From Clostridia bacterium (GTDB lineage Bacteria; Bacillota; Clostridia; Oscillospirales; CAG-272): a stretch of DNA of 54,508 nucleotides. The notes under the pieces were generated by a model that was not told the origin of the DNA, made no database searches, and was given only the letters and a program-made list of their open reading frames with translations. Where the stretch lies: NCBI GenBank assembly GCA_017531765.1, contig JAFXKJ010000037.1, forward strand, positions 1 to 54,508, written 5' to 3'. The translations under genes were made by a program, and so were the position numbers. Shown here one piece after another: positions 1 to 54,508 of this stretch (position 1 is its first letter; every line of letters starts with the position of its first letter).

Positions 1-346
1 GTTGCCCCTACGGAAGCGGGGGTCTTGCGTTGGGCGATAGCCATAACGTGCAGGTTGTAAGTAAAACAAACGTTTTTCCTCTATTTTTGTTGCCGAAGGC
101 AACAAAAATAGAGAGTCAGCCAAGGATGTGAGCGAAGCGAGAAAACTTCATGGCGGACTACTTGGCTTTGCCAAGTAGGGAGATGGTTTCTACGTTGGTC
201 GATAGCCATATCGTGCGGGTTATAAGCCTACGAAGCGGGAGGAGCAAGGACGCCCACAGCATATTCGCTACGCGAAATGCTACCGACAGCGGGGGGTTAC
301 GTAAGGCAATAGCCATATCGTGCACCTTACAAGCTTGCGAGCCGGG
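1..346. repeat. Noncoding mosaic repeat, copy A
   Basis: No credible gene is visible here. The stretch is built from degenerate units of about 40 bp beginning GATAGCCATAWCGTGC and ending near CGAAGCGGGA, at 36-60 (short), 201-240 and 305-346. Between them lie two perfect hairpins: a 16-bp stem at 79-94/98-113 with the core GTTGCCGAAGGCAAC, and a 9-bp stem at 158-166/170-178. The order unit, hairpin, GCCAAGGA block, AGATGGTT block, unit recurs at 14562-14746, so both stretches are members of one element family. An apparent reading frame across 150-485 has no plausible protein features. Function unknown; the left boundary may lie outside the window. Confidence 0.75.
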
Positions 347-422
347 ATGCACGCACTGCTTCCTTCACAAAAGAAGCGCCACTGCCACTGCTGGAACCGT
401 GCGCACGCAGTGGCGAGTACGA

Positions 423-451
423 TTGACACTCAAAATAAATGGTGGTATAAT
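423..451 (+). promoter_or_regulatory. Consensus sigma-A-type promoter for the ECF sigma operon
   Basis: TTGACA at 423-428 and TATAAT at 446-451 are separated by exactly 17 bp, with TGG just before the -10 (extended -10). Transcription would start near 458 and leave a leader of about 140 nt before the sigma factor gene at 599. A second possibility is an ECF-type -10 (CGTC at 523-526), but no clear -35 partner is visible for it. Confidence 0.8.
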
Positions 452-558
452 TAAATCGTATGCCTACGGAACGAATAAGAAATAAATATGCGGAATTTTC
501 GAAAAAATGAAAGAAAAACGCCGTCTGATTCGTAATATATAAAACAAGATTATTAGTC

Positions 559-591
559 GGAGGGTCTCCTCCAAAAACCACTGAATTGGAG
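559..591 (+). promoter_or_regulatory. Mutually exclusive leader hairpins over the sigma factor ribosome binding site
   Basis: GGAGG at 559-563 can pair with CCTCC at 568-572. The overlapping CTCCAA at 569-574 is exactly complementary to TTGGAG at 586-591, which is the Shine-Dalgarno sequence of the gene starting at 599. Only one pairing can form at a time, so the leader could switch between an exposed and a masked ribosome binding site. This comes from complementarity alone; no known riboswitch class is recognised. Confidence 0.4.
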
Positions 592-598
592 TACAAAA

Positions 599-1153
599 AT
601 GATTTCCTATTACTTATCGATCATTGAAACCGAAGAAGCCAAAGATAAGGTCGTCTTCATTTACGAAAATTTCTACTCGTTAATGAGCTACACCGCGGGC
701 GAGGTGCTGAATCACAACACCCACGACGTGGAAGATGCCGTCCACAACGCAATGCTGAAAATCATCGAAATTATCGACCTCATCGACCTCTCAGACGTAA
801 AGAAAGTGAAAAATCTCTGCGGAATCGTGGCAAAAAACAAGGCGATCGACTACTGCAAGCGGAGGGACAGCCAAACAATTTCCACGGACGATGAAGCGAT
901 TCTTGCTTCTGAGGTTGACGTAAACCCCGACGACATCGTCATCAGCAAGGAAACCTACCACATTATCATCGAGGCGATAAGAACCCTCGGCGACACCTAC
1001 AGAGACGTTTGCTTACTAAAATACGTCCACGAATACAAAGTCCGCGAGATCGCAATGCTTCTCGACTTGTCAGAGAACACCGTCACCACAAGAATTTCAA
1101 GGGCAAAGCAAATCTTGAAGGAAGCCCTGAGAAAGGAGCTGCCTCATGTATAG
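599..1153 (+). CDS. ECF-type RNA polymerase sigma factor
   Basis: This 184-residue protein has the two-domain layout of an extracytoplasmic function sigma factor. A region 2 helical domain (about residues 35-85, with a DVEDAVHNAMLKI core helix) binds the polymerase clamp and the -10 element. A region 4 helix-turn-helix (about residues 125-178, with VREIAMLLDLSENTVTTRIS) reads the -35. Length fits the family (about 160-200). The ATG at 599 follows TTGGAG. The gene overlaps the next one by 8 bp, so the two are translationally coupled. The partner is a single-pass membrane protein, the usual arrangement of a sigma factor with its anti-sigma factor. An ECF-like promoter lies just downstream at 1932-1958, suggesting the SLH protein is a target. 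The activating signal is unknown. Confidence 0.92.
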   Translation: MISYYLSIIETEEAKDKVVFIYENFYSLMSYTAGEVLNHNTHDVEDAVHNAMLKIIEIIDLIDLSDVKKVKNLCGIVAKNKAIDYCKRRDSQTISTDDEAILASEVDVNPDDIVISKETYHIIIEAIRTLGDTYRDVCLLKYVHEYKVREIAMLLDLSENTVTTRISRAKQILKEALRKELPHV

Positions 1154-1919
1154 CAGCGTTCAAAACGGAATCTTTGACGTTCTGCTCGGCGCCTGCTTTG
1201 CCGATTTTGCGGCAGAGGAAGAGGAAAAGCTCCCGTCAGACGAGGAGATAGCAAAAATGTACCCCGCGCCCAAACGAGTGCCGAGGAAATACCTTCGCCG
1301 CGCCAAGGCTAAGAAGTATAACATCCCCCTCGCTCTCGTTTATCTGAGAAGAGTTGCCATGGTCTGCCTTGTGGTGCTGTCCGTGGCGTTCGGTGTCCTC
1401 ATCACCGTTGAAGGCGTAAGAGACGAGATCAAAAACACGATAATCACATGGTACGAAAAGTGCGTGAATTTTGATTATTCAAGCTCGGACGTACCTGCCC
1501 CCACGAAGGAAAATACCGCAGAGAGCGAGAAAGACCCGAACGAGACAGAGGGAAACGGTGACGATACCGAAAACAGCGAAACTGTCGGTATGTATGACCT
1601 GACGATAGGGTATGTTCCCTCCCGCTTTGAACTTGCAGACGTTACAGAGACCCCCTACCAGAGAGAGTACATTTATTACCTCGAAAACGGAGATTATCTG
1701 ATCATCGAAATCGCTGATTCAAATGCCGCTGACATATCCTTTGACAGTGAACAGAGCGAATATGAAAAATTTACAATAGACGGACGGGAAATACACGTGC
1801 TCTATAACGAAACGGAAAAGTGCGGTAACGTAATTACGGGCAACAGTTCTTACTATATCGCAGTAGGCGGAATGTGTGAAAAGGAAGAACTTATCAAGAT
1901 AATTGAGAACATAAAATAA
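1146..1919 (+). CDS. Single-pass membrane protein, probable anti-sigma factor with DUF4367-like outer domain
   Basis: 257 residues: a cytoplasmic acidic/basic N-terminus (1-68), one membrane segment (about 70-90, AMVCLVVLSVAFGVLITV), an acidic Ser/Thr/Glu-rich linker (about 115-150) and an outer domain of about 110 residues. The outer domain resembles the DUF4367-type domains found beside clostridial ECF sigma factors (recognised from memory, not searched). The position, overlapping the sigma factor by 8 bp, and the topology suggest it holds the sigma factor at the membrane and senses a cell-envelope condition. No classical zinc-binding anti-sigma motif (HxxxCxxC) is present, so the anti-sigma role is inferred from context. 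Confidence 0.65.
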   Translation: MYSSVQNGIFDVLLGACFADFAAEEEEKLPSDEEIAKMYPAPKRVPRKYLRRAKAKKYNIPLALVYLRRVAMVCLVVLSVAFGVLITVEGVRDEIKNTIITWYEKCVNFDYSSSDVPAPTKENTAESEKDPNETEGNGDDTENSETVGMYDLTIGYVPSRFELADVTETPYQREYIYYLENGDYLIIEIADSNAADISFDSEQSEYEKFTIDGREIHVLYNETEKCGNVITGNSSYYIAVGGMCEKEELIKIIENIK

Positions 1920-1931
1920 TTTGCATTTTCT

Positions 1932-1958
1932 TGTAACAAAATCCCCGTTTCCATCGTC
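1932..1958 (+). promoter_or_regulatory. ECF-type promoter ahead of the SLH protein gene
   Basis: TGTAAC at 1932-1937 and CGTC at 1955-1958 are 17 bp apart. An AAC-containing -35 with a CGTC -10 is the known hallmark of ECF-sigma-dependent promoters in Firmicutes. It lies between the sigma/membrane-partner pair and the surface protein gene at 2040, so the locally encoded sigma factor is the obvious candidate reader. Confidence 0.6.
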
Positions 1959-2039
1959 TTATTTACAGAAGGGCGCGTACTGATATTCCGCTTCACCGCC
2001 CCGACAACAATACCATAACACACAAAGGAGAACTCTGAC

Positions 2040-4025
2040 ATGAAGAAAACAAGAATTTTGGCTGTGCTTTTGGCGGCTGTATTGCTTTTTGCCGCAATTC
2101 CCGTGACCGTTGGCGCAGACAGCGAAAAAGGCGGCATCGTGAAGGACGTGGTGGACTTCGACGGCAGCTACGTGACAAGCGAGAGCTATTTTGCCCTTGG
2201 CTCATCCCTTTACGACAAGGACGGAAACAAGCTTTTCACCCTTGAAAACGAAAATGAAGTGATATACACCCTCACCGACAACTGCATCATTACGGTTGTG
2301 GGAGACTCGGACTTTACCGACCTTGTAAGCCTTGAGCTTAGCTTCAAGCTCTACACCATGGAAGACGGATCTCTGAGCTTCAAGTCCGAATTTGAGAACT
2401 ACCCCCTCGTTATGCAGTATAACGGCTGGGACTACACCGCGGTACTCCACGTTGACCTTTCCGGAATCTTCGATTATGAAGACCTCGAGGACCTCACCAT
2501 CTACGGTTACGACATCATAGACAGCTACGGAAACGTGATCCACACCGAAAGCGGACCCGTTGTGGCTGAGCCCGTAAGTAACGGCGTGTTCACCGAAACA
2601 AAGGTGCGCTCCATCGGCAGCATCCAGTCCATCGTAACGGTGGAGGACGGGAACGTTAAGAGAGTGGACCTTGCCTACTCACTCTGCACCCCCACCGAGC
2701 TCGGCGACGTCATTGTATGGGATTTCAACAACAAATGCGGCGTGGTTGATCATAACGGTAAGGAGATCGTCCCTTGCAGATTTGACGAAATTGCCGTGAT
2801 AGGCGACTACTACGTAGGTTTGATGATTGATAACGATGACCCGTTTGCATATTCCTCATCAGCCGTTTATACCCGAAGCGGCAAGCATCCCTTTTCGTAC
2901 TACGGTGGTATCGTTTACTACAACGGGGACGTTGCCATTGCAGAGAATTATTCATACGACCCCGAGTTCGGCGACGTGGTGACATATACAGTCCTTTCCG
3001 ATTCTTCCACAGTTAAGGAGCTCTGTTACGGTGACAAAGTCTACGTCGAAGGAGACTACATAATCTGCCAGGGCTACGGCATCACAAACATGGGCGTTAC
3101 TATCCTCGACCTCAAGGGAAATGTTGTCTCTTACGGAATGGACTGGGACGTGCAGAGCATTGACACAAAGAACGGCTCTGTTATCGTAACGGACTATTCG
3201 ACCTGCGAGAGCTACAGAGTGGACCGAAGCATGAACCGAGTTGAGACTCTTGAATTTTTGGATTATTATGTGATGTCATACGACAACGTTGCAGTTCGAC
3301 ACAGTTATCCTACCGAGGAGGATGAAAGCTACTGCCTCGTGTACAAGGGCAAGAAGATTTCCCAAGAGTTTATGATGTTCGAGAGTTCCTTCGTCATGGA
3401 CGGATGCGAGGTTTACGTTTTCATAAACGGTGACGACATTTTCAGCGAAGACCTCACCTACACCGCATACATAATAAGCGGAGACAAATGCCCCTTCTAC
3501 GACATTGACGAGAGCCATTGGGCGGCATCATACATCACGTCCTGCTTTGACGCGGGCATAATGAACGGTACGGGAAACGGAAAGTTCAGCCCCGACATGG
3601 CGGTTTCCCGTGCGCAGGTGGTTACAACGCTGTGGAGACTTGCGGGCAGTCCGACATCCGAGGAAAGCTGTGATTTCGTTGACGTGGCTGACGGAATGTG
3701 GTACACCGAGGCTGTGGCTTGGGCGGCGGAGTGCGGCATCACCACGGGCGTGGGAGGAAATTATTTTGCTCCCGACCGCAACGTGACACGAGGCGAGGTG
3801 GCGGCGATAATCTTCCGCTTTGCAGAGGCTATGGGTGAGGACACCGACGGACGCGCCGAGCTTTCGGATTTCGCTGACACGGATGAGCTTGCCGATTGGA
3901 ACAGAGACGCATTTGCGTGGTGCGTTGACAGCGGTATCATCACGGGAAAGACGGGCGCGCGCCTTGCCCCCACCGACGTTCTCACAAGAGCAGAGATCTC
4001 CGCGATCCTCTGCAGAGTAAATTAA
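2040..4025 (+). CDS. Secreted SLH-domain surface protein with WG-like repeat
   Basis: 661 residues. A signal peptide (residues 1-26, ending near VGADS) directs export. The middle (about 30-480) is beta-rich and carries at least one WG-repeat-like stretch (GVVDHNGKEIVPCRFDEI). The C-terminus has three S-layer homology modules (about 488-535, 545-600 and 610-661) with the usual W/Y...A...GI..G....F.P...TRAE pattern. SLH modules bind pyruvylated secondary cell-wall polymer, so the protein is displayed non-covalently on the wall. The start at 2040 follows AAAGGAG. The ECF-type promoter upstream suggests expression as part of an envelope response. The ligand or function of the middle region is unknown. 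Confidence 0.85.
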   Translation: MKKTRILAVLLAAVLLFAAIPVTVGADSEKGGIVKDVVDFDGSYVTSESYFALGSSLYDKDGNKLFTLENENEVIYTLTDNCIITVVGDSDFTDLVSLELSFKLYTMEDGSLSFKSEFENYPLVMQYNGWDYTAVLHVDLSGIFDYEDLEDLTIYGYDIIDSYGNVIHTESGPVVAEPVSNGVFTETKVRSIGSIQSIVTVEDGNVKRVDLAYSLCTPTELGDVIVWDFNNKCGVVDHNGKEIVPCRFDEIAVIGDYYVGLMIDNDDPFAYSSSAVYTRSGKHPFSYYGGIVYYNGDVAIAENYSYDPEFGDVVTYTVLSDSSTVKELCYGDKVYVEGDYIICQGYGITNMGVTILDLKGNVVSYGMDWDVQSIDTKNGSVIVTDYSTCESYRVDRSMNRVETLEFLDYYVMSYDNVAVRHSYPTEEDESYCLVYKGKKISQEFMMFESSFVMDGCEVYVFINGDDIFSEDLTYTAYIISGDKCPFYDIDESHWAASYITSCFDAGIMNGTGNGKFSPDMAVSRAQVVTTLWRLAGSPTSEESCDFVDVADGMWYTEAVAWAAECGITTGVGGNYFAPDRNVTRGEVAAIIFRFAEAMGEDTDGRAELSDFADTDELADWNRDAFAWCVDSGIITGKTGARLAPTDVLTRAEISAILCRVN

Positions 4026-4090
4026 ACCCAAAACGTATCGGATGGGTCTCGCGCAAATTGCGATTTTTGAAAGTTCTCTCGTAATAGATT

Positions 4091-4131
4091 AAAAAATACT
4101 TGCACACCGTAATTGGATGCAAGTATTTTTT
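4091..4131. terminator. Rho-independent terminator after the SLH gene
   Basis: A 14-bp inverted repeat at 4091-4104 and 4118-4131 (arm AAAAAATACTTGCA) is separated by 13 nt. T-runs on both strands let it work in both directions. It lies 66 bp after the SLH stop codon. Confidence 0.8.
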
Positions 4132-4214
4132 ATATTGTAATTGAAACAGGAATGATTCCCGCAAACCGATAGAGAATGTGCATTGCCCAATACATGGGCT
4201 CAAAATTTTACGCA

Positions 4215-4259
4215 AAAAAAGACCGAGCTATCCTTTTTTTCGGGAACTCGGTCTTTTTT
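4215..4259 (-). terminator. Terminator of the SPFH/membrane protein operon
   Basis: A perfect 13-bp inverted repeat (4215-4227 and 4247-4259; arm AAAAAAGACCGAG) gives a GACCGAG/CTCGGTC stem flanked by an A-run and a T-run. It sits 34 bp beyond the stop of the minus-strand gene at 4293. Confidence 0.8.
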
Positions 4260-4292
4260 GAATTCAGTGGATTACAAAAGCTTGGTAAGCTC

Positions 4293-4970
4293 TCATTTTT
4301 TGGTCAGACGGCACAGTCTGTTGCGCTCGGAAAGCTTTGCCGCAACTATACCGCACATCTGCTTGAGTGCTTCCGCATTTCCCTGTTCGTAGGCTGTCTG
4401 AAGCTGACTTACCGCAACTGCAAGCTCGGTTTCGCTGTCGGAAATGCGCTCAGAGCTTACGGGATCGGAATAACGGAATTCCTCGGCTAACTTTTTAAGG
4501 TCGCTGTCACCGCTGAGATTTGCAAGGCTCTCCACCTTGGACTGAAGTGATCTCATAAGCGTGGTGTCACGGATCACCTTTTCGTCCTGAGCCAGGATTT
4601 CACGGGCAGTCGCCTCTGTGGCGATAAGACCGATCAATGCAAGACACAGTCCCACAGCATATACCACAAAGGGTATCCACCAGATGATAAGCTCACCCAG
4701 TGCCATGATCACAAGGGAAACGACAAACTGTACAATAGCGTAGATCGCACCGATCTTTGCCACGGGTAAGCCGAAAAATCTGCTCTTGGCATCGGCATTC
4801 TTAAAGAAAGCTATGTACATTGATACTCCGGCCACAACAAAAGCCGTCAGGGTGAATGCGTAGCTGAGCCAAAATACTGTTGAATGTTCAAACGGAATTA
4901 CAAACGCGATGATATTGTAAAGGATAAATGTTAATAATCCGATTACAAAGGCGCGCATATTGCTTTTCAT
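4293..4970 (-). CDS. Four-helix membrane protein of unknown function, partner of the SPFH protein
   Basis: 225 residues. Four hydrophobic segments lie at about 8-26, 32-54, 66-90 and 95-117. A soluble, charged, helical C-terminal region (about 120-225) follows. I do not recognise a named family. AAGGAG precedes the ATG at 4970. It lies 34 bp downstream of the SPFH/zinc-ribbon gene in the same direction, shares its terminator, and is very likely co-transcribed with it from the promoter at 7008-7036. A membrane anchor or partner for the SPFH protein is a reasonable inference. The C-terminal region could form short coiled coils. Confidence 0.7.
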   Translation of the reverse strand: MKSNMRAFVIGLLTFILYNIIAFVIPFEHSTVFWLSYAFTLTAFVVAGVSMYIAFFKNADAKSRFFGLPVAKIGAIYAIVQFVVSLVIMALGELIIWWIPFVVYAVGLCLALIGLIATEATAREILAQDEKVIRDTTLMRSLQSKVESLANLSGDSDLKKLAEEFRYSDPVSSERISDSETELAVAVSQLQTAYEQGNAEALKQMCGIVAAKLSERNRLCRLTKK

Positions 4971-5004
4971 TTGTTGTACTCCTTTCTGTTGAGAGAATGG
5001 TAAA

Positions 5005-6942
5005 TCAAGCGTCCTTTTTACGTCCGCAGTTGGGGCAGAAGTTAGTCTTTATGTCCTTCTGTCCGCAGTCGGGGCAGATCCATCCGTTGTCCGAAGAGGG
5101 CTTCTTGGCACCGCAGTTAGGGCAGAAGTTGCTCGTGATATTCTGCGCTCCGCAAGCGCAGTTCCAGCCTGACGCTTCCTCGGGCTTTTTCGCGCCGCAG
5201 TTAGGGCAGAAGTTGCTTGTGATGTTCTGCGCTCCGCAGGCGCAGTTCCAGCCCGTTTTCGGCTCGGGCTTCTTGGCGCCGCAGTTGGGACAGAAATTGG
5301 TGGTCACGTTCTGCGCTCCGCAAGCACAGCTCCAGCCTGCGGCAGGTGTCGCGGCAGGATTCATCATGGGAGTCATCGCATCCTTGGTCATGTTCATCAC
5401 GCCGCCCATAGCGCCGAGAGTAACGCCGAGACTTGCAATATCTCCAAGCATTCCGACTCCCGCACCGCCGCCGTTTGAACCCATTTGACCAAGGGCGTTG
5501 GCATACGCCTTTTGTACGTCAGTTTGCATTACGTCTCTCTGAGAATAGCCCTTCATGCGCATTTCTTCCGCTTCGATCTGCGCCGTTTGAGCCTTACGCT
5601 CCATTTCAAGCTGCATATGGAGTCTTTCCGCCTGAACGTCTCCCGTAGCCTCGGCAACCTTCACCTGACTTGCATACTGAGCCTCAAGCACACTGGTCTC
5701 GCCCTTCTGTGCCACAGCCTTTCTGTGAGCCATCTCCACCTCGGCGACGTTTTCCTGAATTCGGATGTCAAGCTGCTTTTTCGCCTCCATTTCGGCAAGC
5801 TTAAGCTCTGTTTCAACCTCGATGGCGGATTTTTTAAGATCCTTCTGACGCATCTGCAGAATGGTCTGCAAAGCGTCATAGCCAAGCTCACCCTTCTGAG
5901 GGAGCATGATTCCCATTACAAGGAATTCGGTGATTACAAGACCGTAGTCATCGAAGCTGTTCTGCAAAGCAGTAAGCATTGCCGCGGAAAGACGCATTTT
6001 CTGCTGATCGATGGTGAGAAGGTCGATCTTTTCCTCGGTGATGATATTGGCAAGGTTTGTGGATACCGTGAGCTGAATGAGACTGCGGAAGTAATTCTTT
6101 ATATGTCCTTCGCCGTCCTCGATGAGGTCCTGCCTTGTAAGCTTTCCACCTGTTCCCACAAGCTTCAACAGTAGCTTACGGGAGTTGGAGATACGGAAAT
6201 TCAGCATACCGCGTGCACCGATGGAAATGGGCGCGCCGCTTGAGGGCTCGATGAAGTTTACCTTCTCCGAGGTTCCCCATTTGACAGCCATCTGATTTGT
6301 AAGGTTGAAGAAGTAGACCTCACTGTGGAAGACTCCGTCGGGGTATGCGGAAAGATTGTAGAGCTTCTCAAGGATGGGAAGCTGTTTAGTTTCAAGGGTG
6401 TGCTGACCGCCGGTGAAGGTATCAAGTGCCTGACCGTCGCGGAAGAAGATGGCTTCCTGAGACTCGTGGACGATAAGCTGAGATCCGAGATTAAAGTCCT
6501 CGATGGGATGCTTCCAAACCAGGGTATCGGCATCGCCCTCGTACTTGATAACGGAAGCAAGACCGCTTTTTTTGATCTCTTCCTTCTTTATCTGCTCAAC
6601 TACATTGTTTTCGTGATCGCAGACGGGACATTTATATGTTACGGCACTCTTTGACGCATTCAAACGGACCCCGCACTGAGCGCAGGCGAATTCCGCCATT
6701 TTTCCTCTGTCTGCCGCGGTGTTTATAAGCTCACCGCAAACGGGACACTTGGCGCTTTCACCTCGGCTCTGGTCGAACACAACGTCGTTGCCGCAGTGGG
6801 CGCAAACGCGGTTTGTGAGCTTTTCCGTACGGACGTCAATGGTGTAGCCGCAGGCACAGTCGATCTTCTTTCTTGCAAAGAAGCCCGTTTTGGCTTCTGC
6901 ATACCGTCCGCATTTCGGACATTCAATTACAAATTTTGACAT
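5005..6942 (-). CDS. SPFH-domain protein with N- and C-terminal zinc ribbons (virion-core-like/YdjI-type)
   Basis: 645 residues. The N-terminal 115 residues hold three zinc-ribbon-like CxxC pairs (CPKC...CAC; CAHC...CPVC; CAQC...CPVC). An SPFH/band-7-like domain follows (about 140-350), then a charged, probably coiled-coil helix rich in Glu, Ala and Lys (about 355-460), a Gly-rich hydrophobic linker (about 470-525), and four tandem CxC...CPNC ribbons (about 535-645). This layout matches the family often annotated SPFH domain/YdjI or virion core protein. SPFH proteins form membrane-associated oligomeric scaffolds, and the ribbons probably mediate zinc-dependent contacts. The ATG at 6942 follows GGGAG. 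A strong minus-strand promoter lies at 7008-7036. Precise function is unknown. Confidence 0.85.
   Translation of the reverse strand: MSKFVIECPKCGRYAEAKTGFFARKKIDCACGYTIDVRTEKLTNRVCAHCGNDVVFDQSRGESAKCPVCGELINTAADRGKMAEFACAQCGVRLNASKSAVTYKCPVCDHENNVVEQIKKEEIKKSGLASVIKYEGDADTLVWKHPIEDFNLGSQLIVHESQEAIFFRDGQALDTFTGGQHTLETKQLPILEKLYNLSAYPDGVFHSEVYFFNLTNQMAVKWGTSEKVNFIEPSSGAPISIGARGMLNFRISNSRKLLLKLVGTGGKLTRQDLIEDGEGHIKNYFRSLIQLTVSTNLANIITEEKIDLLTIDQQKMRLSAAMLTALQNSFDDYGLVITEFLVMGIMLPQKGELGYDALQTILQMRQKDLKKSAIEVETELKLAEMEAKKQLDIRIQENVAEVEMAHRKAVAQKGETSVLEAQYASQVKVAEATGDVQAERLHMQLEMERKAQTAQIEAEEMRMKGYSQRDVMQTDVQKAYANALGQMGSNGGGAGVGMLGDIASLGVTLGAMGGVMNMTKDAMTPMMNPAATPAAGWSCACGAQNVTTNFCPNCGAKKPEPKTGWNCACGAQNITSNFCPNCGAKKPEEASGWNCACGAQNITSNFCPNCGAKKPSSDNGWICPDCGQKDIKTNFCPNCGRKKDA
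5008..5337 (-). repeat. Coding tandem repeat: four zinc ribbons of 28 residues
   Basis: Three 84-bp units (5254-5337, 5170-5253, 5086-5169) and a diverged 78-bp terminal unit (5008-5085) each encode GW-x-CxC-GAQN...NFCPNCG-x-KK. The middle two are nearly identical at protein level, which suggests recent duplication. On the plus strand this creates a misleading open frame; the minus-strand frame is the real one. Confidence 0.9.
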
Positions 6943-7007
6943 GGTGTGTACTCCCGTGGTTTTGTATTTTAATAGTGCATAGGAGATGGATCGGATTTTA
7001 TAACTTC

Positions 7008-7036
7008 ATTATACTACAATTATGAATAAATTTCAA
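7008..7036 (-). promoter_or_regulatory. Sigma-A-type promoter of the SPFH operon
   Basis: On the minus strand, TTGAAA (7036-7031) and TATAAT (7013-7008) are spaced by 17 bp. The start would be near 7001, leaving a leader of about 60 nt before the ATG at 6942. Confidence 0.8.
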
Positions 7037-7071
7037 CTGAAAGGAAAATAATATGACAAAAAAACCAAAAT

Positions 7072-7911
7072 TTACTCATCGACGCCGCAGAAAATGCGGT
7101 TAAGCTTCATTTCCGACAGAAATTCGTTCATTCCCTCGAAGGTGGGTAAGGCTTTGAAGCTTCCGTCGGGGTTGTAGATCATGTCAAGGTCATAGTCAAA
7201 ACTAAAGCTTCTGCCGTAGACAGCTTCGTTTCTCGCCGTACATTCGTCAAGTATCTTTTCAAAGGATTCTCTGTCAATGTTCAACTTCTGAACGATGGTA
7301 GGGACAGAGGGGAATATACCGCTGGCAAGCTCCTCGTTATACACCACCATTTCCATCATCTCGGAATAGTATTCGTACTTGAAATGGGATTCGATAAACT
7401 GAAAATGCTGTGAGACGATGGTGTCGTCAATGAGACTATCGCTGTAGATGTAGTATTCGCCCAGCTCCGCCTCGCTCATGGAATATATCAGGTCCGCGTC
7501 GTAGGTCGCGTAATAAATGATGTCTCCGTAGGTTACAAAATCCTCTCGGGAAACGGAGAAGGTGTCAATAAAGCTTTTGATGTTAAAGTCGGGGCAGCGG
7601 CAAGTCATCTCATCTGCCTCTTCATTCAGAGACTCCAAAGCGCTCTTCGCCCATTCTCCCGCCTTGTCGATTCCGATATACTCCACAAGGTGAAGAGGTA
7701 TTATATGGTAATCCTTGTGATGGTACTGACACTCAACGTCTATAAAGTAATCCCAGCCGGTCTTTTCCTCGTCAGAAATCTCATCGTTCCCCGTGGACGG
7801 CGCGGTACCTCCTCCGATGGCGACACCACTCTCTTCTGTCCCCTTTGAGCATGAGGCAAGCATTGTAACGCATATAAGCGCAAGGATCATAAATGAAATT
7901 AAGATTCGCAT
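7072..7911 (-). CDS. Lipoprotein of unknown function
   Basis: 279 residues from the ATG at 7911, which has GGAG six bases upstream; a GTG at 7947 would add 12 residues that hide the signal peptide. The N-terminus MRILISFMILALICVTMLASC is a type II signal peptide with lipobox LASC, so the mature protein is lipid-anchored on the outer face of the membrane. The rest is acidic, Tyr/Glu-rich and has no family I recognise. It stands alone between its own promoter and the SPFH operon, without obvious partners. Confidence 0.75.
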   Translation of the reverse strand: MRILISFMILALICVTMLASCSKGTEESGVAIGGGTAPSTGNDEISDEEKTGWDYFIDVECQYHHKDYHIIPLHLVEYIGIDKAGEWAKSALESLNEEADEMTCRCPDFNIKSFIDTFSVSREDFVTYGDIIYYATYDADLIYSMSEAELGEYYIYSDSLIDDTIVSQHFQFIESHFKYEYYSEMMEMVVYNEELASGIFPSVPTIVQKLNIDRESFEKILDECTARNEAVYGRSFSFDYDLDMIYNPDGSFKALPTFEGMNEFLSEMKLNRIFCGVDE

Positions 7912-7966
7912 AAGCTTCTCCGTTCGGTTTTCTTCAAATTCGGTCACTTCCGTGTCCTACATTAAT

Positions 7967-7995
7967 AATATAGCTTACGGTAAAGAAAAAGTCAA
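7967..7995 (-). promoter_or_regulatory. Promoter of the lipoprotein gene
   Basis: On the minus strand, TTGACT (7995-7990) and TATATT (7972-7967) are separated by 17 bp, about 55 bp before the ATG at 7911. Confidence 0.65.
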
Positions 7996-8102
7996 TAAAC
8001 TGTGTGTAAACAAACGGTAATGTGAAAAGGATAAAATTGCCGCGGTCCGTGGTACCGAGGGGGGAAGTGCGGCGAAATAATCGTGAAAATCATTGAAAAA
8101 TA

Positions 8103-8133
8103 TTGACTTTTGTGTTACAATGGTTTGTATAAA
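8103..8133 (+). promoter_or_regulatory. Probable promoter of the YgiQ operon
   Basis: TTGACT at 8103-8108 is followed by TATAAA at 8128-8133 (19-bp spacing) or TGTATA at 8126-8131 (17-bp spacing). It lies some 30-60 bp before the start codon at 8163. Confidence 0.5.
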
Positions 8134-8162
8134 CATTTTCATTTTTTTCAGTGAGGTGCGCC

Positions 8163-10214
8163 ATGCCGTTTTTACCCGTTACCCCCGAAGAGGTTAGAGC
8201 GAGAGGGAGAGAGGTTCCCGATTTCGTGTACGTCTGCGGCGACGCTTACGTTGACCACCCTTCCTTCGGAGCCGCCATCATCACCCGCGTTCTTGAAGAG
8301 GCGGGATTCCTTTGCGCTGTGCTTCCCCAGCCCGACTGGAGGACTGTGGACGATTTCAAGCGATTCGGCAAGCCGCGCCTGGGGTTTCTCGTTTCCTCGG
8401 GTAACATCGATTCCATGGTTGCCCACTACACCGCCGCAAAGAGAAAGCGAAACGACGATTACTATTCTCCCGGAGGTGTTGCGGGACGCCGCCCGGATCG
8501 CGCCCTTATAGTGTACTGCAACAAGATCCGCGAGGCTTACGGTGACGTGCCGATACTCGTCGGCGGACTTGAAGCCTCTCTCAGACGTTTTGCACACTAT
8601 GACTACTGGTCGGACAGCGTGAGACGGAGCATACTCATCGACTCAAGAGCCGACATTCTCATGTACGGAATGGGTGAGAAGACCATTGTCCGTCTTGCGG
8701 AGCTTCTTGACCGCGGGGTACCCGTAAAGAAGATCCGCGACGTGAGAGGTACAGCCTACGTCTGCAAGGTAGACGGAGGAGTTGAGACCCACTACGAGAC
8801 CGACGGGGAAAACAGCGACGGGGTGCCCTTCGGATTTGATTACGATCAGCTGAAGTCTGACAAAAAGATATACGCCGAGGCATTCCGACGTCAGTACAGA
8901 AATAACGACTCGGTGTACGGTAAGGCGATAGTTGAATATTACGGGGACCGCGCACTTGTTGTGAATCCGCCCATGCCCCCTCTGGAGAGAGAGGAGCTTG
9001 ACCGGGTTTACGCACTCCCCTTCATGAGAGACTATCACCCCATGTACGAAAAGGACGGCGGCGTTCCCGCAATCCGAGAGGTGAAGTTCTCCATCACCCA
9101 TAACCGCGGCTGCTTCGGCGGATGCAATTTCTGCGCCCTCGCATTCCATCAGGGACGGGCTGTGCGCTCGCGAAGCATCGAATCCGTTGTCGCCGAGGCG
9201 GAAAAGATCGCCGCAATGCCCGATTTCAAGGGATATATCCACGACGTTGGCGGTCCTACGGCGAATTTCCGTTACCCCGCTTGCGAAAAGCAGAAGGAGC
9301 ACGGCGTTTGCCCCGACAGAAAGTGCCTCGCGCCAAAGCCGTGTAAGAATCTTATCGCCGATCAGAGCGAGTACGCCGAGCTACTCCGCCGTGTCGAGTC
9401 TGTCAAGGGTGTAAAAAAGGTATTCGTCCGTTCGGGAATCCGCTTTGACTATATGCTCTGCGACCGCGACGACACCTTCTTCCGTCAGCTTGTGACTCAC
9501 CACGTCAGCGGTCAGCTTAAGGTTGCCCCCGAGCACTGTTCGGATGCGGTTCTCAGAATGATGGGCAAGCCGTCCATCGGCACCTACGACAGGTTCAGGG
9601 AAAAATTCTTCAAATACTCCGAGGAGGCGGGACTTGAGCAGTACCTTGTGCCCTATCTCATGTCAAGCCACCCGGGAAGCACCATGGACGACGCGGCAAC
9701 TCTTGCGCTGTACACAAAGAAGATCGGCCTCGCTCCCGAGCAGGTGCAGGACTTCTATCCCACACCGGGAACTGCGTCCACAGTTATGTTCTACACGGGA
9801 TTTGATCCGTTCACGGGTAAAAAGATATACACTCCCACCGAGTACAGAGAAAAACAGCTCCAGAGAGCGCTCCTTCAGTGGAGACGCCGCGAAAACCGTC
9901 CTCTCATCAAGGAGGCGGAGAAGTACTGCTCCGAGGAAGGCGTTAAAATGCTCCGCGAGCTGACAGGCATCGACAGCACGGGTGCCGCAGGCGGAAAAGG
10001 CAAGCCGAAGGGAAGCTCTCCCGCGAAAAAGCCGTCCGCGGACGGAAAAAACGAAGCGAAGAGTGCTACCGCCAAGGGAAAAGGCGACGGAAAGTCCGCC
10101 ACTACTCAGAAGAAGAAGGTCCGCGCCGACGAAAAGCGTGATCGAGGTTGGGCAGTTGCAAAGCCTCCGAAGAAAAAGAAGCTCGGTCGTAATGGACCCA
10201 AGGGTAAAAAGTAA
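8163..10214 (+). CDS. YgiQ family radical SAM protein
   Basis: 683 residues. The N-terminal half (to about residue 290) is the conserved UPF0313/YgiQ domain, starting MPFLPVTPEEVRARG and containing GGLEASLRRFAHYDYW. A radical SAM core follows with the CxxxCxxC cluster motif in NRGCFGGCNFC (about residue 320), which binds a [4Fe-4S] cluster and S-adenosylmethionine. A Lys/Ala-rich low-complexity tail covers about 610-683. The ATG at 8163 is preferred over the GTG at 8151 because the GAGGTG lies between them at correct spacing. The substrate of YgiQ proteins is not established as far as I know. It heads a run of six same-direction genes. Confidence 0.9.
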   Translation: MPFLPVTPEEVRARGREVPDFVYVCGDAYVDHPSFGAAIITRVLEEAGFLCAVLPQPDWRTVDDFKRFGKPRLGFLVSSGNIDSMVAHYTAAKRKRNDDYYSPGGVAGRRPDRALIVYCNKIREAYGDVPILVGGLEASLRRFAHYDYWSDSVRRSILIDSRADILMYGMGEKTIVRLAELLDRGVPVKKIRDVRGTAYVCKVDGGVETHYETDGENSDGVPFGFDYDQLKSDKKIYAEAFRRQYRNNDSVYGKAIVEYYGDRALVVNPPMPPLEREELDRVYALPFMRDYHPMYEKDGGVPAIREVKFSITHNRGCFGGCNFCALAFHQGRAVRSRSIESVVAEAEKIAAMPDFKGYIHDVGGPTANFRYPACEKQKEHGVCPDRKCLAPKPCKNLIADQSEYAELLRRVESVKGVKKVFVRSGIRFDYMLCDRDDTFFRQLVTHHVSGQLKVAPEHCSDAVLRMMGKPSIGTYDRFREKFFKYSEEAGLEQYLVPYLMSSHPGSTMDDAATLALYTKKIGLAPEQVQDFYPTPGTASTVMFYTGFDPFTGKKIYTPTEYREKQLQRALLQWRRRENRPLIKEAEKYCSEEGVKMLRELTGIDSTGAAGGKGKPKGSSPAKKPSADGKNEAKSATAKGKGDGKSATTQKKKVRADEKRDRGWAVAKPPKKKKLGRNGPKGKK

Positions 10215-10287
10215 GCTCCAAAGAGTGCCGTATTTCAGCCAACCGATTATTAAATATCAACAATAAAACCGAAAGGAAATATACAAA

Positions 10288-11049
10288 ATGAACAAGTATC
10301 TTGAAAATGCAGAGCTCCGTGATTTCTACGGCTACAAGTATTATGTATTTGAATTTAAGGGTCACACAGCGCACGTGATCCTTCCCCATGAGCAGAAGAA
10401 AAACTACTGGATGTGGAGAGCCGAGTTCCTTGACTGCGGCTTTGACTGGGTAGACATGGATATGCTGAAGAGAGGCTATGCCCTCACGTACTACAGCATC
10501 TGCGATATGTACGGCTGTCCCGAGGCAGTTGAACTTATGGACGGCTTCTACCGCCTCATGACCGAGGAGTTCGGCTTTGCCGAGAAGACCATATTCTTCG
10601 GATTCAGCCGCGGAGGTCTTTATTCCGCAAACTTTGCTCTCAAGTACCCCGAAAGATGTGCGGCTCTCTACCTTGACGCTCCCGTTCTTGACATCAAGAG
10701 CTGGCCCGGCGGTCTCGGCACGGGTCTCGGCGCAGAGAGAGAATGGGCTGAGTGCCTTGAGTGGTACCGCCTCGACCGCAGTACCGTTCTCGCATGGCGC
10801 GGCAATCCTGCGGAGCGTGCAGACGAGCTTGCCGCTTTTGGCGTTCCTGCGGCGATCGTTGTAGGCGACTCCGACCGTGACGTTCCCCACAGAGAAAATG
10901 CAGAGCTTATGGTTGCCGCATACGAAAAGGCGGGCGCACCCCTTCTTTACATCGTAAAGCCCGGATGCGACCACCATCCCCACAGCATCGAGGATCCCAC
11001 TCCCGTTTCAGAGTTTCTTGAGAAATGGGCAGAGGCGCTCAACGGCTGA
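10288..11049 (+). CDS. Alpha/beta hydrolase
   Basis: 253 residues with the serine-hydrolase fold. The nucleophile elbow is GFSRGG (Ser near residue 108), a strand-turn GVPAAIVVGDSDRDVP probably carries the acid residue, and the catalytic His is probably in GCDHHPHS near the C-terminus. There is no signal peptide, so it acts in the cytoplasm, probably as an esterase or peptidase-like enzyme. The substrate cannot be told from sequence. AAAGGA precedes the ATG. It is 73 bp after ygiQ and 29 bp before the HAD phosphatase gene. Confidence 0.8.
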   Translation: MNKYLENAELRDFYGYKYYVFEFKGHTAHVILPHEQKKNYWMWRAEFLDCGFDWVDMDMLKRGYALTYYSICDMYGCPEAVELMDGFYRLMTEEFGFAEKTIFFGFSRGGLYSANFALKYPERCAALYLDAPVLDIKSWPGGLGTGLGAEREWAECLEWYRLDRSTVLAWRGNPAERADELAAFGVPAAIVVGDSDRDVPHRENAELMVAAYEKAGAPLLYIVKPGCDHHPHSIEDPTPVSEFLEKWAEALNG

Positions 11050-11078
11050 AAACATAAAATAAAAAGGAGAAGTGGAAA

Positions 11079-11900
11079 ATGGACACCTCTCGCTTAAATG
11101 ATATAAAACTGTTTCTCTTTGACATGGACGGGACATTGTGGCTTGGCAGCAGGCTCTATCCCTTCACAAAGGAGCTGCTCCGTACCATCAGAGAGGCGGG
11201 AAAAAGGTATCTTTTTATCACCAATAACTCGTCAAGATCCACCGCCGATTATGTAAAAAAGCTCGCTTCCTTCGGAATTGAAGCAACGGGAGAGGATTTT
11301 ATGACCTCTGCCGAGGCTACGGCGTACTATCTTACGAAAGAATTGCCCGAGGTACGCTTTTACGTCTGCGGAACAGCGTCCCTTAAGGCGGAATTTTCCC
11401 GTCAGGGCATAAAAATGACCGATAACGTTGAAGACTCTGAGGGAGTGGTGTTGGGATTTGACACGGAGCTTGATTTTAAGAAGCTTCACGATGTTTCGCG
11501 AATCCTTTGCACACGGGATGTGCCCTACTATGCCACAAATCCCGACCTCGTCTGCCCCACGGAATTCGGAAGCGTGCCCGACTGCGGAAGCGTGTCGGGA
11601 ATGCTTCGCAACGTGTCGGGGAAAATGCCCATCTTTATCGGCAAGCCGTCGCCTCTAATGATAGAGCTTGCCATGGAAAAGTGCGGTGTGTCTCCTCTTG
11701 AGACTGCGGTCATCGGCGACCGAATTTACACCGACGTGAAAAGCGGACTTAACGCGGGAGCTCTTGCAGTTCTCGTGATGTCGGGGGAGACCACGGAGGA
11801 GATACTCCGCGAGTCTCCGGACAAGCCTGACCTTGTCCTTGAGGATGCGGGACTGTTGATAGACCGCATAAAAAGTGATATTCCTCTTGAAGTGGAGTGA
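11079..11900 (+). CDS. HAD-IIA family sugar/nucleotide phosphatase (NagD-like)
   Basis: 273 residues. Motif I is LFDMDGTLW with the nucleophilic Asp, motif II is ITNNSS, the Lys is in IGKPSP, and motif III is VIGDRIYTDVKSGLNAG. The residues between motifs II and III form the C2-type cap seen in NagD and p-nitrophenylphosphatase-like enzymes. It is predicted to be a cytoplasmic Mg-dependent phosphatase for small phosphorylated metabolites. GGAG precedes the ATG at 11079. It ends 4 bp before metF, so the two are probably co-translated. Confidence 0.88.
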   Translation: MDTSRLNDIKLFLFDMDGTLWLGSRLYPFTKELLRTIREAGKRYLFITNNSSRSTADYVKKLASFGIEATGEDFMTSAEATAYYLTKELPEVRFYVCGTASLKAEFSRQGIKMTDNVEDSEGVVLGFDTELDFKKLHDVSRILCTRDVPYYATNPDLVCPTEFGSVPDCGSVSGMLRNVSGKMPIFIGKPSPLMIELAMEKCGVSPLETAVIGDRIYTDVKSGLNAGALAVLVMSGETTEEILRESPDKPDLVLEDAGLLIDRIKSDIPLEVE

Positions 11901-11904
11901 AGTT

Positions 11905-12792
11905 ATGAAAATTATAGAAATCTTAAACACAAAATATCCCAAGCTGTCCTTTGAGGTGTTCCCTCCAAAAACGGACACAGCTTTTGAGAACGTGAAAAGT
12001 GCCGCGGAGGAGATAGCCCGTCTGTCCCCCTCCTTTATGAGCGTGACCTACGGCGCGGGGGGAGGCACCAGCCGATATACTCTTGAGCTTTGCCGAGATA
12101 TTGAGGCGGACGTGGGAGTGCCGACACTCGCCCACCTCACCTGCGTTTCCTCGACGAGAGATACTGTTGCACGTCAGATAGAGCTGATGCGTGAGGCGGG
12201 GATCGTGAATGTTATGGCGCTGAGAGGGGATCTCACTCCCGAGCTTGCCGCATCAAACAGAGAAGACTGGCACTACCGTCACGCCACCGATCTTGTCCGT
12301 GAGCTGAAGGAAGCCGACCCTGATTTCTGCATCGGCGGAGCCTGCTACCCCGAGGTGCATCCCGAAAGCGCCACGAGCCGTGAGGACATCCGCTATATCA
12401 AGGAAAAGGTTGAGGCGGGATGCGATTTCCTTACCACTCAGATGTTCTTTGACAATAATCTCTTCTACAATTTCCTTTATAAGCTCCGCGAGGCGGGGGT
12501 CACCGTTCCCGTTGTGGCGGGAATCATGCCCATCACCGCGGCAAATCAGGTGGAGCGCGCCATCAAGCTGTCAGGATCATTCATGCCGCAGAGATTCAAG
12601 AGCCTTGTGGACCGATTCGGCTCAAATCCCGAGGCGATGAAGCAGGCGGGCATCGCTTACGCCACCGATCAGATCATCGACCTTTACGCCAACGGGATCA
12701 CAAACGTCCACGTTTATTCAATGAACAAGCCTGACGTGGCTCGCAAGATCCGCGACAATCTCTCGGAGATTCTGAAAACTCCGGAGGTGTGA
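11905..12792 (+). CDS. metF: Methylenetetrahydrofolate reductase
   Basis: 295 residues, the same length as bacterial MetF. It reduces 5,10-methylene-THF to 5-methyl-THF, the methyl donor for methionine synthesis, using FAD. Diagnostic stretches are LSFEVFPPKTD at the N-terminus, MSVTYGAGGG, NVMALRGD and FLTTQMFFDN, with the TIM-barrel folate/FAD pocket covering the whole protein. The ATG at 11905 follows GGAG; an upstream in-frame ATG at 11875 overlaps the HAD gene and adds a non-family leader. The next gene, starting one base after the stop, encodes a MetH-reactivation domain, which ties both to cobalamin-dependent methionine synthesis. Confidence 0.95.
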   Translation: MKIIEILNTKYPKLSFEVFPPKTDTAFENVKSAAEEIARLSPSFMSVTYGAGGGTSRYTLELCRDIEADVGVPTLAHLTCVSSTRDTVARQIELMREAGIVNVMALRGDLTPELAASNREDWHYRHATDLVRELKEADPDFCIGGACYPEVHPESATSREDIRYIKEKVEAGCDFLTTQMFFDNNLFYNFLYKLREAGVTVPVVAGIMPITAANQVERAIKLSGSFMPQRFKSLVDRFGSNPEAMKQAGIAYATDQIIDLYANGITNVHVYSMNKPDVARKIRDNLSEILKTPEV

Positions 12793-12793
12793 G

Positions 12794-13396
12794 GTGGTAC
12801 GGCATTTCAGCTTTAACGCCGCGGAGCTTCCCTTCCGAGTGAAGGAGGCTCTGAGATATTCGGGCTCTCCCGCCACGGAGGAGTTTGTACGCTACATGGG
12901 CTCGTGCCGTGATGAGCTTGTGCCGGCGGCAACCCCTGCGGTGTGCTGTCGGATCTTGCCTGTAATTCACATTGACGGAGGGGTAAACATCGGCGGAAAA
13001 GTATTGCGGAGTCGGGATCTCGCGAAGAATCTCCGGGGATGTGACAGTGTTCTCATTATGGCTGCAACTCTCGGTGTGGGAGTTGACAGAGTGATCCTTG
13101 CCGCATCCCGCATGGTGCCGTCAAAGGCTGTACTTCTTCAGGGAGTTGCCGCAGAGATGATAGAATCCCTGTGCGACAAGGCGGAGACATCGCTTCTCTG
13201 CGGACGGAGATCCCGTCCCCGTTTCAGTCCCGGATATGGGGACCTGACTCTTGATGCACAGAGGATGATCTTTGGTTTTTTAAGTCCCGAAAAGTACATC
13301 GGGCTGACTCTGAACACGTCGCTCATGCTCTCTCCCGCGAAATCGGTGACGGCATTTGTGGGGATAGTGAAAGAAGGAGGGGAAAACAATGGCTGA
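12794..13396 (+). CDS. Free-standing methionine synthase activation domain
   Basis: 200 residues matching the AdoMet-binding reactivation domain that forms the C-terminus of full-length MetH. The core reads RFSPGYGDLTL followed by Q-x3-F, and KSVTAFVGIV near the end. In MetH this domain remethylates inactive cob(II)alamin using S-adenosylmethionine. Here it is a separate polypeptide, as in many Clostridia whose MetH lacks the domain. The GTG start at 12794 lies one base after the metF stop, with GGAGGTG five bases upstream. No metH is present in the window, so the partner must be elsewhere. Confidence 0.88.
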   Translation: MVRHFSFNAAELPFRVKEALRYSGSPATEEFVRYMGSCRDELVPAATPAVCCRILPVIHIDGGVNIGGKVLRSRDLAKNLRGCDSVLIMAATLGVGVDRVILAASRMVPSKAVLLQGVAAEMIESLCDKAETSLLCGRRSRPRFSPGYGDLTLDAQRMIFGFLSPEKYIGLTLNTSLMLSPAKSVTAFVGIVKEGGENNG

Positions 13397-14171
13397 CAGA
13401 GTATTTTCAAGGCTCTATCGCATTTTCGGAGCCTTTGTTTTTGTGTCCTTCGCATCATATTTCTTGAAGCTTGTAATTTCATCGGAAGGAACGCTTCCTT
13501 GGGTAGCCACCACCACCGTTATGGCGGCGGTGGCTTTTCCGTATGTTTTCAGGAGAAAGCTTCGTGAGATACTGAAAAAAGCATACCTGCCATTGAAGGG
13601 CGTTTGGGTATGCGGTATGATATTTTACACCGTGACGTGGATGTGCCTTGTCGGTTATATCTACCTTGCGCCGTCACGCGTGCCTGACGGTGGCTTGGAT
13701 GGAAACGTATATATAGTTTTCGGTGCGAAGGTGAACTCTGACGGTCCCACAAAAACTCTCGCCGCGCGGCTGGAGTGTGTGGCGGAGCTGCTTCGTGATG
13801 ACTCCGAGGGTATAGTTATAGTCAGCGGCGGCAAGGGTCCCGACGAGCCGACAACGGAAGCCGAGTGTATGAGAGATTATCTTATATCACTGGGAGTTTC
13901 CCCCGAGCGTATCATTATGGAGAGGGAGGCGCACAACACGAGGGAGAATATCGAATATTCCGTGAAGCTGATAGACAAGGCGGGGCTTTCAGACAGAAAT
14001 ATCGTATGTGTCTCGTCGGACACTCACATACCGCGGATCAAGCTTATGTGCGAGAGGGCGGGAGTTGACGCATATTATGTAAAAAGTGAAACGCCCGAGA
14101 AGGTGTATCTCTTTACCACGTGGGTGAGAGAGTATCTTTCGTACGTTAAGATGCTGGTCATGGGAGGATGA
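13389..14171 (+). CDS. YdcF/SanA-type DUF218 membrane protein
   Basis: 260 residues. Three hydrophobic segments (about 9-28, 36-50 and 70-92) anchor an approximately 165-residue DUF218 domain. Its hallmark stretches are VFGAKVNSDGPTKTLAARL, VIVSGGKG, TEAECMRDYLISLGV and ERIIMEREAHNTREN. DUF218 proteins such as SanA and YdcF are linked to envelope maintenance, but their chemistry is not settled. The start overlaps the preceding gene by 8 bp with GGAGGGG upstream. It is the last gene of the six-gene run; the noncoding mosaic begins just after the stop. Confidence 0.82.
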   Translation: MADRVFSRLYRIFGAFVFVSFASYFLKLVISSEGTLPWVATTTVMAAVAFPYVFRRKLREILKKAYLPLKGVWVCGMIFYTVTWMCLVGYIYLAPSRVPDGGLDGNVYIVFGAKVNSDGPTKTLAARLECVAELLRDDSEGIVIVSGGKGPDEPTTEAECMRDYLISLGVSPERIIMEREAHNTRENIEYSVKLIDKAGLSDRNIVCVSSDTHIPRIKLMCERAGVDAYYVKSETPEKVYLFTTWVREYLSYVKMLVMGG

Positions 14172-14221
14172 ATGCCCTTGTGCCAAGGGCAATGCAAAAT
14201 GCAAAACGCAAAATTGGTTGG

Positions 14222-14905
14222 ATAGACGTGGACGTGGCGGTTGGTTATAGGACGGACATGGGGTTTATAGACCAACGAAGCGGGCGGTCACATAGGATTT
14301 GCCCTCCCTACAAAAACACCGAGGTTTTAACGCAGGACGACAGCCATATCGTGTGGTCTATACGGCAACGAGACGGGACGCCACATGGGGTTTTACTCCG
14401 CACCACGGTGCTACGTAAAATTTTCCTTAAAGAAAACGTCCCCTACAGGATAGTTGGAGACGGGGCGGTATGTTATCGGTCAGACGTGCGGTTTATAAGC
14501 AAAACGTACTGCCCGTGTCATTCTGAGCCTGCGAAGAATCTTGTTCTAACGATGATAAACCAAACGTATGTTTTATAAGCAAAACGCAACCTTTTTCTAA
14601 CATTTCTTTTGTTGCCGAAGGCAACAAAAAAGAAATGGGTAGCCAAGGAATTGAGGAACGAAGTGACGAAGAAACTTCGGCGTTTGAGATGGTTCTTAAC
14701 ATGGGTGATAGCCATAACGTGCGGTTTGTAAACCAACGAAGCGGGACGCCACATGGGGTTTTACTCCGCACCACGGTGCTACGTAAAATTTTCCTTAAAG
14801 AAAACTTTCCCTACAGGTTGGTGGAGACGGTGCGGTAGGTTGTAGGTCGGACGTGTGGGTTGTAAGCCAACGAGGCGGGACGCCACCACCTGTTTGCGAA
14901 GCAAA
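14222..14905. repeat. Noncoding mosaic repeat, copy B
   Basis: No gene is supported between 14172 and 15027. Units related to GATAGCCATAWCGTGC...GCCAACGAAGCGGGA lie at 14253-14284, 14339-14378, 14479-14509, 14707-14746 and 14846-14880. A hairpin with the core GTTGCCGAAGGCAAC spans 14601-14642. From 14562 to 14746 the order of blocks matches copy A at 45-240. Open frames here are short, overlap on both strands and lack ribosome binding sites. Beyond 14905 the sequence is plain and AT-rich up to a terminator. Confidence 0.75.
14374..14805. repeat. 64-bp perfect direct repeat inside mosaic copy B
   Basis: Positions 14374-14437 and 14742-14805 are identical over 64 bp. Both copies contain the near-palindrome TTTTCCTTAAAGAAAA, and both are followed by a similar CCCTACAGG tail. 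Identity with no coding frame to preserve suggests recent duplication within the element. Confidence 0.9.
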
Positions 14906-14976
14906 CGGAGTCGCCACATTTTAGTTTTTTCGGAATTTTATCATTAAATTCCCCGTTAATGACTCCTTCTCATTAT

Positions 14977-15018
14977 AAAAAATCTACCGATTCAATTTTC
15001 TGAATCGGTAGATTTTTT
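14977..15018 (-). terminator. Terminator of the soj-spo0J-deacetylase cluster
   Basis: A perfect 18-bp inverted repeat (14977-14994 and 15001-15018) with a 6-nt loop, flanked by an A-run and a T-run. It sits 10 bp beyond the stop of the minus-strand gene at 15028. Confidence 0.88.
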
Positions 15019-15027
15019 TATTTTAAC

Positions 15028-16083
15028 TTACTCATCAATATTACGTATCTCATAGCCTTCAGATCTTACGTAATCAATAAAATCCCCAAGTACAAGTGCA
15101 TTTGTCTCGCCTACGGTGTGAAGCATCAGTACACTTCCGTTGTGAAGTCCCGATTTCATCTTGGCAAGCGCCTCCTCGGGGGAGAGCTGATCGTTCGGAT
15201 CGTAATCGTAGTACGCCCATGAATAAAGTACGTTTACAAGATCCATTTCACGGTACATCGCCATGTCCCAAGGGGAGCATGAGCCGTATGACGGTCGGAA
15301 ATACTTCATATAAGGCGCACCGGGCACCGCCTCCCGGAGAAGCTCGTTGTTTGACTCTATCTCGTAAAAGAATTCCTCAAGCGACAGACGGGACATTACC
15401 TTGTGATTGTTACCGTGATTGCCCACGATGTGCCCCTCGTCGATCATACGGCGGACAAGCTGGGGCGCTTCCTTTATAAACGCTCCGTTGAGGAAAAAGG
15501 ATGCCTTAACACCCTTCTCACGCAGTACGTCAAGCACTTCGTCGGTGTAGCCGTTTTCATCCTCATAACCGCAGTCGAAGGTGATGTAGATAACCTTTTC
15601 ATCCTCGTTTTTGCGGTAGATGGAGCCGTATTCCTCCAGCGCCTCGAAAACGTCGGGCGCTCTGTCATATTTCACCGTTACCTTGCCCGTCACCTCGTCG
15701 CGGACAGTGACTCCGCAGTACCACGAGCCGTTCGTCTTATCTGACGTGTCGGAGAAAAAATCTCGTCCGAGACTGTCGAACTTGGAAAAGTCCGTCAGTA
15801 CCTTGCCCGTGTGGGTGATATAGGTGAGGTTTCCTTCAGCCTCGCTTCCCGAGTATGAGGCGTAGCCGCCATGTTCGATAGGGGGAGTGCCTTCCCCCGA
15901 TGTAGGCGTGCTGTCCGTGCCCTCGGGGATTCCCATAACGCTCTCGGTATCCGTTACCTCGTCTCTGCCCATACCGATGGTAGCATTCTCGGAGGAGGTA
16001 CAGGCACAAAGCTGTGACACTGCAAGGACGAGCGCGACGGACAAAGCTGAAATTTTCTTTTTCAATCGGGTATTCATAATCAT
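15028..16083 (-). CDS. PdaA-like polysaccharide deacetylase lipoprotein (downstream paralogue)
   Basis: 351 residues from the ATG at 16083, which overlaps the upstream stop as ATGA; the ATG at 16077 is an equally possible start. A hydrophobic leader ends in a lipobox-like LCAC, then a Gly/Thr/Ser/Glu linker, then a NodB fold (about 165-351). The fold matches the B. subtilis muramic-lactam deacetylase PdaA: YITFDCGYE in motif 1, EGHIVGNHGNNH as the zinc HxxxH motif, RPSYG in motif 3 and VLMLHT near the end. It is predicted to act on peptidoglycan at the outer membrane face. Motif 1 has Cys where PdaA has Asn and canonical NodB enzymes have Asp. Confidence 0.85.
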   Translation of the reverse strand: MIMNTRLKKKISALSVALVLAVSQLCACTSSENATIGMGRDEVTDTESVMGIPEGTDSTPTSGEGTPPIEHGGYASYSGSEAEGNLTYITHTGKVLTDFSKFDSLGRDFFSDTSDKTNGSWYCGVTVRDEVTGKVTVKYDRAPDVFEALEEYGSIYRKNEDEKVIYITFDCGYEDENGYTDEVLDVLREKGVKASFFLNGAFIKEAPQLVRRMIDEGHIVGNHGNNHKVMSRLSLEEFFYEIESNNELLREAVPGAPYMKYFRPSYGSCSPWDMAMYREMDLVNVLYSWAYYDYDPNDQLSPEEALAKMKSGLHNGSVLMLHTVGETNALVLGDFIDYVRSEGYEIRNIDE

Positions 16084-17150
16084 CTCACAAAATCGCTGAG
16101 GGATCTGATCTCGTACCCTTCCGCACGGGCGTAGTCGATAAGCTCGCCGAGGATCTGCGCGTTGGTCACGGAGACCGCGTGCAAGAGGTAAACGCATCCG
16201 TTGTGGAGCTTAACCTTGTCGTTGTTTAGGGTAACCATGGGGTCAGGCTGATTCGACGGGTCGTAATCCGGCTCTGTTGCTGACCAGAATGTGGTCGTCA
16301 GTCCCATTTCGTGAGCGAGAGCCAGCGTCCACTCGTTTGCCGCGCCGCCCGGGGGTCTGTAGAAGATCATGTCGGGAGCCGAGGGTATCTTCGACTTAAG
16401 AAGGTCGTTAGCTTCCTTGATCTCATTAACGAACGTTTCCGCCGAAACAGTGGTCATGCGGGGATGGTTCATGGTGTGGTTGCCAACGATGTGTCCCTCG
16501 TCAAGCATTCGACGGACCAGGTCAATATCGCTTTCAAGGTAGTCTCCCGTGACGAAGAAGGTTGCGGAGACGTTCTTTTCCTTCAGTGTATCAAGAATAT
16601 CCGCAGTAACACCGTCGGGATAGTCTGCGTTTCTGTATTCGTAGCCGCAGTCGAATGTAAGGTAAATTACCTTTTCCTCGCTGCTTCCGCGGTAGATGGC
16701 GCCGTATTTGTCAACGAGTGCAAGAGTATCCGCGGCGCGGTCCCAGTTGTAGGTTACCTGACCCGTTGTAAGGTCTCTCGTAACCTTGCCGGGATACCAG
16801 TCACCCATGTCCTTGGGGTCGGGGTTCTTGTCGGAGAAGTGAACGCTTTTGTCGATTCCCTCAAGGAAGGTGAAACTCGACGGGAAGTAGAGCACCTCCG
16901 AGGGACGGGGAGTGTCCGTGCCCGAAGTGTCGCTGTCCTTTGTACTGTCTCCGTTTTCTCCTTCGGTGTTTTTGTCGGTAGCGGCTCCCGTGGGGGTCTT
17001 GTCGGGACTGCCCGTACCGCCTGAGTTTTCGCTGTTACGTACAACGCCTTCTTCGGAGGGATCGTGAGGCTTCTGTACCGACATTGAGCATGAGGTCAGA
17101 TTAACTATCGTCAGTACACACAAAATAATGGAGAGAAGTTTTTTTGTCAT
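16080..17150 (-). CDS. PdaA-like polysaccharide deacetylase lipoprotein (upstream paralogue)
   Basis: 356 residues. The ATG at 17150 gives the signal peptide MTKKLLSIILCVLTIVNLTSC with lipobox LTSC; a TTG at 17189 would only add 13 residues. A Thr/Ser/Asp linker (about 30-90) is followed by a NodB domain (about 155-356): YLTFDCGYE, EGHIVGNHTMNH, RPPGG and VYLLHAV. The last segment and the N-terminus of the domain closely resemble PdaA, so the likely reaction is deacetylation of muramic acid residues in peptidoglycan, as in spore cortex formation. It overlaps its paralogue by 4 bp and lies 86 bp after spo0J. The same Cys substitution occurs in motif 1. Confidence 0.85.
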   Translation of the reverse strand: MTKKLLSIILCVLTIVNLTSCSMSVQKPHDPSEEGVVRNSENSGGTGSPDKTPTGAATDKNTEGENGDSTKDSDTSGTDTPRPSEVLYFPSSFTFLEGIDKSVHFSDKNPDPKDMGDWYPGKVTRDLTTGQVTYNWDRAADTLALVDKYGAIYRGSSEEKVIYLTFDCGYEYRNADYPDGVTADILDTLKEKNVSATFFVTGDYLESDIDLVRRMLDEGHIVGNHTMNHPRMTTVSAETFVNEIKEANDLLKSKIPSAPDMIFYRPPGGAANEWTLALAHEMGLTTTFWSATEPDYDPSNQPDPMVTLNNDKVKLHNGCVYLLHAVSVTNAQILGELIDYARAEGYEIRSLSDFVR

Positions 17151-17236
17151 AGCTATGACCGTACCGTCCTTTCGTGTTTTTGAGATCAAATTTTGTCTTG
17201 GCGGTATTATTCCCGAGTTGCGCGGAAAAAATACTG

Positions 17237-18118
17237 TCAGTCGTCAATATTGTCCTTGCCGCAGAGGGTGTAGAGCAGTGCCTGAAGATCGTCGTTGTCG
17301 GTGAATTCAAGCTGGATCATTTTCTTTTTGGGTGTGTTTGTGATCTTGCAACGTCTGCCGAGGGAGCTTTCAACTCTCGATTCAAGGTCGGCGATGTAGT
17401 TGACCGCGGGAACGGCGGGCTCTTCGGGCAGGGCTGTGAGCTTTTTGTTTTGCGCCTTGACAGCCGCCTCTGCCTCTCTTACGGAGAGGTTACGGGCGAT
17501 AATTTTTTCGGCGAGGGGAGCTATCTGAGCCTTGTCGCGGAGACCGAGAAGTGCACGGCCGTGACCTGCGGAAAGCTCGCCCGAGGCGATCAGCTCAAGA
17601 ACCTCATCGGGAAGGTCTAAAAGTCTGAGAGAGTTGGCGATTGCGCTTCGTGACTTACCGATATGTGTTGAGAGAGCTTCCTGAGTGAGGGAGTAATTCT
17701 CCATAAGATCGCGGTATCCGAGAGCCTCTTCCATGGGGTTCAGGTCCTCTCTTTGGAGGTTTTCGATCATTGCGATCTTGGCGGCGGCAAACTCGTCGGC
17801 ATCCACAACGATGGCGGGGATCTCTGAAAGTCCCGCGAGCTTGGATGCTCTCCAACGTCTCTCGCCCGCAATGATGGAATACATTCCCGCGACACCCTCA
17901 CGGACGATGATGGGCTGAAGCACGCCGTTGGCGGCGATGGAATCCGCAAGAGAAGCCAGCGCCTCTCTGTCGAAGTTGCGGCGGGGCTGATCCTTCTTCG
18001 GTTCGATCATCGAAATGCGGATGGAGGCGATGCCTTTATCGTTTTTTTCGTTTTCTTCAATGGAATTGTCGTAAAAGATCGCATCAAGACCGCGACCGAG
18101 TCCTTTATTCTTTGCCAT
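17237..18118 (-). CDS. parB: Chromosome partitioning protein ParB/Spo0J
   Basis: 293 residues. The N-terminus MAKNKGLGRGLDAIF is the Soj-contacting peptide. The CTP-binding ParB domain (about 30-120) has QPRRNFD, GVLQPIIVR and the GERRWRASKLAG box. A helix-turn-helix follows (about 130-200, LTQEALSTHIGKSRSAIANSLRLL), then a C-terminal dimer domain. It loads as a clamp at parS and spreads to organise the origin region. The ATG at 18118 follows GGAG; a longer start at 18139 is not needed. It is 115 bp downstream of soj. No match to the parS consensus was seen in the window. Confidence 0.95.
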   Translation of the reverse strand: MAKNKGLGRGLDAIFYDNSIEENEKNDKGIASIRISMIEPKKDQPRRNFDREALASLADSIAANGVLQPIIVREGVAGMYSIIAGERRWRASKLAGLSEIPAIVVDADEFAAAKIAMIENLQREDLNPMEEALGYRDLMENYSLTQEALSTHIGKSRSAIANSLRLLDLPDEVLELIASGELSAGHGRALLGLRDKAQIAPLAEKIIARNLSVREAEAAVKAQNKKLTALPEEPAVPAVNYIADLESRVESSLGRRCKITNTPKKKMIQLEFTDNDDLQALLYTLCGKDNIDD

Positions 18119-18233
18119 AGTAATCTCCGTTCTGCCCAAGGCTGTACAAAATAATGATGAAAGAAGCAGGCGTCTGAGAAGCGGACGAAAATCCGTTCAG
18201 CCTGATGGTGAGTTTTATGATGAAATAAGTATC

Positions 18234-19010
18234 TTACCCAACGGTGCGGCGGATAAGCTCATCGGCGACGTCACCGTAAGCCTTGGCACCCTTGGAGCAT
18301 TTGTCGTGGTAGTTGATGGGTTCACCGAATCCCGGAGCCTCGGAAAGAGTTACGTTGCGGGGAATGGTGGTGGAAAACAGCTTGTCACTGTAATAGCGCT
18401 TGATCTCGGAAAGCACCTGAGAGGCAAGGTTGAGACGACCGTTGTACATGGTGATGAGAATTCCGAGCACGCTGAGGGAGGGATTGTATCTCTCTTTAAC
18501 CTTTTTGACGGAGATCATAAGCTGAGAAAGTCCTTCAAGAGCAAAATATTCACACTGCATGGGGATTATAACTCCGTTTGATGCGGTGAGGGCGTTTACG
18601 GTGAGCATACCGAGGGATGGGGGGCAATCCATCATAACGAAATCGTAGCTGTCGCCGAGCTTTTCGATGAAGTCTGCAACACGTCTCTCGCGCCTTTCCT
18701 CACCCATGAGGTCGAATTCCGCACCTGCAAGGTTGATGGTGGAGGGAACGAGGGAAAGGTTGTTGAACTTTGTTTTTATGACCGCTTCTTCGGGACCTGC
18801 GCCGTCGATCAGCACGTCGTACATGGTACAGCGGACCTTCTTTTTGTTGATGCCAAGACCGCTTGTGGTATTTCCCTGGGGGTCACAGTCAAGCATAAGA
18901 ACACGGTACCCCTTTTCTGCAACGCAGGAAGCTATATTTATGGCTGAGGTGGTTTTTCCCACGCCGCCCTTTTGGTTTGCGAAAGCGATTACATAAGGTT
19001 TACTTGACAT
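18234..19010 (-). CDS. parA: Chromosome partitioning ATPase ParA/Soj
   Basis: 258 residues, the short chromosomal ParA form without an N-terminal DNA-binding domain. The deviant Walker A is KGGVGKTTSAIN at residues 14-25, the Walker A' is VMMDCPPSLG, and TMYNGRLNLASQVL is typical of Soj. It is a DNA-binding ATPase that moves ParB-bound origins and, in Bacillus, influences replication initiation and sporulation. It follows its own minus-strand promoter and heads soj-spo0J-deacetylase-deacetylase. The usual oriC neighbours (rnpA, yidC, mnmG, rsmG) are absent here. Confidence 0.95.
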   Translation of the reverse strand: MSSKPYVIAFANQKGGVGKTTSAINIASCVAEKGYRVLMLDCDPQGNTTSGLGINKKKVRCTMYDVLIDGAGPEEAVIKTKFNNLSLVPSTINLAGAEFDLMGEERRERRVADFIEKLGDSYDFVMMDCPPSLGMLTVNALTASNGVIIPMQCEYFALEGLSQLMISVKKVKERYNPSLSVLGILITMYNGRLNLASQVLSEIKRYYSDKLFSTTIPRNVTLSEAPGFGEPINYHDKCSKGAKAYGDVADELIRRTVG

Positions 19011-19070
19011 TATAATACCCCTTCTTTTGCACAGTATGAGTTTTCGGCAGATAATACTGCCACTCTCTTA

Positions 19071-19099
19071 AGTATACCATAAATAATATATAACTTCAA
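19071..19099 (-). promoter_or_regulatory. Promoter of the soj operon
   Basis: On the minus strand, TTGAAG (19099-19094) and TATACT (19076-19071) are 17 bp apart, with TGG just before the -10. It lies about 60 bp before the soj start codon. Confidence 0.75.
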
Positions 19100-19200
19100 G
19101 CAGAAACTTGCAGATGAAGAAGTAATTTTGCAAAATCGCGGTTGAAAAGAGTAATAAAAGAGGTTGGCGTACCTCTCTTATCAGCGAAGGGACTTTTGAG

Positions 19201-19440
19201 AGGTTATAGGCATGACGGGGGTACAGTCCGTGGGGGCAGAGTCCGAACGTGACCGAGCCGCAGCGAGACAAGGGGGACTGCACATTCGCTACGCGAAGTG
19301 CGGCGAATGTGGAGAGAGAAAAACGCCCCGTTCAGGGGCGTCAGGTTAAATGATAAACGTAAAAAGCAAAATTGGTTGGGGCAGGCGCGGGCGGCGGGAG
19401 CACACCCCGTTTGCAAGTAGTGGTATCACCACGCTTTTCT
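19201..19440. other. Noncoding stretch with nested inverted repeats, related to the mosaic
   Basis: The 19011-19440 gap has no gene. Besides the soj promoter it holds an imperfect outer pairing (ACAGTCC near 19223 with GGACTG near 19275) and a perfect 9-bp inverted repeat CACATTCGC/GCGAATGTG (19281-19289 and 19303-19311) with an inner TTCGC/GCGAA. The block ATTCGCTACGCGAA also occurs in mosaic copy A near 263. GCAAAATTGGTTGG (19366-19379) also occurs at 14208-14221 beside copy B. It is probably a degraded member of the same family. Confidence 0.45.
19323..19341 (-). terminator. Probable terminator of spoIIE
   Basis: ACGCCCC/GGGGCGT (19323-19329 and 19335-19341) with a 5-nt loop. On the minus strand it is followed by a short T-run, and it lies about 100 bp beyond the spoIIE stop. 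Confidence 0.65.
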
Positions 19441-21942
19441 CTATTCAACTACAACAATTCCTGCGGTGATGTCGTCGGATGCTCCGTTTTCAATGGCGCT
19501 TTTTATGATCTTTCTTGCCATAGTGTCGGGGTCACATCTCCACACCCTCTCGTCGCACAGCAGATCGTACAGCCACGGACAATCTTCAAAGCTTTTCGCT
19601 ACTCCGTCCGAAAGCATTACAATAATGTCTCCCTTTTCACAGTCGAACTTTATAAGCTCCGCATCGAGTGCCCGAACAATACCGATGGGCACGGTTTTCG
19701 ACTGAAGCCTGAACAGTCTTCCTCCGCGAAGCACGAAAGACGGGGCGGCGCCGCTTTTCACAAACCTGGTCCTGCCGTTCATCAGATCCAGCTCCATAAG
19801 ATCAACCGTTGCGGAAACCTCCCGTCCCCGTACCCGCATCATGGAGTTCAGCATCTTCAGAGAGGTGTCCATGCTCGCTCCCGCGCATAAAAGCTTCTCA
19901 AGAAACACAGCGCACACTCCCGAGGTGAGAGAAGCCTCGCTTCCGCTACCCATTCCGTCGGAGATCAGCATGAAAAACCTGCCGTCGTCCGTGAGAAAGG
20001 CGGATATCACGTCTCCGCTGACTTCGGATGCGGATTTTCCCACTCCCATTTGGGATGCCGTTCGTGTGGGGGGAGAAAACACCCTCGTGTCCGCGCCGTC
20101 ACCGAAAACGTCAGCGGAAAGCTCTGACGCCGCAAGGGATGCTCTACCGCTTCGCACGGTGAAAACGGGAAGACTCTTCATTATCATATTCACAGAGGCA
20201 CCGTCGATCTCGAACTCAGGAGGCGATAGCCTCAGACCGCAGGCTCTTTCGTAAAGTCTCCTCAAATCATCCCCTCCGGGGACTCCTCCTTGCATTCCAC
20301 CCGGACCGCCTCCCGACATATCCACCCCAAAGGTGACCGCTTTTTTCATTCTTCCACCGAAGACAAGGAGCTTTTCAGCGGAAAATTTCCCCGAAAGTCC
20401 TTGCCTCAGCTTAAGTGTCAGCTCTCGGTCGATGGCATATTCTCCCGCATCCGTGTCGGAGCATTCTCTCAGCATATCGGACACCACGCCGTAATCCTCC
20501 GCCACCACCGACGTTCTGTCGTACAGCTTTGCTTCTGATACAAGTCGGGCGTATCCCGCGTTCATGCGGTCGATGATGCGGTCCATGCAGTAGCACCGTT
20601 TTGCCATGGACGGAGGAACGTCGGCGGCACTGATCCTTCCGTCGCGCTTCAGAGAAAGGGTCATTTTCGCCTGAAGCGAGGCTGTTTTGTCCGCTTCTCT
20701 GCCGTAGCACGCGTTCTGCATTCCGCATTCTCTGCAGCTTTCCTCGAAGGAGCTTTCACACAGCTCGCATAGGATCTCGTTTTCGGGAGTGGTCAGTCTG
20801 TCTGACAGACGGCGGAGAACTCCCGACAGATCCTTCATGCAATCGGACAGAGTATGCATCTTTTTGACCGTCTCACGCCTGAGCATGGTTTCTCTGAAGC
20901 CGTCCTGCGGTGACACAGCGGCTGCTTTTTCGGGGGAATTTGCCGTAACACCCAGGCTGAATAGGGGAGCCGCCACAGCTGAAGTGAGAATCAGGGCGGG
21001 CACGGTATAGCTCATTGCCGAAAGTCCCAAGGCGTAAACGCTCCACACGCACGAAGCACTGCAGGCGGCACTGATGCCGATGGGGGCGGATGTTTTTCTG
21101 AGCGTACCGAAGATGAACGCCGAGATCACGTACATGGGTACGCATTCGGGGGTCAGCACTCCTCCGCAGGCAAGTCCGTAAAGTGTGCCGTACAGTATTC
21201 CCCGCTGTCTTGTGGTTAGAAGAGTGATAAGAAACGCGGCGGGGACGGACAGGTCGGGGCCGAGGTGGAAGTATCTGAGAGATACGGTGAGCGATACGGC
21301 AATAACCAGCCGTCCCGCTTCAAAGGCGAATCTTCCGCCGCGTATGATCCTTTGGTGACCCTTGCGTGATGAAACCTTATCTCCTGCCGAAGTGAACACG
21401 GCGCTGTAGAAATAGCTGAAGCACGGTGCGGTGACGGCTGAGACGAAGGTGTAAAAGAGATACCCTGAGGCGTAATTATTTGCGGCGCACAGAAGCGCAC
21501 CGTTAGCTGCGGCGCCAACAGCGGCGACAGTCATTCTGAGGGGGAAGGCTTCACCGAAGGCTTTCTTTGAGGCATAGGCGAGTTGCCCCATGATGTATGT
21601 GCCGAGTCCGCCTTTAGCGGCGGGAGCGAGATCATCCTCTGAGGACGGAGGAGGGTCTCCTATGATTCCGCCGAGGACAAGTCTCACGGTAAATATCAGG
21701 AGAGTGACAGCGGCGTGCCACAGTCCCGACGGCATGAAGAAGGAGCCGATGACACTTCCGATAGAGGCAGAGGCGGCGCCGTCCACACCCGTGACGGAGG
21801 AGACAAGGGCAAGAGCGAGAGGTAATCTGATCCCCGCAAAGTAGCCCGACGACAAGGCAAAGCCCAGGGCAGCAAGCTTTATACATCTGACGGCAGGAGA
21901 AATGGGGATCTTCAAGGTATTAAGTGCGATTTTTGTTTTCAT
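19441..21942 (-). CDS. spoIIE: Stage II sporulation protein E-like phosphatase
   Basis: 833 residues, close to B. subtilis SpoIIE (827). The N-terminal 330 residues contain about ten membrane segments. A cytoplasmic linker with a Cys-rich patch (CELCESSFEESCRECGMQNACYG, split across about 395-417) follows. The C-terminus is a PP2C-type phosphatase domain (about 620-833) with FMLISDGMGSGSEAS, VDLMELDL and IVMLSDGV; the Asp residues in the DGM and SDG motifs bind the two Mn/Mg ions. In sporulation SpoIIE dephosphorylates SpoIIAA to release sigma-F in the forespore. AAAGGA precedes the ATG. Its presence suggests, but does not prove, that the organism forms spores. Confidence 0.92.
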   Translation of the reverse strand: MKTKIALNTLKIPISPAVRCIKLAALGFALSSGYFAGIRLPLALALVSSVTGVDGAASASIGSVIGSFFMPSGLWHAAVTLLIFTVRLVLGGIIGDPPPSSEDDLAPAAKGGLGTYIMGQLAYASKKAFGEAFPLRMTVAAVGAAANGALLCAANNYASGYLFYTFVSAVTAPCFSYFYSAVFTSAGDKVSSRKGHQRIIRGGRFAFEAGRLVIAVSLTVSLRYFHLGPDLSVPAAFLITLLTTRQRGILYGTLYGLACGGVLTPECVPMYVISAFIFGTLRKTSAPIGISAACSASCVWSVYALGLSAMSYTVPALILTSAVAAPLFSLGVTANSPEKAAAVSPQDGFRETMLRRETVKKMHTLSDCMKDLSGVLRRLSDRLTTPENEILCELCESSFEESCRECGMQNACYGREADKTASLQAKMTLSLKRDGRISAADVPPSMAKRCYCMDRIIDRMNAGYARLVSEAKLYDRTSVVAEDYGVVSDMLRECSDTDAGEYAIDRELTLKLRQGLSGKFSAEKLLVFGGRMKKAVTFGVDMSGGGPGGMQGGVPGGDDLRRLYERACGLRLSPPEFEIDGASVNMIMKSLPVFTVRSGRASLAASELSADVFGDGADTRVFSPPTRTASQMGVGKSASEVSGDVISAFLTDDGRFFMLISDGMGSGSEASLTSGVCAVFLEKLLCAGASMDTSLKMLNSMMRVRGREVSATVDLMELDLMNGRTRFVKSGAAPSFVLRGGRLFRLQSKTVPIGIVRALDAELIKFDCEKGDIIVMLSDGVAKSFEDCPWLYDLLCDERVWRCDPDTMARKIIKSAIENGASDDITAGIVVVE

Positions 21943-21976
21943 TTTTTTGCATTCCTTTCCCTTTGATTGCTACATA

Positions 21977-22054
21977 ATTATAGCAAAGGTACACGGTGTA
22001 AAAAGGTCGTATCGGGACAGTAAAAATGCAATATTTTTACGGCACGGTGTCGAA
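21977..22054 (-). promoter_or_regulatory. Putative spoIIE promoter region with Spo0A-like box
   Basis: Minus-strand TATAAT at 21982-21977 lacks a good -35 at 17 bp, as is typical of activator-dependent promoters. About 70 bp further upstream is TGTCGAA (22048-22054, plus orientation), matching the Spo0A box TGNCGAA. A perfect 8-bp inverted repeat, GTAAAAAT/ATTTTTAC (22020-22027 and 22033-22040), lies between. Spo0A control is known for B. subtilis spoIIE; here it is inferred from one short match. Confidence 0.35.
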
Positions 22055-22122
22055 GCGGGAAGGAACGGGGAAGGGAGGCGGGGTGTGAATCTCGGTGACA
22101 CTCGACGTGGCATATAACAAGG

Positions 22123-22178
22123 GAGGGTCCCCTGAGGTGCATCGGACAGCAAGTCTTTTGCACTTCGAGGAAACCCTC
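22123..22178. other. Nested stem-loop between spoIIE and the DUF4886-like gene
   Basis: GAGGGT (22123-22128) pairs with ACCCTC (22173-22178). Inside, AGGTGCA (22135-22141) pairs with TGCACTT (22159-22165, one G-U), and GAC/GTC close an inner loop. There is no strong T-run on either strand, so it is not a clear terminator. No RNA family is recognised. Confidence 0.3.
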
Positions 22179-22233
22179 GCCAAAATCATATAGCTTATTA
22201 GTTTTCAGGGATCTTTATATCCAAAAGGATGTT

Positions 22234-24132
22234 TTACTTCGCAAGGTACGCGTCAAAGGACATTGTGATCTTTGCGATCTCACTTCTGATCGCCACTCTT
22301 CCGGGGGAGAGCACTGCTGCGGATGTGGATGTGCTTCCGATAAGACCCTCTGCAACCGCAAAGGACACAGCATCAGTCGCCCATGAGCTTACCTGAGACG
22401 CATCGGTGAAGGAGGCAACGTCAGCTCTTGCCTCAGTGGATGCGCCGCGCATTTCCGCATAGTTCATGAGGAACTTGGCAAGCTGTTCGCGTGTCACCTT
22501 GCCGCCGAGACCGAACTTGCCGTCTCCGATACCGCTTGTAACGCCTGCTTCCTTTGCCCATTTTACAGCCGCTGAGTACCACTGACCCGCGGGTACGTCG
22601 GAGAATCCCGTGTCGCCCGCATAATCAGCCGCGTCAAGTCCCTCCATGTTGAAGAGAAGCTGAACGAACTGCTCGCGGGTGAACTCCATTGAGGGGGAGA
22701 ACGCTGTCATTTCGGCATTTGTACCCTTCATGTAGCCGTGACCGTAAGCGTACATGACACCTTCGTAGTACCACTGACCTTCGATTACGTCTGCAAAGGG
22801 ATTTACTACTGCGCCGTAGCCGTACTCAATTCTCGCGTTGATATTCTTTTTTTCTGCGGAGCCTGAATAGCCGTGGCTGTATACGATATCGAAGCTGATA
22901 TTTGTGCTTTCACCTTCAGCGGGAACGATGTATTCGCTTGTTAAGGTAACTTCTACCTTGATATCATAGCCCGAAGTCTCTTTTACAGCCTCTGCGATGG
23001 AAGCCTTGAGTTCTTCTGTATCTGCCGCCTCACCTACGATGATCTCCGCACCGTCGAGAGCGGCGGTTGCCGCGGTGAGAGGATCTTCCGTAAGTCCTGT
23101 GGGCATCTTGGGGAAATACTTGCTGTTGCCGCTTGCCTGCGCACTTGCGTGAGCCGCATCAGCCGCAACTCTGAGAACATCTGCGTAGTCTGTGGGGAGC
23201 TTGCCGATAGCGGCGGATTCTCTCATTTCGGGGAGGGTGTAGCCTGCCGCCCTCCGGCTTTCGGGAATGATGGTCTCAGCGGTTACCAGGTTTGCAAGGT
23301 AACGTCCGATACTGAAGCTGAGGTGAACGCCGTCTCTCTGGAGACCGATCTGAGGGTCCTGCTCCACGGTAATATTGTTGTTTGCCATACCGATGTCAAC
23401 GTTGTATTCAAGTGTAGCAAGGTAGGTTGCGCGAGCCGCCTGAACAGCCGCACCTACGGGGATCGCCTTTGTAAATCCGAGTCCGCTGGTTGTACCCTTG
23501 TAGGTTTCAAGGGTTCTGGCGGTAGCCGCAACGGTACGGTAATCGCTGAGCATGGAGTTTGTCTTGGTCTCAACCGTTGAAACAAAGGGGATGTACAGAT
23601 AAGCTTCCGCAGTGGGAGCCTTTTCTGCGATAAGGTCAAGCATATAGGGGAAGCTTGCGGAGGTCTTGAGGAACTTCTGATCGATACCCTCCATGGACTG
23701 AGAAGCGTCACTTGTGATCTCAAGTCCGTAGGGCTGAAGAACTACGATGTCCCAATCGGTGTAGGAGAGCATATCGGATGCGGTCTTGCCGCCGGTAAAT
23801 GCCCACTTCCCGGTGTCTTCACTTACAAAATAGAAGTTCATAGTGGTATTGTTCGCTGCGGCGGATGCGTGCCATGCCATTGTCTTACCGCCTGACCAGC
23901 CGAGACCGAGGGTGACCTTGGCGCCGCCTGACATACTCTTCAGCATCTTATAGAGCGTGGAGTCTTCAAAATATCCGCCGTCGGTTGCGTCGTCGGAGTA
24001 GCTGTTACCGAAGAACAGCACTTTGATGTGGTCGTCCTTTTCTTCTGCGCTTACAACTGCGGGAACGGAGCAGATGACGAGAGCCGCAAGAAGAATCATG
24101 GACATAAGTCTTGTTATGAAGCTTTTCTTCAT
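22234..24132 (-). CDS. Secreted DUF4886/SGNH-like protein with SLH anchor
   Basis: 632 residues. A signal peptide (1-29, ending VVSAEE) is followed by a domain of about 300 residues starting VLFFGNSYSDDAT, which resembles the DUF4886 branch of SGNH-like hydrolases; the Ser of GNS would be the nucleophile. A middle region (about 340-440) includes a Tyr/Ser-rich beta-like segment. Three SLH modules (about 445-500, 510-562 and 570-632; one ends VTREQLAKFLM) anchor it to the secondary cell-wall polymer. It may be a surface esterase, but the substrate is unknown. AAAGGAG precedes the ATG. It lies 105 bp after the ROK kinase gene, with a hairpin terminator between. Confidence 0.78.
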   Translation of the reverse strand: MKKSFITRLMSMILLAALVICSVPAVVSAEEKDDHIKVLFFGNSYSDDATDGGYFEDSTLYKMLKSMSGGAKVTLGLGWSGGKTMAWHASAAANNTTMNFYFVSEDTGKWAFTGGKTASDMLSYTDWDIVVLQPYGLEITSDASQSMEGIDQKFLKTSASFPYMLDLIAEKAPTAEAYLYIPFVSTVETKTNSMLSDYRTVAATARTLETYKGTTSGLGFTKAIPVGAAVQAARATYLATLEYNVDIGMANNNITVEQDPQIGLQRDGVHLSFSIGRYLANLVTAETIIPESRRAAGYTLPEMRESAAIGKLPTDYADVLRVAADAAHASAQASGNSKYFPKMPTGLTEDPLTAATAALDGAEIIVGEAADTEELKASIAEAVKETSGYDIKVEVTLTSEYIVPAEGESTNISFDIVYSHGYSGSAEKKNINARIEYGYGAVVNPFADVIEGQWYYEGVMYAYGHGYMKGTNAEMTAFSPSMEFTREQFVQLLFNMEGLDAADYAGDTGFSDVPAGQWYSAAVKWAKEAGVTSGIGDGKFGLGGKVTREQLAKFLMNYAEMRGASTEARADVASFTDASQVSSWATDAVSFAVAEGLIGSTSTSAAVLSPGRVAIRSEIAKITMSFDAYLAK

Positions 24133-24174
24133 TTTGTTTTTCTCCTTTAAGTGGAAATTGTGATTATAAACAAG

Positions 24175-24200
24175 CAGGGAACGCTTGACCGCGTTCCCTG
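24175..24200 (-). terminator. Terminator of the ROK kinase gene
   Basis: A perfect 10-bp stem CAGGGAACGC/GCGTTCCCTG (24175-24184 and 24191-24200) with a 6-nt loop, followed on the minus strand by CTTGTTTAT. It sits about 40 bp after the kinase stop. Confidence 0.75.
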
Positions 24201-24237
24201 AAATGTTCGTGTGTTATGGATAAAAGCCACGTGGCGA

Positions 24238-25200
24238 TTATCTTCCGAGAACAGCTGCGCCGATGATGCCCGCGTCGTTACCGAGCTTTGCGATCTTGAT
24301 GTCGGTCTTGGGTGTTCCTTCTCTGGAATAAGTCTCGCTCCAAACCTTCTCAAGGAGGGGCTTCATGAGATTATCGCCTTCGTTGCACACGCCGCCGCCG
24401 ATGGAGAGAACGTTGGGCTGGAAGATGTTGATCACGTTTACGATACCGCAAGCAAGATAGCTGATGTATTCGTCAACGATCTCCTTACCAAGCGCGTCGC
24501 CTTCCTTCTGAGCTGTGAATGCGGTCCTTGCGGAGATCTTTGAGTAGTCGCCGCCGATCATGTCGAAGATCTTGGACTCTCTGCCTGCTGCCTCAGCCTC
24601 GCGAACGCGGTCCTTTGTGATGTTTACAAGACCTGTAGCGGAGCTGTATGCTTCCCAACAGCCGCGTCTGCCGCAGGAGCACTGTCTGCCGTCCTTCTCG
24701 ATAACCATGTGACCGAGCTCAGCGCCCGCATAGTTAAATCCGGAGTATACCTTACCGTCAAGGACGATACCGCCGCCGAGACCTGTGCCAAGTGTGATCA
24801 TGACTGAGTACTGAGCGCCTGCCGCAACACCTGCGAATGCCTCAGCCTTAGCCGCTGCGTTAGCATCGTTCTCGATGTAAGCGGGGATGCCGCCGAGAAG
24901 GGAGGAGAGTCTGTCTGCGAGGGGGTACATTGTGAAGGGGATGTTGTTTGCGTAAACAACGACACCGCGGTCAGTGTCGGCTGTACCGGGAGTTGCAACA
25001 CCTGCGCTTGCTACCTCAGAGAGAGGGATGTTAAGCTCCATGAGAAGGTTCTTCGCAACTGTAGCCATGTCAGCTACGATCGCGTCAGCGCCTCTCTCGG
25101 GCTTTGTGGGGACGCTTGCTTTCTTGACGATCTTGCAGGATTCGTCAACTACGCCTACGGCAATGTTTGTTCCGCCGAGGTCTACACCAATGTAATACAT
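24238..25200 (-). CDS. ROK family sugar kinase (glucokinase-type)
   Basis: 320 residues. The ATP-binding motif DLGGTNIAVGVVDE is at the N-terminus, GTGLGGGIVLDG lies in the middle, and the ROK zinc motif CSCGRRGCWE sits near residue 166. The catalytic Asp is expected in the ENDANAAAKAE stretch. There is no N-terminal helix-turn-helix, so it is an enzyme rather than a ROK repressor. It probably phosphorylates glucose or a related hexose in the cytoplasm with ATP. It diverges from the large sugar-uptake operon at 25950 and has a perfect consensus promoter, which suggests strong constitutive expression and a role in using the imported sugar. Confidence 0.88.
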   Translation of the reverse strand: MYYIGVDLGGTNIAVGVVDESCKIVKKASVPTKPERGADAIVADMATVAKNLLMELNIPLSEVASAGVATPGTADTDRGVVVYANNIPFTMYPLADRLSSLLGGIPAYIENDANAAAKAEAFAGVAAGAQYSVMITLGTGLGGGIVLDGKVYSGFNYAGAELGHMVIEKDGRQCSCGRRGCWEAYSSATGLVNITKDRVREAEAAGRESKIFDMIGGDYSKISARTAFTAQKEGDALGKEIVDEYISYLACGIVNVINIFQPNVLSIGGGVCNEGDNLMKPLLEKVWSETYSREGTPKTDIKIAKLGNDAGIIGAAVLGR

Positions 25201-25259
25201 ATTTTTATACCGTACCTTTCATTTGATTGCATATCATGAAAAAAATATCATATATCTTT

Positions 25260-25288
25260 ATTATAAATACTTGTCCGCGGTTTGTCAA
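25260..25288 (-). promoter_or_regulatory. Perfect consensus promoter of the ROK kinase
   Basis: On the minus strand, TTGACA (25288-25283) and TATAAT (25265-25260) are 17 bp apart, about 60 bp ahead of the kinase ATG. Confidence 0.85.
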
Positions 25289-25498
25289 CGGATTTTGAAC
25301 AACTTAACAGAAAAAATCAAAATTATTTGCTCACCGAGGGCAAAAATGGAAAAAAACGGTCTGTTTGGGCTCCTGTTTCCACGATTTGTGCATTATGTAT
25401 ATGTGTAGAAAAAAACGGCGCAAAATTGTGCAATATCTACAATTTTCTTCTTTTGATAACTTCGGTAAAAGAGAACGGATGAGCGTTTTTATACTATT

Positions 25499-25627
25499 GT
25501 TAGGTAAATGGTACTTACTCGACGCTGAATAAAAAAACACCCACACCGCATATTGTTGTACGTCGAGCACAATAAACAATAAATATAGACAAGTTTCACA
25601 AAACACAGTAAGTACAGTTTACCTAAC
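25499..25627. repeat. 129-bp element with 21-bp imperfect terminal inverted repeats
   Basis: The ends 25499-25519 and 25607-25627 are inverted copies matching at 19 of 21 positions (GTTAGGTAAA.../...TTTACCTAAC). An inner perfect 7-bp pair CTCGACG/CGTCGAG sits at 25518-25524 and 25561-25567. The element lies between the two divergent promoters and is not transcribed from either. It encodes no protein. No target-site duplication is apparent. It could be a MITE-like remnant, a regulatory DNA element or an unrecognised small RNA gene. Confidence 0.55.
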
Positions 25628-25750
25628 GGGGTGCAAAGAATCTGCGGCTTTTGTGGGTGCTAAAAAAGATCTGAAGGGCAAGCCGCGGGAACGGGGCTTG
25701 AAGGATAAAAAATGTGTTAAGGGACGGTGACTTAATAATGTCGTGAATAC

Positions 25751-25779
25751 TTGACTTTTTTGACCGAATATGGTATTAT
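25751..25779 (+). promoter_or_regulatory. Promoter of the seven-gene uptake operon
   Basis: TTGACT at 25751-25756 and TATTAT at 25774-25779 with 17-bp spacing. Transcription would begin near 25786, giving an untranslated leader of about 165 nt before the ATG at 25950. Confidence 0.8.
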
Positions 25780-25798
25780 TACTATATCTAAAAAAGGG

Positions 25799-25824
25799 TA
25801 AAGTGTACAATTTTGTATACTTTA
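25799..25824 (+). promoter_or_regulatory. Operator-like palindrome just after the start site
   Basis: TAAAGTGTACAA (25799-25810) and TTGTATACTTTA (25813-25824) are inverted copies with 11 of 12 pairs matching and a 2-bp centre. The site lies about 13 bp after the predicted transcription start, a classical repressor-operator position. No regulator gene is in the window, so the binding protein (GntR- or LacI-type would be typical) is unknown. Confidence 0.65.
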
Positions 25825-25949
25825 GGGCGGTGTTGCGCACAAAACCTGACACCTCGCCTGCGGTTTTACCGTTTTTGCGGCAAAACTGTATTCAAAAAAA
25901 GCAATTGCTGTGCCGCGTGTGTGGGCGGCTGCGGCAGAAGGAGAATCAT

Positions 25950-28900
25950 ATGAGCAACACAAAGAGTCGGAAGCTTCTTTCGCTTATTTTAGCGCTTGTC
26001 ATGCTTATGGGTACGCTTGTGATACCCGCGTATGCTGACGGTGCTGACGGCGATGAGGAGCAAGGTAACAAAGGCGATATGGTTAAGGATGACTTTGCGG
26101 CTATCCTGAACACCGTAACGTATCAGCAGTATCTTGACGCCAATATTACTGCAAAGCATCCGGACGAGGTCATTAAGGTTGACCTTTCGGACTTTGAGGT
26201 AGAGGGCGGAAACGCGGAAGAATACAAGTATCACAGCAAGGATACCTGTGATGCCGATTGTCTTGCCGATCACAGCGGACAGGGCACGTGCATCGAGACC
26301 GGAGAGACCGGAAGGGTTACATTTAATATTAATGTGCCTGAGGCGGGACTTTACAATCTCCGCATGAAATATCTTCCCGCGAAATCCACCAGCACCACCA
26401 ATATTGAGCGAATCCTCCGTATCAACGGCGACGTTCCCTATTCTGAGGCAAGAAACCTTGCTATGCAGAAGAAGTGGAAGGACGAGTACGCAGGCAAGAA
26501 GCGTGAGGATAAGTTTGAAGTAGACTTAAATGGTAATGAGCTGCGTCCTGACAAGACCATTGTTTATGAGTGGCAGGAATACGTGCTCACTGACAGCAAC
26601 GGTTACTACACCGCGCCTCTCTGCGTATACCTCGACAAGGGTGAAAACACTGTTTCCCTTGAGGCTGTACGTCACGCGGCTTACTTTGCGGACATTGAGT
26701 TCTTCAAGGCAGAGACTCTTCCCACATATGAGTCTGTTATGAAGGAATATGCCGCGAAGGGCTATAAGAATGCAAGCAAGAATCAGGTTATTGAGATCGA
26801 TGCGGAAACACCCGTGGCTACGTCCTCTAACCAGATTTTCGCAACGAATGACTCTGTATCTTCCGCAACGGATCCTCAGAGCCATGACAAGACACTGAGA
26901 AACATCATTTCCACAAGTGCTGTAGGTCAGTGGGTCGAGTACGAGGTTCCCGTTGAAGAATCAGGTATCTATTCTCTCGTGCTCAGATTCAGACAGAACT
27001 CAAGCTCCTCTCCCGTATCGAGAAAGCTCTACGTTGACGGCGAAGTCCTCTACGATGCTATGGAAACTGTAAGATTCGGATACTCCGACAACTGGCAGAC
27101 CGGCAAGATGATGAGTGGCGACAATGAGATCAAGGTCTACCTTGAAAAGGGCGTTCACAAGATCCGCCTTGAGGTAAACCTCGGTGAGATCGGTGAGGTG
27201 CTCCGCAGAGCTACCGCCATTCAGAAGGCACTCAGCGCAGACTACCTTGAAATACTTCGTCTTACAGGTGCGGACCCCGAGGAATACCGTGATTACGGCT
27301 TCTCCCGCGTAATGCCCGATACCATGAAGGACCTCTTCAACCAGGGTAACGAGCTTAAGGCGATCGTAAAATACCTCGAAGAAGAAGGTCAGCTCAGTGA
27401 GTCTACCGCATCCCTCACACAGATCGCGGAACGTGTTTACACAATGGGTAAGGACGAGACTCAGGTAGCTAAGAATATTGCAAATCTTCAGAATGACCTT
27501 TCAACTCTTTCTTCTTGGATCAGCGGAATGCTTACACAGCCTCTTGAGATCGACTATATCTACGTTCAGTCTCCCGATGCTGAGATTCCCGATGCTGAGG
27601 AAAACTTCTTCCTCGGTACATGGTTTGAGATCAAGAAGTTCGTTGCAAGCTTCTATGTAGATTACAACTCTCTCGGTTCCACCGTAAACGGGGATGTAAC
27701 AGGTACTCCCGTTGTAGTATGGACAGTACAGAGCCGTGACCATACACAGATCATTAAAGACCAGGTAGACAGTAACTTTACCACACAGACAAAGATCCCC
27801 GTTGAGTTGAAACTCGTTGTGGGCGGTACGCTCCTTCCTTCGATCCTTGCGGGAATCGGTCCCGACGTTTCCCTTGAAGGTATGACGAGTACGGGCTCGG
27901 CGATCCTGACGGCGACGGGTTCAATTATCGACTATGCGATACGAGGTGCCATCGAGCCTCTTGAGGGTTACGAGGGCTTCAACGATGTTAAGCTCCGCTA
28001 CGTAACCGACACACGTCAGGCAACGGCTGGCTTTGACCTCGACTCCTACATCCCCGAACAGTTCGTTCCCGTAACTCTCTACGATGCTGAAGATCCCGAT
28101 GTAACACACATCTACGGTCTGCCCGTATCCTTCGACTGGAGCATGATGTTCTACCGCAAGGATGTATTTGCTGCTCTCGGATATACAGAAGATCAGATCC
28201 CCGAGACTTGGGACGAGATCATGGCTGTAGTTCCCGTTCTTCAGTTTAACAACATGGACGTTGGTCTCGGTCACGGTGTTACCGACTTCGCAGGATTCGT
28301 ATTCCAGCGCGGCGGTGAATTCTGGGCTGACGACGGTATGAGAGTAAACTTCGAATCCAACACCACACTTGAAGCGTTTGAGTATATGGCGAATATGTTC
28401 ACACAGTATTCGCTGCCTCTTACTTACGATGCTCTTACAAGATTTAAGACCGGTGAGCTTCCTCTCTTCCTCGGTTCCTACATTACATATAACACCATTC
28501 AGATCTACGCACCTGAGATCTCCGGTTTGTGGGGCTTCTCCGCAATGCCCGGTACCGATACAGGCGCTAAGGATGCTGAGGGTAACCGTATCCTTGATAA
28601 CACGGTCGTAGGTTCTGCTGACTCCATCTTTATGGTTAAGGATAGCAAGAACAAGGACAGAGCTTGGGAATTCATGAAGTGGTACACCGATAAGGACTTC
28701 CAGGTAGCACTCTCTGAAGAGCTTATCCTCCTCCTCGGTCAGTCCGGTATGAGAACAGTTGCTAACATCTCTGCAATCGAAGAGCTTCCTTGGAACAAGG
28801 ATGACCTTGATGCACTTATTGCACAGATCGACAGCGTTAAGTGTCTGCCCCAGTACCCCGGTACTTACATCATTACACGTTACGTAAACTTTGCGGTTAA

Positions 28901-29255
28901 CAACGCGTATAACGAAGGCGCAGACCCCATCGAACAGCTCCTCGGTTATACCTCTGCCATCAACAAGGAGATCTCACGTAAGCGTTCCGAGTTCGGATTT
29001 GAAACTCTTGCTGTGGGCCAGACCCTTGCTGAAAAGAGAATTGAGCAAGCTGTTGAAGAGCTGAACGGAATCAATAACGAAAAGCAGAAGAAGCTGATTT
29101 CCGAAGTGAAGAAAACGCTTGAAGGCTCAGGCGTAAACATGGAGACTGTTGAAGAAGTTATAGGTAAGCTTCAGTCTTCAGACTCCAAGCTCTTCGCAAA
29201 TGCAATTAAGTATCTCAAACAGGCCGCTGAAGCATTCGCAACCTACGATAACTGA
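25950..29255 (+). CDS. Giant extracellular solute-binding protein with two CBM-like domains
   Basis: 1,101 residues from the ATG at 25950, preceded by AAGGAG; an apparent extension back to 25770 would run through the -10 element. A type I signal peptide ends near residue 29 (PAYA/DG) with no lipobox Cys. Two beta-sandwich CBM6/CBM35-like domains follow (about 65-255 and 275-435; the second reads GQWVEYEVPVEESGIYSL). A helical region (about 440-575) leads to a family 1 sugar-type binding domain (about 580-1010; GTPVVVWTVQS, IPETWDEIMAVVPVL). The C-terminus is helical with no membrane segment or SLH module. It is predicted to capture a carbohydrate outside the cell and deliver it to the permeases encoded next. 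Confidence 0.85.
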   Translation: MSNTKSRKLLSLILALVMLMGTLVIPAYADGADGDEEQGNKGDMVKDDFAAILNTVTYQQYLDANITAKHPDEVIKVDLSDFEVEGGNAEEYKYHSKDTCDADCLADHSGQGTCIETGETGRVTFNINVPEAGLYNLRMKYLPAKSTSTTNIERILRINGDVPYSEARNLAMQKKWKDEYAGKKREDKFEVDLNGNELRPDKTIVYEWQEYVLTDSNGYYTAPLCVYLDKGENTVSLEAVRHAAYFADIEFFKAETLPTYESVMKEYAAKGYKNASKNQVIEIDAETPVATSSNQIFATNDSVSSATDPQSHDKTLRNIISTSAVGQWVEYEVPVEESGIYSLVLRFRQNSSSSPVSRKLYVDGEVLYDAMETVRFGYSDNWQTGKMMSGDNEIKVYLEKGVHKIRLEVNLGEIGEVLRRATAIQKALSADYLEILRLTGADPEEYRDYGFSRVMPDTMKDLFNQGNELKAIVKYLEEEGQLSESTASLTQIAERVYTMGKDETQVAKNIANLQNDLSTLSSWISGMLTQPLEIDYIYVQSPDAEIPDAEENFFLGTWFEIKKFVASFYVDYNSLGSTVNGDVTGTPVVVWTVQSRDHTQIIKDQVDSNFTTQTKIPVELKLVVGGTLLPSILAGIGPDVSLEGMTSTGSAILTATGSIIDYAIRGAIEPLEGYEGFNDVKLRYVTDTRQATAGFDLDSYIPEQFVPVTLYDAEDPDVTHIYGLPVSFDWSMMFYRKDVFAALGYTEDQIPETWDEIMAVVPVLQFNNMDVGLGHGVTDFAGFVFQRGGEFWADDGMRVNFESNTTLEAFEYMANMFTQYSLPLTYDALTRFKTGELPLFLGSYITYNTIQIYAPEISGLWGFSAMPGTDTGAKDAEGNRILDNTVVGSADSIFMVKDSKNKDRAWEFMKWYTDKDFQVALSEELILLLGQSGMRTVANISAIEELPWNKDDLDALIAQIDSVKCLPQYPGTYIITRYVNFAVNNAYNEGADPIEQLLGYTSAINKEISRKRSEFGFETLAVGQTLAEKRIEQAVEELNGINNEKQKKLISEVKKTLEGSGVNMETVEEVIGKLQSSDSKLFANAIKYLKQAAEAFATYDN

Positions 29256-29290
29256 TACGGCACGTCAAATCAAGTGAAGGAGACAAACAA

Positions 29291-30232
29291 ATGTCTAAGA
29301 ATAAAGCAAAAGTTGTCTCGCGTAAGGAGATGACGAAGGCGCAGTGGACACTGCATCAGATGAATGTAAATAAGATCGGATATTTCATGATCGCTCCGTT
29401 CATGATCCTGTTCTTCCTCTTTACCATCATCCCCGTCGCTCTCTCGCTCGTGCTCAGCTTAACAAACTTTAACATGATCGAGTTCCCGGACTTCGTATTC
29501 ATGCAGAACTACGCGACACTGTTCCTTGATGACGAGTTGTTTATCACCGCCCTCAAGAACACGATGATCTTCGCGGCAGTCGTTGGTCCCGCTTCCTACA
29601 TTATTTCCTTTGTAGTAGCGTGGTTCATCAACGAGCTCAATCCCAAGATCCGCGCACTTGTAACTCTCGTTTTCTACGCACCTTCTCTTTCCGGTAACGT
29701 ATACATCGTATGGACCACCCTCTTCTCGGGTGACTCCTACGGATGGCTGAACGGTTGGGGACTCAAGCTCGGACTTATCGATACGCCTATCCAGTGGCTT
29801 ACAACGAAAGAATTTATCATGCCCATTGTAATTATGGTAGCCCTCTGGGGTTCACTGGGTATGGGATTCCTTTCATTCATTGCAGGTCTTCAGGGTATCG
29901 ACCGAAGCCTCTACGAGGCGGGCGCAATCGACGGTATCACAAACCGTTGGCAGGAAGTATGGTACATCACTCTCCCCAGCATGAAGCCTCAGCTCATGTT
30001 CGGTGCGGTAATGTCCATCACCGGTGCGTTCGGCTTCGGTAGCATCGTGACCACACTCTGCGGTAACCCCCCCACAGACTACGTTGGTTATACAGTAACT
30101 CACCATATTGAAGAATACGGCGGCACGCGATGGGAGGTCGGATATTCATCTGCCCTCAGCTTCCTGATGTTCCTCATCATGGTAGGAGCAAATATGCTCG
30201 TAAATAAACTTCTTTCAAAGGTAGGACGGTAA
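29291..30232 (+). CDS. Sugar ABC transporter permease (MalF/UgpA type), first pair
   Basis: 313 residues with six predicted membrane helices after a basic N-terminal stretch of about 25 residues. The EAA loop EAGAIDGITNRWQEVWYITLP, which docks the ATPase, is at about residues 213-233. This is the first half of a heterodimeric type I importer channel. GAAGGAG precedes the ATG at 29291. It lies 35 bp after the binding protein gene and one base before the partner permease, so all three are surely co-expressed. No ATPase gene accompanies it. Confidence 0.92.
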   Translation: MSKNKAKVVSRKEMTKAQWTLHQMNVNKIGYFMIAPFMILFFLFTIIPVALSLVLSLTNFNMIEFPDFVFMQNYATLFLDDELFITALKNTMIFAAVVGPASYIISFVVAWFINELNPKIRALVTLVFYAPSLSGNVYIVWTTLFSGDSYGWLNGWGLKLGLIDTPIQWLTTKEFIMPIVIMVALWGSLGMGFLSFIAGLQGIDRSLYEAGAIDGITNRWQEVWYITLPSMKPQLMFGAVMSITGAFGFGSIVTTLCGNPPTDYVGYTVTHHIEEYGGTRWEVGYSSALSFLMFLIMVGANMLVNKLLSKVGR

Positions 30233-30233
30233 T

Positions 30234-31124
30234 ATGCAAAAAGAGCCTAAGTTTAAAAAACTAAGAACACGCGGCCATAGAGTCGTCCTTAACCGTTCCA
30301 AGGGAGGAGACGGTGCCATTACAGTATTGCTCTTCATCGCGGGCTTTGTTATGATCCTCCCCCTGGTTTATACCATCTCTCAGTCACTGAAGCCTCTTAA
30401 CGAGCTCTTCATCTTCCCTCCGAGATTCCTTCCCATGAAGCCCACTCTTGAGAACTTCAAAGGTCTCTTCTACCTGATGAACTTCTCATGGGTTCCCTTC
30501 TCAAGATACGTGTTCAATACCGTATTCATTTCCTTCGCAGGAACCTTCGGAAACCTTCTCCTTTCTTCACTTGCAGCTTACGCTCTTGCGAAGATCGACT
30601 TCCCCGGAAGAAACTTCTTCTTCCAGATCGTTCAGAAGTCACTTATGTTCTCCACCTCCATCACAGGTACAATCGTATACCTCATCGTTGCATGGCTCGG
30701 TTGGATGGACTCTTACGTAGCAGTTATCGTTCCCGCATTCGCTTCATCCATCGGTCTTTACCTCATGAAACAGTTCATGGAGTCTAACGTAACCACGGCG
30801 ATCCTTGAATCCGCCCGTCTTGACGGTGCTAAGGAGTTCAAGATCTTCTGGTCCATCGCTATGCCCATGGTTAAGCCCGCTTGGCTTACACTTATCATGA
30901 CGTCCTTCCAGGGACTTTGGCAGATGGGCGGTTCAAGCTACATTTACAGCGAGCAGCTCAAGACCATCAACTACGCTATCGGTCAGATGACTGCGGTCGG
31001 TGTAGCAAGAACCGGTGTAGCGGCAGCAGGTACAGTATTTATCATGATCGTACCGATCATCGTATTCGTCGTTTCACAGAGTAACATCATTGAAACGATG
31101 GGATCCAGCGGTATGAAGGATTAA
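30234..31124 (+). CDS. Sugar ABC transporter permease (MalG/UgpE type), first pair
   Basis: 296 residues, six predicted helices, with the EAA loop ESARLDGAKEFKIFWSIAMP at about 185-204. The N-terminus is basic (KFKKLRTRGHRVVLNRSKGG). It forms the second half of the channel with the gene ending at 30232. The ATG follows the upstream stop by one base, with a weak AGG-rich ribosome binding site inside the preceding gene, suggesting coupled translation and 1:1 stoichiometry. Confidence 0.92.
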   Translation: MQKEPKFKKLRTRGHRVVLNRSKGGDGAITVLLFIAGFVMILPLVYTISQSLKPLNELFIFPPRFLPMKPTLENFKGLFYLMNFSWVPFSRYVFNTVFISFAGTFGNLLLSSLAAYALAKIDFPGRNFFFQIVQKSLMFSTSITGTIVYLIVAWLGWMDSYVAVIVPAFASSIGLYLMKQFMESNVTTAILESARLDGAKEFKIFWSIAMPMVKPAWLTLIMTSFQGLWQMGGSSYIYSEQLKTINYAIGQMTAVGVARTGVAAAGTVFIMIVPIIVFVVSQSNIIETMGSSGMKD

Positions 31125-31134
31125 GGAGGACAAA

Positions 31135-33279
31135 ATGAAAAAATTAAGAAACGTACTCCTTATAGGCCTCGTGCTTCTCACTATCCTCCCTGTACTGGCA
31201 GGAGCAGTTGCTCCCTATAAGACTTACACATACTCACCTGAGGGCGAACTTCTTAACTCTCCCAACGCATACGTGCCCAACATCAACATCGATGCTGAAT
31301 ACATGGGCCTCGGCGATGTTCCCTTCAGTGCACCTAAGGACCTCTTCGTTGCACCTGACGGCAGGATCTACATCGCTGACTCGGGTAACAACAGAATCAT
31401 CGTTCTTACAAAGTATTATAAGCTCGACTACATAATTGACAGCTTTGAAAACGACTGGGGTGTTCCCGACAGACTTTCAAGCCCCAACGGCGTGTTCGTA
31501 AATGAAAAGCATATCTACATCTGCGACACTAACAACTGCCGTATCGTTCGTTACAATGTTGACGGAACCTTCGATAAGGTTATCGATCAGCCTGAAAGTA
31601 ACCTCTTCGAGGAAGGCTCCATCTATAAGCCGATCGCTTGTGCCGTAGACGCGTACGACCGTATCTTCGTCGTATCCTCCACAACATATCAGGGTGTTAT
31701 CGTAATTAACGATGACGCGGAGTTCTTCGGATTTATCGGTGCTCAGAGTGAATCTCTCTCCCCGATTGAGATCCTCTGGAGACGCTTTAAGACCAAGGAA
31801 CAGCTTGAAGAGGAAGATGCGATCCTCGCACGTGAGCTTAACAACATAACAATCGACAGTGATAACTTCATTTACGTTACAACATCCAATATTGATGATG
31901 CTGACCTCCAGGCTCAGATCACAAGTAAGGATCCAAAGACATCTCCCATTAAGAAGCTCAATGCTTCCGGTGTAGACGTTCTTAAGCGTAACGGTACCTT
32001 CGCCCCCTCCGGTGAGGTACGACTCAACTTCTCTCCCACAGCAACCATCCAGGGTGCTTCCACTCTCGTTGACGTTGCTATCGGTCCCGTAAAGACATGG
32101 TCCATTATCGACCAGAAGCGTTCAAAGGTTTATACATACGATGAGTACGGTAACCTCCTCTTTGCTTTCGGTGATAAGGGTTCAACCAAGACAAGCCAGA
32201 TCGGTAACGTGGGTGAGCTCGGCGCTATTGCTTACCAGCCCGACGGAACTCTCCTCCTTCTTGACGTTCTTAACAACTGTATCGTTGCGTACAGAAGAAC
32301 AGAGTACGGTGATCTTCTCATCAACGCTCTTCAGAACGACGCGGACAGAAAGTTCGACATGGCAGAGCACGACTGGACCGAGATCCTCAAGCGTAACATC
32401 AACTACAGCATCGCTTACCTCCAGCTCGGTAAGTCCGCTGCACGTAACGGTGAGTACGAAGAGGCTATGGAGCTCTTTAAGAAAATCAAGAACACAGAAG
32501 ATTATTCAGCAGCCTTCAAGGAAGTCCGTTCCGCATGGGCAAGCGAAAACTTCTGGATCATCCCCGTTGTTGCGGTAATTATTATTCTCCTTGTTGCGAA
32601 GTTCTTCAGCTACGCGGCAAAGGTCAACCACAGAGCAACTCTCAAGCTGGGACGGAGGAGCGTCAAGGAAGAGGTTCTCTACGCCTTCCACATCATCTTC
32701 CATCCGTTTGACGGCTTCTGGGATCTGAAACACGAGCGCCGCGGTTCTATGAAGTCCGCCCTCGCAATCCTGCTCTTTACAATTATTGCATTCTTCTATA
32801 AGTCCATAGGCACAAGCTACATTTTCAATCCCGATGATTCACAGATGCTTACCGTACTCGGTAACATTGCAGCGGTAGTGGTTCCCCTCCTTCTCTGGGT
32901 AATCGCTAACTGGTGTATCACCACTCTCTTCGAGGGTGAAGGAAGCATGAAGGACATTTTCATTGCAACATGTTACTCACTTACACCTCTTCCGCTTCTC
33001 ATGATCCCATCAACAATCGCGTCCAACTTCCTTATCACAAGTGAGGCGGGTATCCTCTCACTCCTTAACGGAATTGCCTTTGTATGGCTCGGACTCCTTC
33101 TTATCCTCGGTATGATGGTAACACATGACTACTCCGTAGGTAAGAACGTTCTCGCTTGTATCATGACTATTGTGGGTATGGTATTCATCATGTTCATCGC
33201 AGTACTGTTCTCAACACTTATGACACAGATCGTAGGCTTCATCTCCGATATTATCACAGAGATAAGCTTCCGAATGTAA
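31135..33279 (+). CDS. NHL beta-propeller/TPR/Yip1 membrane protein
   Basis: 714 residues. A signal or anchor helix (1-24) precedes a beta-propeller with NHL-type repeats (about 45-400; APKDLFVAPDGRIYIADSGNNRIIVL is split over the first repeat, and SPNGVFVNEKHIYICDTNNCRIVRY is similar). A TPR-like pair follows (about 418-455, NYSIAYLQLGKSAARNGEYEEAMELF). Then come one membrane helix (about 475-493) and a Yip1-type domain of about five helices (510-714). The propeller would lie outside and the Yip1 domain in the membrane. It sits between permease pairs in the operon, with AAGGAGG before the ATG. A scaffold or gate for the unusual transporter is a possible role; none is established to my knowledge. 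Confidence 0.82.
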   Translation: MKKLRNVLLIGLVLLTILPVLAGAVAPYKTYTYSPEGELLNSPNAYVPNINIDAEYMGLGDVPFSAPKDLFVAPDGRIYIADSGNNRIIVLTKYYKLDYIIDSFENDWGVPDRLSSPNGVFVNEKHIYICDTNNCRIVRYNVDGTFDKVIDQPESNLFEEGSIYKPIACAVDAYDRIFVVSSTTYQGVIVINDDAEFFGFIGAQSESLSPIEILWRRFKTKEQLEEEDAILARELNNITIDSDNFIYVTTSNIDDADLQAQITSKDPKTSPIKKLNASGVDVLKRNGTFAPSGEVRLNFSPTATIQGASTLVDVAIGPVKTWSIIDQKRSKVYTYDEYGNLLFAFGDKGSTKTSQIGNVGELGAIAYQPDGTLLLLDVLNNCIVAYRRTEYGDLLINALQNDADRKFDMAEHDWTEILKRNINYSIAYLQLGKSAARNGEYEEAMELFKKIKNTEDYSAAFKEVRSAWASENFWIIPVVAVIIILLVAKFFSYAAKVNHRATLKLGRRSVKEEVLYAFHIIFHPFDGFWDLKHERRGSMKSALAILLFTIIAFFYKSIGTSYIFNPDDSQMLTVLGNIAAVVVPLLLWVIANWCITTLFEGEGSMKDIFIATCYSLTPLPLLMIPSTIASNFLITSEAGILSLLNGIAFVWLGLLLILGMMVTHDYSVGKNVLACIMTIVGMVFIMFIAVLFSTLMTQIVGFISDIITEISFRM

Positions 33280-33295
33280 CGGGAGGAGATTTATC

Positions 33296-36200
33296 ATGAA
33301 ATTCAATAAAATAATATCAACTGCCCTTGCCTGTGTTATGCTGCTCGGTACTCTGACAACACTTCCAATCGGTGTTTGGGCAGATGAACCGGTTGAAACA
33401 CCTGAAGCTGAGACATTCGTTCCCGATTCAGTAATTATTACAGCTCAGTCCGCAGGTAAGGTTGATACGAACGGTGACCCCATCATCAACTATACAACAG
33501 TTGACAGTGAGGAGACCGATAAGAAGACCGGTGAACCCAATCCAGGCTTTAACTCATTCAAAACTCGTGAGCAGAAGCTCGCAACAATGCTTAAAGTAAA
33601 TACCGTCGGCAACATCGACATTTACTATGAAGCATATACCGGTGAGGTTGCGTTCAAAAATGTAACTACCGGCGACGTTCTCTTCACAAACCCCTATGAT
33701 GTGACCGCTTCCTATAACGCTGACATCTCCGCAAAGCAGAGAGAAGACTTGCTTTCTCAGATCAAGATCACTTATATGGATAACGGTAAGGAAGAAGAGT
33801 TCCTCAGCTATGTTGAGGCTGCTGAACGTCAGCAGATCACCATGAAGTACATCAAAAACGGTATCAGAGTTGAATATCAGATCGGTGAGCCCGCAATTCA
33901 GCGTCTTACTCCCCGTATGATCAGCGCTGAGCGTATGAACCAGCTTATCATGCAGCCTATCGCAGACTATCTCGCGAAGTTCAATGAAGATCTTGCTGCA
34001 GGTAATGTTGAGGAAAACCCCGAATACGATCAGCTTCGTAAGCTTGCAAAGTTTACAGATGAAGCAGAATGGCTTGATACAAACGTTGAGAAGTTCCTTC
34101 AGTACTATCAGCTTAAGGATCCCAACGCTGCAGGTCAGTCAGAGCGTGCGGTTAAGGAAATGATCAAAGCATTCCCCATCTGCCGCAGCTTCCCCGTGTA
34201 TGTTTGTGAAACCAACATCTCTCCCGTAGAGCTTGAAAGACTTGAGTCCTTTGTAAAGCTCATCTGCCCCAAGTACACCTACGAAGAGCTTGATTTCGAC
34301 AACCAGCAGTGCGGTTACAAGAATACCGACCAGTCTCCTCCGAGATTTACCATGGCTCTTGAGTATACCATCGATACCAAGGATGATTCCATCGACGTTA
34401 CTCTTCCCGCTAACGGTATCTCCTTCGACGAGACACTCTATCAGCTCAAGGATATTACTATCCTTCCTCACATGGGTACAGGCATCAACCTCTTCCAGGG
34501 TTACACCTTCCTTCCCGACGGTTCCGGTACGATCTTCCGCTTCGAAGAGCTTGTTGACAGCGCTATCTACGAAGTTTCCGGTCAGATGTACGGCTCCGAC
34601 TACGCGTACCACGAGGTTGAGGGATACAATGTTCAGACATTCCGTTATCCCGTATTCGGTGTTGTTACCGACTTCCTCAGCCCTCTCGATTCTGCTCATA
34701 CAGAGCTGAATAATAACCCCACCACAGGTTACCTCGCGATTATTACAGAGGGTGACTCCATGGCAACAATTACAACTGCACATGGCGGTCCTGTTCATCC
34801 CTATAATAACGTATCCGCTAAGTTCGTTCCCCGTCCCAGTGACACATACGTTCTTGGTGAAACAACAAACTCAACAGCTACATGGACTGTTACTTCCTCC
34901 AGAAGATACACAGAAAGCTACAAGATCAAGTACATAATGCTCACAGGTTCAAGTAAGACTGACGCAGAGCTTGAACTCAATAAGGATAAGCTTGCTGACG
35001 ATTATGGAGAAAGCAAGTATGAGCCCTCCTACGTAGGTATGGCTCAGGCTTACCGCGATTATCTCAGCAGTCAGGGTACACTTGAAAAAATCTCTGACCC
35101 CGACAGCCAGCTTCCTCTCTACATTGAGTCCTTCGGTTCTATGGAAGGCACAGACAGAGTCCTCTCCTTCCCTGTAACCATCGACGTTCCCCTTACAACC
35201 TTTGATGACATTAAGACAATGACCGATGAGCTTGCAAAGGAAAACATCAAGAATGTCAACTTTAAGCTGACCGGCTTTGCCAACGGTGGTCTTGAGGCTA
35301 CAGTTCCTTATAACCTTGAATGGCAGGAGGTTCTCGGCGGCGGCGAGGGTCTTGAAGCACTCCTCAAGTATGCAGAGGAAAATAACCTCAGCATCTACCC
35401 CGAGTTTGAATTCTCATATGTTCAGGCCTCCGAAAGCTTTGACGGTCTCAGCCTTAAGAAGCACGCTGTAAAGACTATCGACGGTCGTTACACCAGAAAA
35501 CAGGTTTATGACTCCGGTTATCAGGACTTCCAGCCCGTAGGCGGCGCGGCACTTTCCGCTTCCGTATACAGCTACTTCTGGAACGAGTTCCAGACAAACT
35601 TCAACAAGTATAACGTTGGCGCTATTTCAATGGCAACTATCGGTTCTGACCTAAACTCCGACTTCGATGAAGATGATCCTCACCACCGTGAAGACACAAA
35701 GGGCTACACTGTAGACCTTCTCAAGAGCGTTGGAGAGAAGAACGAGATCATGGTTTCCGCGGGTAACGCTTATACCATCCCCTACGCAGACGTTATCACA
35801 GATGTTCCGCTTACTTCCTCCGAGTACATCAAGGCAAGTGAGACAGTTCCTTTCTCAGGTATCGTTCTCCACGGCTCCAAGAGCTTTACCGGTACTCCCA
35901 TCAACATGGAAGGCGACATGAAAGAAGCAATTCTTAATTCCATCGAAAACGGCGCATCTATCTTCTTCACACTTTCTTACCAGAATACTCAGGAGCTTAA
36001 GACCTCCCAGTACTGGAGTAAGTACTACTCCATCCAGTATGATATCTGGAAGGAAGACGTAATCGAGTATTACAATATCATTAACGGTGCACTTGCTGAT
36101 CTTCAGAATAAGTACATCGTAGACCACGGTTTCATTGAATCTTATGACCCTGCCGCTACAAAGGTCGTTGCAGGCGTTATGCAGGCAACACGTATTCCCG

Positions 36201-36751
36201 ATGAAGACGAGAATGCGGCCGACAACATCCTTGTTGATGAGATGAATAAGCTCAACAATGAAAATGCTGAAAAGGCAACACAGAGATACAACAATGCTAT
36301 GGTTCGTGCCGACAGAATGTATCCTGTAATTGACGGCGTAAGAACCGATGTTAGTGCTTACAACAGCTACCTCAGAGATGCAGAATCCAATATTGCTACA
36401 GCTCTTACAGCAGACTTCAAGAAGATTTCTGAGCTTGAGCTTACAGATTACCAGCAGGCTTCACTTGAGGAAGGCACACTTTCCAGATACTCTGATGAAA
36501 ACGGCATTAAGGTTCCTGATGAAAACGGCGAGTATATCTGGGTTTCCACTCAGAATAACGGTACTCTCACAGACATCGCACTTCAGTACACGATCCAGAG
36601 AGGTACGGTTGTACGCGTAGTATACGAGGGCGGAGTTGAATTCATCCTCAACTACAACTCTTTCGGCGTTGGTATCAACTATGACGGCGATGAAAAGAAC
36701 ACATACGAATATGAGATCGAGCCCATGGGCTTCGTAAAGATCGAAAAGTAA
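33296..36751 (+). CDS. Secreted DUF5696-type protein
   Basis: 1,151 residues. A signal peptide (1-30, cleavage near VWA/DE) directs export; the Cys at 13 lies too early for a lipobox. The N-terminal 300 residues are helical and charged. About 370-560 looks beta-rich, and about 600-1000 carries alternating strand/helix stretches (for example NVNFKLTGFANGG, YPEFEFSYVQA, VGAISMATIGSDLNSD, EIMVSAGNAYTIPYAD) compatible with a TIM-barrel glycosidase-like fold. I assign it to DUF5696 from memory of the family and its habitual operon partners; this was not searched. No activity is known to me. There is no membrane anchor or SLH module. GGGAGGAG precedes the ATG. Confidence 0.7.
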   Translation: MKFNKIISTALACVMLLGTLTTLPIGVWADEPVETPEAETFVPDSVIITAQSAGKVDTNGDPIINYTTVDSEETDKKTGEPNPGFNSFKTREQKLATMLKVNTVGNIDIYYEAYTGEVAFKNVTTGDVLFTNPYDVTASYNADISAKQREDLLSQIKITYMDNGKEEEFLSYVEAAERQQITMKYIKNGIRVEYQIGEPAIQRLTPRMISAERMNQLIMQPIADYLAKFNEDLAAGNVEENPEYDQLRKLAKFTDEAEWLDTNVEKFLQYYQLKDPNAAGQSERAVKEMIKAFPICRSFPVYVCETNISPVELERLESFVKLICPKYTYEELDFDNQQCGYKNTDQSPPRFTMALEYTIDTKDDSIDVTLPANGISFDETLYQLKDITILPHMGTGINLFQGYTFLPDGSGTIFRFEELVDSAIYEVSGQMYGSDYAYHEVEGYNVQTFRYPVFGVVTDFLSPLDSAHTELNNNPTTGYLAIITEGDSMATITTAHGGPVHPYNNVSAKFVPRPSDTYVLGETTNSTATWTVTSSRRYTESYKIKYIMLTGSSKTDAELELNKDKLADDYGESKYEPSYVGMAQAYRDYLSSQGTLEKISDPDSQLPLYIESFGSMEGTDRVLSFPVTIDVPLTTFDDIKTMTDELAKENIKNVNFKLTGFANGGLEATVPYNLEWQEVLGGGEGLEALLKYAEENNLSIYPEFEFSYVQASESFDGLSLKKHAVKTIDGRYTRKQVYDSGYQDFQPVGGAALSASVYSYFWNEFQTNFNKYNVGAISMATIGSDLNSDFDEDDPHHREDTKGYTVDLLKSVGEKNEIMVSAGNAYTIPYADVITDVPLTSSEYIKASETVPFSGIVLHGSKSFTGTPINMEGDMKEAILNSIENGASIFFTLSYQNTQELKTSQYWSKYYSIQYDIWKEDVIEYYNIINGALADLQNKYIVDHGFIESYDPAATKVVAGVMQATRIPDEDENAADNILVDEMNKLNNENAEKATQRYNNAMVRADRMYPVIDGVRTDVSAYNSYLRDAESNIATALTADFKKISELELTDYQQASLEEGTLSRYSDENGIKVPDENGEYIWVSTQNNGTLTDIALQYTIQRGTVVRVVYEGGVEFILNYNSFGVGINYDGDEKNTYEYEIEPMGFVKIEK

Positions 36752-36763
36752 GGAGGGCGAAAA

Positions 36764-37726
36764 ATGAATAACACAGCTAATAAAAAAGTAGCCCCCATCA
36801 AGAAGAAAAAGCCCGCCTCCCTTGACTCAAAGAAGGCAAGGGCAGGCTGGATCTTCGTACTTCCCTTTATCATCGGATTTATTCTCGTTTATCTGCCCGT
36901 AGTTATTGACTCAATTACGTTCAGCTTTAATGAGCTTACGATCCTTTCCCAGGGCGGTTATGAGCTTGACTTTGTAGGACTTTCCAACTATCAGAATGCA
37001 CTCTTCAAGGATTCAGGCTTTACCGAAGCTCTTATAGCAGGTATGAAGCAGCTTATTATCGACGTTCCCTGTATCGTATTCTTCTCACTGTTTATTGCGA
37101 TCATCCTTAACCAGAAGATCCTCGGACGCGCAGCGTTCAGAGCAATCTTCTTCATTCCCGTAATTCTGACCACAGGTCTTATCGGACAGATCGACGCGAA
37201 TAACGCAATGCTCGAACATATGCAGAACGGTTCCACAAACACCGGACTCGAAGAAGAGAGCAGCGGAATTCTTAATCTGATGGACGTACAGGCTCTATTC
37301 TCCAACATGGCAGTCGGTCAGGGACTCGTAAAGTACGTTGTTGATGCGGTTAACAGTATCTTCGATATCGTAAACCGTTGCGGCGTACAGATGCTTATCT
37401 TCCTTTCAGGTCTTCAGTCCATCTCTCCCGCGATCTACGAATCCTGTCAGATCGACGGCGCAAGCGGATGGGAGACATTCTGGAAGGTAACACTTCCCAT
37501 GGTAAGCCCTATGATTCTGGTAAATACGATCTATACTGTTATCGACGCATTTACTGCATCTACCAATAAGGTAATGACATACATTAACTCTATATACAGC
37601 GGATCTCAGGAAGGAATGGTAATTTCCTCTGCGATGTCCTGGATGTACTTCTTACTTGTAATCATTATCATCGGTGCTGTAGTCGGTATCATCAGCCGTT
37701 TCGTATTCTATCAGAGAAGAGACTAA
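36764..37726 (+). CDS. Sugar ABC transporter permease (MalF/UgpA type), second pair
   Basis: 320 residues. A Lys-rich N-terminus (about 1-28) precedes six predicted helices. The EAA loop ESCQIDGASGWETFWKVTLP is at about 227-246. A segment between helices 3 and 4 (about 145-185) is polar and longer than in the first-pair permease. AAGGAGGGCG precedes the ATG at 36764, 12 bp after the DUF5696 gene. It forms a second channel with the next gene. Confidence 0.9.
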   Translation: MNNTANKKVAPIKKKKPASLDSKKARAGWIFVLPFIIGFILVYLPVVIDSITFSFNELTILSQGGYELDFVGLSNYQNALFKDSGFTEALIAGMKQLIIDVPCIVFFSLFIAIILNQKILGRAAFRAIFFIPVILTTGLIGQIDANNAMLEHMQNGSTNTGLEEESSGILNLMDVQALFSNMAVGQGLVKYVVDAVNSIFDIVNRCGVQMLIFLSGLQSISPAIYESCQIDGASGWETFWKVTLPMVSPMILVNTIYTVIDAFTASTNKVMTYINSIYSGSQEGMVISSAMSWMYFLLVIIIIGAVVGIISRFVFYQRRD

Positions 37727-37743
37727 GAGAGGAGGTATGAACA

Positions 37744-38784
37744 ATGAATAATGCTAATGCACCCAAGATCAAAAAAGATTCAAAGAAAAAGATTAGGGTA
37801 GAATTTGAACGTACCCCTCTGATCGACAGACTCCGCGCGAAGTTCCTTAATATGTACACGCTTAAGAGAGTTCTGTGGTATCTTCTCAGATTCCTGCTTC
37901 TGTTAGGTGTATCCTACATCATCCTTTTCCCGTTCTTCTCTAAGATCTCCTCCTCTTTCATGAGTGAGTCAGACTTCGTTGACGTAACGGTAAGACTTGT
38001 ACCTAAGTCACCTACACTTCAGACATACTCGGCAATCCTTTCCGATAACGGATATTTTGAAGCATTCGGAAATACCTTCCTGCTATCGATTATCTGTGCT
38101 GTGCTGCAGACATTTATCTGCTGCTTCATCGGTTACGGTTTTGCTAAGTTCAAGTTCAAGGGAAGCGGAATCCTCTTCCTCATCGTAATCTTCACGATGA
38201 TCGTTCCTCACTCCACACTTAAGCTTTCAATGTTCCTTAACTTCAAGGACTTCGATATCTTTGGTATTTTTGGACTGCTGCATAAGTTTGGAATCACGGA
38301 TCGTCCCGGTATACCATTACTTGATACCAACTGGCCGCTGTGGATAATGTCCGCTACGGGACTTGCTTATAAGAACGGACTCTTCATCTTCCTTATGAGA
38401 CAGTTCTACCGCGGTATTCCCGATGAGCTTGAAGAATCTGCATACCTTGACGGTTCAGGCGTATTCCAGACATTCTTCAGAATCATCATTCCGCTTTCGG
38501 TCACAATGATCGTTACAGTATTCATGTTTGCGTTTAGCTGGCAGTGGACAGATACCTTCTATTCAGGTCTCTTCTACACACAGACAGGTCCGATGCTTCT
38601 TCCCAGAATCATTAAGGTTCCTGAAACTCTGGCAGACCTTGCTGAGGCTTCATCCTCCACGCTCTTTGCCGCTGCTTGTAAGAATACTTGCGGACTTCTC
38701 ATTATCCTGCCTCTCGTTATTATGTACCTCTTCGGACAGAAGTACATCGTACAGGGTATTGAGCGCTCCGGTATCACAGGCTGA
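37744..38784 (+). CDS. Sugar ABC transporter permease (MalG/UgpE type), second pair
   Basis: 346 residues with a basic N-terminus (KIKKDSKKKIRVEFERTPL) and six predicted helices. The EAA loop ESAYLDGSGVFQTFFRIIIP is at about 231-250. It is about 50 residues longer than the first-pair counterpart, mainly at the N-terminus and between helices 3 and 4. GAGGAGG precedes the ATG. It is the last gene of the operon, with a terminator 36 bp beyond the stop. Confidence 0.9.
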   Translation: MNNANAPKIKKDSKKKIRVEFERTPLIDRLRAKFLNMYTLKRVLWYLLRFLLLLGVSYIILFPFFSKISSSFMSESDFVDVTVRLVPKSPTLQTYSAILSDNGYFEAFGNTFLLSIICAVLQTFICCFIGYGFAKFKFKGSGILFLIVIFTMIVPHSTLKLSMFLNFKDFDIFGIFGLLHKFGITDRPGIPLLDTNWPLWIMSATGLAYKNGLFIFLMRQFYRGIPDELEESAYLDGSGVFQTFFRIIIPLSVTMIVTVFMFAFSWQWTDTFYSGLFYTQTGPMLLPRIIKVPETLADLAEASSSTLFAAACKNTCGLLIILPLVIMYLFGQKYIVQGIERSGITG

Positions 38785-38819
38785 TTCGGAAATATCAAAT
38801 GTTCCCATAAAACAAATTT

Positions 38820-38844
38820 CGTGGCTGACATTTTGTCAGCCACG
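38820..38844 (+). terminator. Terminator of the uptake operon
   Basis: A perfect 11-bp stem CGTGGCTGACA/TGTCAGCCACG (38820-38830 and 38834-38844) with a 3-nt loop, followed by TTTATTTGT. Confidence 0.85.
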
Positions 38845-38945
38845 TTTATTTGTCTCGACGTTTCGTAGAAAACGGAGTTTTAGCGGCGGTAAAACAGAAA
38901 TATGCAAAAAAATCGGCTCAAAATCTTAAATTTACAAATAAAGAG

Positions 38946-38974
38946 TTTCAAAAATGTGAAGTCTGTGATATAAT
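38946..38974 (+). promoter_or_regulatory. Promoter of the orphan membrane protein gene
   Basis: An extended -10 TGATATAAT ends at 38974 (TATAAT at 38969-38974). A weak -35 TTTCAA (38946-38951) lies 17 bp upstream. Confidence 0.6.
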
Positions 38975-39006
38975 TAACTGTAACTAATTTGAAAGGGGAA
39001 AATTTC

Positions 39007-39801
39007 TTGAAGAGAATAACGACTTTAATACTTGCAATCACCTTTTTCTGCCTTTCTGCGGTGTCTGCAGCAGCAGATACTGAAAAGTTTGAGGACGCAT
39101 GGGCGCTTTATAGATCATGGAACGGAGAGTTGCCGTCGGATATCTGCGGTGTCTGGCTTGCAGAGGGCGATGTTGCGGCATTGACCTTCGGTGTTCGCGA
39201 TGATAAAAACGGTGAAATGTTGAAAGAGGTAATACTTGATTCTGTAGAAAACCGGGATTCGGTAAAATTTGTAACTCAGAAGTATCTCAAAAGCGAACTT
39301 TTGGATATTCAGAAAAACGTAGATATTTACATTGAAAAAAATATCGGTATTGAGGGAACTTATCTCGATGAAATGCGAAACCGAGTAGAGATTTCCGTTC
39401 TGTCTGAAAGAGTAAACGACCGAACAACACAGAGCATTGTACAGACTATTGAGGAAAAGTACGGTGATGCGGTGCATATCAACTATGTGGGGGATATGTT
39501 CAAGCAGTCGAATCTCGCCGTCGGTAATTCAGGCTCCGGAAACGGGGACTCAAAATGGGGTTCCACAAGATTTATTATATTAGTTGTCTGTATGACCATC
39601 GTTATCCTTGCTTCAGGTTATATGGTGATAATGAAAAAGAGAGGTCAGCTTGTTGACTGGGCTGAAAAACACGGCTTCAAGCCAAATGACACGGACAAAG
39701 CTATCGAGAAGACAGAGGCTACAGACAATGCAGCGGCGGATGAAACAACGACTGATGAAGCCGTAAGTGAAATTGACGAAGAAACTGATAAAGACGAATA
39801 A
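39007..39801 (+). CDS. Signal-anchored membrane protein of unknown function
   Basis: 264 residues using the TTG at 39007, which has GAAAGGGG eight to ten bases upstream; a TTG at 38989 overlaps that ribosome binding site and is unlikely. A signal peptide (1-22, VSAAADT) is followed by an extracellular alpha/beta domain (about 25-165). Then come a Gly/Ser linker, one membrane helix (about 180-200) and an acidic cytoplasmic tail rich in Thr, Glu and Asp. The extracellular part has the general look of small TPM-type domains, but no diagnostic motif is visible. It stands alone between terminators. Confidence 0.65.
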   Translation: MKRITTLILAITFFCLSAVSAAADTEKFEDAWALYRSWNGELPSDICGVWLAEGDVAALTFGVRDDKNGEMLKEVILDSVENRDSVKFVTQKYLKSELLDIQKNVDIYIEKNIGIEGTYLDEMRNRVEISVLSERVNDRTTQSIVQTIEEKYGDAVHINYVGDMFKQSNLAVGNSGSGNGDSKWGSTRFIILVVCMTIVILASGYMVIMKKRGQLVDWAEKHGFKPNDTDKAIEKTEATDNAAADETTTDEAVSEIDEETDKDE

Positions 39802-39842
39802 ATAACAAAAGCTACTGCAAAATTGCGGTAGCTTTTGTTATT
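39801..39842. terminator. Bidirectional terminator between convergent genes
   Basis: A 20-bp inverted repeat with one G-U pair (39801-39820 and 39823-39842) and a 2-nt loop, with A- and T-rich edges on each strand. It serves the plus-strand gene ending at 39801 and the minus-strand yifB ending at 39862. Confidence 0.85.
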
Positions 39843-39861
39843 TATTCGAAAGTAAAAATTA

Positions 39862-41460
39862 TCAGCCGTTTTTCCAATATTTGTCGAGAGAACGCATTTG
39901 AACAGCTTCCATAACGTGCTTCTTTGCGATCTTGCCGCCAGCTTCAAGTCCCACGGTAACCTCTCCGCCCGATGCTATGTAATCAATATCGGCGATGGTT
40001 CTGGCAACGCGGAGAATTCTGTCGTAGGCGCGGGCTGAGAGATTCATTCTCTTAAAGGAATTTTCCATGATCTTGAGGCAACCCTCGTCAAGCTCGCAGA
40101 ATCGGCGGATGTCGTCGGTGTTCATTTTCGCATTACTCAGAAGTGCATAGTCCTCTCTTCCTGCAGCGCGGAATCTCTCTCGTGAAAGGCGGCGAGCCTT
40201 CTCGACTCTCGCTCTTATAACGTCAGACGATTCACCCGGGTCACTTGACGAAAGCTCTGCGAAGTCAAGCTCGGGCATTTCAACCTGAATGTCGATCCTG
40301 TCAAGCATCGGTCCGCTGAGCTTTGAGAGATAATTCTTAACCTCTCCCGCACTGCAGGTACATTTGCCGCGGCGGCTTCCGTAATAACCGCATTTGCAAG
40401 GATTCATAGCGCAGACAAGCATGAATGCGGAGGGGAAGGTAACTCTGCCTGCGGCACGGGTAATGGTTACCGTTGAGTCCTCGATGGGAGCACGGAGCGC
40501 CTCCATTGCATCCTTTTTGAATTCGGGGAATTCGTCAAGGAATAAAACACCGTTGTGAGCAAGGGAAATTTCTCCCGGCATCGGGATCTTTCCTCCGCCA
40601 ACAAGGGCTGCAGTGGACATTGAGTGGTGAGGGGATCTGAAGGGTCTGTGACCGATGATGCCTGTTTCGGGGTCGATGAGACCGGAAACAGAATGTACCT
40701 TAGTGGTATCTATAGCCTCGGCATATGTCAGCTCAGGGAGAATGGTGGGAATTCGCTTGGCGATCATGGATTTACCTGAGCCGGGAGGACCCACCAGGAG
40801 TATGTTGTGACCTCCCGCGGCGGCGATCTCAACGGCACGACGGGCAAGAAGCTGGCCCTTGATCTGTGAAAAGTCGCCGTAGATAAGCTTCATGTCGCTC
40901 TTAACGGTCATTGGCGGTTCTGTCACAGGTTTTATGGGATCCTTGTCACGGAAATGAGAGATTAGCTGAATTATTGAGGAAACGCCGTATATATTTACAC
41001 CGTTACCTGCGGCGGCGGATGCTTCTGTGAGATTCCTTTCGGGAACGAAAATGTCGGTAAAGCCTGCTTGGGCGGCGCCGAGAGCCATATTAAGGGCACC
41101 TTTTACACGTCTCACTTCGCCTGTGAACGAAAGCTCTCCGATGAAGCAGGCTTTGGAAAGGTCACGCTCAGGCGGAATGGTACCGCAAGCCTTAAACAAT
41201 GCGGCAAGAATTCCAAGGTCAAGGGCGGAGCCTTCCTTACGTACGTCGGCGGGGGCTAAGTTTACGGTTACCTCCATGTCGGGCAAAATGACGCCTGAGT
41301 TGTTCACCGCAGTCATGATTCGTTGTTTGGACTCTTTAACCGCAAGGTCGGGAAGTCCCACGATCTCAAATGCAGGCAGACTGCGGATAGCACTGCATTC
41401 GATGGTCACGAGAAAAGCGTCGATTCCGAAAACGGAAGCGGAATAAGTTACGGAAAGCAT
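39862..41460 (-). CDS. comM: YifB/ComM family Mg-chelatase-like AAA+ ATPase
   Basis: 532 residues. The N-terminal Lon-protease-like fold domain (about 1-170) is followed by an AAA+ core with Walker A GPPGSGKSM (about residue 228), Walker B GVLFLDEFPEF and an Arg-rich sensor region. A CPC/ChlI-like insertion contains MNPCKCGYYG and a C-terminal Mg-chelatase helical domain ends the protein. ComM proteins are hexameric helicases promoting branch migration during natural transformation in Gram-negative bacteria; the Firmicute role is less clear. AAAGG lies about ten bases before the ATG. It follows the M42 trio by 30 bp. Confidence 0.9.
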   Translation of the reverse strand: MLSVTYSASVFGIDAFLVTIECSAIRSLPAFEIVGLPDLAVKESKQRIMTAVNNSGVILPDMEVTVNLAPADVRKEGSALDLGILAALFKACGTIPPERDLSKACFIGELSFTGEVRRVKGALNMALGAAQAGFTDIFVPERNLTEASAAAGNGVNIYGVSSIIQLISHFRDKDPIKPVTEPPMTVKSDMKLIYGDFSQIKGQLLARRAVEIAAAGGHNILLVGPPGSGKSMIAKRIPTILPELTYAEAIDTTKVHSVSGLIDPETGIIGHRPFRSPHHSMSTAALVGGGKIPMPGEISLAHNGVLFLDEFPEFKKDAMEALRAPIEDSTVTITRAAGRVTFPSAFMLVCAMNPCKCGYYGSRRGKCTCSAGEVKNYLSKLSGPMLDRIDIQVEMPELDFAELSSSDPGESSDVIRARVEKARRLSRERFRAAGREDYALLSNAKMNTDDIRRFCELDEGCLKIMENSFKRMNLSARAYDRILRVARTIADIDYIASGGEVTVGLEAGGKIAKKHVMEAVQMRSLDKYWKNG

Positions 41461-41490
41461 AAAGAGATTACCTTTCAGTATGATCAGTGA

Positions 41491-42405
41491 TTAAGGATTT
41501 TTGCGACAAATGCCACGGAGAATTTCTGCGCAGCGGTATATATCGTCAAGGTTAATGATTTCTGTGTTGGTTTCAAGATGCTTTGCGGGAATGTCAAGCT
41601 CAGACGCGGGTACGCCCGCCGCCTGGATCTTTGACGCGGCACAGGAACCCTTTGTCAGAACTGCGGGTACACCGCCCGCGTCGATCAGAGCGTCGGACAT
41701 ATGCTTGTCTGAGCCGTAGCTTTTGTCGGAAAGACGGACCGCCGCGCCCATTCCAAGCTTTATATTCGGTGCGTCGCTTACGTCCACAGCACCAATACAA
41801 ACTGCACTTGACGGATTCAGCTTAAGTGCGGCGGGAGCGTAGCCGCTGAAGGAAAAACTTCCCTCCTTGATAAATGCGGCGTATACGGTAATATCGGGTC
41901 TGTTTTCGGCAAGTATTTCGCAAAGGGTTATGAGAGCAAGCGCGGAGGCAGTGAATGAGATGCCAAAGCCGCAGACAGAGTTGTCGGCGAGAGCTCGAAT
42001 CTGACCATCAAAGTGGAAAACGTCACCAACGCTTACCCGTTTTTCGCTGTCCGCCTTGCTTTCAGTGCCGAAATCAAGATAAAACACGGGCGCATCAGCC
42101 GAATCCGTTACTGACATCACAGCATGAGTACCTCTTTCGGATGCAGTGAAGGCGTTTGCGCAGGATTTAGCATTGAGCTTTCCCAAAAGGGAAGCCCTGG
42201 CAGTTCCGTCATTTAATATTTCAGAACAGACAAGGGTCGGCTTATCTGTGTGAGTTGCGATCAGCAGACTTTTATCAGGCTCGCTCTTGCCGAAGAACAC
42301 AGCTACGTCTCCGAAGGGAAAACGCTGTACCTCGTCGGCAAGGGACTTTGCGTGCTCAAGTCCCGCGTCAGTATTTAAGAGTTTATTTATCATAAGTTTG
42401 ACCAT
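41491..42405 (-). CDS. M42-peptidase-like protein lacking most metal ligands
   Basis: 304 residues from the ATG at 42405; the start is uncertain, with an in-frame TTG at 42432 and an ATG at 42393. The fold follows M42 aminopeptidases, but the metal-binding positions are mostly altered. ATHTDKP keeps the first His and Asp while losing the DEIG pattern, ADNSVCG replaces the usual DDR region, and IKEGSF replaces the paired Glu. The C-terminal His is replaced in LETNTEI. It is probably a non-catalytic subunit or pseudoenzyme. It is third of three tandem paralogues, 33 bp after the previous one. Confidence 0.7.
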   Translation of the reverse strand: MVKLMINKLLNTDAGLEHAKSLADEVQRFPFGDVAVFFGKSEPDKSLLIATHTDKPTLVCSEILNDGTARASLLGKLNAKSCANAFTASERGTHAVMSVTDSADAPVFYLDFGTESKADSEKRVSVGDVFHFDGQIRALADNSVCGFGISFTASALALITLCEILAENRPDITVYAAFIKEGSFSFSGYAPAALKLNPSSAVCIGAVDVSDAPNIKLGMGAAVRLSDKSYGSDKHMSDALIDAGGVPAVLTKGSCAASKIQAAGVPASELDIPAKHLETNTEIINLDDIYRCAEILRGICRKNP

Positions 42406-42438
42406 GCCTTTTCTTGATATTAAAGCTTTCAAGGGTAG

Positions 42439-43470
42439 TTAAATTTTTAGACGGGGAAGTATTGACACGAGCGCATCGGTAACCGAAGATATTACGTCGC
42501 ACCTCATAAGCTCCGAAGCTGTGTTTCTGTTCTTCACGGGGAGCTTTATTGCGGCAACACGGGCACCCGCCGCCTTCAGACGTATAATGTCAAATTCACA
42601 TTCCTCGCCTTCCGATGTTGGAGGAATATCGGAGAGAATTTTCTTTTCGGTGAAAGCGAGTCTCAGCTGAGACGCGAGAGAGGCGTCAAGGGGGTATTTT
42701 TCCTCCATCATGGGCACAGCGGCGCCTGAGACGGAGAAGCACGAGGCGTCATATGGAATCTCAAAGGCGCAAACTGACACGAGCGCATCGGGCTTCAGGC
42801 GTGAATAGAGAGCAGAGCCGCCGCTAAGTGTCACTTTGCCTCTTGGCGAGAAGGCGAAATACAGGTTAAAGGGTAGAGAAGTGTTTTGTGATGAGAAATG
42901 TTTTGCAATCTCAAGAAGCACGGCGCAGGCTGCTCTGCCGCTGAGAGCCTTTGATTTGATATACCCGTTATCGGCGCCGAAGGTTTCAAAATTCGACGTG
43001 AAGCATCCGAAGGAGCCTATTGGCGCAAGCTCTTCGGCTTCTTCCTTGGTTTCTGTGCCTATGTCTGCGTAGAGGTCGCTGTATTGGGGAATCTTTTTGT
43101 TGTTTTTCGACAGATGAATCGGCACGGCTCCGATAAAGCCGCTGAGAAGACCGTTTTTACCCATAACGGTGACTCGTCTGCCCGTCAGAAGGCGTGAGTC
43201 GCGGATTCCCAAGGGGGCGAGCTTCAGATAACCGTCTTCAGTATGGGATTTTACCATAAATCCAACCTCGTCGGTGTGAGCCTGAAGCATCAGACTTTGG
43301 GCAGAAGGATCGCTTGAACGAATGACCGAGGCAACACTTCCGTCGGGGGAGAGTGATGCGGGTAAGCCAAGCTCTGTAAGGCGTGAGACAATAATTTCCC
43401 TTACGGCATTCTCATTTCCCGCGGGGGATGAGGCAGTGGCAAGACGGCGAAGAAGAGAAAAGTCAAACAT
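42439..43470 (-). CDS. M42-peptidase-like protein, partly degenerate
   Basis: 343 residues. The ATG at 43470 follows GGGAGGTGG and overlaps the upstream paralogue by 8 bp. QAHTDEVGF preserves the first metal-ligand motif of M42 aminopeptidases. However, KALSGRAACAV has Ser-Gly in place of the bridging Asp-Asp, FSPRGKV replaces the catalytic Glu-Glu, and the final ligand region reads KNRNTASEL without His. Loss of the bridging Asp and the general-base Glu argues against normal peptidase activity. It probably assembles with the intact paralogue encoded just upstream. Confidence 0.75.
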   Translation of the reverse strand: MFDFSLLRRLATASSPAGNENAVREIIVSRLTELGLPASLSPDGSVASVIRSSDPSAQSLMLQAHTDEVGFMVKSHTEDGYLKLAPLGIRDSRLLTGRRVTVMGKNGLLSGFIGAVPIHLSKNNKKIPQYSDLYADIGTETKEEAEELAPIGSFGCFTSNFETFGADNGYIKSKALSGRAACAVLLEIAKHFSSQNTSLPFNLYFAFSPRGKVTLSGGSALYSRLKPDALVSVCAFEIPYDASCFSVSGAAVPMMEEKYPLDASLASQLRLAFTEKKILSDIPPTSEGEECEFDIIRLKAAGARVAAIKLPVKNRNTASELMRCDVISSVTDALVSILPRLKI

Positions 43471-44500
43471 TGAAAGCCACCTCCCTTTTGGTGAGTGATT
43501 CGGCAAGGGGGACGTCACATACGGTAAGCTTTATGAGGCGGATGAGGCTTTCGGCATCCCTTGTGCTTATACATTCGGATGCGGTGTGCATACCCGCTTC
43601 GGGCATACTTACGACAGCGCAGGGTATGCCGTGTCCCGCGACGTAAACGTGGGATGCGTTTGTTCCCGTGCTTGTGGATTCCACAACGGGGGAGACGGAT
43701 ATGGAGTTTTTGTCAGCTATAGCTAAAATAGCATCGGTCATTTCTCTGTCCGTAACTGCGGAAAGAGATACCATAGGTCCGCCGCCGAGCTTTCCCGATT
43801 CGTCCTCGGAGATTCCGGGGGAGGCAGCGAAGTTGACGTCGCAAATAACGGCACCCACGGGATCAGCACACAGCGCCGCGTATGCCGCGCCGGCACCGCC
43901 TATCTCTTCTCTTGTGGAAATTATGAGGTGAACGTCAAAGGCAAGCTCTGAGCGCGGGACTTCAGCCACAGCACATATCAGCGCGGCGGCAAGAGCCTTG
44001 TCGTCGAAGGCTCTTCCCACAAGTCGGGAGTTTATCATTTGGGTTATGGGAGCTCTGAAGGAAACTCCGTCACCGATGGAGACCACCTTTTTCAATTCAT
44101 CTTCGCTGAGTCCCGGGTCAACAAACAGACTGTCAAGCTTCACCTCGCCCTCCCCATCGGGGAGGGAAAAAACACCGAGAAGGTCGCGTTTTCCGTGGAC
44201 TGTTACCTCCGAGGCGGGGAGAATAACTGTATCTATACCGCCAACGGGTGATAGTCTGAGAAGACTTCCGCAGATTTCGCGCACACGAAAGCCGATTTCG
44301 TCAAGGTGAGCGTCAAGCACGATGGCGCTTTTTTGCAGCTCGGGGGATTTGCGTATTATAATGTTACCGAGTCTGTCGCAGGACACGGAGTCGAAGTCGA
44401 ACCTACAGAGAAGGCGGCAAAGGCTTTCGGAACTGACCTTTTCAAAGCCCGACACCGTCATGGCAGATACGAGGGAAGTCAGTATTTCTAAATAATTCAT
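43463..44500 (-). CDS. M42 family metallopeptidase (intact)
   Basis: 345 residues starting MNYLEILTSL; the ATG at 44500 has GGAG six bases upstream and is preferred over the one at 44512. All family ligands are visible: AHLDEIGF (His), GRAFDDKALAAAL (bridging Asp), STREEIGGAGA (base Glu and ligand Glu), VICDVNF (Asp) and GMHTASE (His). M42 enzymes are cobalt- or zinc-dependent aminopeptidases that form dodecameric tetrahedra, trimming peptides in the cytoplasm. It leads a trio with two degenerate paralogues in the same direction. Confidence 0.9.
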   Translation of the reverse strand: MNYLEILTSLVSAMTVSGFEKVSSESLCRLLCRFDFDSVSCDRLGNIIIRKSPELQKSAIVLDAHLDEIGFRVREICGSLLRLSPVGGIDTVILPASEVTVHGKRDLLGVFSLPDGEGEVKLDSLFVDPGLSEDELKKVVSIGDGVSFRAPITQMINSRLVGRAFDDKALAAALICAVAEVPRSELAFDVHLIISTREEIGGAGAAYAALCADPVGAVICDVNFAASPGISEDESGKLGGGPMVSLSAVTDREMTDAILAIADKNSISVSPVVESTSTGTNASHVYVAGHGIPCAVVSMPEAGMHTASECISTRDAESLIRLIKLTVCDVPLAESLTKREVAFNV

Positions 44501-44594
44501 ATCAATCTCCATCCAGCCTTTGGCTGCACAAAATGCGTGAAACAGCTTTGCTTTGGATTAAAACCCCATTAAACCTTCACGCTATTTCCATCCG

Positions 44595-44628
44595 AATTCA
44601 GAGTTCTTTCTTTAATTCAGAGTTCTTT
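44595..44628. repeat. Short tandem duplication next to the murD stop
   Basis: AATTCAGAGTTCTTT occurs at 44595-44609 and again at 44614-44628 (19-bp period). The murD C-terminal codons from 44632 resemble a third copy. This is probably slippage; it may derive from the end of murD. Confidence 0.7.
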
Positions 44629-44631
44629 AAT

Positions 44632-46059
44632 TCAAAGCTCTTCTCTTACGATAGCGGCAAATCTTTCTCCCCTGACTTCGAAGTTGGGGAAGGCGTCAAA
44701 GCTTGCGCAGGCGGGAGAGAGAAGCACGGTCTGTCCGTTGGCGGCAAGGTGGGATGCCGTCTTTACCGCTTCGGTAAAGTCTGCCTCGAGCATTACGGTT
44801 ACGTCACGCTGTTGGTAAAGCGGGGAGCTTTCAATGGCGGACAAGATCTTGTCTCTCGTAGCACCCGTCAGAACAGCCGCCTTGATGTTTTTGCAGGAAA
44901 GTATAGCCTCAGCAAGGGGCTCAAAGGGGATATTCTTATCGTAACCGCCGCAGATGATGACGATGTCTCGCTCGGGTGCGCTTTCGCTGAGGGCGGAAAT
45001 TGCAGCCGCAGTACGTGTGGGGGATGAGTCGATGGAACTGTTGTAGTATCGTTTTCCCTGTTTTTCGGCGATAAACTGCAATCTGTGGCGGACTCCGCCG
45101 AAGCTTGATGCAATTTCTCTTATTCTTTCGGGAGTTGTAGAATTCCAAGCGGCACCTGCGGCAGCCATGTAGTTTGCCACGTTGTGCTTGCCCGGCAGGA
45201 GAATGTCACGGCGATTCATGAGAATGCTCTCGCATCCCTCGGCTTCTCTTACGCGTACGTTTCCGTCTGAGTCAAGGTAGAACACACGGACCGCACCGAA
45301 GTTTTGCTTCATTTCATTAAGGGAAAACCAGGTTACGGGAATCTTGCCGTCGGAGATCAGCTCCTCGCCGATCTTACGAGTTACGTCGTTGTCGAAATTC
45401 AGCACGGCAGCTTCAGCAAGACGTAGGATATTTTTCTTAGCCTCGATGTACTCGTCCATATCCGTGTGCCAATTGAGGTGATTCGGAGTAACGTTGGTGA
45501 TGACAACGCTGCGGAACTTGCCGTTCATAGTCATGAGCTGGAAGCTTGAAAGCTCAACTGCGGCAAGGTCATTTTCCGTCATGCTCAGTGTCTTCTGATA
45601 AAGGGGCTCACCGATATTTCCTCCAAGGTAAACCTCCCCTTCGCAGGTAAGGAGTTTTGAAAGAATGGTAGTTGTGGTGGATTTTCCGTCGCTTCCCGTG
45701 ACCGCATATACGGGGCAGGGGGCGTTTGCGGCAAAAAGCTCCATTTCACAAACGAGACGGGAGCCGCCGTCCACTGCCGCGGCAAATTCGGGAATGTCGG
45801 GACGGATTCCCGGGGAACGGATGATAACGTCTTCGTTAAGTCCGTCAAGATAACCGTCTCCGCAGATAAGCTCCGCGCCGAGAGCTACTATTTCCTCTGC
45901 GCGCTCTCCAAGCTCCTCTGCGGTCTTTTTTTCTCTGAGAGTGACTTTGCCTCCCGCCGCCTTTATGAAGCCGATAAGGGGCATATTTGATACACCTGCG
46001 CCGATAAGCGCGACTCGCTTGCCTGCGAGATGATGGGTAAGTACGTTTTCAAAATTCAT
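44632..46059 (-). CDS. murD: UDP-N-acetylmuramoylalanine--D-glutamate ligase
   Basis: 475 residues. The N-terminal Rossmann-like UMP-binding domain (1-95, VALIGAGVSNMP) is followed by the ATP-binding central domain with the P-loop VTGSDGKSTTTT (about 120-131; most MurD read GTNGKTT) and NVTPNHLNWH. The C-terminal ligase domain has FGGVRHRLQFI and YNSSIDSSPT, with CGGYDKNIPFEPL, all typical of MurD. It adds D-glutamate to UDP-MurNAc-L-Ala in the cytoplasmic stage of peptidoglycan synthesis. GGAG precedes the ATG. No other mur/fts genes flank it, so it is outside the usual dcw cluster. Confidence 0.93.
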   Translation of the reverse strand: MNFENVLTHHLAGKRVALIGAGVSNMPLIGFIKAAGGKVTLREKKTAEELGERAEEIVALGAELICGDGYLDGLNEDVIIRSPGIRPDIPEFAAAVDGGSRLVCEMELFAANAPCPVYAVTGSDGKSTTTTILSKLLTCEGEVYLGGNIGEPLYQKTLSMTENDLAAVELSSFQLMTMNGKFRSVVITNVTPNHLNWHTDMDEYIEAKKNILRLAEAAVLNFDNDVTRKIGEELISDGKIPVTWFSLNEMKQNFGAVRVFYLDSDGNVRVREAEGCESILMNRRDILLPGKHNVANYMAAAGAAWNSTTPERIREIASSFGGVRHRLQFIAEKQGKRYYNSSIDSSPTRTAAAISALSESAPERDIVIICGGYDKNIPFEPLAEAILSCKNIKAAVLTGATRDKILSAIESSPLYQQRDVTVMLEADFTEAVKTASHLAANGQTVLLSPACASFDAFPNFEVRGERFAAIVREEL

Positions 46060-46141
46060 AAGCTTCTCCGATTTTAGGCTTTAATAAAATGCTGACAGCT
46101 CTATTATTATATGACGTAAAGTATTGTTTGTAAACGGAAAC

Positions 46142-46191
46142 GGACCGTAGGATGCCCAACCGAGAAACACGGCAGGGCATCTCACCGGTCC
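46142..46191. terminator. Hairpin between the LytM-like gene and murD
   Basis: GGACCG (46142-46147) pairs with CGGTCC (46186-46191) and GATGCCC (46151-46157) with GGGCATC (46175-46181), with an internal loop. A T-run follows on the plus strand; on the minus strand only a weak one is present. It probably terminates the gene ending at 46213, but could be a different structured element. Confidence 0.5.
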
Positions 46192-46212
46192 GAGTGAGTT
46201 TTTTATAGGTTT

Positions 46213-47934
46213 TTATACAGCGGGGTCTGCCATGGGAGCCTCAAGAACTCCGTGCATGAGAATTCCGCCGTCTCCATCGTCCTCCTCAGCGGTGCAGAGG
46301 GGATAGTAGCTGACGAAGGTGTCGCCAACGGTCATAGCTATGTTGACACCGTACATATTCTTTTCCATCAGACCCGTCTGACCTACAACACCGATGCTGT
46401 CGCCCTTCTTAACTTCGCTTCCAACGGACACGCTGACTTCACTGAGACCGTAGTACCAAGTCATAAGACCGATTCCGTGGTCAACGACAACGATATTTCC
46501 CGTACGGGCGAGATTTCCAACGTATACTACCTTTCCGTTGTTCATGGCGGGAACCTTTGTGCCCTCGCCTGCCATGTAGCATACCCTTGTACTGGTCTCC
46601 TTGGTGGAATCAACACCGTTGACGATCAGCGGCTTGCTATAGCCATAGGAGTAGCTGAAGGGGGTCTTGGGAACGTTGGCGCCTGAGGGTTTGTAGCAGT
46701 AGAAGCTTCCGTCAAAGAGACGTGTGCTTGAAGGATTGGAGGTGAGAGACTTTACGAGGTCGCTATACTCCTTTATCGCCGCATCACTGCAGGTGGAGCT
46801 TTGTACCTCATTTGAAACCGTAATGGTTTTTACGTCGTCCTGATTGGTGCCTCTTGCAACTACCTTAAGAGGAAGCACCTGAGTTACGTTACCGTAGGAG
46901 AGGGTGAGAACGTAGTCGCCGGGGGCAGTGTCAAGGGGAACTGCGAACAACGCGTGAGAATAAACGGAAGTCTCTCCGTCGCTGTAGAACACGGGAGTGG
47001 TTTTGATCTCAGGCTCACACTTGAAGGTGATCTTTGAAGTGTCTGTCACATTCTTTGCGGTGAGAGCCACGAAGTCACCCTGTTTAAGTTCGGTCTTCAC
47101 AGAGAAGAATGCCGCGGGGGCGTTCAGCGTGGTGTTGAAGGAATACTTGTTTTCTCCCTTGTAATCACGGGAGGAATCTTCGAGCCACGAGGCTGTAACT
47201 TCAACTTTAACGTCGGTGCACTCTTCAACGGAGATGGTGCCAAGCTCTGAAAGCTCGGTGTCATAGAGCTTTTCCCCCGCCGTGTTTGTGATGGTAACGT
47301 GGCAACGGTCGGGGACAATATCAAACTCCAGAGAAAAGCTTCCCATAGCGTTGAAATTCTGAACAGCGGAGGTGACCACCGACGAGGTGTCCGCCGTTAC
47401 AAACTCGGAGTTGTTCGTTCTGTATTCCCAGCACGACTCAAAGGGAGCTACCTCGTATTCCTCCGCATATTTGAGAACGGGACGAACTGCACCGGAGTAG
47501 AGGCTTTCGGTATACTTCATTCTGAGGAAATCCTTTACGGTATCCTCGGTCAGCTTATACACACTTCCATCGGGATGAAGCATATAGCAGAGAGCTGCAT
47601 TGGAGGAAAGATAATACTTGTATGAATCATCCTTTACCGCCGTATGAAGGATTACCTTGAAGGGAGTGGTGTCGGTCACGGTTTCAGGCAAAGCTGAAAT
47701 AGCGGTGGCTGACTCGTTTGTTTGAAGGAAATAAGTTAGGAGCTTTAAGAATTCACCCGTGGTGTCGTTCTTGTCGAACTTGTAGGTCTTGCCGTTGCTG
47801 TCCACCACAGTGATGGCAATTACCGATTTGTCGGTAGGTGGCGCATTCCTTTCGTCAAAATAATTTTTAACTGCAAACACCGTAGGAAGCACCAACAGTA
47901 TAACGATTATAATTATTCCCAAATATTTTTTCAT
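46213..47934 (-). CDS. Membrane-anchored protein with degenerate LytM (M23) domain
   Basis: 573 residues. One N-terminal membrane helix (about 3-22) is followed by a long extracellular beta-rich region (30-400). A C-terminal M23/LytM-like domain (about 425-550) reads SYGYSKPLIVNG, GEGTKVPAMNNGKVVYVG, NIVVVDHGIGLMTWYYGLSEVSV and VKKGDSIGVVGQTG. The zinc ligands of active M23 enzymes are missing: the HxxxD region reads TRVCYMAG, and the HxH at the end reads GVNIAM. It is therefore probably not a peptidase but an EnvC-like regulator or wall-binding protein. GGAG precedes the ATG. It transcribes divergently from the glycyl radical cluster. Confidence 0.82.
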   Translation of the reverse strand: MKKYLGIIIIVILLVLPTVFAVKNYFDERNAPPTDKSVIAITVVDSNGKTYKFDKNDTTGEFLKLLTYFLQTNESATAISALPETVTDTTPFKVILHTAVKDDSYKYYLSSNAALCYMLHPDGSVYKLTEDTVKDFLRMKYTESLYSGAVRPVLKYAEEYEVAPFESCWEYRTNNSEFVTADTSSVVTSAVQNFNAMGSFSLEFDIVPDRCHVTITNTAGEKLYDTELSELGTISVEECTDVKVEVTASWLEDSSRDYKGENKYSFNTTLNAPAAFFSVKTELKQGDFVALTAKNVTDTSKITFKCEPEIKTTPVFYSDGETSVYSHALFAVPLDTAPGDYVLTLSYGNVTQVLPLKVVARGTNQDDVKTITVSNEVQSSTCSDAAIKEYSDLVKSLTSNPSSTRLFDGSFYCYKPSGANVPKTPFSYSYGYSKPLIVNGVDSTKETSTRVCYMAGEGTKVPAMNNGKVVYVGNLARTGNIVVVDHGIGLMTWYYGLSEVSVSVGSEVKKGDSIGVVGQTGLMEKNMYGVNIAMTVGDTFVSYYPLCTAEEDDGDGGILMHGVLEAPMADPAV

Positions 47935-48043
47935 ATGTATCTCCGATCAGTACCTATATTAATGTAATGTTTTGTTGTCTCCATATCATCTTTTTGGGTG
48001 ATGCCAAACACTAAACGGAGAGAATAGCACACCCTTATACTAT

Positions 48044-48072
48044 ATTTTAACATATCCTCCGTTAAAAATCAA
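48044..48072 (-). promoter_or_regulatory. Probable promoter of the LytM-like gene
   Basis: On the minus strand, TTGATT (48072-48067) and TAAAAT (48049-48044) are 17 bp apart. The rest of the 47935-48266 gap holds only this and the divergent promoter at 48157; no gene or other clear element is seen. Confidence 0.5.
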
Positions 48073-48156
48073 GAGAATATAATTAATAATTGCAGAGTAT
48101 GGAGGCGATTTGCTCCCTACGTGGCAATGTGAGAGCTTAAAGTTCCAAAAAAAAAC

Positions 48157-48185
48157 TTGACATTGGCCCACAGCTATGGTATCAT
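48157..48185 (+). promoter_or_regulatory. Promoter of the glycyl radical enzyme operon
   Basis: TTGACA at 48157-48162 and TATCAT at 48180-48185 with 17-bp spacing, giving a start near 48192 and a leader of about 75 nt. Confidence 0.75.
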
Positions 48186-48266
48186 TATTTTGGAGGCGAA
48201 TGCCAACAAATATTATTATTGATCCACTGAAAAGTAACTGATAATTTCCCCCAAGGAGGCACTCAA

Positions 48267-49163
48267 ATGGGAACTATATTTAACATACAGAAGTTTTGTA
48301 TTCACGACGGAGACGGAATCCGCACCAACGTATTTCTGAAGGGCTGTCCTCTCAGATGTATCTGGTGTCACAATCCCGAGGGACTTGACAGAGAGAAAAA
48401 CATTTCTTTCTTTGCCGAGAGGTGTACGGGCTGTGGAAGGTGCCTTGAAAAGTGTCCGGGACGTACCATTGACGGAGAGGGAAAATTACATATTGACAGA
48501 AGCAAGTGTACTCTTTGCGGTTCTTGCGTTGAGGCGTGCCTTAACAAGGTAAACGAAATAATGGGTTACGAGGCTACCGCGGAGGAAGTGTTTGCCGACG
48601 TAATGAAGGATAAGATGTTCTACGACACCACGGGCGGCGGAATGACGGTCTCCGGCGGCGAGCCCTCATATCAGGCGGAGTTTGCAATGACTCTTCTCAG
48701 AATGGGCAAGGATGCGGGTATCGGTATTGCCCTTGAAAGCTGCGGTATCGGAAAGAGAGAATTTTATGCCGAGGCGGCTGATCTCGGTACCACATTCCTT
48801 TATGACCTGAAATGCATGGACAGCTATAAGCACAAGGCTCTGACGGGAGTGTCAAACGATCACATTATAGACAACCTTCTTTACCTCTTTGAGAGAGGCG
48901 CGGATGTGCGCATCCGTATGCCCATGATCCCCGGCTGTAACGACAGCGATGAGGACATCGCAAATCTCTGTTCATTCCTTAAGGAGCACGAGGGTAAGTA
49001 CAAGTATGCTGAGATCATGCCCTACCACACTCTCGGTGTGGGCAAGTCCGACCATCTGGGTCGTGAGGTTGCATTCCGTGCAGAGAATGCGACTGACGCA
49101 GATATTGCGCGCTGGGTGGCTCTCTTCGAGCGTGGAGGAATAAAGGTAAGGGTTTCAAAGTAA
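48267..49163 (+). CDS. Glycyl radical enzyme activating protein (radical SAM)
   Basis: 298 residues. The radical SAM cluster motif is C27-x3-C31-x2-C34 within GCPLRCIWCHNPEG. A two-cluster ferredoxin-like insert follows (CTGCGRCLEKCP and CTLCGSCVEAC, about 53-95). The SAM-binding GGE motif is in MTVSGGEPS. It uses S-adenosylmethionine to abstract a hydrogen from the glycine of its partner enzyme, installing the glycyl radical; this needs anaerobic conditions and an electron donor. Length and the insert match activases of the glycerol dehydratase/choline lyase type more than PFL-activase (about 245 residues, no insert). AAGGAGG precedes the ATG. It heads the cluster and is the only activase present. 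Confidence 0.94.
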   Translation: MGTIFNIQKFCIHDGDGIRTNVFLKGCPLRCIWCHNPEGLDREKNISFFAERCTGCGRCLEKCPGRTIDGEGKLHIDRSKCTLCGSCVEACLNKVNEIMGYEATAEEVFADVMKDKMFYDTTGGGMTVSGGEPSYQAEFAMTLLRMGKDAGIGIALESCGIGKREFYAEAADLGTTFLYDLKCMDSYKHKALTGVSNDHIIDNLLYLFERGADVRIRMPMIPGCNDSDEDIANLCSFLKEHEGKYKYAEIMPYHTLGVGKSDHLGREVAFRAENATDADIARWVALFERGGIKVRVSK

Positions 49164-49194
49164 ATAATTGAAGATCATGTAAGGGGTGATACAT

Positions 49195-51360
49195 ATGACC
49201 GATGTAATGAAGATCGACCCTCTGTCCCGAGGCTTTTTCGCCGACGAATCTCTTGAGATCGCCGAGAGAGTGGGAATGGCGCTCCTTGAATGCGCAAAAT
49301 ATATTGACATAGATTTCGACAGGAATATCCTGCCCCATTTCGATACGTCGAAGAATACGGGAGCAAGATTTACATTCGACGACAGCATCAGTTATCAGCA
49401 TCACAGATTTGAGGAATTTTTGGAGAAATATCCGGAGCATCGTGAGCTGCTTGAGAGCTATAAGGCGAAGTTCGAGCTTTACGATGACTCAAGACGGAAT
49501 CTCAGAAGTACCGTTGGCGAGACTCACGGAGACTCGGGCACTGAGTGGGGCGGCTCCTTCGGCGGTCACGCAAACCCCGATTTCGGCAGAGTAGTAAATC
49601 TCGGTACTGACGGTATCCGTGAGATAATAAGAGACTGCAGTACCAAGGGAATACCCGATTCCGACTGGTTTTACAGAGGATGTCTTCTCACCCTTGATGC
49701 AATAGATACCCTCGGCGACAGATACGGTGCTCTTGCAAGACTTCGCGCCGAGGAAGCGTCTGATGAGAAAACAAGATCACAGTACATAGCGGCGGCAAAG
49801 GCTTTTGAGACCGTGCCCCGCCGTCCCGCGCCCGACTTTACCTCAGCGGTGCTTTGCTTCTGGCTTGTTTTCTCCTTCGACGGAGTGGACTCCCCCGGAA
49901 GATTTGATCAGTATATGCTCCGCGCGTGGGAGGCAGACTGTGACGAGGGGGCAAAGCGTGATGCTCTTGAGAGACTGTGGGAGGCTTTCCACGACACAAG
50001 AACATGGAATCTCTGTGTTTCCGGCTCGGACGAGACTTGGCGGGACGAGTCAAACGAGTTGACCTATGAAATTTTGAAGATCGCCCGTGAGAAGAAGTAT
50101 GAGACCCCGAACCTCACGGTGCGTGTGCACAGAAATACTCCCGAGAAGCTTTGGGATGCCATTACGGACACCCTTGCATCGGGAATCGGTATGCCCGCCA
50201 TCTACAACGACGAGGCGGTGTGCGCGTCTCTTGAAAAGCTTGGAATTCCCCCATGCGACAGCCACGACTACTGCATGAACGGCTGTAACCAGATCGACAT
50301 CATGGGTAAGAGCCACATGGGTCTTGAGGACGGCGAGGTAGTTCTTGCAAAATGCGTGGAGCTTGCCCTTCACAACGGATATAACAGCATAAAGCCCCGG
50401 CTTTACACCATCAAAACGGGAGATCTGCGCCATGCCGAAAGCTACACCGAGGTTGAACGGGCGGTGATCCGTCAGATGGAGTATCTCACTTACATCGCCA
50501 CAAACAGCGCAAACAGCGCGCAGCAGGTGAGAGCTCAGTACGGTCCAAATCCCCTGAGATCATGTCTGACGGAGGGCTGCCTCGAAAAGGGACGTGACTA
50601 CAGAAACGGCGGTCCGCTGTATAATCACGGGCAGATCCTTGCGGAGGGCATTGCCGACGCGGGTGACAGCCTTTATGCAATAAAAAAACTGGTGTTTGAT
50701 GAGAAAAAATACACCATGGCACAGCTTATCGATGCACTTGAAGCGGATTTTGAAGGATACGGTGAGCTTAACCGCGATTTCAAGAACTGTGAGAAATTCG
50801 GAAACGGAATAGCCGAGGTTGACGTGTTCACCACGGGACTTCTCAACCGATTCTTCAAGTTGCTGAAGCGAATCCACACCTACCGCGGCGGCGTGTACAC
50901 AGGGGGATGCAGTCCCGATGACAGAGCCACGTATTACGCAGGCTACATCGGAGCACTGCCCAACGGAAAAAGACGGGGCGAGCCAATGCTTGCCGATTCC
51001 ATCGCGGCGGTGCCGGGATGTGACGTCAGCGGTCCCACCTCTCAGATCCGTTCCGTTCTCGGCTACGACCACAGTGAGGCGGGAAGCGGATTTATATTCC
51101 AAAACAAATTTGATAAAAAGATGTTCTGCTCCGAAAAGGGCAAGGAAAGCTTCAAGGGGCTTGTGAAGACCTACTTTGCGGCGGGCGGTCAGCAGTTTAC
51201 CGCCACCGTTGTGAATCCCGAGGATCTTCTTGATGCCCTGGAGCATCCCGAACGCCACCGTGACCTGATCGTCCGTGTGGGCGGCTTCAGCGGATATTTC
51301 ACAGAGCTTGGCGCGGACATACAGCAAAGCGTTATAAAGCGTACCTTTAAGGAGCTTTGA
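49195..51360 (+). CDS. Glycyl radical enzyme 1 of unassigned subfamily
   Basis: 721 residues; the ATG at 49195 follows AAGGGGTG at proper spacing. The ten-stranded barrel fold of pyruvate formate-lyase-like enzymes is indicated by SPGRFDQYM, GIGMPAIYND, GDSLYAIKKLVFDEKKYT and GALPNGKRRGEPMLADS. The radical glycine is Gly697 in RVGGFSGYF. The thiyl loop reads DYCMNGCNQ, with Cys364 the expected radical Cys and a second Cys at 360. Where characterised dehydratases and lyases read G-C-V-E-P with a Glu base, this has Asn-Gln. The substrate is unknown. It is 31 bp downstream of the activase and 36 bp before paralogue 2. Confidence 0.9.
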   Translation: MTDVMKIDPLSRGFFADESLEIAERVGMALLECAKYIDIDFDRNILPHFDTSKNTGARFTFDDSISYQHHRFEEFLEKYPEHRELLESYKAKFELYDDSRRNLRSTVGETHGDSGTEWGGSFGGHANPDFGRVVNLGTDGIREIIRDCSTKGIPDSDWFYRGCLLTLDAIDTLGDRYGALARLRAEEASDEKTRSQYIAAAKAFETVPRRPAPDFTSAVLCFWLVFSFDGVDSPGRFDQYMLRAWEADCDEGAKRDALERLWEAFHDTRTWNLCVSGSDETWRDESNELTYEILKIAREKKYETPNLTVRVHRNTPEKLWDAITDTLASGIGMPAIYNDEAVCASLEKLGIPPCDSHDYCMNGCNQIDIMGKSHMGLEDGEVVLAKCVELALHNGYNSIKPRLYTIKTGDLRHAESYTEVERAVIRQMEYLTYIATNSANSAQQVRAQYGPNPLRSCLTEGCLEKGRDYRNGGPLYNHGQILAEGIADAGDSLYAIKKLVFDEKKYTMAQLIDALEADFEGYGELNRDFKNCEKFGNGIAEVDVFTTGLLNRFFKLLKRIHTYRGGVYTGGCSPDDRATYYAGYIGALPNGKRRGEPMLADSIAAVPGCDVSGPTSQIRSVLGYDHSEAGSGFIFQNKFDKKMFCSEKGKESFKGLVKTYFAAGGQQFTATVVNPEDLLDALEHPERHRDLIVRVGGFSGYFTELGADIQQSVIKRTFKEL

Positions 51361-51396
51361 AGCTATACTGCCCCCTAACTGATTGGAGGTATGAAT

Positions 51397-53559
51397 ATGA
51401 AAATTGACGTTAGCATTGACCCTATGCTCAGCGGCTTTTTTGACGACGAATCTCTTGAGCTCGGTGAGCGTCTCGGTATGGCTCTCGCCCTCTGCGGAAA
51501 ATACGGAGATATAGGGTTTGATAAATACCATCTGCCCCGTTGCGGCTTTGGCACCATGCTGGTTCACTCCCATCACGGCAATAATCTCGGAATAGAAAAC
51601 AGAGGCTTCAAAAGAGCAATTGCCGCACATCCCGAGCACGAGGAGCTGTTTCTCCAGATGGAGCGCAAGCTTGACACTCTCTTGCTTTCACGAACCGTGT
51701 TTGCTGACAAAAGGATGAAGACCCTTGAGAACGCCATGGCTATGTGGGGCGGAAACGGAAACGGACACGTGAATCCCGACTACGGAAGGATCGTAAACCT
51801 CGGCACCGACGGTATTCGCGAGATCATCGAAGAGTCTAAGCGGAAAAATAACCCCGACTCCGACTGGTTTTTGAGAGGATGCTCTTACGCTCTCGATGCC
51901 CTTGATGCCTTCGGTGAGAGGTACTGCGCCCTCGCCAAGGAAAAGGCGGCGACAGAGACCGATCCGAAAGTGAAAAAATACTACGAGGATGCCGCGCACG
52001 CCTTTGAGGTGGTGCCGAAAAAGCCCGCTTACGACTTTACCTCAGCTGTACACGCCTTTTGGCTTGTGTTCACCGCCGACGGAACGGACTCTCCCGGACG
52101 GTTTGATCAGTATATGTACAGAGCATGGGAGATAACGGAGGATAAAGACGGAGCAAGGGAGATCCTGGAGAGGCTGTGGGACGCGTTCCACGACACGAGA
52201 ACGTGGAACCTGTGCCTTTCGGGAAGTGATGCGGAGTGGTGTGATCAGACAAATGAGCTGACATATGAGATACTTCGTCTTGCAAGAGAAAAGAAGTATA
52301 ACGCGCCCAACATTACACTGCGCGTTCACCGCAACACTCCCGAGGAGCTTTGGGATGCCATCACCGATACTCTCGCATCGGGTATCGGTATGCCTGCTCT
52401 TTATAACGACGAGACAGTTTGCACCGCCCTTGAAAAGCTGGGTATTCCCCCATGCCACAGTCACGACTACTGCATGAACGGATGCAATCAGATCGACATT
52501 TTCGGCAAGAGCCACATGGGTCTTGAGGACGGTGAAGTAAACTTCGCCAAGTGCCTTGAATACGCCCTCTACAATGGAGTAAATCCCATGAACGGCGAAG
52601 AAGAGAGCATCCCCACGGGAGATATGCGTCTTGCCGAAACCTACGAAGAGGTGGAAAGAGCCTTCATCACTCAGCTTGACTATATGTGCTACACGGCGTG
52701 CGCCATGGCAAATAACGGTCAGATATCCCGTGCCGTTTACGGACAGAATCCCTTTACTTCATGTCTCATTGAAGGATGCCTTGAGAAGGGACGGGATTTC
52801 AAGGCGGGCGGAGCGCTTTACAATCACGGTCAGATCCTCTCCGAGGGTGCTCCCGACACGGGCGACAGCCTTTGGGCGATAAAAAAGCTGATCTTTGATG
52901 AGAAAAAATATACAATGAGTGAGCTTTTAGATGCCATGGACGCAAACTTTGAAGGGTACGACGAGCTTTACCGCGATTTCAAGAACTGCGACAAGTTCGG
53001 CAACGACCATGACGGAGTTGATAAGGTTACCTCCCGTATCATGAACCGCTTCCTCACCGTGCTGAAGCGTTACAACACCTACCGCGGGGGCGTTTATACA
53101 GGCGGTTGCAGTACGTACGAGCGTGCGGCTCAGAACGGTCGTGCCGTGGCGGCGCTTCCAAACGGAAAGAAGCGTGGAGAATCCCTCCTTGCGGATTCAA
53201 TTGCCGCAGTTCCCGGCTGCGACGTGAACGGTCCCACTGCGTGCATGAAATCCACTCTTAACTACAATCACACTGATGCGGGAAGCGGATTTGTTTTCCA
53301 GATCAAGTTTGACAAAAAGGTCTTCAACACAGAAAAAGGCAAGGAAAGCTTCAAAGGACTTGCAAAGGCGTATTTTGCAGGCGGCGCTCAGCAGTTGACC
53401 GTTACGGTGGTAAGTCCCGAGGATCTGCTGGCGGCACAAAAAGACCCCGACAGGTATCGGGATCTTATAGTCAGAGTTGGCGGATACAGCGACTATTTCG
53501 TTGATCTCGGAAAAGGCTTGCAGGAAAATATAATAGCACGCACATTTGCGGAGCTTTGA
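51397..53559 (+). CDS. Glycyl radical enzyme 2 of unassigned subfamily
   Basis: 720 residues from the ATG at 51397; the ATG at 51391 abuts GGAGGT and is too close. It is highly similar to the preceding enzyme along its length: SPGRFDQYM, GIGMPALYND, HDYCMNGCNQIDIFGKSHMG, and the glycyl site RVGGYSDYF with Gly696. The predicted thiyl Cys is Cys363, again followed by Asn-Gln. The N-terminal 120 residues differ most from paralogue 1 (for example GFGTMLVHSHHGNNLG), suggesting a different substrate entry or partner surface. Activation presumably relies on the same upstream activase. The third paralogue starts 34 bp later. Confidence 0.9.
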   Translation: MKIDVSIDPMLSGFFDDESLELGERLGMALALCGKYGDIGFDKYHLPRCGFGTMLVHSHHGNNLGIENRGFKRAIAAHPEHEELFLQMERKLDTLLLSRTVFADKRMKTLENAMAMWGGNGNGHVNPDYGRIVNLGTDGIREIIEESKRKNNPDSDWFLRGCSYALDALDAFGERYCALAKEKAATETDPKVKKYYEDAAHAFEVVPKKPAYDFTSAVHAFWLVFTADGTDSPGRFDQYMYRAWEITEDKDGAREILERLWDAFHDTRTWNLCLSGSDAEWCDQTNELTYEILRLAREKKYNAPNITLRVHRNTPEELWDAITDTLASGIGMPALYNDETVCTALEKLGIPPCHSHDYCMNGCNQIDIFGKSHMGLEDGEVNFAKCLEYALYNGVNPMNGEEESIPTGDMRLAETYEEVERAFITQLDYMCYTACAMANNGQISRAVYGQNPFTSCLIEGCLEKGRDFKAGGALYNHGQILSEGAPDTGDSLWAIKKLIFDEKKYTMSELLDAMDANFEGYDELYRDFKNCDKFGNDHDGVDKVTSRIMNRFLTVLKRYNTYRGGVYTGGCSTYERAAQNGRAVAALPNGKKRGESLLADSIAAVPGCDVNGPTACMKSTLNYNHTDAGSGFVFQIKFDKKVFNTEKGKESFKGLAKAYFAGGAQQLTVTVVSPEDLLAAQKDPDRYRDLIVRVGGYSDYFVDLGKGLQENIIARTFAEL

Positions 53560-53592
53560 TATAATCAACATCATTTTGAAAGGATACATATT

Positions 53593-54508
53593 ATGGAAAA
53601 TCTTATTAAACTCGATCCTCTGCTTTACGGATATTTCAAGGATGAGAGCCTTGAGATCAGCGAAAGAATCGCTATGGGACTGGTTGAATGCGCACGTCTC
53701 GGTGAGATCAGCTTTGACAGAAACTATCTCCCTCATTTCCACTTTGATTGCGAAATGTCCAATTTCAGCTATTCCGACAGCCTTTGCTATAAATACGGTT
53801 CAGCCCCCGATCTTGTGAAGGAGATGCCCGAATACGAAGAGCAGATCATGAGCTGGAGAGCGAAGATAGATCCTCTTATGAGAACAAGAGGCTACTTCTG
53901 CGATGTAAGACAGGCAACTCTTTCAGACGCAATGGCAATGTGGGGCGGCGGCTGGGGTGGTCACTCCAACCCCGACTTCGGAAGAATCGTAAACCTCGGT
54001 ACCGACGGTGTTCGTGAGATCATTGCAAAGTGCAAGACTCTCGGCAACCCCGATTCCGACTGGTTCTACCGCGGATGCGACCTTGCAATGGATGCTCTTG
54101 ACATTCTCGGTGAGAGATTCTGCGCTCTTGCTCGTGAAAAGGCTGCGGCTGCGACCGATCCTGTGGCAAAGAAGTGCTATGAGGACGCAGCTCGCGCGTT
54201 TGAAGTAGTACCGAAGAAGCCTGCTTACGACTTCACATCTGCTGTTTACGCCTTCTGGCTCACTTTCGTTACCGACGGTATCGACTCTCCCGGACGCTTT
54301 GACCAGTACATGTGGAGAGCTTGGGAGATGACTGAAGACAAGGATGCGGCAAGAGAAGCTCTTGACAGACTTTGGGAGACGTTCCATGACACAAGAACAT
54401 GGAACCTCTGCCTTGCGGGAAGTGACGAGAACTGGAACGACGAGGCTAACGAGCTGACATACGAGATCCTTCGTATTGCACGCGAGAAGAAATTCCAGAC
54501 TCCCAATA
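53593..54508 (+). CDS. Glycyl radical enzyme 3, N-terminal part (runs off the window)
   Basis: The frame stays open from the ATG at 53593 to the last base, giving 305 codons and no stop. GAAAGG lies 14 bases upstream. The protein begins MENLIKLDPLLYGYFKDESLE and matches paralogues 1 and 2 throughout: MWGGGWGGHSNPDFGRIVNLG, DSDWFYRGCDLAMDALDILGER, SPGRFDQYMW and HDTRTWNLCLAGSDE. The thiyl and glycyl sites lie beyond the window. Its codon choice (more GCT, CTT and GGT) differs from the GC-richer paralogues, as in highly expressed genes; this is an impression and was not counted. Confidence 0.88.
   Translation, partial: MENLIKLDPLLYGYFKDESLEISERIAMGLVECARLGEISFDRNYLPHFHFDCEMSNFSYSDSLCYKYGSAPDLVKEMPEYEEQIMSWRAKIDPLMRTRGYFCDVRQATLSDAMAMWGGGWGGHSNPDFGRIVNLGTDGVREIIAKCKTLGNPDSDWFYRGCDLAMDALDILGERFCALAREKAAAATDPVAKKCYEDAARAFEVVPKKPAYDFTSAVYAFWLTFVTDGIDSPGRFDQYMWRAWEMTEDKDAAREALDRLWETFHDTRTWNLCLAGSDENWNDEANELTYEILRIAREKKFQTPN

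Follow-up and report, generated by a model that had tools for sequence, protein, structure and literature searches.

What reaction can be carried out by glycyl radical enzymes (GREs), a group sensitive to oxygen, when the glutamate of the Cys-X-Glu (CXE) motif has been exchanged for glutamine? In GRE eliminases this glutamate deprotonates or holds the substrate hydroxyl, and it is regarded as a hallmark of the group; pyruvate formate-lyase (PFL) and the succinate synthases work without CXE. The question is raised by the end of a contig from a Clostridia bacterium (JAFXKJ010000037.1), whose 54,508 nucleotides constitute the window analysed here. As reported in the first-pass annotation, an activase gene is followed by three consecutive GRE genes. 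All lie on the forward strand; two of the GRE genes are complete and the third is cut by the contig end. The radical-SAM GRE activase (48267-49163, 298 aa) contains a ferredoxin-type 4Fe-4S part, matches PF04055 and the Fer4 models, and scores 314 bits against TIGR02494, over the cut-off of 174. Its best equivalog model is that of the HypD activase, with 322 bits, below the cut-off of 425. GRE-A occupies 49195-51360 (PF02901, 329.8 bits; PF01228, 73.9 bits), with a possible alternative GTG start at 49186, and GRE-B occupies 51391-53559 (PF02901). Of GRE-C, the first 305 aa are present (53593-54508; PF02901, 71.9 bits). The intergenic gaps of the array measure 30-33 bases, and a purine-rich stretch precedes every GRE start. 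GRE-A and GRE-B are 61% identical, and the visible part of GRE-C is 56% identical to the former and 60% to the latter.

The thiyl loop DYCMNGCNQ was confirmed in both paralogues in which it is visible, at 50266-50292 in GRE-A and at 52465-52491 in GRE-B, where it comprises Cys365, Asn366 and Gln367 (GRE-B numbering is used throughout). The loop of GRE-C itself falls beyond the window; contig C3 of this assembly carries a complete, collinear counterpart that matches GRE-C at 96% identity over the common part and reads CMNGCNQ. A canonical RVxG[FY] motif is found in both complete copies, within VRVGGFSGYF of GRE-A (51271-51300) and VRVGGYSDYF of GRE-B (53470-53499), where RVGGYSDYF was read directly in the sequence. 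The sequence marks of the superfamily are present: PFL-like and Gly_radical domains, RVxG[FWY], a mid-protein thiyl cysteine, which in GRE-B aligns with the GCVE cysteine of glycerol dehydratase, and an activase close by.

No NCBIfam GRE model reaches its cut-off for the Cys-Asn-Gln GREs (CNQ-GREs) of the window. GRE-A scores 320 bits against the PFL2-3 model (cut-off 678), and GRE-A and GRE-B score 299 and 308 bits against the CutC model TIGR04394 (cut-off 1050) and 288 and 314 bits against the HypD model NF043068 (cut-off 1100). With the PFL model TIGR01255 (cut-off 994) they score only 68 and 75 bits, and they have Gly-Cys rather than the adjacent Cys-Cys. When a profile of the lineage was compared with solved structures, no family stood out: glycerol dehydratase obtained 458 bits, diol dehydratase 448, 9rco 441, HypD 432, CutC up to 425, HplG 386, 5ymr (which we take to be an IslA) 340, 6lon (presumably an HpfG) 338, isethionate lyase 7kq3 332, and two hydroxyphenylacetate decarboxylases 332 and 207. 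The tree placement proposed in the first-pass annotation was obtained for PD, CutC, HypD, YbiW, PflD and PflB, and the CNQ-GREs lie outside all of them; IslA, HpsG/HpfG, HplG and the arylacetate decarboxylases were compared by scores only. The CNQ-GREs could in principle be a divergent branch of one of these latter families, which stand outside the trees. This seems highly improbable, as their solved members (207-386 bits) score below glycerol dehydratase, and the models NF048011, NF048009, NF033718 and NF033715, which represent (2S)-3-sulfopropanediol dehydratases and indoleacetate and 4-hydroxyphenylacetate decarboxylases, give 131-304 bits for GRE-A and GRE-B against cut-offs of 1000-1150.

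According to an alignment of 171 GREs, Cys-Asn-Gln occurs in 97, and these 97 form one clade with no other motif inside. Support for this clade was 0.834 in the first FastTree and 1.0 in the refined tree, and the junction with a neighbouring GCQE lineage rose from 0.034 to 0.975; an interim IQ-TREE tree, which carries no supports, left the nearest placement of the clade unchanged. Identity is approximately 26-28% to PD, CutC, HypD, YbiW and PflD and 18.7% to PflB. The lineage is also separated by a gap in profile scores, since CNQ-GREs extend down to 917 bits and the next relatives begin at 481. Of the 97 rows, 94 encode the glutamine by CAG and 3 by CAA, and all 30 distinct frames above 700 bits at loci found by profile or Pfam, rather than by motif pattern, read GCNQ, although some of these loci also occurred in the motif-pattern scan. 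These counts indicate that the GCNQ reading is not due to chance. For 28 of 29 close pairs, the computable ones, dN/dS was 0.036-0.163; these include GRE-A and GRE-B against their C3 copies, with 0.061 and 0.064. The CNQ genes are under purifying selection. Their carriers are gut bacteria; where a source is stated, it is mostly a ruminant. In literature searches, whose reach covered few subscription papers, no recognised description of CNQ-GREs was found among the matches listed. The separate clade, the NCBIfam scores below cut-off and the lack of a standout solved family support the earlier suggestion of an undescribed subfamily, so that the CNQ-GREs can be regarded, as far as sequences tell, as an uncharacterised GRE lineage. 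Outside the clade, one GCSQ protein, L147, also has Gln at +2; when 295 genomes of the order were searched, relatives at E 1e-120 were found in 2, its own included, which is too small a sample to build on.

The first-pass annotation took the glutamine, together with a second cysteine four residues earlier, as pointing to different chemistry. The second cysteine is not evidence of this kind, because the same residue is found in CutC and diol dehydratase relatives (YC..GCVEP) and because three divergent GCNQ members carry Val or Ala at the Cys361 site, so that it was rejected as a catalytic feature. The exchange at +2 makes the claim plausible, as Glu-to-Gln variants of two eliminases are inactive. 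In IslA, E470Q showed no activity; in HypD, E436Q, D339N and H160Q are all inactive. The HypD E436Q variant also carried less glycyl radical per monomer (12% versus 51%), which implies that the activity loss does not reflect base function purely. With the catalytic Glu replaced by Gln throughout, the CNQ-GREs may do something undescribed.

The remaining active site can be described from an alignment at approximately 27% identity, on which all residue placements rest. The Cys-X-Glu of eliminases is absent from GRE-A, GRE-B and the whole clade; the polar beta1 residue of eliminases is retained, as His126 in 97 of 97 rows. Ten residues are fixed at 0.99-1.00 in the lineage (Arg270, Trp272, Asn363, Asn366, Gln367, His375, Glu379, Asp380, Ser574 and Arg578), and none of them occurs in more than 21% of the 33 CXE enzymes compared. 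Glu379, at C+14 in the stretch GKSHMGLEDGE that follows the GRE-B loop (52504-52536), corresponds in the alignment to Asp447 of glycerol dehydratase, and Arg270 and Arg578 map to HypD pocket positions or close to them.

Our preferred reading, to which we would give a probability of roughly 0.4, is that the CNQ-GREs are catalytically complete enzymes, served by one activase, that act by radical chemistry and with a relocated base on an anionic sugar or polyol. The activase would convert the Gly of RVxG, a motif that is itself observed, into a glycyl radical; the radical would then move to Cys365, and the thiyl would take a hydrogen from the substrate, as elsewhere in the superfamily. Because Gln is fixed at +2, residue 367 could form a hydrogen bond and could not serve as a base. 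To judge from its position, Glu379 together with His126 would most likely carry out the acid/base work. The fixed Arg270 and Arg578, near pocket sites, suggest an anionic, hydroxylated substrate, for example a sugar acid or a sugar phosphate.

Two other readings of the same residues must be weighed. The CNQ-GREs could be non-eliminases that, having no base at +2, catalyse a different kind of radical chemistry (C-C cleavage, isomerisation, epimerisation or addition). The fixed Gln, the inactivity of the IslA and HypD variants, and the distribution of the motif among the other 74 rows (one of them a duplicate PflB row), with Glu at +2 in 63 and Ser in 5 PFL-type rows, make this a serious candidate, somewhat less probable than the preferred reading; the trees place the lineage among Glu-bearing GREs and not with PFL, the beta1 His is kept, and an acid is present at C+14, all of which argue the other way. 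Alternatively, these could be ordinary dehydratases in which the Gln is merely a hydrogen-bond partner, the base is another residue or water, and the exchange is chemically minor. His126 and the motif order are as in the diol dehydratase branch, and glycerol dehydratase is the best-scoring solved relative, but no Gln has reverted in 97 rows, the neighbouring residues are class-specific as well, and the same exchange inactivates IslA and HypD. We consider this reading rather unlikely.

Comparison with known systems specifies what has changed. The B12-independent glycerol/propanediol dehydratases (1r8w, 5i2a) have the architecture, thiyl Cys, glycyl motif and beta1 His in common with the CNQ-GREs, which are approximately 65-120 residues shorter and approximately 28% identical to the PD relative. 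Where the dehydratase has the Glu of CVE the CNQ-GREs have Gln, the position of Asp447 is Glu, and that of His281 is missing from the CNQ alignment as judged by eye. HypD, at approximately 26% identity, has the GRE architecture and the beta1 His (His160), and differs in Glu436, which becomes Gln, and Asp339, which by our placement becomes Arg270. IslA is reported to use Arg residues to bind its anionic substrate, as is proposed here, and has an intact CXE (Cys468-Ile469-Glu470). The uncharacterised GCQE lineage of the same genomes likewise occurs in tandem arrays; GKSNFGCEDG follows its loop, and Glu at C+14 and the Asp233 and Ser574 positions are common to both, whereas GCQE keeps Glu at +2 and forms a separate clade. 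Since this lineage has Glu at both +2 and C+14, Glu379 may have a role other than that of a relocated base.

The arrangement of the genes bears on whether all copies are catalysts. Tandem CNQ genes occur in 12 of 82 loci, and an activase adjoins 37 of the 82. The tandem copies share one activase, and at 35 loci with flanks of 700 bases or more on either side no same-strand activase lies within about 600 bases, which could mean that these paralogues are degenerate or regulatory and do not catalyse, for example as partners of an active GRE. This is very unlikely given the retained catalytic Cys and glycyl motif, the purifying selection, and the finding that the other 70 loci show no second CNQ gene, some of them being cut by contig ends. 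Across six paralogue pairs, active-site windows are 75-82% identical against 61-74% overall, a difference partly built in because the windows were picked around conserved motifs, and the pairs differ at residues 122-124, beside His126. With the same core and differences at this point, catalytically complete tandem copies would probably act on related substrates or else assemble into heterodimers. From open frames of about 1500 aa, seemingly uninterrupted by a stop, at G003, G004 and G008, GRE-GRE fusions were considered and rejected; the G004 DNA shows an intergenic TAA, and stop-to-stop frames yield separate proteins at all three. Threonyl radical enzymes (AAREs; Fu et al. 2024, PMC11528403) are noncanonical GRE relatives that are reported to occur generally as two paralogues beside one activase; they are altered at the radical Gly, which is normal in CNQ-GREs, rather than at the CXE Glu.

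It is tentatively suggested that the whole lineage gave up the CXE base for a GRE reaction of a new type on an anionic carbohydrate of the herbivore gut, with paralogues tuned to related substrates. That the Gln is kept fixed by purifying selection, in single-copy and tandem genes alike, amounts to a natural experiment on the role of this residue. The CNQ-GREs are an obvious place to look for new radical chemistry among gut anaerobes, and they are directly testable by way of the tree, the fixed residues and the operons that include an activase.

Neighbouring genes say little on the substrate. Near genes (n = 90; within 1.5 kb, same strand, at least 150 aa) were compared with far genes, 90 of them picked at random from 162 that lie more than 4.5 kb away. 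Near-duplicate loci were excluded beforehand, as were L026 and the genome of the window. Among the families listed, aldo/keto reductases occur in 5 of 90 near genes, DegT and ceramidase-like genes in 3 each, and GH28 in 2, each against at most 1 of 90 far; two DegT/ceramidase pairs come from the related loci L072 and L074. FAD_oxidored is found in 3 near and 4 far genes, and GFO/IDH/MocA in 3 far genes; it is not among the 25 near families listed. As these counts name no substrate, assignment from neighbours was rejected. No microcompartment shell family appears among the 25 listed of 105 Pfam families in the 90 near genes. No RNA element reached the gathering score in the window, and 11 related loci gave only a tRNA and an SRP RNA, with no riboswitch hint. 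Beside some CNQ members, FAD oxidoreductase, GFO/IDH/MocA, SDR, GH4, GH28, GH92, heparinase-like, DegT and ceramidase-like genes were observed. MORN-repeat proteins follow the GRE triplet, three in L026 and one on C3, as identified by Pfam for two of the three in L026 and the one on C3, and by cluster membership for the rest.

At the end of the window, on the forward strand, an operon carries an activase (48267-49163) and runs off the window end. The activase is followed by three paralogous glycyl radical enzymes (GREs): GRE-A (49195-51360; PF02901 and PF01228), GRE-B (51391-53559; PF02901), and GRE-C (from 53593; PF02901), which is cut by the window end after its first 305 residues. The thiyl loop is DYCMNGCNQ in both copies whose loop is visible, and RVGG[FY]S is present in both complete copies. 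The activase with consecutive GREs reported in the first-pass annotation is real.

Species genomes scanned with GRE-B yielded 201 relatives, and 79 loci were kept; the stated sources were a ruminant gut compartment for 53 and horse faeces for 1, with no gut compartment read for 25. Because one of the six scan patterns was the thiyl loop itself, a search with a 40-row profile (A1) and no motif filter was added, scoring at most five candidates per genome. Across 197 genomes of the order, scores were at least 917 bits for full-length members and 763 for a single fragment, against 481 for the next protein. The search was also centred on a Lentisphaeria member: of 194 genomes from its phylum, two proteins exceeded 1000 bits (one being the centre itself) and the next reached 446. 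GCNQ was found in all 30 distinct frames above 700 bits from the loci fetched after the profile searches and a Pfam search of relatives. PFL-like genes are numerous in small gut genomes, with 17 places in the window's own genome and 30 and 28 first-look candidates, five each scored, in two genomes of the Lentisphaeria member's phylum (G412 and G484).

A tree of 171 aligned rows groups all 97 with the Cys-Asn-Gln loop (CNQ rows) in a single clade (support 0.834). When the tree was refined on 89 sequences, 23 from the 97 CNQ rows and 66 from the 74 others after removal of eight near-duplicates, support for this clade was 1.0. It groups first with three CTE/CSQ proteins (0.79), and next with one CGE protein and the GCQE lineage (0.975), an uncharacterised GRE lineage found in the same genomes. 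Diol dehydratase, CutC, HypD, YbiW, PflD, and PflB, in a reference set identified by NCBIfam cut-offs, a 1233-bit match to PDB 5i2a, or E. coli annotation, all fall outside these three groups in the refined tree. The junction with the GCQE lineage was supported by only 0.034 in the first tree, so it is uncertain whether that lineage is the sister group. The separate clade and the bit-score gap bear out the earlier proposal of an undescribed subfamily; IslA, HpsG/HpfG, HplG, glycerol dehydratase, and decarboxylases were set against it outside the trees, by scores alone. Among the papers listed in capped literature searches with poor coverage of subscription journals, none was recognised as describing a GRE that carries Gln at this loop position; this absence is weak evidence.

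Alignment by eye with glycerol dehydratase places Cys365 (GRE-B numbering) at its radical Cys and Gln367 at the Glu of the usual Cys-X-Glu (CXE) loop. Glu379 lies at the site of Asp447 of that enzyme. Two residues past the Cys (+2), the 74 non-CNQ rows, which include a duplicate PflB row, carry Glu 63 times, Ser 5 times, Asp and Trp twice each, and Gln and Gly once each. According to the HypD paper (PMC7077986), the variants E436Q, H160Q, D278N, and D339N have no activity and all show a reduced glycyl radical (12% vs 51% for E436Q). The E436Q mutation is the same exchange that the CNQ family carries naturally. Of the 97 CNQ rows, 94 encode this Gln as CAG and 3 as CAA, and dN/dS is 0.036-0.163 in 28 of 29 pairs, the remaining pair being saturated. 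These uniform codons and low ratios make sequencing error or decay an unlikely origin of the Gln. A different chemistry arising from Gln in place of Glu is plausible, yet unproven. The second Cys four residues earlier, also invoked for it, was a wrong argument, since CutC and diol dehydratase relatives have the same Cys. Gln also occurs naturally at the CXE site, separately from the CNQ family, in a GRE with GCSQ (L147:873-3104); among 295 genomes of the order, 2 gave matches to it, its own genome being one of them.

A comparison with 33 other CXE enzymes shows which residues are fixed in the CNQ rows yet rare elsewhere (35% or less); among them are Arg270, Trp272, Asn363, Asn366, Gln367, His375, Glu379, Asp380, Gln481, Glu485, Ser574, and Arg578. 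Glu379, Asp380, and Ser574 are common to the CNQ and GCQE lineages, the latter still having Glu at +2. His126 is present in 97 of 97 CNQ rows and is also frequent in other rows. Judging from an alignment of about 26% identity and the primer sequences in the HypD paper, Arg270 would occupy the HypD Asp339 site, and Arg578 would lie two residues past the Thr645 site on the same strand. With two acids lost and two arginines gained, the pocket would be consistent with a substrate that is anionic.

More than one CNQ gene lies side by side in 12 of 82 loci, some cut by contig ends. Paralogues are 75-82% identical in windows around conserved motifs vs 61-74% overall, and diverge at residues 122-124, adjoining His126. 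GRE-A is 69% identical to the first gene of a goat rectum triplet (L026) and 63-64% to its other two, and looks like an old orthologue; GRE-B and GRE-C have no clean pairing across species. An activase adjoins 37 of the 82 loci; of those without, 10 are near a contig end and 35 are flanked by at least 700 bases in both directions, so a remotely encoded activase would often have to serve.

PF02901 matches number 17, fragments included, in the window's own assembly, which spans 2.23 Mb in 160 contigs and is 74.8% complete. Another of its contigs, C3, carries a second collinear triplet with 81.3% DNA identity to that of the window over 6252 bases; protein identity is 93% for the activases, 87% for A, 83% for B, and 96% for the visible part of C. 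C3 stops at its activase and the window contig stops inside GRE-C, so the two triplets may be separate loci of one genome or may come from co-binned relatives. The far greater likeness of the third gene than of the second could reflect either gene conversion or co-binned relatives. L026 has a single triplet; the two genes that precede the activase in the window have counterparts there, and three MORN-type proteins lie downstream, which is probably what follows past the window end. MORN-repeat proteins directly follow the triplet at L026:10252-15071 and on C3 (L016:4183-5595), one with S-layer homology domains.

Sugar-related genes adjoin several members, including GH4, GH28, GH92, heparinase-like, and aldo/keto reductase genes. 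When 90 genes near the GREs were set against 90 far ones as a control, with family counts taken from the matches listed, FAD_oxidored occurred in 3 near vs 4 far, and GFO/IDH/MocA in 3 far and none of the near matches listed. Aldo/keto reductases numbered 5 near vs at most 1 far, DegT and ceramidase-like proteins 3 each near vs at most 1 far, and GH28 2 near vs at most 1 far. This control removes most of the sugar-gene signal, and gene context hints only weakly at a carbonyl product. In one sub-clade, a ceramidase-like protein and a DegT-type aminotransferase follow the GRE (L072:4047-6527, L074:9818-12302). Tandems of three and four were also seen in a second GRE lineage, likewise uncharacterised (Y[ST].LGCQEIEIPGKSNFGCEDG; L017:6547-13567, L112:4803-14247); the L017 locus, on contig C15 of the window's own genome, lies near an FGGY-type kinase (by eye), a xylose-isomerase-like barrel, a ThuA protein, and a GFO/IDH/MocA oxidoreductase.
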